NCBI GenBank assembly: GCA_030653545.1
Contig: JAURZE010000022.1
Location: 186,001 to 250,000, forward strand
Source of the DNA: Nitrospira sp.
GTDB taxonomy: Bacteria; Nitrospirota; Nitrospiria; Nitrospirales; Nitrospiraceae
Direction of reading: 5' to 3'
Length of the DNA stretch: 64,000 nucleotides
Shown here: piece by piece, positions 1 to 64,000 of the stretch
Numbering within the stretch: the first letter of the stretch is position 1
How the letters are laid out: each line of letters opens with the position of its first letter
Position numbers and translations under genes: made by a program
The notes under the pieces: model-generated
The model's database searches: none
Seen by the model: only the letters and a program-made list of their open reading frames with translations
What the model was told of the DNA's origin: nothing

Positions 1-691
1 CAGTGATCAGGGGGGCTGTCTCGCCGACGGCGCGCGAGAGCGCCAGGATTATCCCGGTCAGAATGCCGCCCATCGAATAGGGCAGAACATGATCCCGAAC
101 GGTCTGCCACTTAGTGGCACCGAGCGCATAGGCCGCTTCGCGCACGGCAGGGGGCACCGAACGAATCGCCTCGCGCGTCGCAATGATGACCATCGGAAGA
201 ATCAACATACCCAGTGTTAGCCCGGCCGTCAGAAAGCTTTGCCCCAGATGCAGTTCGTAGACCAGCAGCCCGAGAGCCATAAGCCCGTAAACGATCGACG
301 GCACGCCGGCGAGATTGGCGATGTTGATTTCGATCACCTCGGTCAACCAGCTTTTCGCGGCATACTCTTCCAGATAAATGGCAGCTCCGATGCCCAATGG
401 AATGGCCGTCAGCGCCGTCAGCAGCATGACGAGGAGAGTGCCGATCCAGGCGGTCAGAATGCCGGCTTGCGCCGGAAATCGCGACGGGAAAGAGGTGAGG
501 AATTGCCAGGACAAGCGGCCCGCTCCATCAGCCGCGAGTTGTCCCACCAGGGCGAACAGGACGAGCAGGGCGACGCCCATCACAAACAGTCCTTCGAAGG
601 CAAAGAAGCGATCGAGGCCCTTGCGCCGCATGATGCGCCGTTGCAAGGCGGTGGACCTAATATACTTGGCGATACCGTTTTTTAAGCGCAT
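1..691 (-). CDS. pstA: Phosphate ABC transporter permease PstA, C-terminus outside window
   Basis: My reading of the minus strand gives an open frame running off the left edge. It encodes a hydrophobic protein with several membrane segments and the binding-protein-dependent permease loop near residues 180-215 (AAYALGAT, LSRAVGET). With PstC it should form the inner-membrane channel of the high-affinity phosphate importer. The start is uncertain. The ATG at 691 overlaps the end of pstC by 35 bp and gives a 37-residue cytoplasmic lead before the first membrane helix. The ATG at 631 gives a 17-residue lead. Neither has a convincing Shine-Dalgarno sequence. The tight overlap implies translational coupling to pstC. 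pstB and phoU would be expected beyond the left edge. Confidence 0.9.
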   Translation of the reverse strand, partial: MRLKNGIAKYIRSTALQRRIMRRKGLDRFFAFEGLFVMGVALLVLFALVGQLAADGAGRLSWQFLTSFPSRFPAQAGILTAWIGTLLVMLLTALTAIPLGIGAAIYLEEYAAKSWLTEVIEINIANLAGVPSIVYGLMALGLLVYELHLGQSFLTAGLTLGMLILPMVIIATREAIRSVPPAVREAAYALGATKWQTVRDHVLPYSMGGILTGIILALSRAVGETAPLIT

Positions 692-1610
692 GGCCTGCAA
701 TGTTAAACAAAAGGGTGATCAATAAGAGCATGAGCCCCGTCGCAAAGATCGTCTGATAGCCCACGCTCCCGTGCGGCAGGTCGCCCAAGCTGACCTGCAC
801 AATATACGCGGTCATCGTCGCCGCCGGTTCCAGCGGATTCAGGGTCAGTGTCGGTTGCATCCCCGCGGCAATCGCCACGACCATCGTTTCGCCGATCGCC
901 CGGGAGACACCGAGGACATAGGCAGCCGTGATGCCGGACAGGGCGGAGGGGAAGACGACGCGCAGCGCCGTTTGCATGCGGGTGGCGCCCAAGGCAAAGG
1001 CGCCTTCGCGCAAATAGACCGGAACCGCGCGCATGGCATCCTCGCTCACGGAGCTGACATAGGGAACAATCATGAAGCCGATGACGAGCCCCGCGCTCAG
1101 CATGTTGAAGCCGGGAAGGTCGGGCCAGATCTTTTGCAAGGCGGGCGTCACGAACAACAGCGCAAAGTATCCATACACAACGGTCGGCACGGCGCTGAGC
1201 AGCTCCAGCACCGGCTTCACGAATTCGCGCACCGGACGCGAGGCATACTCGCTCAAATAGATGGCGATCAGGCTGCCCATCGGGATCGCCACGAGCAAGG
1301 CCACGGTCGTCGTGACAAGCGTTCCCGATACGAGGGGAAGAATCCCGTAGTGCGCGTCGGCGAACAATGGGGTCCATTGGCGGTCTGTCAGAAAATCCAC
1401 CACGGAGACCTGTTGAAAGAAGTGGAACGACTCGTAGGCGAGGACACCGACAATCCCGAGCGTAATCGCCACGGAGGTGAAGGCAGCCAACTGCAAGAGC
1501 AGCTCGATCGCTTTCTCCTTGAAACGGGGGACAAGTCGAGGGGACAGACTCCCGACGACGGTCTTCTTCTCGACTGGGATATCGGTGATGTGAGCCTCCA
1601 TCGTGTCCAT
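657..1610 (-). CDS. pstC: Phosphate ABC transporter permease PstC
   Basis: A 317-residue inner-membrane permease. It has a cytoplasmic N-terminus of about 35 residues, a first helix near residues 38-60, a periplasmic loop (VDFLTDRQWTPLFADAHYG), then five more helices. The cytoplasmic EAA-type loop (EGAFALGATRMQTALRVVFP, SRAIGETMVVAIAAG) contacts the PstB ATPase in this family. Length and topology match PstC. It starts 12 bp after pstS on the same strand, behind a purine-rich AAGGGG sequence, and overlaps pstA, so pstS-pstC-pstA read as one operon. A second in-frame ATG three codons downstream is an alternative start. Confidence 0.95.
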   Translation of the reverse strand: MDTMEAHITDIPVEKKTVVGSLSPRLVPRFKEKAIELLLQLAAFTSVAITLGIVGVLAYESFHFFQQVSVVDFLTDRQWTPLFADAHYGILPLVSGTLVTTTVALLVAIPMGSLIAIYLSEYASRPVREFVKPVLELLSAVPTVVYGYFALLFVTPALQKIWPDLPGFNMLSAGLVIGFMIVPYVSSVSEDAMRAVPVYLREGAFALGATRMQTALRVVFPSALSGITAAYVLGVSRAIGETMVVAIAAGMQPTLTLNPLEPAATMTAYIVQVSLGDLPHGSVGYQTIFATGLMLLLITLLFNIAGHALKKRYRQVY

Positions 1611-1622
1611 CCCCTTGCTCCT

Positions 1623-2648
1623 TCAGAGTTTCGCTTCGCGTCGGAGCAGTTCTTCGATCTTCAGCCCGATCGTCGAGCCGCCTTGAAACGCGGTCCCGTG
1701 TCGTCCGTTCATAAAATGCTCACCAGCCAGTGCATAGGCCTGCGGCGGCAGCGGAACATATTTCACTTGCGGAGCCAGCACCGGCACCTGCGCCAGGTAA
1801 AACTCGACAAAGCGTTTCACTTCAGGCCGGGCGGCGGACTTCGCACTCACATAGATAAACAACGGGCGAGAGAGGGGCTGATAGGAGCCATTTTCGACCG
1901 TCTCGCGTGACGGACTCACCGGCCCATGCCCGCCGTCGATGGAGACCGCTTTCAACCGCTTCTTGTTCGGTTCGTAATAGGCGAAGGGAATGTAGCCGAG
2001 CGCCTGTTTGTCGTTCGCGATCCCCTGGACCAGCGTATTGTCGTCTTCACTGGCCGTAAAGTCGCCGCGGCTCGATTTGGCTTTCCCGACCACGGCTTCC
2101 GTGAAGTAATCGAAGGTCCCGGAGTCGGATCCCGCGCCGAACAGTTTCAACGGCTGATCCGGCCAGGTCGAACGGATCTGGTTCCACTTGTTCACCCGCC
2201 CTTGCGCGGAGGGCTCCCACATCCGCTTCAACTCATCAACGGTCACGGAATCGATCCACGTCGCCTGGGGGCTCACGGCAATAGTCAGGGCATCGAAAGC
2301 AATCGGCAGCTCAACATATTGCACCCCGCCGGCTCGGCAGGCCTCCATTTCGCTGCTGGAAATAGGCCGGGAAGCATCCTGCACGTCGATCTCGCCGCGG
2401 CAAAACTTTTTGAAGCCGCCCCCGGTTCCTGAAATGCCCACCGTCACACGGACTGATCCTCTGGTCTCTTTCTGAAACTCCTCGGCCACCGCTTCCGTAA
2501 TCGGGAACACCGTGCTCGACCCGTCCACTTTAATGAGAGTTGTCGGGCCGGCTTGCACGAGGTGGCTCTCTATACCCGCCGAACCAAGAAGTACGGCCGT
2601 CGCCAGAAGAAGAAGGGTTCGTTTCATCGGTATTCTCATATTAAGCAT
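1623..2648 (-). CDS. pstS: Periplasmic phosphate-binding protein PstS
   Basis: A 341-residue protein with an N-terminal signal peptide (hydrophobic stretch near residues 10-24, cleavage probably after the VQA around residue 33). A type 2 periplasmic binding fold follows. The motif VDGSSTVFPITEAVAEEF and the later GSDSGTFDYFTEAV are the phosphate-contacting loops typical of PstS. It captures phosphate in the periplasm and delivers it to PstC/PstA. A second ATG at codon 8 (position 2627) leads directly into a Lys-Arg signal n-region and is an equally plausible start. A candidate PhoB box lies about 119 bp upstream, so induction by phosphate limitation is likely. Confidence 0.95.
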   Translation of the reverse strand: MLNMRIPMKRTLLLLATAVLLGSAGIESHLVQAGPTTLIKVDGSSTVFPITEAVAEEFQKETRGSVRVTVGISGTGGGFKKFCRGEIDVQDASRPISSSEMEACRAGGVQYVELPIAFDALTIAVSPQATWIDSVTVDELKRMWEPSAQGRVNKWNQIRSTWPDQPLKLFGAGSDSGTFDYFTEAVVGKAKSSRGDFTASEDDNTLVQGIANDKQALGYIPFAYYEPNKKRLKAVSIDGGHGPVSPSRETVENGSYQPLSRPLFIYVSAKSAARPEVKRFVEFYLAQVPVLAPQVKYVPLPPQAYALAGEHFMNGRHGTAFQGGSTIGLKIEELLRREAKL

Positions 2649-2766
2649 CCGTCTACCATGGTGAGTCCTTCGATCCTTGTTAATAGCTCGTGGGTGCCTT
2701 GAACCGGAGACCTTGGCAAAACACGATGAATCTTGAGCAAGAGTACTCGCCGGCCCATTACGGTCA

Positions 2767-2795
2767 GGTCACGGATATGTAAACGACTCGTTAAT
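2767..2795 (-). promoter_or_regulatory. Candidate PhoB box upstream of pstS
   Basis: On the minus strand three 7-mers repeat at an exact 11-bp period: ATTAACG, GTTTACA and CGTGACC, separated by 4 bp. A fourth weaker unit (CGTAATG) follows in phase. Direct 7-bp repeats spaced by 4 bp are the known layout of PhoB sites. The same unit order appears in two other sites in this window. A weak -10-like AGTACT lies about 19 bp downstream. Confidence 0.6.
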
Positions 2796-2906
2796 TCTGA
2801 AGGGGAAATGCACGCTGACGCTCACGGCTAAGGGGGGGCACTATTCCATCTTTACCGTAACGCCATTCGAATAGGAACGATGGAGCATACAGCTTTCTTC
2901 TGAAAA

Positions 2907-2935
2907 CTTAACATGGATGTAACATGACCGTTACC
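2907..2935 (+). promoter_or_regulatory. Candidate PhoB box upstream of the second PstS-like gene
   Basis: Three 7-mers at an exact 11-bp period: CTTAACA (2907-2913), TGTAACA (2918-2924) and CGTTACC (2929-2935). An ATATAG -10-like hexamer at 2955-2960 starts 19 bp past the last unit, as expected where the PhoB box replaces the -35 element. The gene starts at 3012. This is the cleanest of the three sites. Confidence 0.72.
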
Positions 2936-3011
2936 GGTCCGACACGTGCCATTCATATAGTCCGGTACAGGCGACTTGAATGATTCGAGGGCTTAACCAA
3001 GGAGGAGTGGC

Positions 3012-4115
3012 GTGAGACTAGCAGGGACATCGGCTCGATGGATGGTCGTAAGTAGCAGTCTGGCGTTATTCGCCACCGTATCACTGGCACAGGCGGAGGT
3101 CTCTACGATCCACGCAACCCCGGTCGTCGATTCGGGCATCGCGTCGTACGTCCCGAAAACCGGAGTGTCCGGAGGCATCGCGATCGCGGGATCCGACACC
3201 ATGCAGCCGATCATAGCCAAAGTGGCGTCAGCCTTCCGGCTCTGGCAGCCCAAAATCACGGTAGCCGTTCAAGGGGGCGGATCCTATTCCGCACTCGGCC
3301 AGTTTCTCCAGGATCAGCCCACCATTCGCCGAGGAGATGCCAACCCGAAAGGCCATCTGGTAACAGGGCACGTCGGTCTCCTCGCATCCTCTCGTCCGCT
3401 GAACTCGGACGAACGGAAAGAGTTTCGGTCACGGTACGGTTTCGACGTGACGGAAGTACCGATTGCACTCGATGCGATCGCCATTTACGTGAACCATCAA
3501 AATCCCATTCAAGGCCTGACCCTGGAGCAGGTTGATGCCATCTTCGGGCAGTCTAGAAAACGCGGCGGCGCTGCCGACATCGGAATGTGGGGGCAACTCG
3601 GCTTGCAGGACGGGTGGGAGTCTCAACCCATTCGCCTCTACGGACGAGATAAGCGATCCGGCACCAGAAGCTTCTTTGTCCATACCGCGCTCCTCGATGG
3701 AGAGTTGAAAGGAACGCTCCACGAGTCGCCTGGCACGGCCATGGAAATCCTGGACCTTAGCCGCGATGCGGCCGGGATCGGCTATGCCGGGATCGGCTTC
3801 CAGGCCTCGACCGTGCGCGTCCTCCCGATCGCCGAAAAATCGGAAAGCCCCTTCGTGCTCCCGACGGCGGAGGCGGCAGTCAATGGCTCCTATCCGTTGT
3901 CCCGGCCGCTGTATCTGTATGCGAAACGGAGTCCAAAAGGCGAGTTGGACGAAGAGATCGCCGAGTTTCTGAAATTCATCAACAGCCGGGAAGGGCAGGA
4001 AGCAATCGCAAAAGCGGGAGCTTTCCCCCTTTCAGCCAACCAAGTCACCACCAATCTCCAAGCACTCGTCGGGGCGCCCATGTCAGCCTCCACTCTGACG
4101 GCGTCCACCAGGTAG
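3012..4115 (+). CDS. Second PstS-like phosphate-binding protein
   Basis: A 367-residue exported solute-binding protein. The signal peptide covers about residues 1-28 (hydrophobic SSSLALFATVSLAQA). A PBP-like domain of the PstS type follows: the phosphate loop is IAGSDTMQPII near residue 58, a second is RDKRSGTRSFFVH, and NGSYPLSRPLYLYAK is the conserved C-lobe segment. The start is GTG, chosen because GGAGGAG at 3001-3007 is ideally placed. It is transcribed divergently from pstSCA and has its own candidate PhoB box. It may be a second affinity class of phosphate-binding protein, or a sensor or scavenging protein. The sequence does not tell which. A hairpin terminator follows at once, so it is probably monocistronic. 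Confidence 0.88.
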   Translation: MRLAGTSARWMVVSSSLALFATVSLAQAEVSTIHATPVVDSGIASYVPKTGVSGGIAIAGSDTMQPIIAKVASAFRLWQPKITVAVQGGGSYSALGQFLQDQPTIRRGDANPKGHLVTGHVGLLASSRPLNSDERKEFRSRYGFDVTEVPIALDAIAIYVNHQNPIQGLTLEQVDAIFGQSRKRGGAADIGMWGQLGLQDGWESQPIRLYGRDKRSGTRSFFVHTALLDGELKGTLHESPGTAMEILDLSRDAAGIGYAGIGFQASTVRVLPIAEKSESPFVLPTAEAAVNGSYPLSRPLYLYAKRSPKGELDEEIAEFLKFINSREGQEAIAKAGAFPLSANQVTTNLQALVGAPMSASTLTASTR

Positions 4116-4130
4116 CACGCAGCTACCGCT

Positions 4131-4170
4131 GCCTCGCCGGAGGCTCCACTCTTCCGGCGAGGCTTCTTTC
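4131..4170 (+). terminator. Rho-independent terminator after the PstS-like gene
   Basis: An 11-bp perfect stem (GCCTCGCCGGA at 4131-4141, its complement at 4153-4163) with an 11-nt loop is followed by a T-rich tract (TTCTTT). It lies 16 bp after the stop codon. Confidence 0.8.
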
Positions 4171-4221
4171 CGCTCACATCCTTTGCTACACTGCCGCTCT
4201 CATATCCAGGAGTTTCTCAAC

Positions 4222-4887
4222 ATGACACACCGACCGTTCGCCAGGCTTCTTCTGGCCGTCTTCGCCCTGTCTGCGGCCGGATGCCTCGCCACACCGCAGC
4301 CGATCGTCATATCCGAAACGCCCGGGCAGGTCGTCGAGGTCCGCTACGACGCGAAGGCGGGAAACGGGCATAGTCATCCGCGCGCACTCACCATTTCCCA
4401 GATCACGTCCATTCTCAAGGGAGTCCAGGTCCACGACCGCGATCTGGTCGGGACCGCTGGCTTATTGATGGGGTCCGACGCCGTTCCCGCGTTTACTGAT
4501 AAGGATGTGGCCGCGCTGGCCCCGCATCTGGTCGCCGGACTGGCGAAGGCTTCCCCGGTTGATCTGGTCAGCTTTTACCTGGCGCAACGAGGCAGCAATC
4601 GCGCGCCGCTGATCACCTCAGGCGGAGTCTTTATTCGCAATCAGCGCCTGTATCTGATTCTCGCCAATGCCCGAACTTCACCAAGCTCTATTCAATACGA
4701 AAATACCTACGAGACCAACAGTCTGAGCAATCCGTTGCTGCCAATCGCCCGTTTCAAGTTTGTGGCGGGGTTCGTCCCGGCCGATTGGCGGGTGGTGACG
4801 TCCGACGCCAAACGGCAGGATGAGTGGGACGGGTTTCTGGATGAATCGAAGGTCGTTGTGATCGACTTGGCCCGCGTCACGCCCTAA
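4222..4887 (+). CDS. Putative lipoprotein of unknown function
   Basis: A protein of about 221 residues starting at the ATG at 4222, placed 9 bp after an AGGAG ribosome-binding site. A longer frame exists but has no binding site. The N-terminus is a lipoprotein signal: a basic lead, a hydrophobic stretch and the lipobox SAAGC near residue 20. The mature protein has no motif I recognise. It carries LTISQITSILKGVQVHDRD and a C-terminal stretch with Trp-Arg. It sits between the PstS-like gene and a carbonic anhydrase gene on the other strand, but the terminator before it argues for independent transcription. The mature part should be anchored to an outer- or inner-membrane leaflet. Confidence 0.7.
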   Translation: MTHRPFARLLLAVFALSAAGCLATPQPIVISETPGQVVEVRYDAKAGNGHSHPRALTISQITSILKGVQVHDRDLVGTAGLLMGSDAVPAFTDKDVAALAPHLVAGLAKASPVDLVSFYLAQRGSNRAPLITSGGVFIRNQRLYLILANARTSPSSIQYENTYETNSLSNPLLPIARFKFVAGFVPADWRVVTSDAKRQDEWDGFLDESKVVVIDLARVTP

Positions 4888-5017
4888 TCCGCCTGATTCA
4901 GAAGCGCTGCCGCGATCGCGCCTCTCCATAGGCATGAGGCATGGGGCCAGAGGTTAGGGGTGGGAGCTATGCGTACGATCTTCCCACTCGCCTCGGACCA
5001 CGAGCCTCTCGCCAGGA

Positions 5018-5704
5018 TTACCGGCTGATGGCGACGGGCTGAGGCGCTTCGGCGAACTGAATATTCACTCGCACGACACCGGCGTTCAAATTCCGGTAGG
5101 GATAATCCTGGGTAATCTTTGGAAGCGCGTCGGCCTCCGCCTGAGTCTTGACAATAGAGAGTGCCGGCACATAGCGGCCCGAGGCCACCTTTACCCCGAT
5201 GAGCTTGGCTCCCGGTTCGATCACCACGTGGTCGCCGATTTCCGTCTGAAACACCAGCGCCTGCATGCCGACGAAAGTGTCATCGCCGACCTTGGCCGGT
5301 CCATGGACTTGCGACTGATGCGCCAGGGACACGCGATCGCCGATATAGACCGAATATTTCTTTCCGTCGAATTCGACTTCATTCTCCGGCAACTCATGAT
5401 CGCCTTCGAACGTTTCCAACCCGTGCACCACGACACCGTCCTGCACATTGCTTTGATTGCCGATGTGAATATGCTGTCCTTCATCGCCGCGCACGGACGC
5501 AGCCGGTGCGACAAACACCTGATCGCCAAGGCTGACCGAACCGATCACCATGGCCAGGGGATGGATGCGCGTATGCGTTCCGATCACCGGCGCTTCGACG
5601 GACGGCATGAAAGTGGTCTTGACGCTGGGCCCCACATAGCCGACCAGCAACAGACTCACCCCGATGAGATTCAGACTCAACGAACAGGCCAGTAATCGAT
5701 TCAC
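5018..5704 (-). CDS. cam: Exported gamma-class carbonic anhydrase (Cam type)
   Basis: A 228-residue protein with an N-terminal signal or anchor segment (residues about 4-25) and a left-handed beta-helix. It would interconvert CO2 and bicarbonate outside the cytoplasm. It keeps the full Cam active site rather than only the fold: zinc-ligand histidines in VVHGLE (His94) and LAHQSQVHG (His129, His134), Arg72 and Glu75 in the VRGDEG segment, and Glu97 beside the first His. It also keeps the acidic loop (residues about 98-118) that separates true Cam enzymes from short CamH or CaiE-like relatives. GTG start 7 bp after AAAGGAG. It lies downstream of the porin gene on the same strand, separated by a strong hairpin. 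Confidence 0.88.
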   Translation of the reverse strand: MNRLLACSLSLNLIGVSLLLVGYVGPSVKTTFMPSVEAPVIGTHTRIHPLAMVIGSVSLGDQVFVAPAASVRGDEGQHIHIGNQSNVQDGVVVHGLETFEGDHELPENEVEFDGKKYSVYIGDRVSLAHQSQVHGPAKVGDDTFVGMQALVFQTEIGDHVVIEPGAKLIGVKVASGRYVPALSIVKTQAEADALPKITQDYPYRNLNAGVVRVNIQFAEAPQPVAISR

Positions 5705-5741
5705 AATGACTCCTTTGGAGGCAACAATGTGAGGAACACAG

Positions 5742-5772
5742 GAGTCCGTCGGCTCATCTAGCCGACGGACTC
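5742..5772 (-). terminator. Strong hairpin between porin and carbonic anhydrase genes
   Basis: A perfect 12-bp inverted repeat (GAGTCCGTCGGC at 5742-5753 and its complement at 5761-5772) with a 7-nt loop. It lies between the porin stop and the carbonic anhydrase start. It lacks a clear U-tract on the minus strand, so it may be a weak terminator or an mRNA-stabilising structure. Confidence 0.5.
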
Positions 5773-5834
5773 GGTGCCACTTTTATCAGTATCGCAGGAA
5801 TCAGGGCAATCGACAATGCCCAGTTCGAGGGGGC

Positions 5835-7316
5835 TTAGTTCCAGAACCAGACCGCTTGCAAGCGGACGAGGTGACCGTCTGCGTCGAACTGCCGGCCGCC
5901 GGACGTACTGAACGTGTTGCGCCGATCCATCCAGGCATGGGCCACGGTGAATTCCCACTGGGGATCCGGCTGCCAGGCGATACCGGTTTCGACTTCTTTC
6001 ATCTTGTCATCCGGCGCGCCTGTCTGGAATTTCAGGCCGCCTTGATATTGCTGATAGCGGGAGTAGAAGTTGGCAAGTCCCACATCGGAGTATTTCCACT
6101 GATAGTGAAGTTGAACATAGCCGCCGTCGAGCTTGCTGTCGCGGATGATCCCGTCAAGCCCGCGCTTCGGACCCCGGCCGGTGGTGTATTCCGCAATAAA
6201 CCCGAACGGCTGCGGCGGGAAATACACGTAGAAGTTCACTCGCTGGTCCATATAGTCTTTGCCGTTGCTTCCCGATGTCGCCCCGTCGAAGTTCGACCCG
6301 AGGGTGGCAAACTGCGACGTCGTATTCAAGGTCCCGTTGCTCACGCGAAATTTTCCGCTCATGGCATTGATACCGGTTTCCATCAGCCGCCCGCCGGGCA
6401 GTTCCCAGGGCCAGCTCAACCGGGCACCGATGTGTTTATTGCCGTTCGCTTCCTGTTGATTCAACCCTTGACCGTTATAGATCTGAATATGGAACACCCC
6501 GTAGTCGCCGGGGCCGTACATATAGTCGAGCATCTGCTTGTAGCGCTGCTGGGCGATTTTGGGCGACCACATAAAGGCGACGCCCATATCGCGCTCGCTC
6601 GTCGCACAGCTATTGGTGCCGTCGGCCCGGTCAATGGCCATACGGACACGGCTGGCTTGCCAGTTGTCGAACGAGCAGGGAACGCGCTGCAAGCCGACCC
6701 GGAGCCGGAATTCCTTGTCCTTATCGAAATTCCAGTCGCCGAAGGCATCCCGCATCGAGAGCGCATGGGTGTTGCCGCTAATATTGGAGGCGAGATCTGG
6801 CTGGACAAAGACCGAGACATGCTCGGAGATCTGCCCGGTCACGACCCAGCGAATCCGGCGGAAAAAGAAACCTGGTTGGGCCCCGCTTGCCTGATCCCCC
6901 ATCGAGGCGTCGTGATAGCTGCGAAGCTTTCCGTCCGGATTTCCCAGCCGGTTGAACCGCATCATGCCATAACCGTACATCGAGAGGCGGTCATACCAGC
7001 GGGGGCTGCCGGTAAACTCCGCCACGACGGACCGCTCGCTCTGCCGGCGTTCATCTTCCGCCTTGATCCGGATCCAGTCGTCCAGGCTAATGACCCCTTT
7101 TTCGAGCAGGAGATCCTCCATCGACGTGCTTTCGAGGAGACGGGGGGTATTGCCTCCACCAGCGGGAAATCCCGCCGGCGTGGCGGAAGAAGCCCCGAGG
7201 GTGGGCTTCATCGCACCGTCTTCGGCCTGCCCTATCCCATTCGCAATCATCAGCAAACTCAGGGTGCCGACGACCATCCCCAGCAAGCCTTGTAGTGAAA
7301 TCCGTCTCCTTCGCAC
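5835..7316 (-). CDS. Phosphate-selective-type porin (OprP/OprO family)
   Basis: About 493 residues: a signal peptide with an RRRR lead and hydrophobic core, a linker with a short helix (LLLEKGVISLDDWIRIKAED) seen in this porin family, then a beta-barrel rich in alternating aromatic strands and ending in an aromatic-terminated strand (AVWFWN). It would pass anions such as phosphate through the outer membrane. I chose the GTG at 7316 because AGGGAGGA lies 5-6 bp upstream; an ATG 17 codons earlier has no such site. A candidate PhoB box about 107 bp upstream supports a role in phosphate uptake together with pstSCA. Ion selectivity cannot be read from the sequence. Confidence 0.85.
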   Translation of the reverse strand: MRRRRISLQGLLGMVVGTLSLLMIANGIGQAEDGAMKPTLGASSATPAGFPAGGGNTPRLLESTSMEDLLLEKGVISLDDWIRIKAEDERRQSERSVVAEFTGSPRWYDRLSMYGYGMMRFNRLGNPDGKLRSYHDASMGDQASGAQPGFFFRRIRWVVTGQISEHVSVFVQPDLASNISGNTHALSMRDAFGDWNFDKDKEFRLRVGLQRVPCSFDNWQASRVRMAIDRADGTNSCATSERDMGVAFMWSPKIAQQRYKQMLDYMYGPGDYGVFHIQIYNGQGLNQQEANGNKHIGARLSWPWELPGGRLMETGINAMSGKFRVSNGTLNTTSQFATLGSNFDGATSGSNGKDYMDQRVNFYVYFPPQPFGFIAEYTTGRGPKRGLDGIIRDSKLDGGYVQLHYQWKYSDVGLANFYSRYQQYQGGLKFQTGAPDDKMKEVETGIAWQPDPQWEFTVAHAWMDRRNTFSTSGGRQFDADGHLVRLQAVWFWN

Positions 7317-7422
7317 GCAGTCCTCCCTGGTTGGTGTGATCACGTTTGTCCTCAACGTCGATGCCATATCGTCAAGTACTCACTCTCTAGATCGTGAGTA
7401 TGAAGGGGGGCTGTGTCGAAAC

Positions 7423-7451
7423 GGTGACGGGATTGTTACAGACTTGTTAAC
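7423..7451 (-). promoter_or_regulatory. Candidate PhoB box upstream of the porin
   Basis: On the minus strand GTTAACA, TGTAACA and CGTCACC repeat at an exact 11-bp period. The first two match the site at 2907 in 13 of 14 bases and the third in 6 of 7. A CATACT -10-like hexamer (7398-7403) follows 19 bp after the last unit, the same geometry as at 2907. Confidence 0.72.
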
Positions 7452-7494
7452 TTTCGATAGGCAAATTGAAAAACAAGGAGGGGAGAACCAGCGG

Positions 7495-8448
7495 TCAGAA
7501 CACCCGCAGGTACTTCACGGTGCTTTCACCCTTATTCGTGTCGCGCTGGAGCACGACCCAGGAGGTCTTCGTCACCTCGTTCACGCTGATGGCCAGCCGG
7601 GCAGAAAAGAACTCGCTCTTCACATCGTATCCGCTTTGCGTCGCGCGTAATTTGGCGCCGATTTCCTGAAAGCTCCCGATGCGATCGAGATCTTCCTTCT
7701 TCTTATATGGCCGTCCCTGGATAATTTCTGTCGCCATTGATTGCGTGATCGCCGGATCCAGAGCTTGAATCACCAAGCTGTCCGCCGTATTGAGATTGAC
7801 CAGCCCGCCGCCTTCCTGAGGAAACACCGTCACGTACAGGGAGAGCCGGTTAACAATGTCCGGGGTAAAGCCTTTGATCAGCCGCAAATCGCCCGGGCCT
7901 GAGAGCGGCGCATTGGCCGCGCGATAAGGCGGACGCTGCGATTGATAGTACAGACTTTCCGCTCCGGCCGGTTCCTGGTTTTCATCCTGATCCACCCAAT
8001 CGACTACCGCATCCACCAGATCAGGGCTGAGCTGAAGCAATTCAAAGAGCCGCTTGAATCGATCGATCTTTGCTTTCTTCTGAATAGCGTCGCCGGCGAC
8101 GGCGGCCAGATCGTTCAGATTGAGCTTGCCCCGCTCATCCTCGATCTGGGCGCTCAGAAAGCCGTCGCCAATTGCGTAGTTCTTGATCGGCATGGCCCAG
8201 AGATCGGTCGGCGAGTCGTAGGATTCATCGGATTTTTTATCCTTGAGAAAGTCCTGCTGGAGGACGGCTCGGGCCGCCTGAATAGCAGCGCGGGTGAGGG
8301 TTTGCGCTTTGAAGTTATCGCGAAAAGCGGCCGCATCGCGGTATTCGCGCCGGGCCTCGCCGTCGAATTCGAGAATCAGGGCAACGAGAAGGGCCAATAT
8401 GAGCAGGGCGAGCAGGAGCGCGACGCCGCGTTCATCATCCCTTCGCAT
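7495..8448 (-). CDS. gspK: Type II secretion minor pseudopilin GspK
   Basis: About 317 residues. The N-terminus (RGVALLLALLILALLVALILEF) is the class III signal and hydrophobic helix of a minor pseudopilin. The GspK alpha-domain follows, with LNLNDLAAV near residue 110 and a helix-hairpin-helix-like segment LVNLNTADSLVIQAL typical of the family. It should cap the pseudopilus tip with GspI and GspJ. The ATG at 8448 was chosen because it places the prepilin motif about 9 residues in and overlaps the gspM end by 14 bp; an upstream in-frame ATG would add 28 residues inside gspM. It is the last gene of the operon. Confidence 0.88.
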   Translation of the reverse strand: MRRDDERGVALLLALLILALLVALILEFDGEARREYRDAAAFRDNFKAQTLTRAAIQAARAVLQQDFLKDKKSDESYDSPTDLWAMPIKNYAIGDGFLSAQIEDERGKLNLNDLAAVAGDAIQKKAKIDRFKRLFELLQLSPDLVDAVVDWVDQDENQEPAGAESLYYQSQRPPYRAANAPLSGPGDLRLIKGFTPDIVNRLSLYVTVFPQEGGGLVNLNTADSLVIQALDPAITQSMATEIIQGRPYKKKEDLDRIGSFQEIGAKLRATQSGYDVKSEFFSARLAISVNEVTKTSWVVLQRDTNKGESTVKYLRVF

Positions 8449-8983
8449 AACTGACCACTCGGACAGTGGCATCGAGATTGACGGGATTATCGAACTTCGG
8501 ACGTACTTGCAAATGTCTGACTTGAAGTTCATACGGAGCCTGGTCGATCGCCAGCAGGAGCGCCATCAGATCCGGCAGTTGCACGCCATCCAAGCGGAGA
8601 TCGACCGCCGTTTCTTGATACCCTTGCGCCAAGGCCTGGACTTGGGGCTGCATGCCGGCAATCCGCTCACGCACATGAGCCTGGTTCGCCGCCTCCTCGA
8701 TGAAGGCCAGCAGGGAGAACCCCGCATCGGTCACCGGCATCCGCTGTTCCGCGCGAGTCAGGCGCGCGCGCTTGCTCGCATAGTCGGCACCCAACGCCGC
8801 CAGCTCGTTGCTCTCTCGTTGCTTTTTGGCGGCCTGGCGATCCAGGCGATCCATGGTCGCCAGCAGGGGATCCACGACCAGCACGAACAAGAGGCTGGCA
8901 GCGACCACCACGCCGCCGACCGACAAGATCGTGCGTTCGCGCGGAGCCAGTTGAGTCCACCGTTCGCGCAATTGGTGCATCAT
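8435..8983 (-). CDS. gspM: Type II secretion inner-membrane protein GspM
   Basis: A 182-residue bitopic protein: a short cytoplasmic lead, one helix (VGGVVVAASLLFVLVVDPLL, residues about 22-41), then a coiled-coil stretch (DRLDRQAAKKQRESNELAAL) and a ferredoxin-like periplasmic domain. This matches GspM, which partners GspL in the inner-membrane platform. It overlaps gspL by 4 bp and gspK by 14 bp, indicating a compact operon. Confidence 0.82.
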   Translation of the reverse strand: MMHQLRERWTQLAPRERTILSVGGVVVAASLLFVLVVDPLLATMDRLDRQAAKKQRESNELAALGADYASKRARLTRAEQRMPVTDAGFSLLAFIEEAANQAHVRERIAGMQPQVQALAQGYQETAVDLRLDGVQLPDLMALLLAIDQAPYELQVRHLQVRPKFDNPVNLDATVRVVSYAKG

Positions 8984-10563
8984 GGCTGTCCCACCGTCGC
9001 GTTTATGCGAAAGACCACCTGATTCGATGACGCGCCCACCCGGGTTTCGCTCACGGCCACATCCTTGAACATTCCGCCGGCCGAATAGGTCTGTTTGATC
9101 TTCTCGACGGCTTCGAAGGAGGTCGTCTCGCCTTCGAGCAACACCAGGGGGCCATCGATCGTCAGATCGCGTATTTTGACCGAGACACCGGCGGGCATCT
9201 GCTTCATGAAGGCCGCCATCGTGGCGAGCACATGCTGCTGCGAAGCATCGACGACGGCGAGCGCCTTATCGACCGCGGCAATGCGAAAGCGGGCCTGATC
9301 CAATTCTTCACCCGGCGCAGCTCCCGGCTCAAACAGTTGGGCATAGTGGCCCTGGAGAGCCCCCTTCAGCTGTTGCACTCGTTGGTCTTTTAAATAGAGA
9401 TGCGTCAAACCGTCCGCGAGCGCCAGGGCCCCCAACACCACGGCGCCCGCGAGTGCCAGGCGCTTATCACGCACCGACGTCTTGGACTGCGGGGCGTTCG
9501 CATCCGAGACGGCCTTCAAATCGAGGGCGAGGCCGGCCGGCGTCGGCTTGAAGCGCCACTTCGGCCGGATCAGTTTCGGATGGATCGCCAACCCAAAGGC
9601 AATGGAAAACGCGCGCGGGCTGTTCAACCCGAAGCCCTGCCGAGGACCGACCGGATAGAGCCCCAGTTGGTGTGCGAGGTATCCTCCGATCTCTCTGAGT
9701 TTCGCCCCTCCGCCGGAGACCCAACAGTGGGTGAAATGCCCGCGCTCGGTCCCTTCGTAGCCTTGGATGGTGACGCGCAGTTCTTTGAGCAGCGGCTCCA
9801 GCCAGGCATCGACCTGTTGGACATTCAAGCTGCGTTTACGCCGTTCGGCATCGGCAAAACTACAGGCATGCCGCACGGCCAACGCATGAGTCAGGTGATT
9901 GCCGCCCCATAAAATAGTTCGCAAGACCACCGGTCGGCCTTCGTGCACCAGGCAGATAGTCGTCTTGGACGCGCCCACATCGATGATGGCCAGATCGTGC
10001 GGAACGTGGCCGCCTTCCTGTTGAAGGAATTGCGTGACGGAGTAGAGGGCCATGGCATCGACATTGATCGCAGCCGGCTCGATATCGGCCTGGGCGAGGA
10101 AGCGCAGGTGTTCGGCCACTTTGTCCCGCGGGGCCGCCGTGACCAGCACGTCCGACCCTTTGGTAATCCGCGACATCCCTTCGGCGGTGAGCCCCGGTGG
10201 GAGCACGACGCTGCCGATCGCCAGTTCATCCACCGGCATGGGGATCAGATTTTCCACTTCAAACGGAACGACTTGGGACAGCTTCTCCGCATCTTTGAAC
10301 GGGAAGGAGAGGGTGCGCACGAACAGATCCTGGCAGGGGATCGCCGTCACCAGCCGATCCGTGGCATAGAGGCCGTTGTGCCAGAGAAAACCTCGCAGTG
10401 ATTGGACGCGCCTGGCCGGCTCCACATCTTCCGGGTGCGCAAACGGCAGGGGCTGATGGAAATACTCGATCGTTTCGCGACCGCTCAGCCGGCGGCGAAA
10501 CCGCACGGCCTTCAAGCCGGTCTGGCCGATATCCAAGCCCACGCATTCGGTGGCAATACTCAT
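8980..10563 (-). CDS. gspL: GspL with complete PilM-like actin-type domain
   Basis: 527 residues. The first about 340 form an actin-like ATPase domain of the PilM/GspL type, with GLDIGQTGLKAVRF at the N-terminus (phosphate 1), IIDVGASKTTICLV (phosphate 2) and VSGGGAKLREIGGYL (adenosine motif). A membrane helix lies near residues 370-385 (LALAGAVVLGALALADGL), then a coiled coil and a PilN-like periplasmic domain. It recruits the GspE ATPase to the membrane platform. Unlike classical GspL, the actin-like motifs are well preserved, closer to a PilM-PilN fusion. It lies between gspN and gspM in one operon. Confidence 0.85.
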   Translation of the reverse strand: MSIATECVGLDIGQTGLKAVRFRRRLSGRETIEYFHQPLPFAHPEDVEPARRVQSLRGFLWHNGLYATDRLVTAIPCQDLFVRTLSFPFKDAEKLSQVVPFEVENLIPMPVDELAIGSVVLPPGLTAEGMSRITKGSDVLVTAAPRDKVAEHLRFLAQADIEPAAINVDAMALYSVTQFLQQEGGHVPHDLAIIDVGASKTTICLVHEGRPVVLRTILWGGNHLTHALAVRHACSFADAERRKRSLNVQQVDAWLEPLLKELRVTIQGYEGTERGHFTHCWVSGGGAKLREIGGYLAHQLGLYPVGPRQGFGLNSPRAFSIAFGLAIHPKLIRPKWRFKPTPAGLALDLKAVSDANAPQSKTSVRDKRLALAGAVVLGALALADGLTHLYLKDQRVQQLKGALQGHYAQLFEPGAAPGEELDQARFRIAAVDKALAVVDASQQHVLATMAAFMKQMPAGVSVKIRDLTIDGPLVLLEGETTSFEAVEKIKQTYSAGGMFKDVAVSETRVGASSNQVVFRINATVGQP

Positions 10564-10597
10564 GCGGTCTGAATTCCTCTCAAAGTCACGTGCTACT

Positions 10598-11488
10598 CTA
10601 CAACGCCACCCTGGCCTGTGCCAATGTTCCCATCACTTTAAACGTAAACGGCGTTCCGGGCGGCAACGGCGGAATACCCAACCCGGGAGCCTTGGCCGCA
10701 AATCCCACACCGGGAATCACGGTCAAAGACAACGCCAACTGGCTCTGTTGTAAGGGTTGCTGCATTGTAACCGTTCCCTGCCCGGAAAACGACCCGTCGA
10801 TCCCGTCGCCCTTCAATTCGGTCACATCGCAGATCTGCTCCCGGCACGCCAGGCTGATCGAGAGGGTGCTGAACGCCAGCGCGAGGATCCGGCCGTTCCC
10901 CACCGGAATGTGATCCAGGGACAGGTCCTTGGCCTCCGCTTTCCACGTGCCCTCGCCGAATGCAGCGGGTCCGCCGGTTGCGGGGCGATCGAGACGATGC
11001 GAGAACTCCCCCGTCAGGCTGCCACGCGTCACATAGGGGCGAATCACCTTGGAAAGATCGAGCTTCTGAATCCTGCCCATCATGGCTACAGGGCCGGTCA
11101 TAGACCAGGAGGACGCCGTCACCGTCAATTTCACCGTGCCCTGTGCCGCAGTGGCGTCGTCGATTTGGGCGGCCAGATCCAGAGCCACCCCGCCGGTCAG
11201 CAACCGCCAGAGCCCTACTTGAGCCCGCACCAGACCCAGCTGCAGGGGAGACCAGTCGGTTTTGGTCAACGTCATCTGCCGCCATTCAATCGCCGCCGGA
11301 AAGCCGATCGACCAGTCTGCTGCGCGCACGTCCATCCCGGTAGCTCGCTGCAGTTCCCCGATGACTCTCGTCTGCAAAGCTCCATAGGGAAAGGTGAGGG
11401 CGATCGAGAGGAAGAGCAGTCCAGATCCAAAGGCAATCCACAGCAGCGGAGCCTTCCAAGCCGAGAGATCCTTCCATGGCCACACCAT
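10598..11488 (-). CDS. gspN: Type II secretion protein GspN
   Basis: About 296 residues: one N-terminal membrane helix (LLWIAFGSGLLFLSIALTFP) and a periplasmic part with AsmA/GspN-like repeating beta structure (YGALQTRVIGELQRATGMDVRAADW at its start). GspN is an accessory secretion component of uncertain role, found in a subset of type II systems. The ATG at 11488 was chosen because it overlaps the gspJ stop as TGATG and has GGTGGGAG upstream. An ATG eight codons earlier is possible. Confidence 0.8.
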   Translation of the reverse strand: MVWPWKDLSAWKAPLLWIAFGSGLLFLSIALTFPYGALQTRVIGELQRATGMDVRAADWSIGFPAAIEWRQMTLTKTDWSPLQLGLVRAQVGLWRLLTGGVALDLAAQIDDATAAQGTVKLTVTASSWSMTGPVAMMGRIQKLDLSKVIRPYVTRGSLTGEFSHRLDRPATGGPAAFGEGTWKAEAKDLSLDHIPVGNGRILALAFSTLSISLACREQICDVTELKGDGIDGSFSGQGTVTMQQPLQQSQLALSLTVIPGVGFAAKAPGLGIPPLPPGTPFTFKVMGTLAQARVAL

Positions 11489-12129
11489 CAGGAGACTCCC
11501 ACCGTGACCCATTCACGAATGGTATAGGGTTCGGCATCGGGCTCTTGAAAGGTGATTTCCAGGAGCAGGGCAGTCGGCAACGGTCCGGTCGAGCTCCATT
11601 CGTCCAGCCACACCTGGCCTTGCCGGCTGTAGTAGCGCACGTTGAACCCCTTCACCTGCGTCGCCAGGTTGACCTGATCGACCGATTCATCGGTGAGCCC
11701 ATAGAGATTGCGCCGGACGAATCGGATCAAACGATCGCCTTCGCGCGTGTAAATTACGCGCAAGATCTCGCTCTCGCGCGCGGCTTGCACGCCCAATCCA
11801 TCCCCCCTGGTAACAAAGGCCAGCGTATCGGCCGGCTGGCCGTCTTGCGTCCCGTTCAAACCGACCCAGGGGAACGTCGTTTCCTTGACGCCGATCGCGA
11901 GTTCCTCGGCCATCAGCCGCAACACGCGCCGGATGGTCTGCTCCCGAGAGGCCGCCGCTCGACCGGCATCCACGACCTGCGTCGTCGTCAGCAAGGATCC
12001 GAAGACAATCGCGCCCAACGTCGCCAGCAGCGCAATCGCCAGCAACGCTTCGACCAGCGTGAATCCGCCTTCGTGCTTAAAATGAGCCCTTCCGGTTTCT
12101 GCGTGGGTCGATGAACGAGTTGGCATCAT
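11488..12129 (-). CDS. gspJ: Type II secretion minor pseudopilin GspJ
   Basis: About 213 residues with the prepilin motif GGFTLVEALLAIALLATLGAIVFG (Gly before Phe, Glu at +5) around residues 21-44. The GspJ fold follows, with RRVLRLMAEELAIGV and a C-terminal beta domain (FNVRYYSRQGQVWLDEW). It assembles into the pseudopilus tip with GspI and GspK after GspO cleavage. The open frame continues 84 codons upstream, but that part is coded by an intergenic inverted-repeat element, so the tandem ATGs at 12129/12126 are the likely start. It ends 1 bp inside the gspN start. Confidence 0.86.
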   Translation of the reverse strand: MMPTRSSTHAETGRAHFKHEGGFTLVEALLAIALLATLGAIVFGSLLTTTQVVDAGRAAASREQTIRRVLRLMAEELAIGVKETTFPWVGLNGTQDGQPADTLAFVTRGDGLGVQAARESEILRVIYTREGDRLIRFVRRNLYGLTDESVDQVNLATQVKGFNVRYYSRQGQVWLDEWSSTGPLPTALLLEITFQEPDAEPYTIREWVTVGVS

Positions 12130-12153
12130 CGAATCGATACCGGCTTCTCGCGG

Positions 12154-12288
12154 TTTCCCCTCCTTCGTAAGGAGGGGCGAGGGGAGGTCGAGTCTTCCGG
12201 CAGCCTTTAGTGGCGCTGGTACTCGTGAACTACACCGCAGCCCAGGAGTCTCAACCCCTCCTTGCCTCCCCTTACAAAGGGGAGGAAC
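12154..12288. repeat. MITE-like element with 39-bp inverted ends
   Basis: Two arms, 12154-12192 and 12250-12288, are imperfect inverted copies of each other. Each arm is itself a palindrome of the CCCCTCCTT..GTAAGGAGGGG type. About 57 bp lies between them. It sits in the 226-bp gap between gspI and gspJ, where the other pseudopilin genes are nearly contiguous. It resembles REP doublets or small non-autonomous elements scattered in many bacterial genomes. No flanking target duplication was seen. Confidence 0.65.
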
Positions 12289-12355
12289 AGAGAGAAGCGA
12301 GACCTCAATACTCCGGCGCACGGCAGACCTGACCCACTCGATTGTTTGACGCCCC

Positions 12356-12781
12356 TTAGAAAGCGAGGCCGGCAAAGACATAGGTACTCACTTCCAACGT
12401 TTCATCCTGCTGGCCGCGCGGCCAGGAGATCTGGATCTTGACTTCGCGAATGAGCTCCAGCGGCGTCGGCATGATACTGCGCTTCCAGCGATAACCGGGC
12501 GCACGATTGGTCTCCGTGATCGACGAGAGGACGCCGGGCGCCGGCGTTTGAAACTCTCCCGTCGATTCACCAATGGGGAAGGAGCCAGACAGTTCCGTTT
12601 CCAAGAGTTTTTCCTGGGCCAACAGTGTGGCCGTCGTCAGCTCCATCGAGCGGGATTGCAGCTCCAAATCGAAATTCCTCAGGCCCAAGAGCACGGGGAG
12701 CGCGATCGCAAGAATCGCGACCGCCAGCAGCACCTCCAGCAGAGTAAATCCTCGTTCGTCTTGTGGTTGGTAGGGCCGCAT
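12356..12781 (-). CDS. gspI: Type II secretion minor pseudopilin GspI
   Basis: 141 residues with the prepilin motif RGFTLLEVLLAVAILAIALP after a 10-residue leader. The short GspI body follows, with TATLLAQEKLLE, the conserved segment after the helix. It nucleates the pseudopilus tip complex. It starts 14 bp after the gspH stop. A MITE-like element separates it from gspJ. Confidence 0.87.
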   Translation of the reverse strand: MRPYQPQDERGFTLLEVLLAVAILAIALPVLLGLRNFDLELQSRSMELTTATLLAQEKLLETELSGSFPIGESTGEFQTPAPGVLSSITETNRAPGYRWKRSIMPTPLELIREVKIQISWPRGQQDETLEVSTYVFAGLAF

Positions 12782-12795
12782 GTGGCGTGATTGCG

Positions 12796-13392
12796 TTAGG
12801 GCTTCGCCAGGCCGGCCTGAGTCCCGGCAGCGACCGTCGCCGTCGGAATCAACAGGGGCTTGACCCGGTCAGGAATGGACGCCAGCCGCTGGGGTTCAAT
12901 ACGCTCATCGCTGGTGCGGATCGCGCCGGTCGCGGATTCGACGACGATGGCCAGCACATTGTTACCGCTATCGGTCAGATGCAGCACGGCTTCATCGATC
13001 CGGCCGTTGGGATAGAGCATCAGGTCGAGACGACCGGAAGTCCGCTTGATTGATCCGGAAGACGCATCGGCCAGGCGGATGGTGTCGGGAAGCACGCGCG
13101 GCGTCGCCCAGGCGGCATCCGGCAAGGGCTTCTCCTCTTTCCCTTCGATGGCCATCGCCCAGTATTGGTTTTGATCCAGATCCAGATACAGTTTCACCGG
13201 TTTCTGCGTGCTCATGGCGATTCCCTGGAGGGTCCGCAGCCCTCCGATCAACTTCCGACCGGTCGACGCCAGATCGTCGCCCAGATTCACCCGCGGGATC
13301 ACGATCCCCAGCATCGCCACCAACAGAAACATGACGATGATCATCTCCAGCAAGGTAAAGCCACCCGCGCCGCTGGCGGACGTTTTCAACAA
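12796..13392 (-). CDS. gspH: Type II secretion pseudopilin GspH
   Basis: About 198 residues with the prepilin motif GGFTLLEMIIVMFLLVAMLG and a GspH-like beta domain. I favour a TTG start at 13392, because AAAAGGA lies 8 bp upstream and the gspG stop falls between them. The nearest ATG (13434) would overlap gspG by 38 bp and give a longer leader. The start remains open. GspH is the minor pseudopilin linking the tip to the GspG shaft. Confidence 0.82.
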   Translation of the reverse strand: MLKTSASGAGGFTLLEMIIVMFLLVAMLGIVIPRVNLGDDLASTGRKLIGGLRTLQGIAMSTQKPVKLYLDLDQNQYWAMAIEGKEEKPLPDAAWATPRVLPDTIRLADASSGSIKRTSGRLDLMLYPNGRIDEAVLHLTDSGNNVLAIVVESATGAIRTSDERIEPQRLASIPDRVKPLLIPTATVAAGTQAGLAKP

Positions 13393-13396
13393 CGTG

Positions 13397-13963
13397 CTAA
13401 TCCTTTTCCAGGTTCCAGTTCGCAATATCCGCATTCACGCCTTCTCCGCCGACCTCGCCGTCGGTACCGAGGGACATGATTTCATAATCGGCTTTGATCT
13501 GCCCGTATTGTCCCTGCTGGATCGGTGCCGGGCTTTGATACTTGTACTGGTTTCCCCAGGGATCTTCAGGAAGCTTGTCGATGTATCCGCCGATTTTCCA
13601 CTTTTTAGGAATCACACCCACCGACGGCTTCTCGACCAGCGCTTTGAGCCCCTGTTCGCTTGAAGGATAGACACCGTTGTCGAGCTTATACAGTTGGAGC
13701 GCCCCTTCGATATTGCGGATCTGCACTTTTGCGGCGGTCCGTTTGGCATCGTCGGTCCGTCCCATGATCCGCGGGACGACCAGCGCCGCCAGGATGGCGA
13801 GGATCGCCACCACCACCATGATTTCGATGAAGGTAAAGCCGCGTGCGTTGCGGAGAACATCGGGTGACTGGTGACGCGTGACTGATGACACAAGGGAACA
13901 TCGGACTCGGCGCCATGTACTCCTTATCATCCGCATAGACTCAAACCGTTCCTTACCCATCAT
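13397..13963 (-). CDS. gspG: Type II secretion major pseudopilin GspG
   Basis: About 188 residues; the shaft subunit of the pseudopilus. The prepilin motif RGFTFIEIMVVVAILAILAA is followed by the GspG signature: KVQIRNIEGALQLYKLDNGVYPSSEQGLKAL, then LPEDPWGNQYKY and SLGTDGEVGGEG (calcium-binding loop region). The leader before the cleavage site is unusually long (about 40 residues). The ATG at 13963 lies 7 bp after GGGAGG and is preferred over an ATG nine codons upstream. ATGs nearer the motif exist (in FESMRMIRSTW) but lack a clear binding site. Confidence 0.9.
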   Translation of the reverse strand: MMGKERFESMRMIRSTWRRVRCSLVSSVTRHQSPDVLRNARGFTFIEIMVVVAILAILAALVVPRIMGRTDDAKRTAAKVQIRNIEGALQLYKLDNGVYPSSEQGLKALVEKPSVGVIPKKWKIGGYIDKLPEDPWGNQYKYQSPAPIQQGQYGQIKADYEIMSLGTDGEVGGEGVNADIANWNLEKD

Positions 13964-14016
13964 CAACATACCTCCCGTTGAACTCATCACCCGTCACGCG
14001 TGACGGGCCGCGGTTT

Positions 14017-15255
14017 TCACCGCACCATTTGACCCATTTCAAAGATCGGCAGCAAGATGGCTACCACGATAAAGAAGACGATGACGCCCATGACCAAGAT
14101 CATGATCGGTTCCAGGAGCGATGTAAACCGGGTGATGACCCGCTCCACTTCGCCGTCGTAAATCTGGCCGATGCGCCGCAGCATTTCTTCCATCTCGCCG
14201 CTGCGTTCGCCGACGGCGATCATATGGGTCACGAGGGACGGAAATTGGCCGCTGCGCTTGAGCGGATCTGCGATCGTTTCCCCTTCTCGAATATTCTGTC
14301 TGGCGCCCTCGACCGCTTCTTCCAGGATCCGATTGTTCATCACGCGTTTCGAGACATCCAACGCATCCAGCAACTGCACGCCGCTCGACAACATCGTCGC
14401 CAGGGTGCCGGTCAACCGCGAGATGGACACCATGCGCGCCACGTCGCCGATCAAGGGAATGCGGAGGATCAATCGATCGGCAACGGTGCGTCCCGATTCG
14501 GTCTGAATGAAGCGGCGAATGAGCCACCCGCCGCCGACTACAGCCAGCAGCATGAGCGGCCAATAGGTGGAACAGAAGCGGCTGATCGTCATCAGCACCA
14601 CGGTCGGGAAGGGGAGCGCCGCTTTCATGCTGGTGAAGACCGCCGTAATCTTCGGAACCACAAAGGTCATCAGGAAAAACAGCACGCCGACGCCGACGAT
14701 CAGCATCAAGGCGGGGTAGAGAATGGCGTTCGTGACTTTGTTCCGGAGGGCCTGCTGTTTTTCAAGAAACTCGGCCAGGCGGAAGAGGATCTGGTCCAGC
14801 GCGCCGCTCGATTCACCCGCCCGCACCATATGCACGTAGATCTGGGAGAAGTCTTTCCCGTAGGATTCCAGCACGCTGCTGAGCGCTTTTCCTGCACGCA
14901 CTTGCTCGCGCACATCGGCGAGCAACGCCTTCGCCGGCTTCTTTTCAGACTGGTCGATCAAAACCCCCAACGCTTCGACCAGGGGAAGCCCGGCGACCAA
15001 CAAAGTCGCAAACTGACGGGTCAACATCGCCAGTTCGGGTGCCGACAACACCTGAGATCTACCGAGCGGAGCGGATATGGCGACACGGTCCTGCGCCAAT
15101 CCGCGACCGGGGCCTTGCCCTTGCTCAACCACGTCGGTCGGGAACACTCCGTCTTTGCGCAGCTTCAGACGGGCAACCTTTACGCTTTCGGCATCGACAA
15201 TCCCCGCAGCGGATCCGCCGTCGCTCTTATATCCGCGGTATTGATAGACCGGCAT
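14017..15255 (-). CDS. gspF: Type II secretion inner-membrane platform protein GspF
   Basis: 412 residues with two T2SSF domains, each a six-helix bundle before membrane segments. The first has TRQFATLLVAGLPLVEAL near residue 80 and the second ISRLTGTLATMLSSGVQLLDAL near residue 280. Membrane segments lie near 175-195 (YPALMLIVGVGVLFFLMTFVVP), 225-245 and 380-405. The N-terminal MPVYQYRGYKSDGG matches the family. It forms the inner-membrane core that transduces GspE ATPase movement. A repeat-filled gap of about 190 bp separates it from gspE. Confidence 0.93.
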   Translation of the reverse strand: MPVYQYRGYKSDGGSAAGIVDAESVKVARLKLRKDGVFPTDVVEQGQGPGRGLAQDRVAISAPLGRSQVLSAPELAMLTRQFATLLVAGLPLVEALGVLIDQSEKKPAKALLADVREQVRAGKALSSVLESYGKDFSQIYVHMVRAGESSGALDQILFRLAEFLEKQQALRNKVTNAILYPALMLIVGVGVLFFLMTFVVPKITAVFTSMKAALPFPTVVLMTISRFCSTYWPLMLLAVVGGGWLIRRFIQTESGRTVADRLILRIPLIGDVARMVSISRLTGTLATMLSSGVQLLDALDVSKRVMNNRILEEAVEGARQNIREGETIADPLKRSGQFPSLVTHMIAVGERSGEMEEMLRRIGQIYDGEVERVITRFTSLLEPIMILVMGVIVFFIVVAILLPIFEMGQMVR

Positions 15256-15315
15256 GGCGGATCAACTCCTGAAAGACTGGCGCACGGGATACCCAAGAGC
15301 GCCGCGGCGCAGAGT

Positions 15316-15383
15316 GTTTGAGGTTTGAGGTTTGAGGTAGAACGCGAGAAGATTCGGTTCTGTTCCGGCCTCAGACCTCAAAC
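15316..15383. repeat. Purine-rich short repeat, gspE-gspF gap
   Basis: A left arm of three GTTTGAGG-type units at 15316-15340 faces CCTCAGACCTCAAAC at 15369-15383, giving an imperfect hairpin. It is one of many copies of this family in the window. Confidence 0.6.
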
Positions 15384-15444
15384 TATAAGCCTCACACATC
15401 TTCTGCTCGACCCCAGCCTTCACCCTCACGCCTCCAGCATCTTG

Positions 15445-17181
15445 CTAGATCTCAATCTCCTGCTGCGTAATCCGCATCACTTCTTCCGTCGTCGTCACGC
15501 CCTGAGCCACCTTCATCGCGCCTTCCTGCTTCAACGTGATCATGCCCTTGGCGATGGCCGCCTGCTTGATCACCGATGAGTCGGCTTTCGCCCCGATGAG
15601 CCGCCGCACTTCGTCATCCAGCACGAGCAATTCATAGATGCCCGTCCGGCCGCGATACCCGGTCTGCGAACAGTTCGGACAACCGGCGCCGCGGTAAAAC
15701 GTAAAGGGCCCCTTGCCATCCAGGCCAAGACGGCCAAGCTCATCGACCGTGGGCCTATAGGGCTTCTTGCAATCGGGACAGATTTGCCGCAGCAAACGTT
15801 GTGCGAGGACCGCCATGACCGAGGAAGCCACGAGAAACGGCTCGATCCCCATATCGATCAACCGCGTCGCAGCGCTGGCCGCGTCGTTGGTATGCAGCGT
15901 GGAGAAGACCAGATGCCCTGTGAGCGACGCGTGAATCGCAATTTCCGCCGTCTCGCGATCGCGGATTTCTCCGATCATGATGACGTCGGGGTCCTGGCGC
16001 AGGATCGAACGCAGGCCGGCCGCGAACGTGAGATTGATCTTGGGGTTAACCTGCATCTGCCCGATCCCGAGCAGTTGATATTCGACCGGGTCCTCGACCG
16101 TGATGATGTTCTTATCCGGCGCATTGATCTGGCTCAGGGCCGCATAGAGCGTGGTCGTTTTGCCGCTGCCTGTCGGACCCGTCACGAGGATAATGCCGTG
16201 AGCCAGCTGAATAAGCTGCTGGATGGACGAGAGCCGGTCGGTTGAAAATCCCATCTCCGTCAGATTCAGAAGGCGATTCTCTTTTTCGAGCAGACGAAGG
16301 ACCACCCGTTCGCCGTGCGAGGTGGGGAGCACCGACACACGCAAGTCGACGTCTTTCCCCGCCGTCCGGATGGCAAAGCGGCCGTCTTGCGGCAAGCGCT
16401 TTTCCGCGATGTTCAACCCCGCCATGATCTTCAGGCGGGCGATGATGCTGGACTGCAAGCGCTTCGGCGGGGTCAGCACGGGATAGAGCACGCCGTCGAT
16501 CCGGTACCGGACCACGAGGCCGCGCTCGAAGGATTCGAAGTGGATGTCGCTGGCCCGCTGCCGTACGGCCTGGAACAAGACCGAGTTCACCAGGCGAATG
16601 ATCGGGGCCTCGTCGGTCGCGTCGAGCAGATCCTGCGGTTCATCCAGCTCATGGGCCAGCTGGTCCAGATTTTCCGCCGCCGCGATGTCTTCCATGACCT
16701 GTTCAGCCCCGGCGGGGCTGGCCGCCTCGTCATAGACGCGGTTCAAGCAGGCCAAAAGGGCAAGCCCTGTGGTCAGCACCGGCCGGATCGGTTTCCCCAA
16801 CAAGAGGCGCAAATCATCCAACGCCACCGTCTCAAGCGGGTCGGTCGTCGCAACCACGACGGCACCGTCCTCATGGCGCAAGGGGAGAATCCGGTAGCGC
16901 CGCGCAAAGGCGATGGGCACCCGCTTAATCAGTTCATGATCGATATGGGAGACTTCCAGATGCGGCAACCACGCCAGCTCAAATTGCTGGGCCAGGGCTT
17001 CCAACAGTTCCTCTTCGCGAAGCACACGCAAATGGAGGAGGGCTTCGCCGAGGCGGCCGCCTTTCTCACGCTGATAGGCCAACGCCTCGTCGAGCTTGGA
17101 ATCCAGGAGATTGAATTTCTCCCCGAGAATCCGCCCGAGAAGCGGCCTGCCGAAGGTAACTTGCTGTTCGGACTCGCTCAC
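15445..17181 (-). CDS. gspE: Type II secretion ATPase GspE
   Basis: 578 residues, cytoplasmic hexameric ATPase. An N1E/MshEN domain covers about residues 12-150. The ATPase core has Walker A GPTGSGKT (335-342), an Asp-box region IITVEDPVEY (359-368), Walker B DPDVIMIGEIRD (397-408) and the His box TGHLVFSTLHTND (421-433). The GspE-specific tetracysteine zinc site is present as CPDC (468-471) and CPNC (501-504). All catalytic residues are present. It powers pseudopilus extension through GspF and GspL. A 292-bp stretch with no recognised gene separates it from gspC, at the place where gspD usually lies. Confidence 0.95.
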   Translation of the reverse strand: MSESEQQVTFGRPLLGRILGEKFNLLDSKLDEALAYQREKGGRLGEALLHLRVLREEELLEALAQQFELAWLPHLEVSHIDHELIKRVPIAFARRYRILPLRHEDGAVVVATTDPLETVALDDLRLLLGKPIRPVLTTGLALLACLNRVYDEAASPAGAEQVMEDIAAAENLDQLAHELDEPQDLLDATDEAPIIRLVNSVLFQAVRQRASDIHFESFERGLVVRYRIDGVLYPVLTPPKRLQSSIIARLKIMAGLNIAEKRLPQDGRFAIRTAGKDVDLRVSVLPTSHGERVVLRLLEKENRLLNLTEMGFSTDRLSSIQQLIQLAHGIILVTGPTGSGKTTTLYAALSQINAPDKNIITVEDPVEYQLLGIGQMQVNPKINLTFAAGLRSILRQDPDVIMIGEIRDRETAEIAIHASLTGHLVFSTLHTNDAASAATRLIDMGIEPFLVASSVMAVLAQRLLRQICPDCKKPYRPTVDELGRLGLDGKGPFTFYRGAGCPNCSQTGYRGRTGIYELLVLDDEVRRLIGAKADSSVIKQAAIAKGMITLKQEGAMKVAQGVTTTEEVMRITQQEIEI

Positions 17182-17473
17182 AGTACTCCGTACCCCATCT
17201 CACCATTCACCATTATAGGGAGACCACGTCCTTAGACTAACCGGCTTGAAGATCAATTCCAAGTTTCTTCGTCTAACCACAAGTAAAACAAAGGCATCTC
17301 CGGAATCGATCGAGAGCCGGCTTACCGGTGGCACGGAAAGACCCGGAAGCCCAATTGCCAGTGAGGCTCAGGATCAACCCCGAGGGCGCACGCGTCAATT
17401 CGCAACAGACAGAACGGTATGTGTGGAGAGACCAGACCAGCCCGCAATATGCCACGAGGAGTGAGGACGAAAC

Positions 17474-18373
17474 CTATCGGAGCTCAAAGGTCATGGTGGT
17501 CTTCTGGTTGTTGCGAACCATATCGACTTTCACCGTTCGTTCATTTTTCAATTGCTGGAACAAACTGAGCATCGTGGAGGGATCACGGACATCTACACCG
17601 TTGACCCGCTGCAACACATCGCCGTATTGGATACCGATCTTTTCATAGAAACTGGCAGGGGCGATGTAGTCCATGCGATATCCGTTGGGGGTGCCATTGA
17701 CCATGAACGGCACGGCACGGGCCTGCGTCAGCAGCTTCGGCAGGTCGGCCATTGCCGCTTCGACCTCTCGCCGATCGATCACTTTCTTAATGGGAACTCC
17801 GGGCGCTGAGGCAACCGGAGCGCCGGCGGTCACCACCGGAGCCGCCGGCTTGTCGGTCGTGGAAAGTTCCAGCAGCTCTTCCTGGTCGCCGCTCCGAATC
17901 ACCAGGCCGTCCCGGCGAATGGCGCTGACCTCTCCCAAATCCGGGATCTGATCGTGCAGCCGGTAGAGCACCTGCCGCTTCGTGGCCAGTTCCTCGACAA
18001 TCGCGAACACCCCGCGTTCGCTTCCTAACACGACGCCTAAGAGCCGCAGCTTGTTCGCCACGCCCAAGGCCGCCCGTACGGGTGCTTGCGAAGCAGTCCC
18101 CGGCACACCGGTCATTCCAAGCGGGGCAGCGGGCAGCAGGAACAGGCCGCTCGACTGAATTTGATCCACCCATTGCTGCGGCACAAACGTCACCGGAACA
18201 GCCGTTTGAGCAGATTGAGGAGCCGCGCCCTTCGTGGGCGGGAGGGCTAAGGCCGCGGCGACAAACGCATTGACGCCGTGCGCAATGAGCAATGCGCCCA
18301 CAGCAAGATAGGCGGCGATAGTGAGGCGCCGTCCGGGTTGATCGCCGAGAATATCCATGCCGGTCTGTATCAT
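17474..18373 (-). CDS. gspC: Type II secretion protein GspC
   Basis: 299 residues: a short cytoplasmic N-terminus, one membrane helix (LTIAAYLAVGALLIAHGVNAFVAAAL, about 17-42), then the homology region (NKLRLLGVVLGSERGVFAIVEE) and a C-terminal PDZ-like domain (YGDVLQRVNGVDVRDPSTMLSLFQQL). The HR domain normally contacts the GspD secretin, so a secretin is expected elsewhere in the genome. It is the first gene of the minus-strand operon. The 276 bp upstream diverge towards a TPR gene. No clear ribosome-binding site was found for the ATG at 18373. Confidence 0.88.
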   Translation of the reverse strand: MIQTGMDILGDQPGRRLTIAAYLAVGALLIAHGVNAFVAAALALPPTKGAAPQSAQTAVPVTFVPQQWVDQIQSSGLFLLPAAPLGMTGVPGTASQAPVRAALGVANKLRLLGVVLGSERGVFAIVEELATKRQVLYRLHDQIPDLGEVSAIRRDGLVIRSGDQEELLELSTTDKPAAPVVTAGAPVASAPGVPIKKVIDRREVEAAMADLPKLLTQARAVPFMVNGTPNGYRMDYIAPASFYEKIGIQYGDVLQRVNGVDVRDPSTMLSLFQQLKNERTVKVDMVRNNQKTTMTFELR

Positions 18374-18587
18374 CCAAAAAGAGCGTGTCGGTCCATACTA
18401 CACTACGCATCGGGCGATCGACAGGCAATACTTTTATCGAGTTGCTCAGGAGGTCGTCCAGCGCAGCCGACTTATGGACAGCGATTTCGCGGCAGTCATG
18501 TGTACATTGAACGCCATTAGGGCACCCGCCCTGAATTTGCCAATTCCTAATCTATTGATACATTTAGATTTGCTCAAACAGCCATTA

Positions 18588-18603
18588 TGGTCTGGGTCTT
18601 GCT
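18588..18603 (+). promoter_or_regulatory. Candidate sigma-54 promoter before the TPR gene
   Basis: TGGTCTGGGTCTTGCT matches the -24/-12 layout (GG, ten bases, GC) with a good TTGCT -12 element. It ends 47 bp before the ATG of the TPR gene. Near-identical sites occur at 24912 and 42502. Confidence 0.55.
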
Positions 18604-18649
18604 GATTCCAGCCTAGTTCATGAGGAGTTGGTAAAGGAGTTGTGCCTGC

Positions 18650-19147
18650 ATGTCTGACTCAGATCTTCCGGAAACAAATCTCAACGACCTCGCAGCCGAG
18701 GCATACGAACGGGGCCTTGCGTTGCGGAAAGCTGGCCTCTTCAAGCAAGCGATCGAGCAATTTGAAAAGGCCGCGAGCGACCCCGCACTCGCCCTGAAAG
18801 CCTATGCCCAAATGGGACTTTCGCAAAAGTCCTGCGATCGATACGAAGACGCGGTCGCGGCGTTTCGCAACGCCCTCAAGTCACCCGGCGCATCGAAAAA
18901 AGACATCGTGCAAATCCTCTACGTGCTCGGCCGCACCCTCGAATCGCTCGGCCGGATCGCCGAAGCCCTCGAAGCCTATCGCTGGCTCCGGCGGGAAGAC
19001 AGCCTGTATCGGGACGTCGGAGAGCGTATCGATGCGCTGAGCACGGGACGGAGCCAGGCCGAGCAGCGATCCGCACAAAACAACCCGAAAGCGGGAACCA
19101 GCCAGCAACTCCACGCCTGGCAGAACCTCCTGCGGAACGTGAAGTAA
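18650..19147 (+). CDS. TPR-repeat protein, paralogous to the tail of the ExeA-type ATPase
   Basis: A 165-residue soluble protein with no signal peptide and about three tetratricopeptide repeats (ERGLALRKAGLFKQAIEQFEKA, AYAQMGLSQKSCDRYEDAVAAFRNAL, YVLGRTLESLGRIAEALEAYRWL). Its whole length aligns by eye with residues about 330-440 of the ATPase at 54412, including the spacing ALKAYAQMG versus LWLKAHAQIG and GASKKDIV versus SASPKEIL. It is probably a scaffold that binds a shared partner. It follows an AAAGGAG site (11 bp before the ATG) and a sigma-54-like promoter, and is divergent from the gsp operon. The exact function is unknown. Confidence 0.8.
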   Translation: MSDSDLPETNLNDLAAEAYERGLALRKAGLFKQAIEQFEKAASDPALALKAYAQMGLSQKSCDRYEDAVAAFRNALKSPGASKKDIVQILYVLGRTLESLGRIAEALEAYRWLRREDSLYRDVGERIDALSTGRSQAEQRSAQNNPKAGTSQQLHAWQNLLRNVK

Positions 19148-19376
19148 TGCGTTCCTTGTTGCCCAATCGCCGGGAATGAGATAAGTATTTTCCTCAAGCA
19201 TCATGCAATCAAAGACATATCGTCCACATACCATATACAAACCGTTGGTATATGCGTCCGTGGCAGGGGCGGAGCTGCCCGACTGTAGGGCCGCACGCTG
19301 AGCGGCCGGCAACCCGAAGACCGATACGAAGACCGATACGACGTTAGGTAAGTCACACTCATAGGGAGATCTGATC

Positions 19377-20384
19377 GTGAAAAAAGCGCTGATCACCGGT
19401 ATTACCGGGCAAGATGGATCCTATCTCGCGGAGTTTCTCCTGGCCAAGGGATACGAAGTCTACGGCATCATTCGCCGATCCAGCTCGTTCAACACCGGAC
19501 GGATCGACCCCATCTACGAAGACCCGCACGTCCCCAATGCCCGACTCAAACTGGTCTACGGGGATTTGAACGATGCGAGTTCGCTCAATCACATCATCCG
19601 CACCATCCAACCCGATGAGATCTACAACCTCGGGGCGCAGAGCCACGTGCGTGTGAGTTTCGACATTCCGGAATACACGGCGGATGTCACCGGCCTGGGC
19701 GCCATTCGGCTTTTGGAGGCCATTCGTGAGTCGGGGCTGACGCCGAAGTTCTATCAGGCGTCATCGAGCGAAATGTACGGCAAGGTGTTGGAAGTGCCGC
19801 AACGGGAAAGCACCCCCTTTTATCCGCGCAGCCCCTACGGCGCAGCCAAGGTCTATGCCTACTGGATCACGGTAAACTACCGGGAAGCCTACAACCTGTT
19901 CGCCTGCAACGGCATCCTCTTCAATCACGAATCGCCGCGACGAGGCGAAACTTTCGTGACCCGCAAGATCACCAAAGCCGCCGCCCGCATCAAGCTGGGC
20001 ATTCAGAAGGATTTATTTCTGGGTAATCTCGACGCCAAGCGCGACTGGGGGTTTGCCGGCGACTATATCGAAGCCATGTGGCTGATGCTGCAGGCCGACA
20101 AGCCGGACGACTATGTCGTGGCGACAGGGGAGACGCACACCGTCAAGGAGTTCCTGGAACTGACCTTCGACCGGCTCAAGCTGGACTGGAAGCAGCATGT
20201 GAAGATCGATGCCAAGTACTATCGTCCAACCGAAGTCGACCTCCTCATCGGCGATCCTGCAAAGGCCGCAAGAGAGCTTGGCTGGAAACCCAAGGTCGGC
20301 TTCCACGAACTCGTCAACATGATGGTCGACGCGGATCTCGCAGCGGAACGCGAACGTCTCGATGGGACAAGAAAGAAAGGTTGA
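19377..20384 (+). CDS. gmd: GDP-mannose 4,6-dehydratase
   Basis: 335 residues; an extended short-chain dehydrogenase. It converts GDP-mannose to GDP-4-keto-6-deoxymannose, the first step to GDP-fucose. The Rossmann motif is [13 protein letters not shown] (residues 8-20). The active site is SSSEMYG with [10 protein letters not shown] (YxxxK), and [16 protein letters not shown] is the family signature for substrate binding. Length is close to normal, perhaps slightly short at the C-terminus. The start is GTG with GGGAGAT upstream. Its partner fcl lies 629 bp downstream, so the pathway is complete apart from the mannose-activating enzymes. A 12-bp tandem repeat (GAAGACCGATAC, twice, 19316-19339) lies just upstream. 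Confidence 0.95.
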
Positions 20385-20386
20385 GA

Positions 20387-20452
20387 CTGAGGCCGAGGGG
20401 TGAGGCTGAAGGTTGGAGGTTAGAGGTAGGAGGGCCGAGATTGGAGGGGAGA
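20387..20452. repeat. Purine-rich short repeat after gmd
   Basis: Units such as GAGGCTGAAGGTTGGAGG and TTAGAGGTAGGAGG; only the G-rich arm is present. It runs into the start of the next gene. Confidence 0.5.
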
Positions 20453-20848
20453 AGCGAGGCATCAGCTCCTGGATACCTCTTTCCGTTTGAGAAACTGGAA
20501 GTATGGAATGATTCTGTCGCGCTTGCTGACCTCATATTGGGGCTGCTCGATCGTGTGCCTCAGGGCAGATATCTTCGGTTGGTCTCCCAAATGGAAGGGG
20601 CAGCAGTTTCAGTTTCGCAAAATATCGCCGAAGGAAAAGGGCGGCAGCATCGAAAAGAGTTTTTGCAGTATTTAAGTATCGCCCAAGGCTCCCTGTACGA
20701 AACCGTCACGCTGAACGAAGTATTCCGCATTCGAAAGATATTCTCCGATGAAGAGGCGCTTGATATCCGCAGAAGGGCTGAGCTAATTGATCGAAAACTA
20801 AATGGTCTCATGAACTCAGTGAGGGGAAAGAATCGACGAGAAGGTTGA
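20441..20848 (+). CDS. Four-helix-bundle protein (S23/IVP family)
   Basis: About 135 residues. The core PFEKLEVWNDSVALADLI, SQMEGAAVSVSQNIAEGKGR and FLQYLSIAQGSLYETVTL is the signature of the four-helix-bundle family first seen in 23S rRNA intervening sequences and often found alone near polysaccharide genes. Its function is unknown; the fold oligomerises. The start is unclear. No ATG lies near the conserved region. The TTG at 20441 is the nearest usual start codon and falls inside the repeat, suggesting the repeat may have replaced the original 5' end. It lies between gmd and fcl. Confidence 0.7.
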   Translation: MEGRSEASAPGYLFPFEKLEVWNDSVALADLILGLLDRVPQGRYLRLVSQMEGAAVSVSQNIAEGKGRQHRKEFLQYLSIAQGSLYETVTLNEVFRIRKIFSDEEALDIRRRAELIDRKLNGLMNSVRGKNRREG

Positions 20849-20863
20849 TACTGGAAATGCGAA

Positions 20864-21006
20864 GAGTGCTCGAGGTTGAAGGCTAATGGTTGGAGGAGGG
20901 GGACTTGAAGATGGAGATGCGAGGCAATTGCCTCAAGCCTCGAACGTCGGGCCTCAAACCTCTTGTGCTTTGCCTCAGGCCTCGAACCTCAAACCTCTAA
21001 CCTAAG
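20864..21006. repeat. Purine-rich short repeat between four-helix gene and fcl
   Basis: A left arm with GAGGTTGAAGG and GGTTGGAGGAGG. The right arm has several CCTCAAACCTC/CCTCGAACCTC units and ends 6 bp before the fcl ATG, so fcl has no ordinary Shine-Dalgarno sequence. It can form long imperfect hairpins. Confidence 0.65.
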
Positions 21007-21012
21007 GCTATC

Positions 21013-21972
21013 ATGTCATTCTGGGCAGAAAAACGCGTCGTCGTCACCGGTGGAGCAGGATTTTTGGGCTCATTCGTCGTCGAGCAACTGCGCGCCAAGG
21101 GGTGCAAGAACATCGTCATCCCGCGGAGCACAGAGTACGACCTGGTCCAGATGGACGCCGTTAAGCAACTCTACAGCGATGCGAAACCGGATCTCGTCAT
21201 CCATCTGGCGGCGCGGGTCGGCGGCATCGGAGCCAACCAGGCCAACCCCGGCCGGTTCTTTTACGACAACTTGATGATGGGCACGCAGCTCATCGAAGTC
21301 GGACGCCAGATAGGCCTCAAGAAATTCGTGGCGCTCGGCACCATCTGCGCCTATCCCAAGTTCGCGCCCATTCCGTTCAAAGAAGACGACATCTGGAACG
21401 GCTATCCGGAAGAAACGAATGCCCCCTACGGCCTTGCGAAAAAGATGATGCTTGCGCAGTCGCAGGCCTATCGCCAACAGTACGGCTTCAATTCCATCGT
21501 ATTGTTTCCGGTCAACCTCTATGGACCGCGCGACAATTTCGACCTCAAGACCTCGCACGTGATCCCGGCGCTCATCCGGAAATTCGGCGAAGCCAAGGAT
21601 CTCAAGAAAGACCACGTCGAACTATGGGGTGATGGCTCGCCGAGCCGGGAATTCCTCTACGTCGAAGACGCGGCAGAAGGCATTCTCCTTGCCGCCGAAC
21701 AGTACAACGACAGCCAGCCCGTCAACCTGGGAACCGGGGAGGAAGTCGCCATTCGCGATCTGGCCGAACTCATTGCCAAAGAAGTCGGCTTCGCCGGTCC
21801 CATCAAGTGGGACACCACCAAGCCGAATGGCCAGCCCCGCCGCTGTCTCGACGTCACCCGTGCCAAAGAACTTTTCGGATTCCAGGCACGCCATCGCTTG
21901 CGAGAAGGACTCAAGAAGACCGTCCAGTGGTTCCACGACAACCGCAACAAGCTCCGGGAAGTGCAGTTCTGA
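21013..21972 (+). CDS. fcl: GDP-L-fucose synthase
   Basis: 319 residues; an extended short-chain dehydrogenase. It epimerises and reduces GDP-4-keto-6-deoxymannose to GDP-L-fucose with NADPH. The motifs are [16 protein letters not shown] (residues 11-26), [12 protein letters not shown], the catalytic Ser-Thr region LGTICAYP, and YGLAKKMM (YxxxK). [12 protein letters not shown] is typical of Fcl/WcaG. Length is normal. It completes the pathway started by gmd and implies fucose in the exported polysaccharide. Confidence 0.95.
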
Positions 21973-21980
21973 TGGGAAAA

Positions 21981-22150
21981 TGCGCTTGAGGTTGGAGGAT
22001 TGAGGCTGAGAAAGAAGCGCTTGAGGTTAGAGGCCGGAGGTTCGAGGCTTATGACAACTGCGTAGCATCTCCATCTTCAAGCCTTCCCCTCTAACCCTGG
22101 GCCTCCAACCTCCAGCAATTATTTTCCCTGCCTCAGACCTCCACATCCCC
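21981..22150. repeat. Purine-rich short repeat after fcl
   Basis: The left arm (GCTTGAGGTTGGAGGATTGAGG and similar, to about 22050) faces a right arm of CCCCTCTAACC and CCTCCAACCTCCAGC units (to about 22145). It forms a long imperfect hairpin just after the fcl stop and could act as a transcript end. Confidence 0.65.
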
Positions 22151-22226
22151 AATCTCTCCACAATCTTGCCTTGGCCAACGGCTTACCTATAGAGTAAAGA
22201 CTGCTCAAAACTCTAAGGCTATACAA

Positions 22227-22466
22227 ATGTCCACATCGACAATGACGAGCAAAGGCCAAACAACGATCCCGAAAGACATGCGCAAACGACTGAATCTGCA
22301 TCCGGGGGACCGCCTGGACTTTATTATCGAAAAGGACGGCCGAGTGGTTGTGCTCCCGGCAAGCGTAGATGCATCGGAATTAACGGGAATACTCAAACCG
22401 CCCACCAAGCCGGTCAGCGTAGCCGAGATGAATCAAGCCATTCGCAAGCGCGGGGGACGTCGATGA
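22227..22466 (+). CDS. AbrB/MazE-type antitoxin
   Basis: A 79-residue protein with an N-terminal swapped-hairpin AbrB domain (TSKGQTTIPKDMRKRLNLHPGDRLDFIIEKDGRVVVLP) and a flexible C-terminal tail that normally wraps the toxin. It would bind its own promoter. The stop overlaps the start of the PIN-domain toxin remnant as ATGA, the usual TA arrangement. The toxin is broken, so this antitoxin is probably an orphan or anti-addiction relic. Confidence 0.85.
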   Translation: MSTSTMTSKGQTTIPKDMRKRLNLHPGDRLDFIIEKDGRVVVLPASVDASELTGILKPPTKPVSVAEMNQAIRKRGGRR

Positions 22467-22750
22467 TTGGAATCGACACGAATGTCCTGGTCAGACATTT
22501 GGTGCAAGACGATCCCGCACAATCACGCGCGGCATCCCAAGTAATCACAGAGCGATGTACGCGTGACGAACCAGGGTTTATTAATCGCATCGTGCTGTGT
22601 GAACTGGTCTGGGTACTGGAAAGCGCCTCTGGCTAGTCAAAAGACACCATAGTAGTCGTACTAGACAAGATTCTGAGGACCAGCCAACTCAAGATTGAAG
22701 ATACGCAGTCAGCGTGGATGGCCTTCCGGATGTATCAGAAAGCACAGAGA
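22463..22750 (+). pseudogene. PIN-domain toxin remnant, frameshifted and truncated
   Basis: The frame opens MIGIDTNVLVRHLVQDD, the PIN start with its first catalytic Asp, and keeps NRIVLCELVWVLE. It then shifts at an A-run near 22219-22224 of the 22.2-kb line (22619-22624). The lost frame continues SKDTIVVVLDKIL and WMAFRMYQKA, but only past a TAG at 22635. The remaining acidic residues and the C-terminal half of the domain are absent after about 22745. At least two lesions plus truncation mean no active nuclease. It overlaps the AbrB antitoxin by 4 bp. Confidence 0.8.
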
Positions 22751-22827
22751 AAAGACTCCCGACCCCTTGTCTTTTCTTTTCCTTCGAAGAAACCTAAAGA
22801 GAATTCGATCAAAAGGAGGGCGCCATT

Positions 22828-23040
22828 ATGAAAATAGCCGATGCCACAGCGGAAGTGTTCATGACGGCATTTGAGTCCTTACCGAAGTCCGAGCGTGAAG
22901 CGATCATGCAGCGACTCTTCGCCAACCCGGCATTGAAGGAAGATCTGATCGACGTGGCAAAATGGTATGACCGGCGCGCAGAGCGGGCTATTCCGTACCA
23001 ACGTGTTCGCCAACGACTCAAGAAGGCCGGCTGTCTGTGA
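22828..23040 (+). CDS. Small antitoxin-like protein paired with RelE remnant
   Basis: 70 residues, mostly helical and charged, with a strong AAAGGAGGG site 8 bp upstream. I recognise no named domain. The position directly before a RelE/ParE-type frame, and the size, fit a RelB-like antitoxin. Unusually, it is in the same reading frame as the following toxin frame, separated only by its TGA stop at 23038-23040. Confidence 0.6.
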   Translation: MKIADATAEVFMTAFESLPKSEREAIMQRLFANPALKEDLIDVAKWYDRRAERAIPYQRVRQRLKKAGCL

Positions 23041-23295
23041 CAGTATCGGCTTGTCATCAAGCCTTCGGCAAGCCGGGAGCTTGAGCGGCTGGAGGATCAG
23101 TTGCTTCGTCGGGCTGATGAGGCAATCCTAAAGTTAGCCGATAACCCACGGCCACATGGCGCAAAGAAACTCGGTGGCGTGCCGTTATACCGTATACGGG
23201 TAGGGACCTTTCGGATCGTGTACGAGGTGAATGATGCACGGCATCTGGTGACCATCGTGACTATCGGTCACCGCCGAAAAGTCTACCGAAAATGA
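23041..23295 (+). pseudogene. RelE/ParE-type toxin frame without a start codon
   Basis: The frame reads YRLVIKPSASRELERLED, then KKLGGVPLYRIRVGTFRIVYEV and IVTIGHRRKVYR. This is a full RelE/ParE ribonuclease or gyrase-poison fold of about 84 residues, with the usual basic C-terminus. No ATG, GTG or TTG precedes the conserved first strand. The frame begins immediately after the antitoxin TGA. The first usable codon is TTG at 23101, which would remove the first strand and most of helix 1. It is probably inactivated, unless made by read-through or an unusual start. Confidence 0.65.
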
Positions 23296-23344
23296 TCGAG
23301 TCCTCGGGGCAGAATACCCCTCAAAGCAAAGAGGTGTAACGAAT

Positions 23345-23572
23345 ACCCTGCGCGACAACACCGGACGCCCGGAGATAATTACAATCGGAACAAATGAACT
23401 CATCGGCACCCAACCAAGGACGCTGCCTCCGACACGAGCGCCTGTAATGGCAGGGCAATGGCAGCAGGGGACTGGCTCCGCCGTCTGCGGCGGTGCCCGT
23501 CCCCCTTCGGTGGAGCTGACGACATGGGACGGCAAGGGGGCGGAGCGGATCGTGGAGCATCTGGAGAGTGCG
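23345..23572 (+). pseudogene. Duplicated 3' fragment of UDP-GlcNAc 2-epimerase gene
   Basis: About 75 codons read TLRDNTGRPEIITIGTNELI, LPPTRAPVMAGQWQQG and WDGKGAERIVEHLE. This aligns with the last about 75 residues of the intact wecB at 25274 (TLRDNTERPETITIGTNELI, WDGKAAERIVNELE). About ten extra codons are inserted after GQWQQG, next to an inverted repeat around CCGCCGTCTGCGGCGG. No start or N-terminal domains are present. It is a relic of a second epimerase gene or of a duplication. Confidence 0.82.
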
Positions 23573-23988
23573 GCTGGAATGACGCAGCGACGTCGGCCTC
23601 ATGGAGAGGCACAGAGAATAGACTCCCGCCCCCTTTTGGCATCCCGCATTTGCACGGGCCGCGTCCTCACGACACAGCTTACGAAACGCGGCGACAAGAC
23701 CCGCATCATTGGCTCCATAGAATAGAGAAGGGTTCGGAGATACTACCAAGAAACAACCGAGTCTCAGTCACCTGAGAATTGACCGGGCCGCCACGAAGAA
23801 GGCCCACGCTGCGCTTTCACATAAGAAGCAGGTGACCATCACAGCGCATCTCGACTCGGATATCCCGCCCCCTTTTCCCTCTCCGCTTGCTGGCCGTACT
23901 TCCCTTCAACAAGATCTCGACATGTGGAAAGGCAGTGCGTAGAATGACTCGCGGACGGAGGTGCAGACGCGAGTGAAGGAGGTCATCC
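23573..23988. other. Decayed intergenic region
   Basis: No gene recognised. It contains copies of a short phrase like GACTCCCGCCCCCTTTT (near 23622 and 23857), also seen near 22752 and, more diverged, near 24284. This suggests remnants of a small repeated element within the toxin-antitoxin relic zone. Confidence 0.4.
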
Positions 23989-24157
23989 ATGCCGGCCATC
24001 GAGATAAACGATGAACAGATTCTTCGATGCTTGGATCAACTCTCCCCGGAAGGAATAAATGGCGCTGCGACAGCTTCTGATGGGGCTGGAGCGTCTTGAC
24101 CGACTCGTCGACAAGAATCGCGAACAACTCGAAGCCCTGTGCAGGGCCCGGGGGTAG
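23989..24157 (+). pseudogene. Antitoxin-like gene remnant with a frameshift
   Basis: Begins MPAIEINDEQILRCLDQLSPEG after an AAGGAGG site, then shifts frame near 24055. The other frame continues MALRQLLMGLERLDRLVDKNREQLEALCRARG. Joined, this looks like a short helical antitoxin of the kind usually paired with a PIN toxin. No toxin follows. Confidence 0.6.
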
Positions 24158-24340
24158 ATTTCGGAATGATGACGGAGGAAAATCGCGAACGATGCGTGGG
24201 GCGTGCGCCATGTTGAGCGTCTGAAGTGAGCGGTGAGCATGACTGAGCGGAGTCGGTCTGCTGGAGCGGGCCGGAAAAAAGACTCTCGACCATGTATCTT
24301 CTTTTTTAGTCCTGTGGATGCTGGTGTGAAGGAGGGCATG

Positions 24341-24577
24341 ATGCAAACGCAGCTTGTCGAATCGAACCCGTCGATCATGATGGGCAAACCGGTTATTGCC
24401 GGAACACGCATCACGGTTGAACTGATACTTGAAAAGCTCGCTGCCGGTGAGTCTCCGGAACAGATTATCGCCGCGCACTCGCGTTTGACCCGGGAAGCCG
24501 TTTCGGCAGCCTTGGACTTTGCGGCAAAGGCGCTGCGAGCGGACGTCATTTACCCGACTCCCGATCAGGCTGCATGA
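24341..24577 (+). CDS. DUF433-family antitoxin
   Basis: About 78 residues with a DUF433 winged-helix fold: NPSIMMGKPVIAGTRITVELILEKLAAGES followed by LTREAVSAALDFAAKAL. This family is usually the antitoxin of a DUF5615 PIN-like toxin. The second of two tandem ATGs (24341) is 5 bp from AAGGAGG. The stop overlaps the next frame as ATGA. Confidence 0.82.
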   Translation: MQTQLVESNPSIMMGKPVIAGTRITVELILEKLAAGESPEQIIAAHSRLTREAVSAALDFAAKALRADVIYPTPDQAA

Positions 24578-24711
24578 GACTCGTCGCCGATGAAGGCGTC
24601 GATCGAGCAATCGTCGAGCGTCTGCATGCCGCTCTTACACACTTGGATCACCACGTAAAGCCTGCCATCAAAGAATGGGATCGAATCGTAGACCGCTTGC
24701 CGGAGGAGTAA
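24574..24711 (+). pseudogene. DUF5615-type toxin with internal deletion
   Basis: 45 codons starting MRLVADEGVDRAIVERLHA, the characteristic N-terminus of DUF5615 PIN-like toxins. It then jumps to a short charged tail ending in DRIVDRLPEE. The central part with the remaining acidic residues is missing, so the toxin is presumably dead. It overlaps the antitoxin by 4 bp. Confidence 0.65.
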
Positions 24712-24722
24712 GTGATCCTTCT

Positions 24723-25045
24723 CCCTGGAGGCCGCCCCGCTCCTTCCTCTGGCTCCCTACCTCCAACCTCTAGCCTCAAACCTCCAACAATTCCCCCCTA
24801 CAACCTTCCCCTTTATTCCGTTTTGTACAGCCTAACCGGCATCCATACAGATCCTCATCAGTCTGGTAGTTCTAACTCATTGACTATGCAGAGGCTCAGG
24901 ACAGAGCCACTTGGTCTGAGTCTTGCTCCACCAACCGGGATTGCCGGAAAGAGCCCGGGGGAGAGACCTCCGTACACGCTTACAATTGAGGTTGCAGTTG
25001 CGCGAAAACACGAATCAGTTTCATGCCGACCTCAACCTTCACCTT
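24723..25045. repeat. Scattered purine/pyrimidine short repeats upstream of wecB
   Basis: C-rich units (CCTCCAACCTCTAGCCTC, CCTCAAACCTCC) at 24765-24790, then an isolated pair: TTGAGGTTGCAG near 24987 and GACCTCAACCTTCACC near 25029. The surrounding 24712-25273 holds no gene apart from a sigma-54-like site at 24912. Confidence 0.5.
24912..24927 (+). promoter_or_regulatory. Candidate sigma-54 promoter upstream of wecB
   Basis: TGGTCTGAGTCTTGCT differs by one base from the site at 18588 and has correct GG/GC spacing. It lies about 350 bp before wecB, so the leader would be long. It could drive the glycosyltransferase operon. Confidence 0.5.
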
Positions 25046-25273
25046 GACCCTCAGAAATCTCGCGGGCCTTTCCAGCATTCTACGATGCCAAACCCGGCCT
25101 TCTGCGGAACACGAAGGACTGGCAACAGATCACTTCCTTGTTGCCCATTAAGACCAAATCAGCTAAGTAGTTCCTCGGTGGCGTAAACATTCAGCCACGC
25201 GAGCCGGGACAAGCGCGAGTAAGAATAGCCGAAGTAACGACCACCTGACCGAAACCCGAAGAAGCCGAACAAC

Positions 25274-26368
25274 ATGATAAAACGCATTGATCTCATCGCC
25301 GGAGCCAGGCCCAACTTCATGAAGATCGCCCCGATCATCGACGCGCTGAAGGCAGCGGAGAAGCGGGGAGGGCCGCTGCGCTATCGCTTGATTCATACGG
25401 GGCAGCATTACGACCGGGCCATGTCCGGGAGCTTCTTTGAAGAACTCGGCATTCCCGATCCCGATATCAATCTAGAAGTCGGATCCGGCACACAAGCAGA
25501 GCAAACCGCCGGAATCATGGTCGCCTATGAAAAGGTCTTACTGAAGGACAAGAGCGATCTCTGCCTGGTAGTCGGCGACGTCACCTCGACCATGGCCTGC
25601 TCCATCGCAGCCCGCAAACTCGGCGTGCCGGTCGCCCACGTCGAAGGCGGCATCCGCTCCGGCGATTGGACCATGCCGGAAGAAATCAACCGCGTCGTCA
25701 CCGACTCCATCACCAACTGGTTCTTTACCACCAGCGAGACGGCCAACGAGAATCTCCGCCGCGCAGGAATCACCGACGATCGCATCTTCTTCGTCGGCAA
25801 TACCATGATTGATACCCTCTTGAAACAGATGCCACGGTTACGGCCGCCGGCCTGTTGGGACTCGCTCAAGCTGGAGCCGGGAAAGTATTTTGTCATTACT
25901 TTGCATCGCCCGGCGAACGTGGATGGAGAGCAACAGTTACTGCAACTCCTCCATGCCATCGCCGAAGGCACCCGTGGTTTACCGGTGGTGTTTCCGGTGC
26001 ATCCCAGGACGGCAAAGAACCTGCGCGACCTCGATAGCAAGACTCCACAACTCAACTACGTTGATCCGTTAGGCTATCTTGAATTTAACTACCTGGTGAA
26101 GCATGCGAAAGGTGTAATTACTGATTCGGGCGGCATCACCGAAGAGACCACGGTCCTCGGCATTCCGTGCCTCACCCTGCGTGACAACACCGAACGTCCG
26201 GAGACCATCACCATCGGCACTAATGAACTCATCGGCACCGACCCGAGCAAGCTGCCTCCGGCCTTAGCGCGATTGATGACAGGGCAGTGGAAGAAAGGCG
26301 CGATCCCTCCGAAGTGGGATGGAAAGGCGGCGGAGCGAATTGTGAATGAGCTAGAGCGGGTAGTGTAA
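25274..26368 (+). CDS. wecB: UDP-N-acetylglucosamine 2-epimerase (non-hydrolysing)
   Basis: 364 residues, GT-B-like fold. It interconverts UDP-GlcNAc and UDP-ManNAc for surface polysaccharide synthesis. The family motifs are GARPNFMKIAPI (residues 10-21), HTGQHYDRAMSG, VVGDVTSTMA, HVEGGIRSGDWTMPEEINR, TLHRPANVD, and ITDSGGITEETTVLGIPCLTLRDNTERPE with its catalytic Glu residues. Length is normal. A 3' fragment duplicate lies 2 kb upstream. No UDP-ManNAc dehydrogenase was seen in the window. Confidence 0.95.
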   Translation: MIKRIDLIAGARPNFMKIAPIIDALKAAEKRGGPLRYRLIHTGQHYDRAMSGSFFEELGIPDPDINLEVGSGTQAEQTAGIMVAYEKVLLKDKSDLCLVVGDVTSTMACSIAARKLGVPVAHVEGGIRSGDWTMPEEINRVVTDSITNWFFTTSETANENLRRAGITDDRIFFVGNTMIDTLLKQMPRLRPPACWDSLKLEPGKYFVITLHRPANVDGEQQLLQLLHAIAEGTRGLPVVFPVHPRTAKNLRDLDSKTPQLNYVDPLGYLEFNYLVKHAKGVITDSGGITEETTVLGIPCLTLRDNTERPETITIGTNELIGTDPSKLPPALARLMTGQWKKGAIPPKWDGKAAERIVNELERVV

Positions 26369-26455
26369 AGGGATCGTGCGATGTTTCCCTAAAGAGAATT
26401 TCGGAGAGAACCCACCCGCCATCATTTCTGGGCCGCCCTTGATCGGCATGACTTA

Positions 26456-27757
26456 ATGCACTTCGTCCAATCCAGTTACCTCAAGCTGCTTGATTATTTT
26501 CGTATTTCGAATGCGTTCTCACGGAATGTTGCCCTTCTTTTCTTCTCTAATACCCTTAACAATCTTGCAATGTTCATAGCTAACGTCGCCGTAGCTCGAA
26601 ACTATAGCCATGAAGAATTCGGGTTATTTTCGATAGCTGCCACGATCGCCCTCACCACCTTCAGCATCTCAGAGTTCGGCATGAACCTCACAATGGTTCG
26701 GCTCTATAAGCTTCATATAGAAGAAAAAGAGAAAGCAGCGGCAATCCTCGCCTGCAATCTTTACTTCAAGATAGTTGTAGTTGGACTCTTGATTGGTGTG
26801 TCTTTGGTTTTCGGCCACAGCCTCTCACAGCTCTTTGCAAAGACGGCTGATCACAGCCTAATGCTGGGAATAGCACTCACGACTGGTGGGATCCTCGGTT
26901 TCTGGAGTTACGCAAAGGGGTTCTTTCAGATCCATGAACAGTTCCAGCAGATCGCCACTCTGACGATAGGATATGCACTTCTTAGACTACTGATGATCGG
27001 CGGAATCCTCTCTCTTCCAGCTACCCTTTCCCCTGAACTTCTTTTTGGCATCGTCTACTTGGGACCATTGCTGGTTGTACTTATTTATGGGTACTCCATT
27101 ATTGGTCGAGCGATTAACATCACCGCGCTTAAGGCAAGAGAGCTTTTTAGCGCACTTCAGGAAAGCCTCAGTTACTCGAAATGGGTAGCTGCCTCTGGGA
27201 TCTCATTTGTCTTGATTCAACAAAGTACTATCTTCATGACCGCCACCCTTGGCGATCTGAAACAAGTTGCACTCCTGAATGCGGCATTACTATTTACCTC
27301 CGTATTTTCTTTGCTTAATGACTCGTGGCAACAAGTAGCCTTTCCAAAAATCGCCGGTTTAACGAAAGACACAATCGCATCATATAGAGCAAGAGTGTTT
27401 CAAATACTTCCCTGGTTCTTCTTGTTCTCTATACTGGTGATCGCCTCTCTATCAGTCGTGATGTCGTTCACCCTCGGACCTCAATACGGGGACTCCATTC
27501 CACTTTTCTGGGTTACTAGTCTTGGAACCGCAACCACTATCGCATTTGGCTTCTTTTCAATCTTAATGCATTCTATTAATAGGCCACAGATCTCTTTCTA
27601 TGTAAATCTCTTCACATTGGCAATGGTAGTTTCAATTGGAAGCGAGTTGATGATCAAAATAGGGTTATTAGGGTTGCTCGGTTGGTATGCATTTTCCATA
27701 GCCACAGGAGAACTTGTAAAGTCTCTACTTATAAGCAGACTCACACGAGCGCTCTGA
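26456..27757 (+). CDS. Wzx-type oligosaccharide flippase
   Basis: 433 residues with about 12 hydrophobic segments and the N-terminal pattern FSRNVALLFFSNTLNNLAMFIANVAVARNYSHEEFGLFSIAATIAL. This is typical of polysaccharide biosynthesis proteins of the MOP superfamily. It should flip the lipid-linked repeat unit across the inner membrane. From here to about 35.1 kb the DNA is visibly more A/T-rich than the flanks, with many AT-ending codons, which suggests acquisition by transfer. No clear ribosome-binding site precedes the ATG. Confidence 0.85.
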   Translation: MHFVQSSYLKLLDYFRISNAFSRNVALLFFSNTLNNLAMFIANVAVARNYSHEEFGLFSIAATIALTTFSISEFGMNLTMVRLYKLHIEEKEKAAAILACNLYFKIVVVGLLIGVSLVFGHSLSQLFAKTADHSLMLGIALTTGGILGFWSYAKGFFQIHEQFQQIATLTIGYALLRLLMIGGILSLPATLSPELLFGIVYLGPLLVVLIYGYSIIGRAINITALKARELFSALQESLSYSKWVAASGISFVLIQQSTIFMTATLGDLKQVALLNAALLFTSVFSLLNDSWQQVAFPKIAGLTKDTIASYRARVFQILPWFFLFSILVIASLSVVMSFTLGPQYGDSIPLFWVTSLGTATTIAFGFFSILMHSINRPQISFYVNLFTLAMVVSIGSELMIKIGLLGLLGWYAFSIATGELVKSLLISRLTRAL

Positions 27758-27802
27758 CGCATCACAAATGCCAGCAAAGTCTAAATCCTGGTTTGGGTCT
27801 AG

Positions 27803-29230
27803 ATGACAAGCTCTAAAACCGCCCCTATGTTAGAAAACAATCAGAATTATATGCCCCGCAGCTTCCAGCTAGCTTTGCCGTTGGCTTGCCTTTCAGCCAT
27901 CGCTTCGATAGCCCATTTACTTTCGACCGATGAATTCTCGGTGCCTATCCTGCTCGTCCTTTGCGGCGGACTTGGATTCTTCTTGGCAAAACTGTTAGAA
28001 AACGCTTCTTCCGCTAGCAGCACACTTGCTTCACGTATATTCCTTCTAAGTTATTCTCTAAACGTGCTAGTCGTTTTCGCGCTCTACTATTACTATCTAG
28101 CTGATCATGGCACCACATTTTTGGCGACAGAATTGAATCCACATGATGATGCACACTTTCATCACATCGGAACCACAATTGCGAGGGACTGGATTGATGG
28201 TACGTCGAGAAGCCAGATACCACTTAAAGGCTATACGTATAAAGGTTACCCTTTACTCCTGGGAGGAATCTATTATTTCGCCAATCTGTTCGGCGATATG
28301 AGTCCAATTGCTCCACGTATCGTGAATGCGATGTGCGGCGGTCTCCTGAGTGCGGCAGTGTTTAGTCTAGCGAACTTATCATATAACTCCACCGTTGCTA
28401 TCAGGGCTGCAATTTTGGCGATCTTCTTCCCTACTTTCTGGCTCTACTCTGGGAACACGTTACGCGACATCATAATTGCACTTCTTGTCACAGTGTCGAC
28501 AATACTTGTCCTAAAATTGCAGCGCGCTACAACTGGAGTTTCACGACTAACTTTATTTGCAGCATTTGCTTTCGCACTCTTAGGAGTATTCCTCCTTAGG
28601 AGCTCAACATTCTTTGCTCTAGTTGCAGCCGTGACTGTCTACTTTGGCGTATTCGCTAAGAGCCTCCTTTCAAAAGCGCTTCTCGTTGGCACTTCACTAA
28701 TATTGTTAGCGGTCGGATTTCTTTATGGAAAAGAACTTGGTGCGCCCCCACCTGAGAGCTTGCTGGGGCAGCCTGACCACTACACTGAAATGGTAGTGAC
28801 AAGCGCATCTAAAGAGTCTTTGGCTATACGCTACATATATAAGGCGCCCGCATATCTATTCCTACCTCTTAACGCAGTCTATACAGCATTTGCCCCGGTC
28901 CCTCCGATCAAGAGCACTTATCTTCCTCACGTTATTGAGGGACTTGGAGCTATTGTGTGGTACTTCTGCATTCCTTTCTGGGCACTTGGTATGTACTACG
29001 GCCTACGGAGCAGGCAATCGATACTGCCTGTACTCGTTACACTTGTCCTTTTCGTGGCGATTGCAACCATAGCTGCGAGTGCGCGACACAAAACCCTGTT
29101 TCAGGGACTGGCACTTGTGCATGTGGCCGAGGCATCTATGCGCTTGACGGGGCGAGTAATGTCAATCAATTTATTGGTTTCATTAATACTATGCGTGCTA
29201 GCGGTTATATATATGTTCCTTAAGTTCTAA
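27803..29230 (+). CDS. GT-C-like polytopic membrane protein (possible polymerase or glycosyltransferase)
   Basis: 475 residues with about 11 hydrophobic segments. The first large periplasmic loop has an acidic motif (ELNPHDDAHFHHIG near residue 115) followed by PLLLGGIYYFANLFGD and an RxI/N helix, the layout of family 39-like GT-C enzymes. The sequence is too diverged to separate a glycosyltransferase from a Wzy-type repeat-unit polymerase. No other Wzy candidate occurs in the locus, so it could be the polymerase. It is part of the AT-rich segment. Confidence 0.6.
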   Translation: MTSSKTAPMLENNQNYMPRSFQLALPLACLSAIASIAHLLSTDEFSVPILLVLCGGLGFFLAKLLENASSASSTLASRIFLLSYSLNVLVVFALYYYYLADHGTTFLATELNPHDDAHFHHIGTTIARDWIDGTSRSQIPLKGYTYKGYPLLLGGIYYFANLFGDMSPIAPRIVNAMCGGLLSAAVFSLANLSYNSTVAIRAAILAIFFPTFWLYSGNTLRDIIIALLVTVSTILVLKLQRATTGVSRLTLFAAFAFALLGVFLLRSSTFFALVAAVTVYFGVFAKSLLSKALLVGTSLILLAVGFLYGKELGAPPPESLLGQPDHYTEMVVTSASKESLAIRYIYKAPAYLFLPLNAVYTAFAPVPPIKSTYLPHVIEGLGAIVWYFCIPFWALGMYYGLRSRQSILPVLVTLVLFVAIATIAASARHKTLFQGLALVHVAEASMRLTGRVMSINLLVSLILCVLAVIYMFLKF

Positions 29231-29331
29231 CTGCGACGGCTTAGATAGTCCTAGGCATAGGTAGTGAGTCTAGTAAGTGGTCCAACCCTTCATTCAATCT
29301 AGGGGATACTGATAATGAATGGTGATATACC

Positions 29332-30459
29332 ATGACAATTAGGCTAGCCATGGTATCAACATTTCCGGAGGCTCCGAGTATCGTTCGCGGAGGCGTCGAA
29401 AGCGTAGCGTACTGTTTAACTGAAGGCTTACGATCCCTCAATGAATTCGAAATACACATCATTGCACCTTGCTCAAAACACAAACCAGGAATCGAGCAGC
29501 GTGATGGAATGACTTTACACTGGTTGCAGGCGGATAAGCTTCCAGGCTTTATCAGTTACTGGACTTCATTCCGCAAAGCGATTCATCGTTGCCTGAATGA
29601 AATCAAGCCAGACATTACACACTTCCAAGGCAGCGGCGGATGGACGCTGGGATACAATGCCCCATACGTATTCACCATACACGGCATTGCAGAACGAGAC
29701 ATTCTTTTTCAGGGCGGGCCCATGCTATCGATTAGGAAGAACACCATTGCGCTTATCGAACGACAGGGGCGGAAGCGGTCGCCCCATACTATTTTAATTA
29801 GCCCTTATGTCTCAAAGGAGCTTGGCAGTCAGATTGGTGGGAAACAGTGGAACATCGACAACCCAGTCACAGATGATTTCTTCAAGGTCCAAAGAGCGCG
29901 CACGGGACCGCGCATTCTTTATGTAGGAAGAATTAGTGAGCGTAAGAACGTGATCGGATTGCTCCGGAGCTTTTCTCAACTGCTGAGGATTCAACCATCA
30001 GCTCACCTGCTCCTTGCAGGAGACGCAGAAGAACCAGGCTACAGAATTCGCTGCATGGAATGCGTGAGAAAGCTTGGAATGGAAGAGAATGTTCAGTTTC
30101 TTGGGAATGTGGATAGACCAACACTTCTTGAGCAATTATCTCGCGCAAGCTGCTTGATCCTTATCTCCAAGCAGGAGACCGCACCAATGATAGTGATGGA
30201 GGCCATGGCTGCTGGTGTGCCAGTAGTCGCATCCAATATCTGCGGCCTTCCTTACATGATTGACGATGGGAGAACTGGCTATCTGGTTGATCCCAGCAAT
30301 GAAGCGGAAATAGTCGATCGGCTCTTGAAGTTGCTCTCAAACCCTGTGTTATCAGCTCAAATGGGTGAGGCTGCCCGGGAGGTCGCCTACGAGCGATTTC
30401 ACGCAAACGTGATCGCACAGAAGACTCTTGCAGTGTATCGGGAAGCCTTAGGCCAGTAA
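29332..30459 (+). CDS. Glycosyltransferase family 4
   Basis: 375 residues, GT-B fold, cytoplasmic. The N-terminal domain opens MTIRLAMVSTFPEAPSIVRGGVESVAYCL (glycine-rich acceptor loop). The donor domain has YVGRISERKNVIGLLRSF, LLAGDAEEPGY, and ISKQETAPMIVMEAMAAGVPVVASN (E-x7-E motif). It transfers a sugar from a nucleotide donor to the growing lipid-linked unit. Specificity is unknown. It precedes the DUF4091 gene by 10 bp. Confidence 0.9.
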   Translation: MTIRLAMVSTFPEAPSIVRGGVESVAYCLTEGLRSLNEFEIHIIAPCSKHKPGIEQRDGMTLHWLQADKLPGFISYWTSFRKAIHRCLNEIKPDITHFQGSGGWTLGYNAPYVFTIHGIAERDILFQGGPMLSIRKNTIALIERQGRKRSPHTILISPYVSKELGSQIGGKQWNIDNPVTDDFFKVQRARTGPRILYVGRISERKNVIGLLRSFSQLLRIQPSAHLLLAGDAEEPGYRIRCMECVRKLGMEENVQFLGNVDRPTLLEQLSRASCLILISKQETAPMIVMEAMAAGVPVVASNICGLPYMIDDGRTGYLVDPSNEAEIVDRLLKLLSNPVLSAQMGEAAREVAYERFHANVIAQKTLAVYREALGQ

Positions 30460-30469
30460 GGATACGTCA

Positions 30470-32845
30470 ATGAACATTTCTTCAGCTATTCCATGGCTGC
30501 TCGCGATACAGCAGAGATTCGCCTTTGGCAACAACTCTCTGAGCAGAATACCTTCCCACACCTTTACTACATTAACTACATTCTGCTGGATCGCGGCTTT
30601 ATCTGACCCGGCCTTCGCCAAGGATCTTGCTATTGGCAAATCCTACACTTTTGACCCTATACCCAACTATGCCCTCACACGGGACGAACAAGATTCGAAA
30701 CAACTTACCGATGGAGAATATACGATCGGGCGGTTCTGGACATCGAAAACTACCGTAGGGTGGCAGGAGACCGGTCCTATTAAGATTGAAATCGACCTGA
30801 CCAAGCCCTCTACTGTAAGTAAAATTTGCATTAATACTGCCCGTGGGATTCATGCCGCTGTCTCGTTTCCGGAACGCGTAGAAATGTTTTTATCGCTAGA
30901 CCATGCTAGCTATGCATATGCGGGAAACTTGATGCGGGGACAAGATCATGGAGACGGTGATTATTCAGTAAAAACGTTTTGCTCAAAAGTAGTTTCGATC
31001 GACGCTCGGCACGTGTGGATATTCATCCATCCTAGAGGTCCATTTACATTCGTTGACGAGATTAGGATATTCGGGGCGGACGGACGTTCAAGCGCTAGAA
31101 CCGACTATGCTTTGCAACGAGAGAACGTTCCAGAAACTGACAAACAACTTTCCCAGATCGGAACTTCAGCAAGCAGCTTATCCTTTGCATCTCATCGTCT
31201 CTTGGCGACCTTAGAAAAGTGGACAACAAGAGGAGTCCCTCCTACCGCCTCGATCAACCACATTCGCGCACTCGTCTCACGCCTTGACAACGACTCTTTT
31301 GCTGATGAAGCGGAAATACAATCACTTGAAAAAGACATACGCTTGTCTCACACGGCTGCTCTTAGAGAAAAGTATAAAGAACCTATTGTGATTTGGCGCG
31401 ATCATCCGTGGGTAGGCTTTACAGCTTTAGACACCCCCACCATACAGCAAACAAATTTGGGATGGTGGACGCTCGATCTTCTGAAGCGAGGTACGTACTC
31501 TGAAACCATAAACCTCACGAACGCGTCAGCGACTCCACAGACAATACACGTTGCGGCACAAGTCGATTCGGCTGGGCACACCGCCCCAAGTGTCACGCTG
31601 CTAGAAGCACGCCCCATTTACACAGCGGGGGGTCAAGTTCGTGCGGACCCTCTCGTTCCTCTACACTCTGGAGAACTCGCTCTTAACCCAGGTGAGTCGA
31701 AGCAAATCTGGCTATCTATTTCTGCGCAAGATGCAGGACCCAACACATTTCCAGGAGTAATCACCTTTGACGCTCACACTGGCACTTCTTGGACCGCGAC
31801 AGTGCCTTTCCACATTCGAGTCTGGTCAGCAGAAATGCCTCTACGCCAAAATGTTATGGTGACAAATTGGGCATACTTAAATTGGCGGCCCATTGAGAAC
31901 AAACAAGATAAAGCCGTCCAAGACCTTGTAAGTCACCACACTAACCTTTTCGCTCTTCACCCTGCACATCTTCCCTGGCCAAGAATTTCCAAGGACCGCT
32001 GGAGCATTGATTACACAGAATTCGACAAAGTAATTGATCGTTATCAGAAGACAGACCGTTTTCTATTCTTCTTGGGCTTCAATGATACACGGCTCCGAAC
32101 CTTAAAGGGCGCAGCACCATTCAACACCCAAGAATGGGAGATGCTATTTACCAGATGGATAGCGGACTGGAGCAAACACCTATTGAGCAGGGGAATTGGC
32201 TATGAAAGCTTTTTCTTTTATCCGGTTGACGAGCCAAATAGTGCAGAACAAGAAGGTGTCCTGTATGAGACGGCGAGATTAATCAAAGGTGTAAACCCTA
32301 ATCTGCAAACATACACTACACACACTGGTGCACCGACAGCCAACATTAGCCGACTTGTACCCGTAATAGATATTTTTCAAGTTCTCGTGAACCAGCTATC
32401 TGGCCCCTTTGCTAAAGCTGTCAAATCATCTAAGCGGGAGCTGTGGTCATACAGCGCTGGCGGTGGCGGCAAGGATGGAGACCCATTAGGGTTCTATCGC
32501 AGCCAGGCATGGAGGGCATTCCAAGTAGGCGCTACAGGGATCGGTTTTTGGGCCTATGCTGATACTGGGCCGATTGGCACTGCCTGGAATGACATTGACG
32601 GAACGCGGCCTGACTACTCTGTAATTTATGAGGGAGAAAACACCATCATTACTAGTAAGCGTTGGGAGGCATGGCGCGAAGGCGTTGAGGATTACGAGCT
32701 CCTCGTGCAGGCGAAACAAAAGCTAAATAACAATTTGGAGCAGACCGAATTTTGGCGTAAGCTTGACGAAGTTGTTGAACAACCAACTAATTACCAGAAA
32801 CTGCTATCAGCAAGGCGCTGGATGCTCGACATAGCCTCCAGATAA
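30470..32845 (+). CDS. DUF4091 glycoside-hydrolase-like secreted protein
   Basis: 791 residues. A hydrophobic segment near residues 34-50 ending in DPAFA resembles a signal peptide with a long lead. A discoidin/F5-8-type carbohydrate-binding domain follows (about 60-210, FVDEIRIFGADG), then a beta-sandwich and a TIM-barrel-like domain with FFFYPVDEPNSAEQE (likely catalytic acid residues) near residue 585. The DUF4091 tail is SKRWEAWREGVEDYELLVQAKQKL. It probably trims or remodels the exopolysaccharide in the periplasm. The substrate is unknown. It sits between two glycosyltransferase/acyltransferase groups in the AT-rich segment. Confidence 0.75.
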   Translation: MNISSAIPWLLAIQQRFAFGNNSLSRIPSHTFTTLTTFCWIAALSDPAFAKDLAIGKSYTFDPIPNYALTRDEQDSKQLTDGEYTIGRFWTSKTTVGWQETGPIKIEIDLTKPSTVSKICINTARGIHAAVSFPERVEMFLSLDHASYAYAGNLMRGQDHGDGDYSVKTFCSKVVSIDARHVWIFIHPRGPFTFVDEIRIFGADGRSSARTDYALQRENVPETDKQLSQIGTSASSLSFASHRLLATLEKWTTRGVPPTASINHIRALVSRLDNDSFADEAEIQSLEKDIRLSHTAALREKYKEPIVIWRDHPWVGFTALDTPTIQQTNLGWWTLDLLKRGTYSETINLTNASATPQTIHVAAQVDSAGHTAPSVTLLEARPIYTAGGQVRADPLVPLHSGELALNPGESKQIWLSISAQDAGPNTFPGVITFDAHTGTSWTATVPFHIRVWSAEMPLRQNVMVTNWAYLNWRPIENKQDKAVQDLVSHHTNLFALHPAHLPWPRISKDRWSIDYTEFDKVIDRYQKTDRFLFFLGFNDTRLRTLKGAAPFNTQEWEMLFTRWIADWSKHLLSRGIGYESFFFYPVDEPNSAEQEGVLYETARLIKGVNPNLQTYTTHTGAPTANISRLVPVIDIFQVLVNQLSGPFAKAVKSSKRELWSYSAGGGGKDGDPLGFYRSQAWRAFQVGATGIGFWAYADTGPIGTAWNDIDGTRPDYSVIYEGENTIITSKRWEAWREGVEDYELLVQAKQKLNNNLEQTEFWRKLDEVVEQPTNYQKLLSARRWMLDIASR

Positions 32846-33261
32846 CACATGTCCTTTGGGATCCAATAGATTGTCGGGTTGCAACATTTGCGAAAGATAG
32901 ACGTTGATTTGGCAGCCAGGTAACCCCGCCCTTCATAGATAGAGGGGCAGAGCTTGATAATAACCATGCAGAAACATATCAAGAAGAAGAGAAGCTTGTT
33001 GGAATTTGCGAAGCAACTCGGGATTATCAACCAAGAGAGCGCGACACAAGAGTTGCTCCACGCCACAGGCTCAGTAATTGTACCTCAGCAGGACATTGCC
33101 CTATGGTATTTAGACAAAGTCATGGCTGCAACCATGCCAGGAATCGTGCCCAACATCTTTGGAAGCTCCTACTGTAAAATTGTAACAAGCCGACTTTCCG
33201 ACAAGACCGCAACTACAAGAACTCGAACATTTAATTCGCCAGTAAAAGGCCTTTACTGAGC
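32846..33261 (+). other. Gap with doubtful 101-codon frame
   Basis: A 416-bp gap. The only sizeable plus-strand frame (32954-33259, starting MIITMQKHIKKKRSLLEFAKQ) has no recognised domain, no good ribosome-binding site and an unstructured C-terminus. It could be a small hypothetical gene or a decayed fragment. I see nothing else here. Confidence 0.35.
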
Positions 33262-33828
33262 ATGGTCCTATACCTTTTGGCATTACCTGCAAAGGTATTA
33301 GTCTTCTACAGCAAGCTGTATAGGCGCATTCATATGGCACTATTGCGGCCATTGTTTTGCAGACACGGAAGGAATTTTCGCTTCGATCCCTCTGGGTCTT
33401 ATTCATACGCAACTATCACTGTTGGTCATGATGTATTCATCGGAAAGGGAGCAGTTCTTACCTCCGCCCGTGGGATCACCTTAGGGAGTAAAGTAATGAT
33501 CGGGCCCGGAGTGATGATAATCGGCGGAGACCATAACATCGAGGTCGTTGGGCAATATATGTGCGATGTCTCAAACAAAGGACCGAAAGACGATCTACCT
33601 ATTGAGATTAAGGACGATGTCTGGATTGGAGCAGGCGCGATCATCCTTAAAGGTGTAACCATCGGTCGAGGAGCAGTGGTTGGGGCTGGAGCCGTGGTTA
33701 CACGAGATATTGATCCTTATTGCATCGCAATTGGTGTGCCTGCGAAAGTTTTAAGAAAAAGGTGGGATGAGGCCACCATTCGCAATCACGAAGCACTACT
33801 TACTAAGAACAAAATAGTGAACCAATAA
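33262..33828 (+). CDS. Hexapeptide-repeat acyltransferase
   Basis: 188 residues. A short hydrophobic N-terminus is followed by left-handed beta-helix hexapeptides (ITVGHDVFIGKGAVLTSARGITLGSKVMIGPG) and the conserved GGDHNIEVVGQ loop with the catalytic His. The C-terminal VTRDIDPYCIAIGVPAKVLRKRW is characteristic of sugar O-acetyltransferases (LacA/WbbJ/CysE superfamily). It probably acetylates a sugar of the repeat unit. Its stop overlaps the next start (TAATG), showing translational coupling. Confidence 0.88.
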   Translation: MVLYLLALPAKVLVFYSKLYRRIHMALLRPLFCRHGRNFRFDPSGSYSYATITVGHDVFIGKGAVLTSARGITLGSKVMIGPGVMIIGGDHNIEVVGQYMCDVSNKGPKDDLPIEIKDDVWIGAGAIILKGVTIGRGAVVGAGAVVTRDIDPYCIAIGVPAKVLRKRWDEATIRNHEALLTKNKIVNQ

Positions 33829-34898
33829 TGCCAAAACACAAAGTTATAATCGCAGGTGGCTATCCACCTCCTTTCGGAGGCATTACAGTTCATATCCAGC
33901 GCCTAGCGAATATCTTGAATCGGCACTATAAGGTGACGGTAGTTGACTTCTATGGTAAATCCAGCGCCACTGAGACACCCCAACACGCCATAGAATTATA
34001 TCGATTTAAGAGTTCTTCACTACGCGCCATGATCCGTGTCCTTCGTAAACTGTTTTTCGGATATGGAATTGTACATTTACATGTCTCATCCGGAAGCAAC
34101 GTGCTTCGCATACTGCCCTTCGTAGCAACAAAGATTTCAAAGAAACTGCTGCTCACAATACACGGGGGAAGCTTCACTGCCAGACTATCTGAGAAAAGCC
34201 CACTCTCCAGAACTTTGCTGCGTTGGACGCTGCATTTCTTCGACCGAATAATCTTAGTTAATCCAGAACAACAAAAAGCTATTGAAGGGCTTCGCATCCC
34301 GTCGAGCAAGATTGCAGTTATTCCCGCATACATTAGGGTAGAGGGAGGGGCATCGCGAAGCCTCGCCGAGAAACTCGCGGAAATCCGATCAGGAAACGAA
34401 GTCGTTTTGATTTCCTCTGGGTTCGGCCTTCCGCATTACGGTTACCATGAAATCATTCAAGCCTTGGCACGAACATACCAAGACAAGAAAATTGCTCTGA
34501 TTCTGGCGCTATACAACTCATTTGACAGCCAATATCTCAATGAACTGAACGATCTTGCGGCAACAATGGAGCACTTAGAGTATGTCGTCCTGCAAGATAC
34601 CCACCCCGACGAATTTAACTACATGCTAGGGCAATGCGACACGTACATTCGGGCAACAACTATGGATGGGGATTCCGTCGCAGTAAGGGAAGCTCTACAG
34701 CATGGATTAAAAGTTATTTGTTCGGATTGTGTTGCAAGACCAAGTGGCACAGCCCTCTTTCGCTGTAAATCCGTGGAAAGCCTATCAGAACAGCTGCGGG
34801 TGGCAAACGACTCACTAGGCCAGAAGGTGCAGCCGCAACATGACAACGCTAAAGAATTGATGGATATCTACCAAACAGTATGCCACTCGAAGCCATAG
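33828..34898 (+). CDS. Glycosyltransferase family 4-like
   Basis: 356 residues. The opening is KVIIAGGYPPPFGGITVHIQRLANIL (GT-B glycine loop), with IVHLHVSSGSNVLRILP, then RIILVNPEQQKAIEGL at the domain junction. The donor domain is less conserved: YIRATTMDGDSVAVREALQHGLKVICSD replaces the usual E-x7-E. It is likely an inverting or retaining sugar transferase of unknown specificity. It overlaps the acyltransferase by 1 bp and is the last gene of the AT-rich segment. Confidence 0.82.
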   Translation: MPKHKVIIAGGYPPPFGGITVHIQRLANILNRHYKVTVVDFYGKSSATETPQHAIELYRFKSSSLRAMIRVLRKLFFGYGIVHLHVSSGSNVLRILPFVATKISKKLLLTIHGGSFTARLSEKSPLSRTLLRWTLHFFDRIILVNPEQQKAIEGLRIPSSKIAVIPAYIRVEGGASRSLAEKLAEIRSGNEVVLISSGFGLPHYGYHEIIQALARTYQDKKIALILALYNSFDSQYLNELNDLAATMEHLEYVVLQDTHPDEFNYMLGQCDTYIRATTMDGDSVAVREALQHGLKVICSDCVARPSGTALFRCKSVESLSEQLRVANDSLGQKVQPQHDNAKELMDIYQTVCHSKP

Positions 34899-35130
34899 GC
34901 AGCCTCTTAGGATATTGCCTACTATTTCTTGGCCTCTATAGCCCCATCGAAAAGCGAGGTAGCCTTGGCCTACATAAGCACAAGAAACGGTTGCTGCCGA
35001 CCCATAGATGCCATCCATTAATTCAAGAATCACAAACCCGTATCGAAATAGCGCATACGATGTCGACATTTTAAGATATCCTGGGATTATCCTTAACCCA
35101 CGTGGGTTACATCTGGGAGCGAGAATATCA

Positions 35131-37287
35131 ATGAAACAGATTTTACAAAATCTTGCATCCGGCGAAACCAACCTCGCTGACATTCCTAGCCCTAAGGTCA
35201 GGGAGGGTCACCTTCTGATCCAAACCTCACGATCACTGGTGTCAGCAGGTACCGAGCGCATGCTGGTGGATTTTGGCAAGGCCAACTTCATCGAGAAAGC
35301 TCGTCAGCAACCTGAGAAAGTTCGAATGGTGCTGGACAAGGTGAAAACTGACGGGATCATGCCCACGCTGGAAGCGGTCCGGAACAAACTTGATCAACCA
35401 CTGCCTATGGGCTACTGCAATGTTGGCACGGTGCTCGAGGTGGGAGCCGGGGTCACGGGATTCTCCATGGGCGACCGGGTGGCATCCAACGGCAAACACG
35501 CGGAAGTTGTCTGCATCCCCAAGAATCTTTGCGCCAAAATCCCGGACGCCGTGAGCGATGAAGCCGCCGCGTTTACCGTGATCGGAGCGATCGGATTGCA
35601 GGGGATTCGCCTGGTTCAACCCACACTGGGCGAAACAGTCGTGGTGACCGGCCTCGGATTAATCGGATTGATGACGGTGCAGCTTCTCCGGGCGCATGGC
35701 TGCCGGGTGCTCGGGTTAGACTACGATACCAGCAAACTCGACCTGGCAAGGAAACTCGGAGCAGAAACAGTAGACCTCAACCAGAATGCCGATCCCGTCA
35801 TGGCCGCGATGGCCTTCTCTCGCGGCCGTGGTGTGGATGCGGTGATCATCACGGCCTCCACGAAGAGCAATGAGCCGGTCCATCAGGCGGCGCTGATGTG
35901 TCGCAAGCGGGGACGGATCGTGCTCATTGGAGTCACAGGCCTAGAGCTCTCGCGCGCCGACTTCTACGAAAAAGAACTCAGCTTCCAGGTGTCCTGCTCA
36001 TACGGGCCGGGGCGATACGATACCCGCTACGAGGACGAGGGCCAGGATTATCCCTTCGGCCTCGTTCGCTGGACAGAGCAACGAAACTTCGAGGCAGTTC
36101 TCGACATGCTGGCAGATGACCGCCTGGAGACCGAACCGCTCATCTCCCATCGCATTCCGTTCGATCAGGCCGTCACTGCTTATGACCTTATTTCAAGCCG
36201 AGCCCCCTCGCTTGGAATCATCCTGCAATATCCCGAATCCGACAAGGCTTCCCAGCCTCGACTATTGGCCCGTACCATCCAGCTTTCGGAGACGACACCA
36301 TCTGGCCGCCATCCCGGCGCACCGGTCGTGGGCTGTATCGGAGCAGGCAATTATGCGACACAAGTCCTGCTACCGGCCTTCACAAGCACCGGGGCCATTC
36401 TGAAATCGGTCGTGAGCAGTACCGGAGTCAGCGCCGCTCACGCCGGGCGCAAATTCGGATTTGCGGAGGTTTCAAGCGACAGCAAGAGTGTGATCGAGAG
36501 CCCTGATATCACGACAATTGTGATCGCGACCAGACATGACAGCCATGCGAAGCTTGCCTGCGCGGCGCTGAAAGCCGGCAAACATGTCTTTGTCGAGAAA
36601 CCTCTGGCCATTACGCGCGAAGAATTGGAAACAATCATACAAACCTATGAGGCGGCATGCCTGAAGAAGGAAGGAACACCTCCTCTCTTAATGGTCGGAT
36701 TCAACCGCCGCTTTGCTCCCCAGATCCAGAAAGTGAAACGCCTGCTCAATGGAGTCAGCGACCCAAAAACATTTGTCATGACGGTCAATGCAGGCAATAT
36801 TCCCACCGAACACTGGACCCAGGACCGGATGATTGGCGGAGGGCGAATCATCGGCGAAGGTTGCCACTTCGTGGATCTGCTTCGTTTCCTGGCAGGATCT
36901 CCGATTGTTTCCGTTCAGGCCATGATGATGGGAGCTGCTGCTAGAGGAACGAGTCGGGACGATAAGGCAACGTTCACGATTGAATTCGCAGACGGGTCAT
37001 TCGGAACCGTCCATTATCTCGCGAACGGGCATAAGTCGTTTCCAAAGGAACGTCTCGAAGTCTTCTGCGGTGGCCGGATACTCCAACTGGATAACTTCCG
37101 TAAGCTTCAGGGCTACGGATGGCCCGGCTTCAAAAAGATGAACCTCTGGCAACAGGATAAGGGGAATGCGGCCTGTGCCGCCGCTTTCATTCAAGCGATT
37201 CGGGAGGGAACTCCCTCGCCGATTCCATTCCATGAACTCGTGGAGGTGTCGCGCGCCACCTTCGATATCATGGACTCTCTGGCATAA
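35131..37287 (+). CDS. Two-domain oxidoreductase: zinc-type dehydrogenase plus Gfo/Idh/MocA
   Basis: About 718 residues. The first half is a medium-chain alcohol-dehydrogenase-like domain (YCNVGTVLEVGAGVTGFSMGDRVASNG; NAD site VVVTGLGLIGLMTVQLLRAHG). The second half, from about residue 395, is a Gfo/Idh/MocA dehydrogenase (VVGCIGAGNYATQVLLPAF; HVFVEKPLAIT with the conserved EKP motif). Such fusions accompany heparinase-like genes in polysaccharide clusters. They presumably oxidise a nucleotide sugar or reshape uronic acids. The ATG at 35131 was chosen since upstream codons are poorly conserved in composition. The gene restores the GC-rich codon use of the rest of the window. heparinase follows 14 bp later. 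Confidence 0.87.
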   Translation: MKQILQNLASGETNLADIPSPKVREGHLLIQTSRSLVSAGTERMLVDFGKANFIEKARQQPEKVRMVLDKVKTDGIMPTLEAVRNKLDQPLPMGYCNVGTVLEVGAGVTGFSMGDRVASNGKHAEVVCIPKNLCAKIPDAVSDEAAAFTVIGAIGLQGIRLVQPTLGETVVVTGLGLIGLMTVQLLRAHGCRVLGLDYDTSKLDLARKLGAETVDLNQNADPVMAAMAFSRGRGVDAVIITASTKSNEPVHQAALMCRKRGRIVLIGVTGLELSRADFYEKELSFQVSCSYGPGRYDTRYEDEGQDYPFGLVRWTEQRNFEAVLDMLADDRLETEPLISHRIPFDQAVTAYDLISSRAPSLGIILQYPESDKASQPRLLARTIQLSETTPSGRHPGAPVVGCIGAGNYATQVLLPAFTSTGAILKSVVSSTGVSAAHAGRKFGFAEVSSDSKSVIESPDITTIVIATRHDSHAKLACAALKAGKHVFVEKPLAITREELETIIQTYEAACLKKEGTPPLLMVGFNRRFAPQIQKVKRLLNGVSDPKTFVMTVNAGNIPTEHWTQDRMIGGGRIIGEGCHFVDLLRFLAGSPIVSVQAMMMGAAARGTSRDDKATFTIEFADGSFGTVHYLANGHKSFPKERLEVFCGGRILQLDNFRKLQGYGWPGFKKMNLWQQDKGNAACAAAFIQAIREGTPSPIPFHELVEVSRATFDIMDSLA

Positions 37288-37301
37288 GCTCCACACAGCC
37301 C

Positions 37302-39038
37302 ATGAATCGGCTACTCCTATACGCGAGGACGGTAAAGCATCTTCGCTCCTCACAGATGCTGTATTTCGTCCGGCGACGACTGCTTCCCTCTCACGCATCA
37401 CTCCGCACAGCCTCAGACCTTCGACTTCGTCCAGGCATCCATATGGCGACAGCTATCCATCCCGATGCCCCCATGCAATCTGATTCACATTTTAGCTTCC
37501 TCGGGCGTTCACAACAGTTTGAGTCTGGGAAACTCGGGTGGGCCGGCAAGGACATGCCGAAGCTTTGGCGATACAACCTGCACTATTTCGACTATCTCCA
37601 GCACCCTCAGCGTTCAATCGCAAATAAGTCTCACCTGATCTCTGATTGGATCGCGCACAATCCGCAAGGAACGGTAGACGCCTGGGAGCCCTACACAGCC
37701 TCACTGAGAATCGTGAACTGGGTCAAATTCTTTCTGTCACTGTCTACGACTTCTCTTGACCGGAATCATTTAGAGGAGGGAGGCACAAAAGGGGAGTTTC
37801 CTGCAGGGCTGAACCCCGAATGGCTCAGAAGTCTTTACCAGCAAGCGCTGTGGCTTGAGCAGAACATCGAATATCACATCCTGGCCAATCACTATCTCAA
37901 GAATAGCGTGGCGCTGTTCTTTGCCGGGGCCTATTTCCAGGGAGTGGATGCTGACAGGTGGCTCAAGAAAGGGGTGCAGATCCTGCGCGAGGAATTGGAC
38001 GAACAGTTCCTTGCAGACGGCGGGCACTTCGAGCGAAGCCCGATGTACCATTCGATATGCGTGACGGATTATCTCGACGTGTTGAATCTCGCCCGCAACT
38101 CACAGGGAGTGCTATCCCCGGAGGATCAGGCCAGATTCGCAGAGAGAATGACAAGCAGCCTCGATTTTCTAAGCGACATGTGTTTACCCGACAAGGAGAT
38201 TGCTCTTTTCAACGATTCCGCTTTCGGAATCGCCCCAACTCCCAAACACATCTTCGACTATGCCAAGAAGGTGATCGGGTATGAGCCGCCCGTGAGACAT
38301 TCAGGCCTGACTATTCATAGCCACGCAGCGAGCGGCTACTTTGTCTGCCACAACGATCAGGACGCGATCATCATCGACGGCGGATCCATTGGCCCTGACT
38401 ATCAACCGGGACACGCGCACTGCGATACCCTCAGTTTTGAATTGGCTATCGAGGGGCGGCGAGTCATCGTCGATAGCGGTGTCCACGACTACGAACCAAG
38501 CCGGGAACGCGCCTATGCCCGGAGCACCAAAGCCCACAATACGGTCGTGGTCGACGGGGGGGAACAATCGGAAATCTGGGGAGTCTTTCGCGTGGCACGG
38601 AGGGCCAGGCCGCTTGACGCCCGGATCGAGCGGCGGCCTGATGGATCAGTTTGGTTCACCGGCGCTCACGATGGGTACACGAGGCTTAAGGGAAGGCCGA
38701 TCCACACGCGAAGCATCGCATATGATGGGAAAGAAACCTGGATTATTGAAGACCGGCTTGAAGGAAGCGGAGCTCACCGGATGGAAAGCTACTTGCATAT
38801 CCACCCGGACTATCATGTTGAGAAGAATGGGGCCTCCTTTCACATCACTGAAGCAAACGGGAAGACTATTGCGATGATAGAGCCTGCGGAAGCTAACCCG
38901 GTGAAGATCGAAAGGGGATCATATTTCCCGGAATTCGGTCGGAAATATGAAAACGATGTGATGGTTTTCTGCTGTGCAGGAGTCGCTCCTCTCCGTCTCA
39001 GCTACCGTATCGCCAAGAAAACGGCCCTCAATCAATAG
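37302..39038 (+). CDS. Heparinase II/III-family polysaccharide lyase-like protein
   Basis: 578 residues. An N-terminal alpha/alpha toroid (about 60-330) has LWRYNLHYFDYL, WEPYTASLRIVNWVKFF, LEQNIEYHILANHYLKN (catalytic-region Asn/His) and SPMYHSICVTDYLDVL. The C-terminal beta-sandwich has QPGHAHCDTLSFELAIEGRRVIVDSGVHDYE and ARSTKAHNTVVVDGGEQSEIWG, the heparinase II/III signature. It has no signal peptide, as in many EPS-locus members, which may act as cytoplasmic or assembly-linked enzymes. It lies in one operon with the two-domain dehydrogenase and the next glycosyltransferase. Confidence 0.88.
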   Translation: MNRLLLYARTVKHLRSSQMLYFVRRRLLPSHASLRTASDLRLRPGIHMATAIHPDAPMQSDSHFSFLGRSQQFESGKLGWAGKDMPKLWRYNLHYFDYLQHPQRSIANKSHLISDWIAHNPQGTVDAWEPYTASLRIVNWVKFFLSLSTTSLDRNHLEEGGTKGEFPAGLNPEWLRSLYQQALWLEQNIEYHILANHYLKNSVALFFAGAYFQGVDADRWLKKGVQILREELDEQFLADGGHFERSPMYHSICVTDYLDVLNLARNSQGVLSPEDQARFAERMTSSLDFLSDMCLPDKEIALFNDSAFGIAPTPKHIFDYAKKVIGYEPPVRHSGLTIHSHAASGYFVCHNDQDAIIIDGGSIGPDYQPGHAHCDTLSFELAIEGRRVIVDSGVHDYEPSRERAYARSTKAHNTVVVDGGEQSEIWGVFRVARRARPLDARIERRPDGSVWFTGAHDGYTRLKGRPIHTRSIAYDGKETWIIEDRLEGSGAHRMESYLHIHPDYHVEKNGASFHITEANGKTIAMIEPAEANPVKIERGSYFPEFGRKYENDVMVFCCAGVAPLRLSYRIAKKTALNQ

Positions 39039-39052
39039 GACAACGATCCCCT

Positions 39053-40282
39053 ATGCGAATTCTGTTTCTTTCACATTACTTTCCTCCTGAAGTGAACGCG
39101 CCGGCCTCCCGCACCTACGAACACTGCAAACAGTGGGTCAAAGACGGGCACGAGGTCACGGTCGTGACCTGCGCGCCGAACCATCCGCGCGGGACGGTCT
39201 ATGAAGGCTATCGTAACAAATTCTTCCAGCGGGAAAACCGTGACGGCATTCAGGTCGTGCGGGTTTGGACCTATGTCACTCCCAATGAAGGATTTCTGAA
39301 GCGGACGCTGAATTATCTTTCGTATATGGCAGCCGCGATATTCGTGGCACCGTTTCTCTCACAGTGTGACGTCGTGCTCTCCACATCCCCCCAGTTTTTT
39401 AACGGACTGGCAGGCTATCTCGTCAGCCGCATGAAGCGAGCCCCCTGGATTCTGGAGATTCGCGACCTGTGGCCGGAATCGATCGTCGCCGTAGGCGCCA
39501 TCACCAATCGCCCGATCATCCGCTTCCTTGAGGGCCTTGAACTCTTTGCTTATCGCAAAGCGGATCACCTGGTCGTCGTCACCGACGCCTTTAAGACCCA
39601 CATGCTGACCAGAGGAATCCCGGAGCAGAAGGTGACGGTAGTCAAGAATGGCGTGGACTTTTCCCTCTACAAAAAGCCGTTGGCAGATTCCTCAGAACTG
39701 TCCAGGCAATTGAGGCTCGAAGGAAAGTTCGTCGCCTCATACGTCGGCACTCATGGCATGGCGCATCATCTGGAAACGGTCTTGGAGGCCGCCCAGATAT
39801 TAGCCGAATGGAAGGACCTCGTCTTTCTGCTTGTCGGAGATGGCGCAGAACGAAACCGCCTTCTTGCCATGCGGGATGAGATGAAGCTTCAGAATGTGGT
39901 CATGCTCGATCAGCAGCCGAAAGAGCGCATGCCGGACTTGTGGTCTCTGTCGAGCGTGAGCCTTGTCCTTCTCAAGAAATCCGACCTCTTCAAAACGGTC
40001 ATTCCCTCTAAGATCTTCGAGAGCATGGCGATGGAGAAACCCATCATCCTAGGAGTTGAAGGGGAGAGCGCCGAACTCGTGATGTCATCAGGCGGGGGAG
40101 TCTGTATCGAACCGGAGAACGGGAAAGCCCTCGCGGACCAGGTCTTGAAACTGTCTCAAGATCCCGCGCGATGTCGCGCACTCGGCACAAGCGGCAGGCA
40201 CTCTGTGCTGGCGCATTTCGACCGCCAGGTCCTGGCGAGGAAGCTGACCGATGTCATGCAACGAGTCGTGAGCAAGGATTGA
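39053..40282 (+). CDS. Glycosyltransferase family 4, WbuB-like
   Basis: 409 residues. The start ILFLSHYFPPEVNAPASRTYEHCKQWVKDGHEVTVVT and the segment RAPWILEIRDLWPESIVAVGA are typical of WbuB/fucosamine-type transferases. A membrane-associating hydrophobic stretch lies near residues 88-102. The donor domain has YVGTHGMAHHLETVLEAA, LLVGDGAERNRL and PSKIFESMAMEKPIILGVEGESAELV. Acceptor and donor are unknown; with WecB and Fcl upstream, an N-acetyl-hexosamine or 6-deoxy sugar is plausible. Confidence 0.9.
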   Translation: MRILFLSHYFPPEVNAPASRTYEHCKQWVKDGHEVTVVTCAPNHPRGTVYEGYRNKFFQRENRDGIQVVRVWTYVTPNEGFLKRTLNYLSYMAAAIFVAPFLSQCDVVLSTSPQFFNGLAGYLVSRMKRAPWILEIRDLWPESIVAVGAITNRPIIRFLEGLELFAYRKADHLVVVTDAFKTHMLTRGIPEQKVTVVKNGVDFSLYKKPLADSSELSRQLRLEGKFVASYVGTHGMAHHLETVLEAAQILAEWKDLVFLLVGDGAERNRLLAMRDEMKLQNVVMLDQQPKERMPDLWSLSSVSLVLLKKSDLFKTVIPSKIFESMAMEKPIILGVEGESAELVMSSGGGVCIEPENGKALADQVLKLSQDPARCRALGTSGRHSVLAHFDRQVLARKLTDVMQRVVSKD

Positions 40283-40617
40283 GCTGGGAAGAACGTTGAG
40301 GGCTGATGTTCCACATTTTATAGTCTGTGCTCTTTACCTTTCCTCCGGTCTCTAGCCTCACACTTCCCCCCAATACACGTATTTCGCTAGACTAAGTTTT
40401 TTCTTGCATAGACCGGTTTAATGTCATAAGGTTTTTAAGAACGTCGTGGAAGTGAGCTGCTTTATCCTCTGCACGGGTTTCCGGCTTCTTCGTTCGGCAG
40501 TAAAAAACTACATAGCTGAACTCTCTCCTCAGATACCCCAACCGGCATCTGCGGAGAAGCCGTTTCAGCTAAGAATTGTTATGTCAGTGAACCACAACTG
40601 AAGTATGGAGGTGTCTT
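40283..40617. other. Gap with repeat remnant and PEP-CTERM gene leader
   Basis: 335 bp. A weak copy of the short-repeat family (GTTGAGGGCTGATG near 40294 and CCTCCGGTCTCTAGCCTCACAC near 40341) is followed by a leader with GGAGG just before the VPLPA-CTERM gene. I found no sigma-54 site of the quality seen at 42502. Confidence 0.4.
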
Positions 40618-41268
40618 ATGAAGCAAATTAGTATGCGAATCGGATTGGGAGTTATCTTGTGCGGCTTGCTCGCCAGCCCGGCCACGGCAGCGCTCATCAC
40701 GTACAACTTCACCGGCGATGTGGGTCACGTCCACTCTCAATTGTCGTCATCGTTCAGCACAAGCTCGAGTCCAACAGCGATGTCTGGGTTTGTGACGCTT
40801 AACACAGCCGACACAAATCTCAACACCAAGGTGGGCAACTATACCGTCACCAATTTCAACGTGACCATCGGCGGCTACACTGCGACCATGGGAACATCCG
40901 GTCTGGTCGAGATCAAGGATGGGACACCAGGTCTTGATAGAGTGACTGGGACCATCAATGCACCTAATGGCCCTATTGTGAATTTCTTAGCACCAAGACT
41001 ATTCGACGTTCAGTTGCGTGGACCGGCCAACACATTCAGCGGCGACGCCTTGCCGACTACCGCGCCGAGCATTTCAGCCTTTACCAACTTCAACCGCTGG
41101 CGCCTGGTCTTTGGTCCTGGCGATGGGAAAGTGGTTCGTGGAACACTGACTTCCCTAACGGCGGTGCCGTTGCCGGCGGCGGTCATTCTGTTCGGCGCAG
41201 GTCTCGTCGCCTTGGCCGGTCTCGGAGCGGGGAGCTGGCGGCAGCGGAATACCAGACTCATCGCCTAA
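40618..41268 (+). CDS. VPLPA-CTERM sorted protein
   Basis: 216 residues. A signal peptide (about 1-24, LGVILCGLLASPATA) precedes a Ser/Thr-rich beta domain beginning ALITYNFTGDV. The C-terminal sorting signal has VPLPAA, a hydrophobic helix (VILFGAGLVALAGLGAG) and a basic tail (WRQRNTR). In this class the exosortase is thought to cleave near the VPLPA motif and release or attach the protein at the surface or matrix. It is paralogous to the protein at 42567. A hairpin terminator follows. GGAGG lies 8 bp before the ATG. Confidence 0.9.
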   Translation: MKQISMRIGLGVILCGLLASPATAALITYNFTGDVGHVHSQLSSSFSTSSSPTAMSGFVTLNTADTNLNTKVGNYTVTNFNVTIGGYTATMGTSGLVEIKDGTPGLDRVTGTINAPNGPIVNFLAPRLFDVQLRGPANTFSGDALPTTAPSISAFTNFNRWRLVFGPGDGKVVRGTLTSLTAVPLPAAVILFGAGLVALAGLGAGSWRQRNTRLIA

Positions 41269-41290
41269 GTGACATCGGAATAGGCTTCAT

Positions 41291-41327
41291 AGAACAGCCG
41301 GCGCGAAAGCGCCGGCTGTTCTGTTTT
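41291..41327 (+). terminator. Terminator after the first VPLPA-CTERM gene
   Basis: A perfect 14-bp stem (AGAACAGCCGGCGC, loop GAAA, complement to 41322) followed by GTTTT. Confidence 0.9.
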
Positions 41328-41363
41328 GCGCCCCCTCATCTCACCGCAAATGTGCATATCCAT

Positions 41364-41452
41364 TACCGATCTGCGTACATTCTGTGCCGGTTGTGACTTG
41401 ATTCAGGATTGAACCCTCCTCGTAGGTTCCTGCGCACAACCATCCCAAGCGG
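41364..41452. repeat. Left copy of 89-bp direct repeat flanking vapBC
   Basis: Runs from TACCGATCTGCGTACATTCT through GAACCCTCCTCGTAGG to CAAGCGG. The right copy is at 42366-42454, with only scattered differences. Confidence 0.8.
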
Positions 41453-41532
41453 TCCGACCTTAGCCTTAATCTCAACCTTCCCATTCAGGAAAATGGCAAG
41501 TGAGGTTGGGAGCGCTTCTCAATCATTCTGAC

Positions 41533-41946
41533 TTAGGATGTGCGGAGATACTTGGTCCAATCGAGGGTCTGCAACCGGAGAGTCGGTTTCATCGCCTCGA
41601 AGTCAGCATCGCAGTGAATCAAGGTCACCTCGTGTTTCATCGCGGTCGTCGCGATCAGACAATCTGCTGCTGAAGGAGACACGCCGTGCCTTCTGAGACT
41701 CCCAGCCAGGTCCCACGCAATCTCCCACCACTCCGGGTTGAAAGGGAGCCGTGGCACCGGAGCAAACCATTGGAGGAGAGTAGAGGGCTGCTGGGACTTG
41801 ACCAGCCCTGTCATCAGTTCAAGAAGGATCCACTCCGTGACGGCCGTCTGTCCCTCGATGATTAACGGTTTAAGTCTGGCCTGGATCTCGGCGTTCCCCG
41901 CCGGACGAAGCGCATGGATCCAGATAGAACTGTCAACGAGATACAT
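41533..41946 (-). CDS. vapC: VapC-type PIN-domain toxin
   Basis: 137 residues, a complete PIN domain. The catalytic acids are visible as MYLVDSSIWI (Asp5), TEWILLELM (Glu), SAADCLIATTAM (Asp) and HCDADFEAM (Asp). It is a site-specific RNase, usually against tRNA or rRNA. It overlaps the vapB stop by 14 bp, giving a standard antitoxin-first operon. Unlike the modules at 22-25 kb this one looks intact. It is inserted between two VPLPA-CTERM genes. Confidence 0.92.
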   Translation of the reverse strand: MYLVDSSIWIHALRPAGNAEIQARLKPLIIEGQTAVTEWILLELMTGLVKSQQPSTLLQWFAPVPRLPFNPEWWEIAWDLAGSLRRHGVSPSAADCLIATTAMKHEVTLIHCDADFEAMKPTLRLQTLDWTKYLRTS

Positions 41947-42154
41947 GGGAAGGTCGTTTATGCCGTTGGGAGCGGAGTTGGCCGGGCGTCAGGTCGAGTG
42001 GAATGGTGCCCAGCGCATTGGCTAGCTTCTCCAGCTGGCTGCGCTGAATGACCGTGCGCAGGCTCGCCTCCACCGTGCCTTTGATCGTGTCTGTGCCTAG
42101 CATCTTCTGTGCTTCACGTAAGAGTTTCTGATCAATCTCAACCGTTGTCTTCAT
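41933..42154 (-). CDS. vapB: VapB-type antitoxin (ribbon-helix-helix)
   Basis: About 73 residues: MKTTVEIDQKLLREAQKMLGTDTIKGTVEASLRTVI is a ribbon-helix-helix DNA-binding domain. A C-terminal tail follows (ALGTIPLDLTPGQLRSQR). The ATG at 42154 is 8 bp from GGAGG; a longer frame 17 codons upstream has no such site. It would repress its own promoter and neutralise VapC. Confidence 0.88.
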   Translation of the reverse strand: MKTTVEIDQKLLREAQKMLGTDTIKGTVEASLRTVIQRSQLEKLANALGTIPLDLTPGQLRSQRHKRPSHVSR

Positions 42155-42365
42155 ATCGACGTCCCTCCGTTCCCAGGCGAAGACTGCCCATACAATACCC
42201 TTCACCTATATGGGTGTCAATTGAAGAAACACCCATATCGTAGCATCATGGTATCTGAAATTGGGCAAGAGACGGGGGCACAGAATTCCCGGCAAGCCAT
42301 CCATCTCGCCCGTCACGGTGAATTGAGGGACATCGAAGGAAAACACTGTACCTATACTTATCTAC

Positions 42366-42454
42366 TACCGATCTGCGTACATTCTGTGCCGGTTGTTGCC
42401 CGATTCAGAATTGAACCCTCCTCGTAGGCTTCTGCACACAACGGTTCCAAGCGG
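42366..42454. repeat. Right copy of 89-bp direct repeat
   Basis: Matches 41364-41452 over its length. It lies about 110 bp before the second VPLPA-CTERM gene. The copies are about 1,000 bp apart and enclose vapBC. Confidence 0.8.
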
Positions 42455-42501
42455 CTCATTTTCACCCTCTGCATTTCCAATACGTTAGCTCCTTCCAGCC
42501 A

Positions 42502-42517
42502 TGGCCTGGCTCTTGCT
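42502..42517 (+). promoter_or_regulatory. Candidate sigma-54 promoter of the second VPLPA-CTERM gene
   Basis: TGGCCTGGCTCTTGCT has GG and GC separated by ten bases and a TTGCT -12 element. It lies 50 bp before the ATG at 42567 and resembles the sites at 18588 and 24912. Control of PEP-CTERM genes by RpoN with PrsK/PrsR is established in other bacteria. Confidence 0.62.
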
Positions 42518-42566
42518 GAACCCCCTGGCTGTGCGCATGTACCACCTCTACAAGGAGTCTGACTTT

Positions 42567-43247
42567 ATGCAGAAGAACAAACAGTCGACGATCAAAGGGC
42601 TTTTCCTGCCGGCGATCGCGCTGTGTTCCCTGGTCCTATCAGGGAACGTGGCCCAAGCAGCGCTGGTGAGCTATTCCTTCACAGGAGGAGTCAGCAGCAT
42701 CAGCGGAGCGCTGCTCTCGCCCACGATGAACCTGACTTCACCCGTGACGGGGTCGTTCGAATTCGACAGTGCCACGGGCGGGGTAGGCGGCAATTATCCC
42801 GGCGCCGTGAAAGCTATGACTGTCGCCATCGGCGGCTATAGCTCGTCGTTCGCCCCCGGAGCCAATGCTGTCACCATTTCTCAGAACGGCAATCTGGGCG
42901 GCGGACTCACCGGAGACCGTTGGAAGCTGGTGACTGCGGCGATGGGCCTGCCGGTGAATGGCTACACCCCGCTCAGCTTCGATCTCCATCTGGATCGGGA
43001 AGGCGGCGGGTTGTTCGGCAATACCACCCTGCAAAATCCGCCGAGCTTGAGCTCCCTCACGGCCACCAGATGGCGCCTCATCTTTGAGAACGCCGACGGG
43101 CACATCGTGACGGTGCGCGGTGCGATCAACAGCCTGACCGCCGTGCCGTTGCCGGCCGCCGTGTTCCTCTTTGGAGCAGGGCTCATCTCGCTGGTCGGTC
43201 TCGGCGCAGGAGGCTTGAGAAACCTCCGCGGCACTCAGCAGGCCTAG
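42567..43247 (+). CDS. VPLPA-CTERM sorted protein, paralogue
   Basis: 226 residues from the ATG at 42567 (AAGGAG 10 bp upstream); the frame extends further up but through the promoter. A signal peptide covers about 1-32 (LPAIALCSLVLSGNVAQA), then ALVSYSFTGGVSSISGALL, parallel to ALITYNFTGDV in the other protein. The shared C-terminal block has TRWRLIFENADGHIVTVRGAI, SLTAVPLPAA, a hydrophobic helix and a basic tail. It is a likely exosortase substrate that reaches the surface matrix. A terminator hairpin follows. Confidence 0.9.
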   Translation: MQKNKQSTIKGLFLPAIALCSLVLSGNVAQAALVSYSFTGGVSSISGALLSPTMNLTSPVTGSFEFDSATGGVGGNYPGAVKAMTVAIGGYSSSFAPGANAVTISQNGNLGGGLTGDRWKLVTAAMGLPVNGYTPLSFDLHLDREGGGLFGNTTLQNPPSLSSLTATRWRLIFENADGHIVTVRGAINSLTAVPLPAAVFLFGAGLISLVGLGAGGLRNLRGTQQA

Positions 43248-43271
43248 GCTCATCGCCATGAGCACAGACAT

Positions 43272-43311
43272 GGGCTTGGCGCCCCGTCACAGGGACACGC
43301 CAAGCCCTTTG
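43272..43311 (+). terminator. Terminator after the second VPLPA-CTERM gene
   Basis: A 10-bp perfect stem, GGGCTTGGCG (43272-43281) with its complement at 43298-43307, a 16-nt loop, then TTTG. Confidence 0.75.
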
Positions 43312-43321
43312 TCTATCCGAA

Positions 43322-43442
43322 GTCGGTTTGAGGCTAGAAGCGTGAGGAACGTTAGAGGCGGATGGCTGGAGGCGTGAAGAAAAGTTGGAGGGCCCACTGC
43401 AGGTGATTCAAACCTCAGACCTCCAACCGCCGCCCTCCAACA
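43322..43442. repeat. Purine-rich short repeat before the exosortase gene
   Basis: The left arm has GTTTGAGGCTAGAAGCGTGAGG and TTAGAGGCGG units; the right arm has CAAACCTCAGACCTCCAACC. The remaining 43443-43635 shows no clear promoter match. Confidence 0.6.
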
Positions 43443-43635
43443 AGCTCGGCCGCGATAAATGATTGCATATACTCAGCGCCGATTGATGGTCAAAATAGAT
43501 CACAGTTGGGAAACTACGTACATGCCCTCTGAAATTCTACTAAGAAGGTTGCCTTACAACAGTCAATCTGGTATCCAGATAGATATCCTCTACGCGGTCA
43601 CTCTGCTGTAGATCCATCACATCGGGCGCATCGTT

Positions 43636-45357
43636 ATGAGCAGCAAGCTTTTACTAGGCTTCAGCGGAGTTCTTGCCACAGTTTCACTGGGCTACCTCTA
43701 CTTTGAGAGCCTGGTGTTTCTGTTCAACCATTGGATCGGGAGCGACGACTATAGCCACGGCATGTTCGTCCCTCTCATCAGCCTCTTTCTCATCTGGCAA
43801 TCGCGGCACCGCATCGCTGCCGCGGGCATCGCCGGTTCCTGGTGGGGCATGGCCATTGTCCTCGCGGGCCTCTTATTGTATCTGGTCGGGGAACTCGCCA
43901 CGCTTTATGTGCTTCAGCACTTCTCCCTCTGGATTGTGCTCGTGGGACTCGTGATCGGCGGGATCGGCCTTCAGGCTAGTCGTACGATCGCCTTTCCTCT
44001 TGGTTATTTGCTGACCAGTATTCCGCTGCCCACGTTCTTATACGCCGGTCTGTCGAGCCAACTGCAGTTGTGGTCATCGGCGCTCGGGGTCGGCTGTCTG
44101 CAACTCGTCGGCGTCACGGCTTTCCGTGAAGGGAACGTGATCGATCTGGGCCCGGTGCAGCTCCAAGTCGTGGAGGCCTGCAGCGGAATCCGCTATCTGC
44201 TCCCCCTGACCTCGCTGGCGCTGCTCTGCGCCTATCTGTTCAAGGATCGGATGTGGAAACGCATCGTACTTGTCCTCTCGTCGATCCCGATCTCGATCCT
44301 GGTGAACGGGTTTCGCATCGGCATGATCGGCGTGCTCGTCGAATGGTACGGGCAGGAGGCATCCGAAGGCTTCGCCCATCTCTTCGAAGGCTGGGTCCTG
44401 TTCATGGCCAGCCTTGGCCTGTTGATTCTGGAAATGTGGGTCCTGGCCAGGATCGGATCGGATGGTCGATCCGTATCTCTTCAAGACCGATTCACGTGGA
44501 GTGGAGACAGGGTTGAGGTTAGAGGTATGAGGTCTGAGGCGCGCATTAAGACGTCAGAGGTCCGCGGTTTAAGTCCTGAGACAATGGCCACTCACGTCCA
44601 ACCTCAAACCTCAAGCCTCCAACAATCTTCCATTCCCTCTAACCTCCAACCTTCAGCCTCAAGCCCTCTCCGCCCCTCTAACCTTCGGCCTTTTACCTCC
44701 AACACTGTTTTGCTCGGACCCGCCTACCTCTTCAGCGTGGCGCTCTTGATTCCCGTGGCATTCGCCTCGTCCTTCCTCGGCCAGAGAGTAGAAGTCCCGC
44801 CTGACAGAGCGTTGTTCGTCGATTTCCCTATGCACATCGAAGAATGGACCGGCACATCCTTGTCGCTGGAGCAGCAGTACATCGACGCGCTGCGGTTCGA
44901 CGACTACGTGTTGGCGGAATATCGCCATGGCGGCAGCCAGCCGGTGACGTTCTACTCGGCCTACTACCGATCGCAGCGAAAAGGGCAATCGGCCCATTCT
45001 CCGCAGAGCTGCCTCCCCGGCGGCGGATGGGAAATCTCCTCGATCAAAAACTTGGCGTTCGCTCCGGTGCCCGGCATGGCGCAGCAGCTCCATGCCAACC
45101 GCGCCGTCATCGAGAAGGGCAATCAGAAACAAATCGTCCTGTACTGGTTTAAACAGCGGGACCGCATTCTCACCAGCGAGTACCTGGTGAAATTCTATTT
45201 ATTCTGGGATGCCCTCCTGCGCGCGCGAACCGACGGAGCGCTGGTGCGTATCGCCTCTCTTGTCGGGCCGGGCGAAACCGAAGAGATGGTCGATCAACGG
45301 ATGCGGCAGTTCGTATCAGCCATGCAACCCGAGTTGAACCGGTATGTGCCGGATTGA
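43636..45357 (+). CDS. xrtD: Exosortase-EpsI fusion (XrtD type, VPLPA-CTERM specific)
   Basis: 573 residues. Residues 1-275 form a polytopic exosortase with the catalytic triad region: Cys182 in VVEACSGIRYLLPL, Arg227 in NGFRIGMIG and His248 in GFAHLFEGW. Residues about 357-573 form an EpsI domain: one membrane segment (LFSVALLIPVAFASSFLG), then HSPQSCLPGGGWEIS, the EpsI signature. It would cleave proteins at VPLPA in the inner membrane and hand them to the surface. The two substrates lie just upstream. Residues about 292-355 are a low-complexity Arg/Ser/Pro linker encoded entirely by the short-repeat family. Assignment to XrtD rests on the VPLPA substrates and the EpsI fusion. Confidence 0.88.
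   Translation: MSSKLLLGFSGVLATVSLGYLYFESLVFLFNHWIGSDDYSHGMFVPLISLFLIWQSRHRIAAAGIAGSWWGMAIVLAGLLLYLVGELATLYVLQHFSLWIVLVGLVIGGIGLQASRTIAFPLGYLLTSIPLPTFLYAGLSSQLQLWSSALGVGCLQLVGVTAFREGNVIDLGPVQLQVVEACSGIRYLLPLTSLALLCAYLFKDRMWKRIVLVLSSIPISILVNGFRIGMIGVLVEWYGQEASEGFAHLFEGWVLFMASLGLLILEMWVLARIGSDGRSVSLQDRFTWSGDRVEVRGMRSEARIKTSEVRGLSPETMATHVQPQTSSLQQSSIPSNLQPSASSPLRPSNLRPFTSNTVLLGPAYLFSVALLIPVAFASSFLGQRVEVPPDRALFVDFPMHIEEWTGTSLSLEQQYIDALRFDDYVLAEYRHGGSQPVTFYSAYYRSQRKGQSAHSPQSCLPGGGWEISSIKNLAFAPVPGMAQQLHANRAVIEKGNQKQIVLYWFKQRDRILTSEYLVKFYLFWDALLRARTDGALVRIASLVGPGETEEMVDQRMRQFVSAMQPELNRYVPD
44511..44703. repeat. Short-repeat copy translated inside xrtD
   Basis: G-rich units (GGTTGAGGTTAGAGGTATGAGG and similar, to about 44570) face C-rich units (CCAACCTCAAACCTCAAGCC and others, 44598-44702). 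The copy stays in frame and encodes the linker between the exosortase and EpsI domains. Confidence 0.8.
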
Positions 45358-45360
45358 TGA

Positions 45361-45472
45361 GATGTTGGAGGTTAGGGGAGAACGCATTGAAAGTTGGAGG
45401 TTTGAGGTTGGACGTTAGAGGCTCCGGATTCCCATCTGGCCTCCAATCTCACACCTTTAGCCTCAGGCTATT
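45361..45472. repeat. Purine-rich short repeat after xrtD
   Basis: The G-rich arm (GTTGGAGGTTTGAGGTTGG and others, 45363-45423) faces CCTCCAATCTCACACC and CCTCAGGC (45441-45469). It fills the gap to the next ATG. Confidence 0.65.
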
Positions 45473-45478
45473 AAGACT

Positions 45479-47113
45479 ATGACTAGCGAACTTTTTTTCA
45501 GCTTCATGACCTCGCTGCTCATCTGCATGGCGTTGATTCCGCCGTTGCGGATGCTGGCTGACCGGTTCCATTTTATGGATCAACCGGGCGAACGCAAGGT
45601 GCATCAACACCCGGTTCCCCGAGTGGGAGGCATTGCCTTCGCGGCGGGCGCCTGCGTCAGCATCGCCTGGTGGGCGCCGAAAGATATCACCACGCTGTCG
45701 GTACTCCTGGGCGGATTGATCATCCTGGGATTCGGCGTCTGGGATGACCGGGTGGATCTTGGCTATCGCCCCAAACTGCTTGGACAACTCCTGGCCGCCC
45801 TCGCAGTCATTCTCATCGGAGGCATCCGTTTCGAGAGCATGCCGTTCCTCCTCGATGCCGAGCTGCCGCTGTGGGTGAGCATCCCTGTCACGGTCTTGTT
45901 CCTCGTGGCCGTCTCGAACGCAGTCAATCTTACTGACGGCCTCGACGGATTGGCCGGGGGACTGTCTTTCCTCACGCTCTGCGGAATCGCGTATCTTGCG
46001 CATCTCTCGAACGACTCGCTGGTGCTCTTGCTGGCCGTTCCCTTCATGGGAGGGCTCCTGGGCTTCCTGCGATACAATACCTATCCGGCCAGAATTTTCA
46101 TGGGAGACGGCGGCAGCCAGCTGCTCGGATTCATGATGGGGGTCCTGGCGATTCTCCTGACCGATTCCGCCAGAGGCCCGTTCAGTTCTTCGCTTTCGCT
46201 CTTTCTGCTGGGCCTGCCGTTCCTGGATACGCTGGGCGTGTCGGCTCAGCGTCTGGCCGAAGGACGATCGCCGTTCGTCGGAGACCGTACCCACATTCAC
46301 CACAAACTCATGGCGATGGGCCTGCACCACTACGAAGCCGTCACGGCCATTTATGGGATCCAGGGTCTCATGGTTGCCTCGGCCTATTTCCTGCGCTGGC
46401 AATCGGATATCTTGATCATCCCTCTGTACCTCGGACTGGCCGGCATCGTCCTGGCTCTGTTTATCGCCGCAGGCCGGGGCTTCTTTGCCAAACCGGCTCC
46501 GGAGGGGGCGCTGGTCCGTTCCGAGCAATGGCTCGAAGAAGTCCTGAATCGTCACTGGCTCCATGATTTGCCCATTCGCTTCCTGGCCATCGTGGTCCCT
46601 CTGTTTCTGATTGCGACGGTGTTTCTTCCGGCCGAGGTCCCGCACGATATCGGCTACCTGTCGACCGGACTGTTTCTCATCGTCCTGCTCGGGCTCGCAT
46701 TTATTCCCCGGCTGGCGCCCTATTTTGTGCGCGGAGGGCTCTATCTCGGCAGCACCTGCCTGCTGTATGTCAGCGACGCTTCCTGGTTGAAGGCGGTGTT
46801 TCCTATTCCCGCGACCTATCATCTCCTGTTCGGCGCCATGGCGATCATGGTCCTGCTGACCATGCGCTTCGACAGCCAAAGCCGGTTCCAGACCACTCCT
46901 CTGGACTACCTAATGGTCTGCCTCGCCGTCGTTTTCCCGTTCCTTCCGGAACTCCATGCGGACATCTCGTCACTCGGTCTTTTCGCGGGTAAACTGATCG
47001 TGCTGTTTTTTTCCTTTGAGTTGCTCCTCCACGCATTTTCTGATCGAGTCAAGCAACTCGGGCTGGTCTCCCTCTGGGTGCTGTTCGGTTTGGGGATCAA
47101 AATGTGGCTGTGA
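45479..47113 (+). CDS. WecA/MraY-family undecaprenyl-phosphate sugar-1-phosphate transferase
   Basis: 544 residues. The first about 330 have about ten helices with family motifs: DQPGERKVHQHPVPRVGG, GVWDDRVDLG, NAVNLTDGLDGLAGG (Asp-rich, Mg binding), MGDGGSQLLGF and GDRTHIHHKLMAMG (the HIHH motif of WecA types). It starts lipid-linked repeat-unit synthesis, probably with GlcNAc-1-P. The remaining about 200 residues add five or six hydrophobic segments not found in plain WecA, perhaps a fused membrane domain with a separate task. The ATG lies directly after a repeat copy with no good ribosome-binding site. Confidence 0.87.
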   Translation: MTSELFFSFMTSLLICMALIPPLRMLADRFHFMDQPGERKVHQHPVPRVGGIAFAAGACVSIAWWAPKDITTLSVLLGGLIILGFGVWDDRVDLGYRPKLLGQLLAALAVILIGGIRFESMPFLLDAELPLWVSIPVTVLFLVAVSNAVNLTDGLDGLAGGLSFLTLCGIAYLAHLSNDSLVLLLAVPFMGGLLGFLRYNTYPARIFMGDGGSQLLGFMMGVLAILLTDSARGPFSSSLSLFLLGLPFLDTLGVSAQRLAEGRSPFVGDRTHIHHKLMAMGLHHYEAVTAIYGIQGLMVASAYFLRWQSDILIIPLYLGLAGIVLALFIAAGRGFFAKPAPEGALVRSEQWLEEVLNRHWLHDLPIRFLAIVVPLFLIATVFLPAEVPHDIGYLSTGLFLIVLLGLAFIPRLAPYFVRGGLYLGSTCLLYVSDASWLKAVFPIPATYHLLFGAMAIMVLLTMRFDSQSRFQTTPLDYLMVCLAVVFPFLPELHADISSLGLFAGKLIVLFFSFELLLHAFSDRVKQLGLVSLWVLFGLGIKMWL

Positions 47114-47123
47114 GCGGGCGGGG

Positions 47124-47290
47124 GAATGTTGGAGGTTTGAGGCAGAGGAATGCTTGAGGTAGATAGTTGGAGGGTAGAGGCCTAGAGAGAGGGGCAGGAG
47201 CAAAGCGTGGGAGCTTGAAGTTTGGAGAGTTTAAGCGAGAGGTCCTTGCGTCAGACCTCTAACCTTGAGCCTCTAACCTCAGACCTCAAG
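47124..47290. repeat. Purine-rich short repeat between the wecA-like gene and prsT
   Basis: G-rich units (TGGAGGTTTGAGGCAGAGG, CTTGAGGTAGATAG) face CCTCTAACCTTGAGCCTCTAACC and CCTCAAGC. One of the longest copies. Confidence 0.65.
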
Positions 47291-47321
47291 CGTGTTTATC
47301 GCGCAACACAAAGGTAACACC

Positions 47322-49703
47322 ATGAACTACAGAAACATCATCATTGTGAGTATGGCGGTCGTCCTCGTCGCCTGCGGCGGGCCGGAAGAGCGCAAGGCCA
47401 AGTATCGGGCCAAGGCTCAAGACTATCTCACGGCTGGGAACTATCCGAAGGCGCGGGTGGCCTTGCGCAATGTGCTGAAGATCGACCCGAAAGACGCCGA
47501 TGCCTACTTCCTCTTTGCGCAAGTCGAGGAAAAGGAAAAAAACTGGCGCAACGCCGTGGGTCTTTATCAGGAAGTGATCGAACTCGTTCCCACCCACAGC
47601 GCCGCGCTGATCACCCTGGCCAAGTATTATCTGGAAGCCCGTCTGAGCGACCAGGTGGTCGCGACCGCCGACAAAGTTCTCGCAAACGATCCTCGGAATC
47701 CACAAGCCCAGGCACTGAAAATCGCCGTCCTGGCGCTGGAGGGATCGCTGCCGGAGGCTACTCTCAAAGGGGAAGCCCTCGCCAAGGAGTTTCCCACAGA
47801 GCCGGACGTCGCGATCCTGCTGGCGACGCTCTATGGCCAGCAACGGCGAACTGCGGATGCCGTCGCCGTTCTTCGGCTGGCGTTGGATGCCCATCCGAAG
47901 GATATGGATCTCCTCAATAATTTGAATTCGATTCTGCTCCAGGCCAAGGATCTCGCCGGCGCGGAATCTGTGGCCCGCCGCATGATCGATGCAGAACCGA
48001 CGGTGTTCGATCACCGATTGAGACTGGCCCGGCTCTACGACGGACAGGGTGCCCCCGAGAAGGCGGAGACCGTCTTGCGCGAGGCGATCGCGCTCGACCC
48101 TCAGAGTGAAGAGCGCCGGCTTCTGCTGGCCGATTTTCTCCAGACCAGGAAGAACGCTCGCGCTGCGGAGCAGGTGCTCCTGGACGCGGCGAGCCACTTG
48201 TCCCATTCGACTAAACTTCGCTTCGGCCTGGCGGAGTTCTATCTCAAGAACGGACAGGAGCCTCAGGCCCGCGAACAATATCAAGCCCTGATCAAAGAGC
48301 ATAAGGACAAGGCGGCCGGTTTGGACGCCACGGTTAAGCTGGCCGAACTGGACCTCTATGCGGGAAAACCGGCCGATGCGAGCCGGCAGATCCAAGAAGT
48401 CTTAAAGATCAATCCTCGATCGACCGAGGCGTTGGTGCTCTCCGGACGCATGGCCCTGGCAAAACGCAACGGCAAAGATGCCGTGCAGGCCTTCCGAACT
48501 GTCTTGCACGACCAGCCTGAATTGGCGACCGTCCATTTTCTGCTCGGTCAGTCCTATCAGATCACCGGAGAGATCAACCTGGCGAAGGAAAGTTTCGAGC
48601 GGGCTGTCGCCCTCTATCCGGGACAGGTGGATGCCCGCCGCTCTCTGGCTGCGCTCGAAAGTCAGAGCGGCAGACCTCAGCAGGCCCGCGCCAGGCTCGA
48701 CGATCTGTTGAAGCAACGGCCCGACGACCTGGCCGCGCTCGACATGCTGATGAACCTGGATCTTGTGACTAAGAATTGGACGGAAGCAGAACGCACGCTC
48801 GAACGGCTCAAGTCCGTTTCCAAGGACAGCGTCGTCGCGGCTATGGCAGAAGGCCGACTGCGGGAGGCGCAGGGACAGCTCGGACAGGCAAGCATGGCCT
48901 ATGAGCGGGCGACGGCGCTCGCGCCGAATGAACCGGAGCCGCTCCTATCACTCATCAAGCTGGATATCGCCCAAGGCCATACCGAGAAGACCAGAACCAG
49001 GCTGGAAACGCTGGTGGCCGCGCAACCTCATCATCCGTTCGGCCACGGCCTGCTGGGCGAAGTCCTCGCCATGACCGGCCACCCCAACGAAGCCGACAGC
49101 CAGTTCAAAGAAGCGACCAGGGTCAACCCCAAGTGGATCACGCCCTGGCTCGATTGGGGAAGCCTCTGGCTCGCCCAGAAGCAGCCGGATCAGGCGGTCC
49201 AGGTCATCCAGGCCGGTCTCACGGCCAACCAGGACAGCGAAGAGTTGTACATGTTGCTGGCCCTGGCCCATACAGCCAATGGTCGGGTCGATCCGGCCAT
49301 CGCGGCCTACGATGGGGCATTGCGCTTGAATCCTCGCAACGTACTGGCGGCGAACAATCTTGCGGTGATGCTCGTCGATTCCAAGGGGGACCCTCAAAGT
49401 TTGCAAAAGGCCTTCGCGTTGAGCCGCGACTTCGAAAAAGACGCGCCGCACCCGCTCTTTCTGGATACGCTGGGTTGGGTCCGCTTCAAAATGGGGCAGC
49501 TGGACGAGGGACTACGGGTCATGAAGGATGCCGTCGCCAAAGCGCCGGAGGTTCCGACGCTGAACTATCATCTCGGAATGGCCTACTTCCAGACGGGCAA
49601 GACAGCCGAGGCCCGTACCCACCTGGCCAAAGCACTGAAGAGCACTGAATCGTTCCAGGGGAGACAGGAAGCGGAACAGACCCTGTCGCAGATGAAAGGG
49701 TAG
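47322..49703 (+). CDS. prsT: PrsT-like TPR lipoprotein of the exosortase system
   Basis: About 793 residues from the ATG at 47322. The lipoprotein signal is IIIVSMAVVLVACGG (lipobox VLVAC, near residue 18). Then about 18 tetratricopeptide repeats follow, for example NYPKARVALRNVLKIDPKDADAYF at the start and DPAIAAYDGALRLNPRNVLAANNLAVML near residue 660. Size and architecture match the PEP-CTERM/XrtA-system TPR lipoprotein PrsT. It is probably a periplasmic scaffold joining sorting and polysaccharide export. It is followed 6 bp later by the export gene. The upstream ATG at 47292 would precede the signal peptide without benefit. Confidence 0.87.
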   Translation: MNYRNIIIVSMAVVLVACGGPEERKAKYRAKAQDYLTAGNYPKARVALRNVLKIDPKDADAYFLFAQVEEKEKNWRNAVGLYQEVIELVPTHSAALITLAKYYLEARLSDQVVATADKVLANDPRNPQAQALKIAVLALEGSLPEATLKGEALAKEFPTEPDVAILLATLYGQQRRTADAVAVLRLALDAHPKDMDLLNNLNSILLQAKDLAGAESVARRMIDAEPTVFDHRLRLARLYDGQGAPEKAETVLREAIALDPQSEERRLLLADFLQTRKNARAAEQVLLDAASHLSHSTKLRFGLAEFYLKNGQEPQAREQYQALIKEHKDKAAGLDATVKLAELDLYAGKPADASRQIQEVLKINPRSTEALVLSGRMALAKRNGKDAVQAFRTVLHDQPELATVHFLLGQSYQITGEINLAKESFERAVALYPGQVDARRSLAALESQSGRPQQARARLDDLLKQRPDDLAALDMLMNLDLVTKNWTEAERTLERLKSVSKDSVVAAMAEGRLREAQGQLGQASMAYERATALAPNEPEPLLSLIKLDIAQGHTEKTRTRLETLVAAQPHHPFGHGLLGEVLAMTGHPNEADSQFKEATRVNPKWITPWLDWGSLWLAQKQPDQAVQVIQAGLTANQDSEELYMLLALAHTANGRVDPAIAAYDGALRLNPRNVLAANNLAVMLVDSKGDPQSLQKAFALSRDFEKDAPHPLFLDTLGWVRFKMGQLDEGLRVMKDAVAKAPEVPTLNYHLGMAYFQTGKTAEARTHLAKALKSTESFQGRQEAEQTLSQMKG

Positions 49704-49709
49704 GAGCCA

Positions 49710-50411
49710 GTGGAAAAGATGCCAGAGGTTAGAGGTCTGAGGTTTGAGGCCCGGGCAAGCATGTTAGAGGCTCATGGTTTGAGGTCTGAGGCAAGGGAGT
49801 TAGAGGGTCGAGGATTGAGGCCTGCACTTACCCCCTTACTCACCAAGCTGATTGCATTTGTAGTAGCAGTGATTAGCTTGATGCCCGGTTGTGCCATGGC
49901 TGCGCCGCCGGTTGTGCCTCAAGTCGATCCCGGGTATCGCCTCGGAGCGGAAGATGTCATGCTGATTTCGGTCTGGAAGGATGAGCAGCTGACGCGAGAA
50001 GTCGTGGTTCGTCCCGACGGTATGTTCTCGTTTCCTCTAGTCGGGGATATCCAGGCCGAGGACCGGACCGTTGAGGAGATTCGGACAGATCTCGTCAAAC
50101 GACTGGTCAAATACATCCCGAACCCGAATGTCTCCGTCGCGGTCATGAAGGTGCTCAGCTACAAGATCTATGTCGTCGGACGGGTCAACAAGCCGGGAGA
50201 ATACCTGATCGGCCACTACACCGATGTCCTGCAAGCATTGAGTCTGGCGGGAGGGCTGACTCCTTTCGCCGCGGAAAACGACATCAAGGTGATCCGGCGG
50301 GTGAGGGGACAGCAGCAGGTCTTCCCGGTGCGCTACGGCGATCTCCGCAAAGGACAGGATCTGGAACAGAATATTCTCCTCCAGCGCGGTGACACCGTGA
50401 TGGTGCCATAG
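49710..50411 (+). CDS. Wza-like polysaccharide export protein with repeat-encoded N-terminus
   Basis: 233 residues. The mature part has a polysaccharide-export domain (PGYRLGAEDVMLISVWKDEQLTREVVVRPDGMFSFPLVGDIQAEDRTVEEI) and an SLBB domain (VYVVGRVNKPGEY-like segment and LSLAGGLTPFAAENDIKVIRR). It lines the exit channel of the EPS exporter. The first about 36 residues (charged, GLRFEAR, GLRSEAR) are encoded by the short repeat. The real signal peptide starts later (LIAFVVAVISLMPGCAMA), and a TTG at 49815 would give a normal start. I report the GTG at 49710, 3 bp after AGGAG. A Cys in PGCAMA could make it a lipoprotein. Confidence 0.85.
   Translation: MEKMPEVRGLRFEARASMLEAHGLRSEARELEGRGLRPALTPLLTKLIAFVVAVISLMPGCAMAAPPVVPQVDPGYRLGAEDVMLISVWKDEQLTREVVVRPDGMFSFPLVGDIQAEDRTVEEIRTDLVKRLVKYIPNPNVSVAVMKVLSYKIYVVGRVNKPGEYLIGHYTDVLQALSLAGGLTPFAAENDIKVIRRVRGQQQVFPVRYGDLRKGQDLEQNILLQRGDTVMVP
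49725..49828. repeat. Short-repeat copy translated at the export-protein N-terminus
   Basis: Seven or more G-rich units (GTTAGAGGTCTGAGGTTTGAGG and variants) with no C-rich arm. It is open in the frame of the export gene. Confidence 0.7.
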
Positions 50412-50414
50412 ACA

Positions 50415-51650
50415 ATGCGATGGAGGCTAGAGGTTGGAGACTGTGGTCGATTCAGCACATGGAAAGTACTTGGGCTACGCCTCTTGTGGATCTACCTTAT
50501 GGGATCTGGCATGGTGACCTACAGTGAGGCAGCCGAGTGGTCGGTTGTCCCATCGCTTGGAGTCAAAGGCGTGTACAACGACAACTTGCTTCTCACTCCG
50601 CTGCCGCACGATGCGACCTATGGCTATTGGACCTCGCCGGCAGCCGAGTTTGCCGGCAAGACGGAGCGGCTGGAAGTGAGCGGCAAAGTGGCTGCGGATT
50701 TCGTCACATATTATGGAGGCGAGGAGACGACTTTCACGAATATTTTCCTGCCTCTCTCGATGCGCTATAAGACTGAAAAGGACCTTCTGGGATTTACCGG
50801 CGGCTTTAGCCGTGATAACACCTTGATGAGCGAACTTCTGGCTACCGGTGTTGTCGTGCGGTTTACTCAACGCAACCAATGGAATGCGAGTCCGACATGG
50901 GCCCACAGCTTAACGGAAAAGCTTTCGCTCCAATCTTCTTTTCAGTTTACGGACACCACGTACGAGAATGGTCTTCGTCTCGGACTTGTTAATTACCAAC
51001 TTCTTGGCGGCTCCGGCGGGTTACTGTATCAATTGACCGAACAAGATCAGATTCAACTGACTGGAATTTACACGAGCTTTCATACCACTAATGCCTCGTC
51101 TGGCTTCCGCGCGACATTTCCTGGAGCGATGATGACTATAACTCATGCGTTCACGGAGTCTCTCACAGGAACCGCGTTCGGCGGACCGCGATTCATCAGT
51201 ACCACGACTCAGGCAACGGGTGGCGACGTCAAGGCCCAGGAGACCGTCTGGGTCTATGGGGCAAGTCTCGCGAAGCAGTTCGAGAGCGGCTCTATCCAAC
51301 TCAGCGCGGCTCGTGACATCATTCCCAGCGGGTTCGGCTTGCTGATCCAAACCGACCGGGTGACACTCTCCGGTTCCTACAAGGTTTCTGAGACCCTCCT
51401 GGCCTCGCTGGATGCCAACGGATATCTTGTCACTGGCGCGACGCAGAGATTATCGGGAGGCTCGTTTCCCGAGCAGCGGTATGCTTCTTTATCTCCAAAA
51501 CTGGCCTGGAAGTTTCTCGAATGGTGGAGGCTCGAAGCCTCCTATACCTACGGCTGGCGAGATGTGGAAAACTTCCTTACCCCGGCGACATCCAACGCCG
51601 CGATGCTGATGTTGACCTATTATCCACCGAAGCTCGCGCTTTCAAACTGA
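50415..51650 (+). CDS. Outer-membrane beta-barrel protein of the EPS/exosortase locus
   Basis: 411 residues. A signal peptide lies around residues 18-40 (VLGLRLLWIYLMGSGMVTYSEA). The body consists of alternating hydrophobic/polar strands such as WSVVPSLGVKGVYNDNLLLTP, TERLEVSGKVAADFVTYYGG and YASLSPKLAWKFLEWWRLEASYTYGWR, consistent with a barrel of about 16-18 strands. This resembles the PEP-CTERM-system-associated outer-membrane proteins found in these loci, but I cannot assign a subfamily. Its N-terminus (MRWRLEVGD) again contains a repeat-like unit. It starts 3 bp after the export gene and probably completes the secretion conduit. Confidence 0.75.
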   Translation: MRWRLEVGDCGRFSTWKVLGLRLLWIYLMGSGMVTYSEAAEWSVVPSLGVKGVYNDNLLLTPLPHDATYGYWTSPAAEFAGKTERLEVSGKVAADFVTYYGGEETTFTNIFLPLSMRYKTEKDLLGFTGGFSRDNTLMSELLATGVVVRFTQRNQWNASPTWAHSLTEKLSLQSSFQFTDTTYENGLRLGLVNYQLLGGSGGLLYQLTEQDQIQLTGIYTSFHTTNASSGFRATFPGAMMTITHAFTESLTGTAFGGPRFISTTTQATGGDVKAQETVWVYGASLAKQFESGSIQLSAARDIIPSGFGLLIQTDRVTLSGSYKVSETLLASLDANGYLVTGATQRLSGGSFPEQRYASLSPKLAWKFLEWWRLEASYTYGWRDVENFLTPATSNAAMLMLTYYPPKLALSN

Positions 51651-51661
51651 GCGAACTGATT

Positions 51662-53434
51662 ATGGGACCTCAATCTCACATGACCTCGACTGATTCCACA
51701 CAAAGCCTTCAGGACTACGTTGCGATCTTTGCCCGGCGCAGGACGCTCATTCTGACGACGGGGGGAATTCTATTACTCCTCAGCCTCGCAGCCGCCTTCC
51801 TCTGGCCGCCGACCTACAAGTCCATGGCTACGATTCTCATTGAGGAACAGGAGATCCCGACCGACCTCGTTCGATCGACCATCACCAGTTATGCCGACCA
51901 GCGCATCGAGACCATCAAGCAGCAGGTCATGAGCCGCACAACGCTTTGGAAAGTCGTCGAGCAATTCAACCTCTATCCGGAACAGCGCGAGGCCAGCCCG
52001 GCCGAAGAAGTCGTCAAGCGCTTCATCAAGGATATCCAGGTGGAAGTGATCAGCGCCGACGTAGTCGACAAGCGCACTCAACATGCCACCAAGGCCACCA
52101 TTGCCTTCACCGTCGCCTATCAGAGCAAGTCTCCAGACCTTGCGCAAAAGGTGGCGAACGAGCTGACGAGTTTGTTCCTTGGACAGAATCTCAAGAGCCG
52201 CGAACGGCAAGCCCAGGAGGCCACGTCGTTTCTCCAACAGGAAGCAGATAATCTCGCCAAACATATCGGTGAGATTGACGACAAGATTGCCGGCTTCAAA
52301 CAACGGGCGCAAGGCGCTCTGCCGGAGCTGATGCAGCTCAATCAACAACTCATGAATCAATCCGACCGGGAATTGATGGATGTCGACCAGCAGATTCGCA
52401 CGCTCGAGGAGCGCAAGAATTATCTGGAGGGCGAGCTGGCCACGATCAAGCCGAACAGCCCGATGATTTCTGCCAGCGGCGAACGCATTTTGGACTCAGC
52501 TGACCGCCTCCGGGCCCTCCGTGCGGAATATGCGGGAGCTTCCGGCAACCTGGCCCCTGATCATCCCGATATTGTGAAGATGAAGCAGGAAATTGAGGCT
52601 CTAGAGAAAGAGACCGGCCACCTTCCCGAGGTCGAGGAGGCCTCGAAACAACTCGTCGATGCCCGGGCCTCGCTCGCAACTATTTCGGAGAGACTGGGCA
52701 ATGAACATCCGGACGTGGTGCAGGCCAGGCGGCGTATCGCGGCTCTTGAGCAGGAAGTACGGAAGCTGAGGGCTGTACCGCCTCGCAAGAACCCGATGCA
52801 GCGGCCGGAGAACCCTGCCTATATCAACCTCCAGGCACAACTGAACTCCGCCACGTCTTCGCTGGATGCGCTTCGCAAAACCAAAACCGATGTGAAGCAA
52901 CGCCTCCAATCCTATGCGACGCGTTTGGAAAAGACTCCGGAACTTGAGCCGGAATATCTCGTCTTGATCCGGGACCGGGATACCTCAGGTCAAAAGTACC
53001 AGGACATCCGGTCCAGGCTTTTGGAAGCCAAGGTGTCGGAGGGCTTGGAAGTGCAGCGCAAGGGGGAGCGGTTCTCACTCATCGATCCGCCCAGCCTTCC
53101 GGAAAAGCCGGACAAACCGAACCGCCTTGCGATTGTGCTGCTCGGCTTCATCCTGGCCGTCGGGGGGGGACTCGGATCGGGCGCTGCGGCGGAATCGCTG
53201 GACCATTCTATCCGCACACCGGAACAGCTCGCGCAGCTGACTCACATGTTCCCGTTGGCCGTCGTGCCTTTCATGCCCAACGAGCAGGATCTCTCGAAGG
53301 CCGTCAAACGCCGGCGGCTTGTCAGGGGAGCCGGTGTCGGCGCATTGGCGATGATCCTGTTGCTGCTGCATGCGTTCGTCGTGCCGCTCGATGTGCTCTG
53401 GTTTGCAGCCCTTAGGCGATTTGGCATAGAGTAG
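51662..53434 (+). CDS. Wzz/Wzc-like chain-length determinant without kinase domain
   Basis: About 590 residues from the ATG at 51662; a longer frame overlaps the barrel gene. A Wzz domain begins after residue 15 with a membrane segment (LILTTGGILLLLSLAAAFLWPPTYKSMATILIEEQEIP). A long coiled-coil periplasmic domain (about 190-440) follows, with a repeat of LAPDHPDIVKMKQEIEALE and LGNEHPDVVQARRRIAALE. The proline motif PSLPEKPDKPNR comes before a second membrane helix. It controls polymer length and joins the inner-membrane synthesis to the export channel. The kinase partner is a separate gene downstream. A third hydrophobic segment lies at the C-terminus. Confidence 0.88.
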   Translation: MGPQSHMTSTDSTQSLQDYVAIFARRRTLILTTGGILLLLSLAAAFLWPPTYKSMATILIEEQEIPTDLVRSTITSYADQRIETIKQQVMSRTTLWKVVEQFNLYPEQREASPAEEVVKRFIKDIQVEVISADVVDKRTQHATKATIAFTVAYQSKSPDLAQKVANELTSLFLGQNLKSRERQAQEATSFLQQEADNLAKHIGEIDDKIAGFKQRAQGALPELMQLNQQLMNQSDRELMDVDQQIRTLEERKNYLEGELATIKPNSPMISASGERILDSADRLRALRAEYAGASGNLAPDHPDIVKMKQEIEALEKETGHLPEVEEASKQLVDARASLATISERLGNEHPDVVQARRRIAALEQEVRKLRAVPPRKNPMQRPENPAYINLQAQLNSATSSLDALRKTKTDVKQRLQSYATRLEKTPELEPEYLVLIRDRDTSGQKYQDIRSRLLEAKVSEGLEVQRKGERFSLIDPPSLPEKPDKPNRLAIVLLGFILAVGGGLGSGAAAESLDHSIRTPEQLAQLTHMFPLAVVPFMPNEQDLSKAVKRRRLVRGAGVGALAMILLLLHAFVVPLDVLWFAALRRFGIE

Positions 53435-53446
53435 ATCTGAAATAAT

Positions 53447-53558
53447 GTTGGATGTATGAGGCTAGAGGTTTGAGGCCGGAATAGGGTTGCTTTAGGCATG
53501 AGGTCGAAGGTTTGAGGAAGTGGCCTCTACCCTCTAACCATCAGCCTCCAACCTCTCG
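53447..53558. repeat. Purine-rich short repeat before the CpsD/CapB-like gene
   Basis: G-rich units (GTATGAGGCTAGAGGTTTGAGG and others) face CCTCTACCCTCTAACC and CCTCCAACCTC. The gene ATG follows at 53575 with its own AGGAG site. Confidence 0.65.
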
Positions 53559-53574
53559 CATTCTAGGAGATCCC

Positions 53575-54405
53575 ATGGACCGATTTCGCACTGCGGTACA
53601 ACTTTATAAGGACCAACAGAGCGGGTCTTCCAATCAGACTCCCGGAGGACGATCCGGCGGGCCGCAGGCTGTGCCGCCCCCGATTGTCTATACCAGAACC
53701 AAATCGCTGGACGTCCCCCTTTCGGTCCTCCGCCAGCGGCGCGTCATGGCGGCTTACGACAAAGGCCCGTTCGTCGACGCCTTCAAGATCCTTCGCACGC
53801 AGGTGATGCATCGGCTCCGGGAAAAGGGCTGGAATGTGCTCGGGATCACGAGTCCCGGCGACGGCGAAGGCAAGACGCTCACAGCGGTGAATCTGGCCAT
53901 CAGTCTGGCCATGGAATCCACGCAGACCGTCTTGCTGGTCGATGCCAACCTGCGCAATCCCAGCATCCATGACGTCTTCGGATTGAAGGACTGCGCCGGT
54001 CTGGCCGATTATCTTCTCGATGACGTGCCCGTCGAAAATCTACTGGTCCATCCCGGAATCGGCCGGTTCGTGCTGCTCCCGGGGGGGAGGGCGATCCAGA
54101 ATTCGACGGAAATCCTGACCTCGCCGAAGATGCTGGCGCTGGTCGAGGAATTCAAACACCGCTATCCCTCGCGGATTGTGATCTTCGACTTGCCCCCGCT
54201 GTTGCAGACCGCCGACGTGCTGGCCTTTGCTCCCTATACCGATGCGCTGCTTCTGGTGGTGGAAGAAGGAAAGACCTCCGCGGAGGATGTGCAACGGGCA
54301 TTCTCACTGGTGAAGGACTCGCGGCCGGTGCTTGGCACCGTCCTCAATAAGGCCGGACAACTGGCCGCTACACCGGCGACCATGAGAAAGCTCTTGGGGA
54401 ACTAA
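53575..54405 (+). CDS. CpsD/CapB-like ATPase (BY-kinase family)
   Basis: 276 residues. Walker A SPGDGEGKT (residues 93-101), Walker A' LLVDANLRNP (120-129) and a Walker B-like IVIFDLPPLLQTAD are those of bacterial tyrosine kinases associated with polysaccharide co-polymerases. The C-terminal Tyr cluster is absent (the end is TMRKLLGN), so autophosphorylation may be lost or located elsewhere. It interacts with the Wzz-like protein upstream. The ATG at 53575 follows AGGAG by 5 bp. Confidence 0.87.
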   Translation: MDRFRTAVQLYKDQQSGSSNQTPGGRSGGPQAVPPPIVYTRTKSLDVPLSVLRQRRVMAAYDKGPFVDAFKILRTQVMHRLREKGWNVLGITSPGDGEGKTLTAVNLAISLAMESTQTVLLVDANLRNPSIHDVFGLKDCAGLADYLLDDVPVENLLVHPGIGRFVLLPGGRAIQNSTEILTSPKMLALVEEFKHRYPSRIVIFDLPPLLQTADVLAFAPYTDALLLVVEEGKTSAEDVQRAFSLVKDSRPVLGTVLNKAGQLAATPATMRKLLGN

Positions 54406-54411
54406 CGGGTT

Positions 54412-55821
54412 ATGTACGAAACTTTTTACAATCTTCGCGCCAAACCCTTCGCGCTCCTTCCGGATAGCGACTTCCTCTATGCCGGCTCGGTGCATCGGGC
54501 TGCTTATGGCCTCTTGGAGTACGGCGTGCTCAGCCAGGCCCCGTTCATGGTCCTCACCGGCGACCCCGGCATGGGCAAAACCTCGCTGTTGCAAAAACTT
54601 ATCGCCGAACACGGGCAGAAACATTCGATCGGGCTCATCACCAACGCGCGCTACGACATTGAACACCTCCTTCCCTGGATTCTGCTGTCCCTGGGATTGA
54701 GCACCAAACAGCTCGACCCGGTCGAGGCCTATCACGTTTTCACGCAATTCCTGGCTCAGGAGGCGAAACAACACCGCCGGGTCATCCTCATTGTCGATGA
54801 AGCGCAAAGTCTCGGCGTCGAGCTGCTCGAAGAACTTCGGCTGCTGTCCAATCTCAACGACGGCAAAATCCTAAAGCTGCAGATTATTCTGTCCGGCCAG
54901 CCGGACCTTCACGCGCTGCTCCAACGGATCGACATGACGCAGTTCGCCCAGCGCATCGTCGTCGACTATCATCTGGAACCGCTCACCGAAACGGAAACGG
55001 GGCATTGCATTCGCCACCGGTTGCGGGTCGCCGGCGGATCTCCCTCGCTTTTCACGAACAAGTCCTGCGCGCTCATTCATCGGCTGACGAAGGGCAATCC
55101 TCGCCTCATCAATCAAGTCTGCGAGATCGCACTGACCTATGGATTTGCCGAACAGGCGAGAGTGATCACGTCCAAGCTGGTCGCGCAGGCGGCGCTGGAC
55201 CGGAGCAAAGGCGGCATTCTGCCGCTCGCGGGACGTGAGGAGCTGGCTATTCTGGCGGCCGCGCCCGAAGATACAACCGAGATCGATGCCGCCATCCCCC
55301 AACCCAAGGCCGCCCCCCAGACAGCGAACCTGCCTCGCACCGCCTCCAAAGAGCAGAATTCCGAGGCCCTGTACCAGGACGGGTTGCGCATGAAAAATGA
55401 GAACCGTCTTGAGGAGGCCATGGCCCTCTTCGAAGAGGCGAGCAAGAATCCCGCGTTGTGGCTGAAAGCGCACGCTCAAATCGGTATCTGCTGCCGGACC
55501 ATGGGCAACACCCGCGCCGCCATCCAGGCCTTCCGCGTCGCCCTGAATGATTCCTCAGCCTCGCCCAAAGAAATCCTCGATGTGCAATACATGCTCGCTC
55601 GGTCACTCCAATCCTCCCACCAGAATAAGGAAGCGCTGACGGTCTATCGCCAACTCGCGCGCGTCCAGCCGGATTATCGCGATGTCGCCGGCCGGATCAA
55701 ACAGTTGGCCGCTTCCACGGCCGGACGCACGAATGGAGGGACGAGATCCGGCACCTCCGATTCCTGGGTCAGCCAGGCTTTCGACAGCCTCCATCGCTTG
55801 ATCGGCACGCATAGACCGTAG
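54412..55821 (+). CDS. ExeA-type AAA ATPase with C-terminal TPRs (exosortase-system ATPase)
   Basis: 469 residues. The N-terminal MYETFYNLRAKPFALLPDSDFLY and Walker A GDPGMGKT (50-57), Walker B VILIVDEAQSL and a sensor region GQPDLHALL match the PEP-CTERM/XrtA-system ATPase related to GspA/ExeA. After a low-complexity linker (residues about 280-315), residues 318-440 add three TPRs nearly parallel to the free-standing TPR protein at 18650. It may organise export-channel assembly through the cell wall as ExeA does for secretins. It lies 6 bp after the CapB-like gene. Confidence 0.87.
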   Translation: MYETFYNLRAKPFALLPDSDFLYAGSVHRAAYGLLEYGVLSQAPFMVLTGDPGMGKTSLLQKLIAEHGQKHSIGLITNARYDIEHLLPWILLSLGLSTKQLDPVEAYHVFTQFLAQEAKQHRRVILIVDEAQSLGVELLEELRLLSNLNDGKILKLQIILSGQPDLHALLQRIDMTQFAQRIVVDYHLEPLTETETGHCIRHRLRVAGGSPSLFTNKSCALIHRLTKGNPRLINQVCEIALTYGFAEQARVITSKLVAQAALDRSKGGILPLAGREELAILAAAPEDTTEIDAAIPQPKAAPQTANLPRTASKEQNSEALYQDGLRMKNENRLEEAMALFEEASKNPALWLKAHAQIGICCRTMGNTRAAIQAFRVALNDSSASPKEILDVQYMLARSLQSSHQNKEALTVYRQLARVQPDYRDVAGRIKQLAASTAGRTNGGTRSGTSDSWVSQAFDSLHRLIGTHRP

Positions 55822-55962
55822 GAGGTTGGAGGCTGGAGGTGTGAGGTCCGAGGCCGGATAGAACTTCAGAATCTTCCTCCGTCTTAAATCAATTTCGGCC
55901 CCAGGCTGATTCTTCCTCCTAACCGCTTCTCGCCTCAAACCTCCAACTTTCACCCTCTAACA
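55821..55962. repeat. Purine-rich short repeat after the ATPase gene
   Basis: The G-rich arm (GGAGGTTGGAGGCTGGAGG, 55821-55852) and C-rich arm (CCTCAAACCTCCAAC and TTTCACCCTCTAAC, 55934-55960) enclose a stretch with no gene. Confidence 0.65.
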
Positions 55963-56023
55963 ACGCTCTCCCGCTCAAGACTTTCTCCATTCCTGCCGAT
56001 AGACATAGGACACGAGCACATCT

Positions 56024-56743
56024 ATGAGCCTTGAAGTCATCCAAATCATCGAAGCCGATCAAGACCAGGCCCGGGCTGTCGACCAGGTTCTCCGCAAGGC
56101 CTCGTTTCGGACCAATATTGCCTTTGACGGACCGACCGGGATTCAGGATATCTGGAAGAACCGGCCCGCCTTAGTCGTGCTGGACCTCATGGTGCCGGGT
56201 ATCGGCGGCAAAGACTTGTGCCGGCGGCTGCGCGAGGATCCGCAAACGAAATCGATGGGTATCATTCTCGTCACAGCCGTGACCTCGGAAGACTCGCGTG
56301 TGGCGGGGCTGGAAAGCGGAGCCGATGATATTCTGACGAAGCCCTACAGCCCTCGCGAGCTGGTTGCTCGGGTGCATGCCGTGCTGCGGCGCCTCGCCGC
56401 CAGCATGCCGGAAAATCTCGACGATCTCGATGATGATCTCGCGCTGAACGCCACCCAATACGTCGCCACCTTCCGGGGACGCCAGCTGGTCCTGACCAAG
56501 CCGGAATGGCAAAGCCTCCTGCGTTTGGCCAAGACCACGGGAAAGGTGGTGCCGCGAGAGGAACTCCGCAGTCTGTTGTGGGGCAACGATACCCTCTCCC
56601 ACGACCGGGAGCTGGATCAACTCGTCGCTTCGCTCAATCAGAAACTTGCAACCCGAGACGGCGGCGCGCCCCTCATTGTCAAAGTCGCCGAAACCGGCTA
56701 CCGGCTTCTCCGGAAAGCGCAGGCCCTACCTCTCAGCGCCTGA
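56024..56743 (+). CDS. OmpR-type response regulator
   Basis: 239 residues. The receiver domain has acidic residues in IIEADQDQ (about 10-14), phospho-acceptor Asp54 in VVLDLMVPG and Lys105 in ILTKPYSP. A winged-helix DNA-binding domain follows from about residue 145, ending VKVAETGYRLLRKA. No histidine kinase gene lies in the window, so it is an orphan here. Its place at the end of the EPS/exosortase locus suggests a regulatory link, but the target is unknown. Confidence 0.88.
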   Translation: MSLEVIQIIEADQDQARAVDQVLRKASFRTNIAFDGPTGIQDIWKNRPALVVLDLMVPGIGGKDLCRRLREDPQTKSMGIILVTAVTSEDSRVAGLESGADDILTKPYSPRELVARVHAVLRRLAASMPENLDDLDDDLALNATQYVATFRGRQLVLTKPEWQSLLRLAKTTGKVVPREELRSLLWGNDTLSHDRELDQLVASLNQKLATRDGGAPLIVKVAETGYRLLRKAQALPLSA

Positions 56744-56826
56744 TCGGCCACACACCACCCGCGCTCATTCGTTCACACTACTCCACAATTATGCTAGCGT
56801 ACATCCTGCACCCAGGAGGTTCGTGC

Positions 56827-57351
56827 ATGGATTGTCTGTTGATGCGGCATGGCATCGCTGTCGAAACGGCGGAATGGTCCGACCTTGACGAGACCCGTCC
56901 CTTGACCGATGAAGGCAAGAAGAAAGTCCGCCAGGTCGCCACAGGCCTCGCCGCAATGGGACTCGCGCCCACGCACCTCTTCACCAGCCCCCTCACCAGG
57001 GCCAGGGAAACCGCCGCGATCGTCCATGCCATGCTCTGTCCTTCCCTCACGATATCCTTGTGCAAGGCCTTGGAACCGGGATCCACGCCTCAATTCCTGG
57101 CGACCTTCCTTCGGACGCTTCCGGATCGCGCCGTCGTCCTCTGTGTCGGACACGAACCGCTGCTGGGCGCAATGGGCGGCTATCTGCTCAGCGGGAAGGC
57201 GTCACGGAATTATCCGATGAAGAAGGCCGGGGTTGGGTTGATTCATCTGCCCGGGCCGGCGCGAGCAGGGGAGGGGCTGCTCCATTGGTGGTGCACCCCG
57301 ACACAGCTCCGCGCGCTGGGACACTTCAAGAAGGAGAAGGATAAAGATTGA
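56827..57351 (+). CDS. sixA: Phosphohistidine phosphatase SixA
   Basis: 174 residues. The histidine-phosphatase motif LLMRHGIAVE (RHG, residues 6-8), an SPLTRARETA loop and VLCVGHEPLLGAMGGYL with the second catalytic His. The short all-core length fits SixA rather than phosphoglycerate mutases. It removes phosphate from His residues of phosphotransfer proteins. The ATG at 56827 follows AGGAGG; the longer frame starts inside the preceding regulator gene. It is convergent with the Ppx/GppA gene. Confidence 0.9.
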   Translation: MDCLLMRHGIAVETAEWSDLDETRPLTDEGKKKVRQVATGLAAMGLAPTHLFTSPLTRARETAAIVHAMLCPSLTISLCKALEPGSTPQFLATFLRTLPDRAVVLCVGHEPLLGAMGGYLLSGKASRNYPMKKAGVGLIHLPGPARAGEGLLHWWCTPTQLRALGHFKKEKDKD

Positions 57352-57415
57352 TCCGAACAGCGCGATCAGGCTGGCTGCGTTGTCGAACACCCCGGTCGAG
57401 AGGAACCACACCCCG

Positions 57416-58972
57416 TCATGATTTCTCGGCTTCCTGCGGCACTTCGCTAAACTGCACGCGCCGTCGAAAGACCCGCTCAAGCAGATCCGTCCGCTGCGAG
57501 GCCGACCAGATCTCCATCGCCGCATCACCGCTGACCGTGGCCACGATCGTCAACAAGGTCTGACCGATCTTCACATCCACCGTCTGCACGGCAGAGAAAT
57601 GCGTCCGATCCAACGCATCGGCCACCCGCAGAAGGGCCGACAGGATCCGGACCGTCCGTTTGAGCTTCACGGACAAGTCGGCATAGCCCTCGTGCTTGGC
57701 TGCCGGCATGGACCGGCGGTGATAGCGCGCAATGTTGGCCACGACTTCGATTTCTTCCGCCGTCAATCCGCCGATGTCGCTGTTCTTGATCAGATAGTAG
57801 GCATGTTTATGATGCTGCCTCGGATTGATCAGATAGCCGATATCATGCAGCACCGCGGCATACTCCAGCCAACTGCGCTCCACGTCACCCAGCTGGTGCA
57901 AGCGCTTCGTTTGATCGAACAGCTTCAGCGCCAGACCGGCCACGTGCAGGGAATGCACCTCGGGGACTTGGCAACGTCGCGCCAATCCGATCACATTGCG
58001 CCGCCGGACATCCGGAATCTCGCGCTCCGCCTTCAGCCCGTCGCGATACCGGTCGATGAAATCGTAGATCACCCCTTCACGAATGGCCTTATCGCAGATC
58101 GTCATCTCGTCGGCACCGGATAATTCCAACAGACGACGCAACACCACCACCGCGGGAAACAGCGTATCCACCCGCTTCGGATCGAGCCCGGGAATGCCCA
58201 GTCGCGCTTTGACGGATGTCTTGCCGAGTTCGGCCTCGACCAGGCGCACATCTTTCAGCCGCACCTTCGCCAGGTTAAGCTGCGGCAACGGACGGCCGGT
58301 CTGCTTCAGATGAACAATCTCGGCCAGATTGCCGGCCATGCCGGACGTGGCGACCACGGCCTCAAACTGTTTCACCTTGAACGTATCGAGCGCAGCCTTC
58401 AAGGCCAGCGAGACCGCCTCGTTCAACTGCTCGACCATGGCCTCGCTGGGCGGGGTCTTACTCACATATTGATCGGACAAGCGAATCGCGCCGAGCCTCA
58501 GGCTCTTGGCATGCTGCAACCCATCGCGCGTCCCGACGATGAGCTCGACCGATCCCCCGCCCACATCCACCACCAGCGTCGGCTTGTCGGACAACGCCAT
58601 GCTGTGACGGACGCCGAGAAAGATCAGCCGGGCTTCCTCGATTCCGCTGATCACGCGGATTTTGATGCCGGTCTGCTCTTCGACTAAATCGACGAAATCC
58701 CCGCCGTTTTTCGCCTCACGCACGGCGCTGGTCGCCACGGCGGCAATTCGCTCAAACCCCTTGTTCCTCGCCAAGGTCACCAGCGTCTTCAAGACGCCGA
58801 CCCCGCGGCCGATGGCTTCGTCGGAAAGTCGCTTCGCGGCGAAGGCCCCATTGCCGAGCCTGGTCATGTCTTTGAATCGGTCCAGAATCTTGTAACTGGC
58901 GTCGGGCAGGATTTCAGCCAGCACCATATGAATGGAGTTGGTTCCGATGTCGATGACGGCGAGTTTGGCCAT
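57416..58972 (-). CDS. Ppx/GppA-family phosphatase with HD domain
   Basis: 518 residues. The N-terminal actin-like fold has AVIDIGTNSIHMVLAE (residues 5-20), LVVDVGGGSVELIVG near 133 and VVATSGMAGNLAEI. The C-terminal part (from about 320) is an HD-type helical domain with HSLHVAGLALKLFD and the HD pair in LHDIGYLINPRQHHKHAYY. This combination is typical of exopolyphosphatase / pppGpp phosphohydrolase enzymes. It hydrolyses polyphosphate or converts pppGpp to ppGpp; the sequence cannot separate the two. Linkage with sixA and a phosphate regulon in the same window is suggestive only. Confidence 0.9.
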   Translation of the reverse strand: MAKLAVIDIGTNSIHMVLAEILPDASYKILDRFKDMTRLGNGAFAAKRLSDEAIGRGVGVLKTLVTLARNKGFERIAAVATSAVREAKNGGDFVDLVEEQTGIKIRVISGIEEARLIFLGVRHSMALSDKPTLVVDVGGGSVELIVGTRDGLQHAKSLRLGAIRLSDQYVSKTPPSEAMVEQLNEAVSLALKAALDTFKVKQFEAVVATSGMAGNLAEIVHLKQTGRPLPQLNLAKVRLKDVRLVEAELGKTSVKARLGIPGLDPKRVDTLFPAVVVLRRLLELSGADEMTICDKAIREGVIYDFIDRYRDGLKAEREIPDVRRRNVIGLARRCQVPEVHSLHVAGLALKLFDQTKRLHQLGDVERSWLEYAAVLHDIGYLINPRQHHKHAYYLIKNSDIGGLTAEEIEVVANIARYHRRSMPAAKHEGYADLSVKLKRTVRILSALLRVADALDRTHFSAVQTVDVKIGQTLLTIVATVSGDAAMEIWSASQRTDLLERVFRRRVQFSEVPQEAEKS

Positions 58973-59097
58973 GAAAGAACCCCTGGGGACATGAACGGCA
59001 GCGGCGGACTACTCGACAGGACTCCCTGCACCATCACATAACGTCGGGGGATATGGATGGAACAGAGGGAATGGCCGAGCCACGATCCTGTGCCAGA

Positions 59098-59670
59098 CTA
59101 CTCTTTCACCACGAAGTGAACGCTGCGATTTTTCTGCCAGCATTCCTGCTGATGCTCAAAACAGAGCGGACGATCTTTGCCGTAACTGGTCGTGCGCAAG
59201 TCGATGTCGAGCCCCAACTGCTTGAGATAGGAACGCACCGCCTTCGCCCGACGCTCACCCAGGACCAAGTTGTAGGCAGAGGTCCCCATTTCATCCCCGC
59301 GCCCTTCGAGGAGAACCCGCTTGGTCCCCTCGTCGGCCAGTCTTTTGGCGTTGGCATCCAAAATCGGCAAGGCATCGATCCGGAGCGTGGCGCGATCGAA
59401 ATCGAAGAGCACATCCGAAAGAATACTTCGTTCGGCGCCGGTCGCATTTCTGGCGGACAGCTCGGCGCGCATGCCGGGACTCGTGCGCGTGACCGGAGTG
59501 CCCGGCTCGCGCGGAGTGCGCTCGCGGATGGCCGGTTCGGGAATCCGCTCTTCACTGGCAATCAATTCATCGCCTGTCCCGTAGACAGACTTGGTGGCGC
59601 ACCCCGATGCGCCGATGGTCAGCAACAGTGCAAGGCAGCCCGGTATGAGTCGATGTAATGGCGTGTACAT
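59098..59670 (-). CDS. OmpA/Pal-like peptidoglycan-associated lipoprotein
   Basis: 190 residues from the ATG at 59670, which follows AAGGAGG by 7 bp. The lipoprotein signal ends in TIGASGC (near residue 23). A disordered Arg/Pro/Thr linker follows, then an OmpA C-terminal domain (FDFDRATLRIDALPILDANAKRL and LEGRGDEMGTSAYNLVLGERRAKAVRSYL). It anchors the outer membrane to peptidoglycan. The domain has GRGDEMGT where Pal usually has GHTDERGT. The two Cys in the C-terminal LCFEHQQECW may form a disulphide. Confidence 0.88.
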   Translation of the reverse strand: MYTPLHRLIPGCLALLLTIGASGCATKSVYGTGDELIASEERIPEPAIRERTPREPGTPVTRTSPGMRAELSARNATGAERSILSDVLFDFDRATLRIDALPILDANAKRLADEGTKRVLLEGRGDEMGTSAYNLVLGERRAKAVRSYLKQLGLDIDLRTTSYGKDRPLCFEHQQECWQKNRSVHFVVKE

Positions 59671-59812
59671 AAGATCGCCTCCTTCCATTCGTATTCTTCC
59701 GCACGCTGTTCAGAAAACCCGTCCGGCAAGGCCGCAGCAAGCGCAGAGACGAGGCGCTTCGGCAAAGGCAGGGAACGCCGGTGGCGGACTTTCTCAACAG
59801 CCTGTAGGGAGA

Positions 59813-63511
<3,699 letters not shown>

Positions 63512-63560
63512 GATTGCACCGTAGCATCGCCGGTTGAGGAGGGTCAACGTCGCGGGAAAG

Positions 63561-63597
63561 AAAAAAGGCCTACGACCATGAAGATCGTAGGCCTTTT
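63561..63597 (-). terminator. Terminator after the small Lys/Glu repeat gene
   Basis: On the minus strand AAAAGGCCTACGA pairs with its exact complement (63563-63575 with 63585-63597), a 9-nt loop, followed by TTTTTT. Confidence 0.88.
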
Positions 63598-63649
63598 GAC
63601 ATATTCAGTCGGAGGCACACATGGACGACACCTCAATGGTGTCTGTCGA

Positions 63650-63859
63650 TCAGTGACCGCCCTTCTTCTCTTCCTTCTTCTTCTCTTCGCCGAACACCAC
63701 GTGGCCGCCCTTCTTCTCTTCTTTCTTCTTCTCTTCGCCGAACACGACGACGTGGCCGCCCTTCTTCTCTTCCTTCTTCTTCTCTTCGCCGGCGAAGGAA
63801 GGCGCGCTGAACGTCACTGCGATTGCGACTGCCATGACTGCCATCAACATGCTCTTCAT
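63650..63859 (-). CDS. Small secreted Lys/Glu-rich repeat protein
   Basis: 69 residues. A signal peptide (about 1-23, LMAVMAVAIAVTFSAPSFA) precedes three copies of a 12-residue unit, EEKKKEEKKGGH, separated by VVVFG or VVFG and ending on the last His. The unit is strongly charged and probably unstructured. Each copy is also repeated at DNA level with a period of about 48-51 bp. The ATG follows CAGGGGGTGAAC. A TTGACT -35-like hexamer lies near 63955. Histidines could bind metal, but function is unknown. A strong terminator follows. Confidence 0.78.
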   Translation of the reverse strand: MKSMLMAVMAVAIAVTFSAPSFAGEEKKKEEKKGGHVVVFGEEKKKEEKKGGHVVFGEEKKKEEKKGGH

Positions 63860-64000
63860 AACTGTTCACCCCCTGAAAGGTTAGTAGGTTTGGAATAAAT
63901 GCCTGTCACGAGCAGGCAAATTTCGTGCACGGTATTCCAAAGATATGGAGAAAGTCAACTCCTTCGGTCAAAAAATGAGCGCGTCACCCCCGGTCCACTG

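Follow-up and report, generated by a model that had tools for sequence, protein, structure and literature searches.

Results

The window, that is, the whole 64,000-nucleotide stretch of Nitrospira DNA analysed here, begins on the minus strand with pstA (2–700; TIGR00974, above cut-off), which is cut by the window edge, followed by pstC (657–1610; TIGR02138 equivalog, above cut-off) and pstS (1623–2648; TIGR02136 PstS family, 292.6 bits against a cut-off of 206.6). Beyond pstA and outside the window lie pstB (L011:18957-19799) and phoU (L011:18262-18939), giving the operon order pstS-C-A-B-phoU according to curated models. The plus strand encodes a second PstS-like substrate-binding protein (3012–4115; PBP_like_2), which scores 184.5 bits with TIGR02136, below the cut-off of 206.6, so that its ligand is not certain and may be another anion; most of the genomes that contain relatives of this protein bear the name Nitrospira or Nitrospiraceae. 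Downstream of this gene follows a putative lipoprotein of no known family (4183–4887, plus strand). Lipoproteins without a known Pfam family recur beside clusters of PstS-like and porin genes in relatives (L014:8112-8846, L062:9956-10672, L065:11402-12148 and L068:7316-8023), and most of the copies read contain an HSHP motif. A porin of the phosphate-selective O/P family is encoded further on (5835–7367, minus strand; PF07396).

Three of these genes are each associated with a predicted Pho box. The pstS box (2756–2795, minus strand) is composed of the units ATTAACG (2795–2789), GTTTACA (2784–2778), CGTGACC (2773–2767) and CGTAATG (2762–2756), the box of the second pstS-like gene (2907–2946, plus strand) of CTTAACA, TGTAACA, CGTTACC and CGACACG, and the porin box (7412–7451, minus strand) of GTTAACA, TGTAACA, CGTCACC and CGACACA. 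With their linkers, the first three units read ATTAACG-agtc-GTTTACA-tatc-CGTGACC at pstS (2795–2767, minus), CTTAACA-tgga-TGTAACA-tgac-CGTTACC at the second pstS-like gene (2907–2935, plus) and GTTAACA-agtc-TGTAACA-atcc-CGTCACC at the porin gene (7451–7423, minus). The sequence-only reading had described these stretches, on these strands, as three 7-mers at an exact 11-bp period, which a read of the sequence confirms.

A joint pattern of the three sites, TTAACRN6TWACAN4CGTNACC, has three perfect matches in the 3.94-Mb genome, and these are the three window sites. Base composition predicts 1.7e-5 matches per window and 0.001 per genome, and 24 Mb of Markov-1 simulated sequence yielded none. As the pattern was derived from the window sites themselves, the independent test is a model trained on other species. 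This sequence-only model was built from 59 sites of other species and none from this genome, the training sites having been collected with a pattern derived from the sites in the window. Within the window it ranked the three sites at E values of about 1e-6, with no other match below 0.1; the pstS box scores 25.9 bits, with an E value of 5e-7 in the window. The three sites are almost certainly Pho boxes.

When sites from relatives were aligned on unit 1, four conserved blocks appeared instead of three. In a register test, a matrix pooled from units 1–3 was slid along the flanks of 58 non-redundant relative sites; it peaked at offsets 0, 11, 22 and 33 (z 22, 22, 18 and 10), with no further 11-bp position of comparable strength. 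Since unit 4 lay outside the search pattern, its peak at offset 33 constitutes independent evidence. At offset 49, TA is present in 93% of the 58 sites, compared to at most 16% elsewhere, and was likewise absent from the search pattern; the fuller TAnnnT occurs there in 55% of sites, compared to 0.7% elsewhere, which places the -10 element nine bases past unit 4. In the window, the box of the second pstS-like gene has TATAGT (2956–2961, plus strand) at offset 49, in the register taken from the 58 relatives, and the porin box has the -10-like CATACT (7397–7402, minus strand), also at offset 49. Hexamers had been noted at these two sites before, 19 bp past the last unit; they are indeed present, but follow unit 3 at a spacing of 20 bp. 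The pstS site also has a -10-like hexamer, TACTCT (2740–2745, minus strand), one base further away than at the other two sites, at offset 50 from unit 1 instead of the usual 49. The earlier description of a shared three-unit architecture therefore holds for three units at an 11-bp period, but was incomplete, as the relatives show four units and a fixed -10.

The sites display what is expected of a Pho box, namely at least two direct-repeat units of seven conserved and four less conserved bases at an 11-bp period, and a TAnnnT -10 about 10 bp downstream in place of a -35 element, exact at 2907, in the form CATACT at 7423 and one base off at 2767. This is the arrangement of the published E. coli rule, by which a TAN3T -10 follows the boxes at a distance of about 10 bp (PMC1906773). 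The E. coli pstS promoter, as read from the genome record, has two tandem Pho boxes, that is, four units (CTGTCAT, CTGTCAT, CTTACAT and CTGTCAC), and resembles the Nitrospira sites in the 11-bp period, the position upstream of pstS and a -10 (TATTTT) at offset 49. It differs in sequence, with CTGTCAT where the Nitrospira units have TTAACA/TGTAACA; the sites do not conform to the narrow E. coli-type consensus CTGTCAT, and the Nitrospira model fails to recognise the E. coli pstS site, giving 1.4 bits at best. However, Pho-box consensus sequences vary between species (PMC4415409), so that CTGTCAT does not define the wider class. The Streptomyces PhoP box, with GTTCACC direct repeats of 11 nt (PMC4415409), likewise agrees in period and direct-repeat layout but not in unit sequence.

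The cyanobacterial SphR/PhoB box, which consists of three 8-bp repeats CTTAACCT with 3-bp linkers (PMC1906773), shares the 11-bp period and the TTAAC core, TTAACA/TGTAACA being near CTTAACCT, but in the Nitrospira sites the units number four and their sequence is graded. SphR binds at least three such repeats (PMC1906773), and unit 4 is the most degenerate of the Nitrospira units (GGAAYG, CTTAACG); one could thus imagine that three units form the functional operator, as in cyanobacteria, and that the fourth block is a sigma contact rather than a PhoB half-site. We consider this improbable, as unit 4 keeps the exact 11-bp phase and fits the pooled unit matrix with a z of about 10, and the E. 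coli pstS promoter likewise combines four units with an identical -10 offset.

The third unit, CGTnACC, had been proposed as a lineage-specific operator form. Among relatives, its general form is nGTnACn, and CGTnACC occurs in only 23 of 101 sites, mostly at psiE, a share that is, if anything, lower in truth, since the search pattern itself favoured CGTNACC. These counts do not support a special third unit. The lineage-specific part is the overall TTAACA/TGTAACA sequence, which is common to several Nitrospirota families.

Scanning the whole genome with the other-species model gave seven matches at E values of at most 10. The four best precede pstS (3.2e-5), the porin gene (5.2e-5), a CBS-psiE pair (C22:182514, 1.5e-4) and the second pstS-like gene (2.3e-4). 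A match at C9:36924 (E 0.13) precedes a cluster of a third PstS-like protein, a lipoprotein and a porin, and one at C9:28660 (E 0.44) has box units 1 and 2 some 130 bp ahead of the likely ppk1 start, so that ppk1 is probably controlled by the same box. The seventh, at C9:27079 (E 0.11), is weak and precedes a lipoprotein that by eye resembles the OmpA/Pal type. Across the genome, boxes thus lie upstream of phosphate-starvation genes. The expectation that a genome-wide scan would lead to pho genes was borne out for ppk1, the CBS-psiE pair and the third pstS-like cluster, but not for phoBR: the scan gave no box at the PhoB-PhoR-like regulator-kinase pair on contig C24. Autoregulation of phoB is known from E. 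coli; at the C24 pair, it is either absent or undetected. Matches at C9:53168 and C9:55351 (TTAACGATTCGTTAACACAAACTTGAGC and similar) were rejected as Pho boxes, as they fall within an exopolysaccharide/exosortase-like locus, obtain poor scores from the full model and represent a different motif. At these two loci (L004, L009), TTAACGATTCGTTAACACAAACTTGAGC and a relative of it form a repeated motif upstream of exopolysaccharide/exosortase-like genes, and 28 bp of the C9:53168 motif recur unchanged in three further genomes of the genus (G014, G023 and G068).

A pattern search of 79 genomes of the genus found matches in 69. With two mismatches allowed, the real pattern gave 163 matches in these 79 genomes and a reversed control 85, so that single loose matches are not trustworthy alone. 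Sorted by downstream gene, the 126 distinct sites in relatives comprise 27+7 at porins, 19+17+14 at PstS-like genes, 23 at PsiE, one at a CBS protein and 18 at others; for 107 of the 126 matches, the gene downstream is pstS-like, an O/P-porin gene or psiE. The identity of PsiE in the relatives was confirmed with the Pfam model, and as Pho control of psiE is established in E. coli (PMC4415409), the box marks phosphate genes that were invisible to the sequence-only reading. At the family level, 90 of 117 genomes, representing 17 of 22 genera, contain sites recognised by the model, and so do 48 of 118 genomes drawn from the phylum, several of them from other families, with the site often beside pstS; the form is thus not confined to the genus. 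Together, the genome-wide scan and the relatives lend strong support to the proposal that PhoB boxes join pstS, the second PstS-like gene and the O/P-type porin into one predicted phosphate regulon.

In relatives L058, L059 and L073, the psiE box lies between psiE and a divergent gene for a SixA-like phosphatase, and in relatives the psiE box is found near Ppx (L058) or ppk1 (L059 and L072), a polyphosphate gene neighbourhood. Matches to TTAACGTACAATTTGC(C/T)CGTCCGTCACC in relatives were set aside as likely coding conservation; the one in L077 lies inside a 606-aa open frame, and L131 has the same sequence.

The genome encodes five OmpR-type DNA-binding domains. Two full-length PhoB-type regulators are present, one on C24, followed by a PhoR/WalK-like kinase, and an orphan on C9; they score 247 and 243, respectively, with the TIGR02154 PhoB equivalog model, both below the cut-off of 296, and the nearest solved relative is RegX3. 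TIGR02154 is the best match of the C24 regulator, and its kinase matches the WalK, PnpS and PhoR models below cut-off. The probable reader of the boxes is the PhoB-type protein on C24, together with the kinase next to it.

C9 also holds an atypical PhoB-type regulator (C9:36110-36826 in this genome, G000; L014:6107-6826, L200; orthologues L201-L210) with an OmpR-type DNA-binding domain and no match to the Response_reg receiver model. The acidic pair and the lysine are missing from its receiver, and six of 11 orthologues have glutamate in place of the phospho-aspartate; comparable atypical regulators, such as ChxR and HP1043, are known from other systems. The gene is divergent from the third pstS-like gene, a pair common to 11 species including the present one, and a Pho-box-like site lies between the two in each of them (matrix score 19.6 to 34.2). 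With five OmpR-type domains to choose from, and with this regulator divergent from a Pho-boxed pstS-like gene here and in ten other species, it could be argued that another OmpR-family regulator, such as this one, binds the boxes in place of a canonical PhoB. This is very unlikely, however: high-identity copies of the atypical regulator were detected in only 11 of 39 genomes of the genus, whereas most of the genus and also other families have the box, and the regulator's recognition helix, ALDVHIHSLRHK, is unlike the PhoB-type TVDVHIRRLKQK.

Discussion

We are confident in regarding the three sites as PhoB operator-promoters, in which two tandem Pho boxes, that is, four units at an 11-bp period, are coupled to a sigma-70 -10 element with no -35. 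Single loose matches are often due to chance, as the reversed control illustrates, but accidental resemblance among AT-rich direct repeats, in a genome that is richer in GC, can practically be dismissed for these sites, given an expectation of 0.001 exact matches per genome, the same gene families downstream in many species and the appearance of a fourth unit and a -10 that had not been searched for, a cross-species result that refutes it.

For the operation of these promoters, we propose that phosphate starvation would lead a PhoR-like kinase to phosphorylate a PhoB-family regulator, probably within the C24 pair. The anatomy of the sites suggests that two PhoB dimers would then bind head to tail across the four units, and that the promoter-proximal dimers, positioned over the -35 region, would recruit sigma-70, with the -10 nine bp past unit 4. 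This corresponds to the E. coli model, in which PhoB dimers recruit sigma-70 at promoters that have no -35 (PMC3348028, PMC4415409). pstSCAB-phoU, the second PstS-like protein with its lipoprotein and the O/P-type porin would in this way be switched on together when phosphate is limiting, and the same box would control CBS-psiE, the third pstS-like/porin cluster and probably ppk1. As a tentative extension of this scheme, Nitrospira may possess a second, phosphorylation-independent layer of phosphate control, in which the degenerate-receiver regulator would use these four-unit operators or related ones.

In soils and wastewater, nitrite is oxidised mainly by Nitrospira. A literature search of open-licence PMC papers found no description of a Pho box and no paper on Pho control in this genus. 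The sites described here provide a usable operator model for the phylum and a predicted regulon, comprising pst, PstS-like proteins, O/P porins, PsiE and ppk1. They also show that a distant phylum has kept the geometry of E. coli pstS, with its four units and fixed -10, despite the changed bases.
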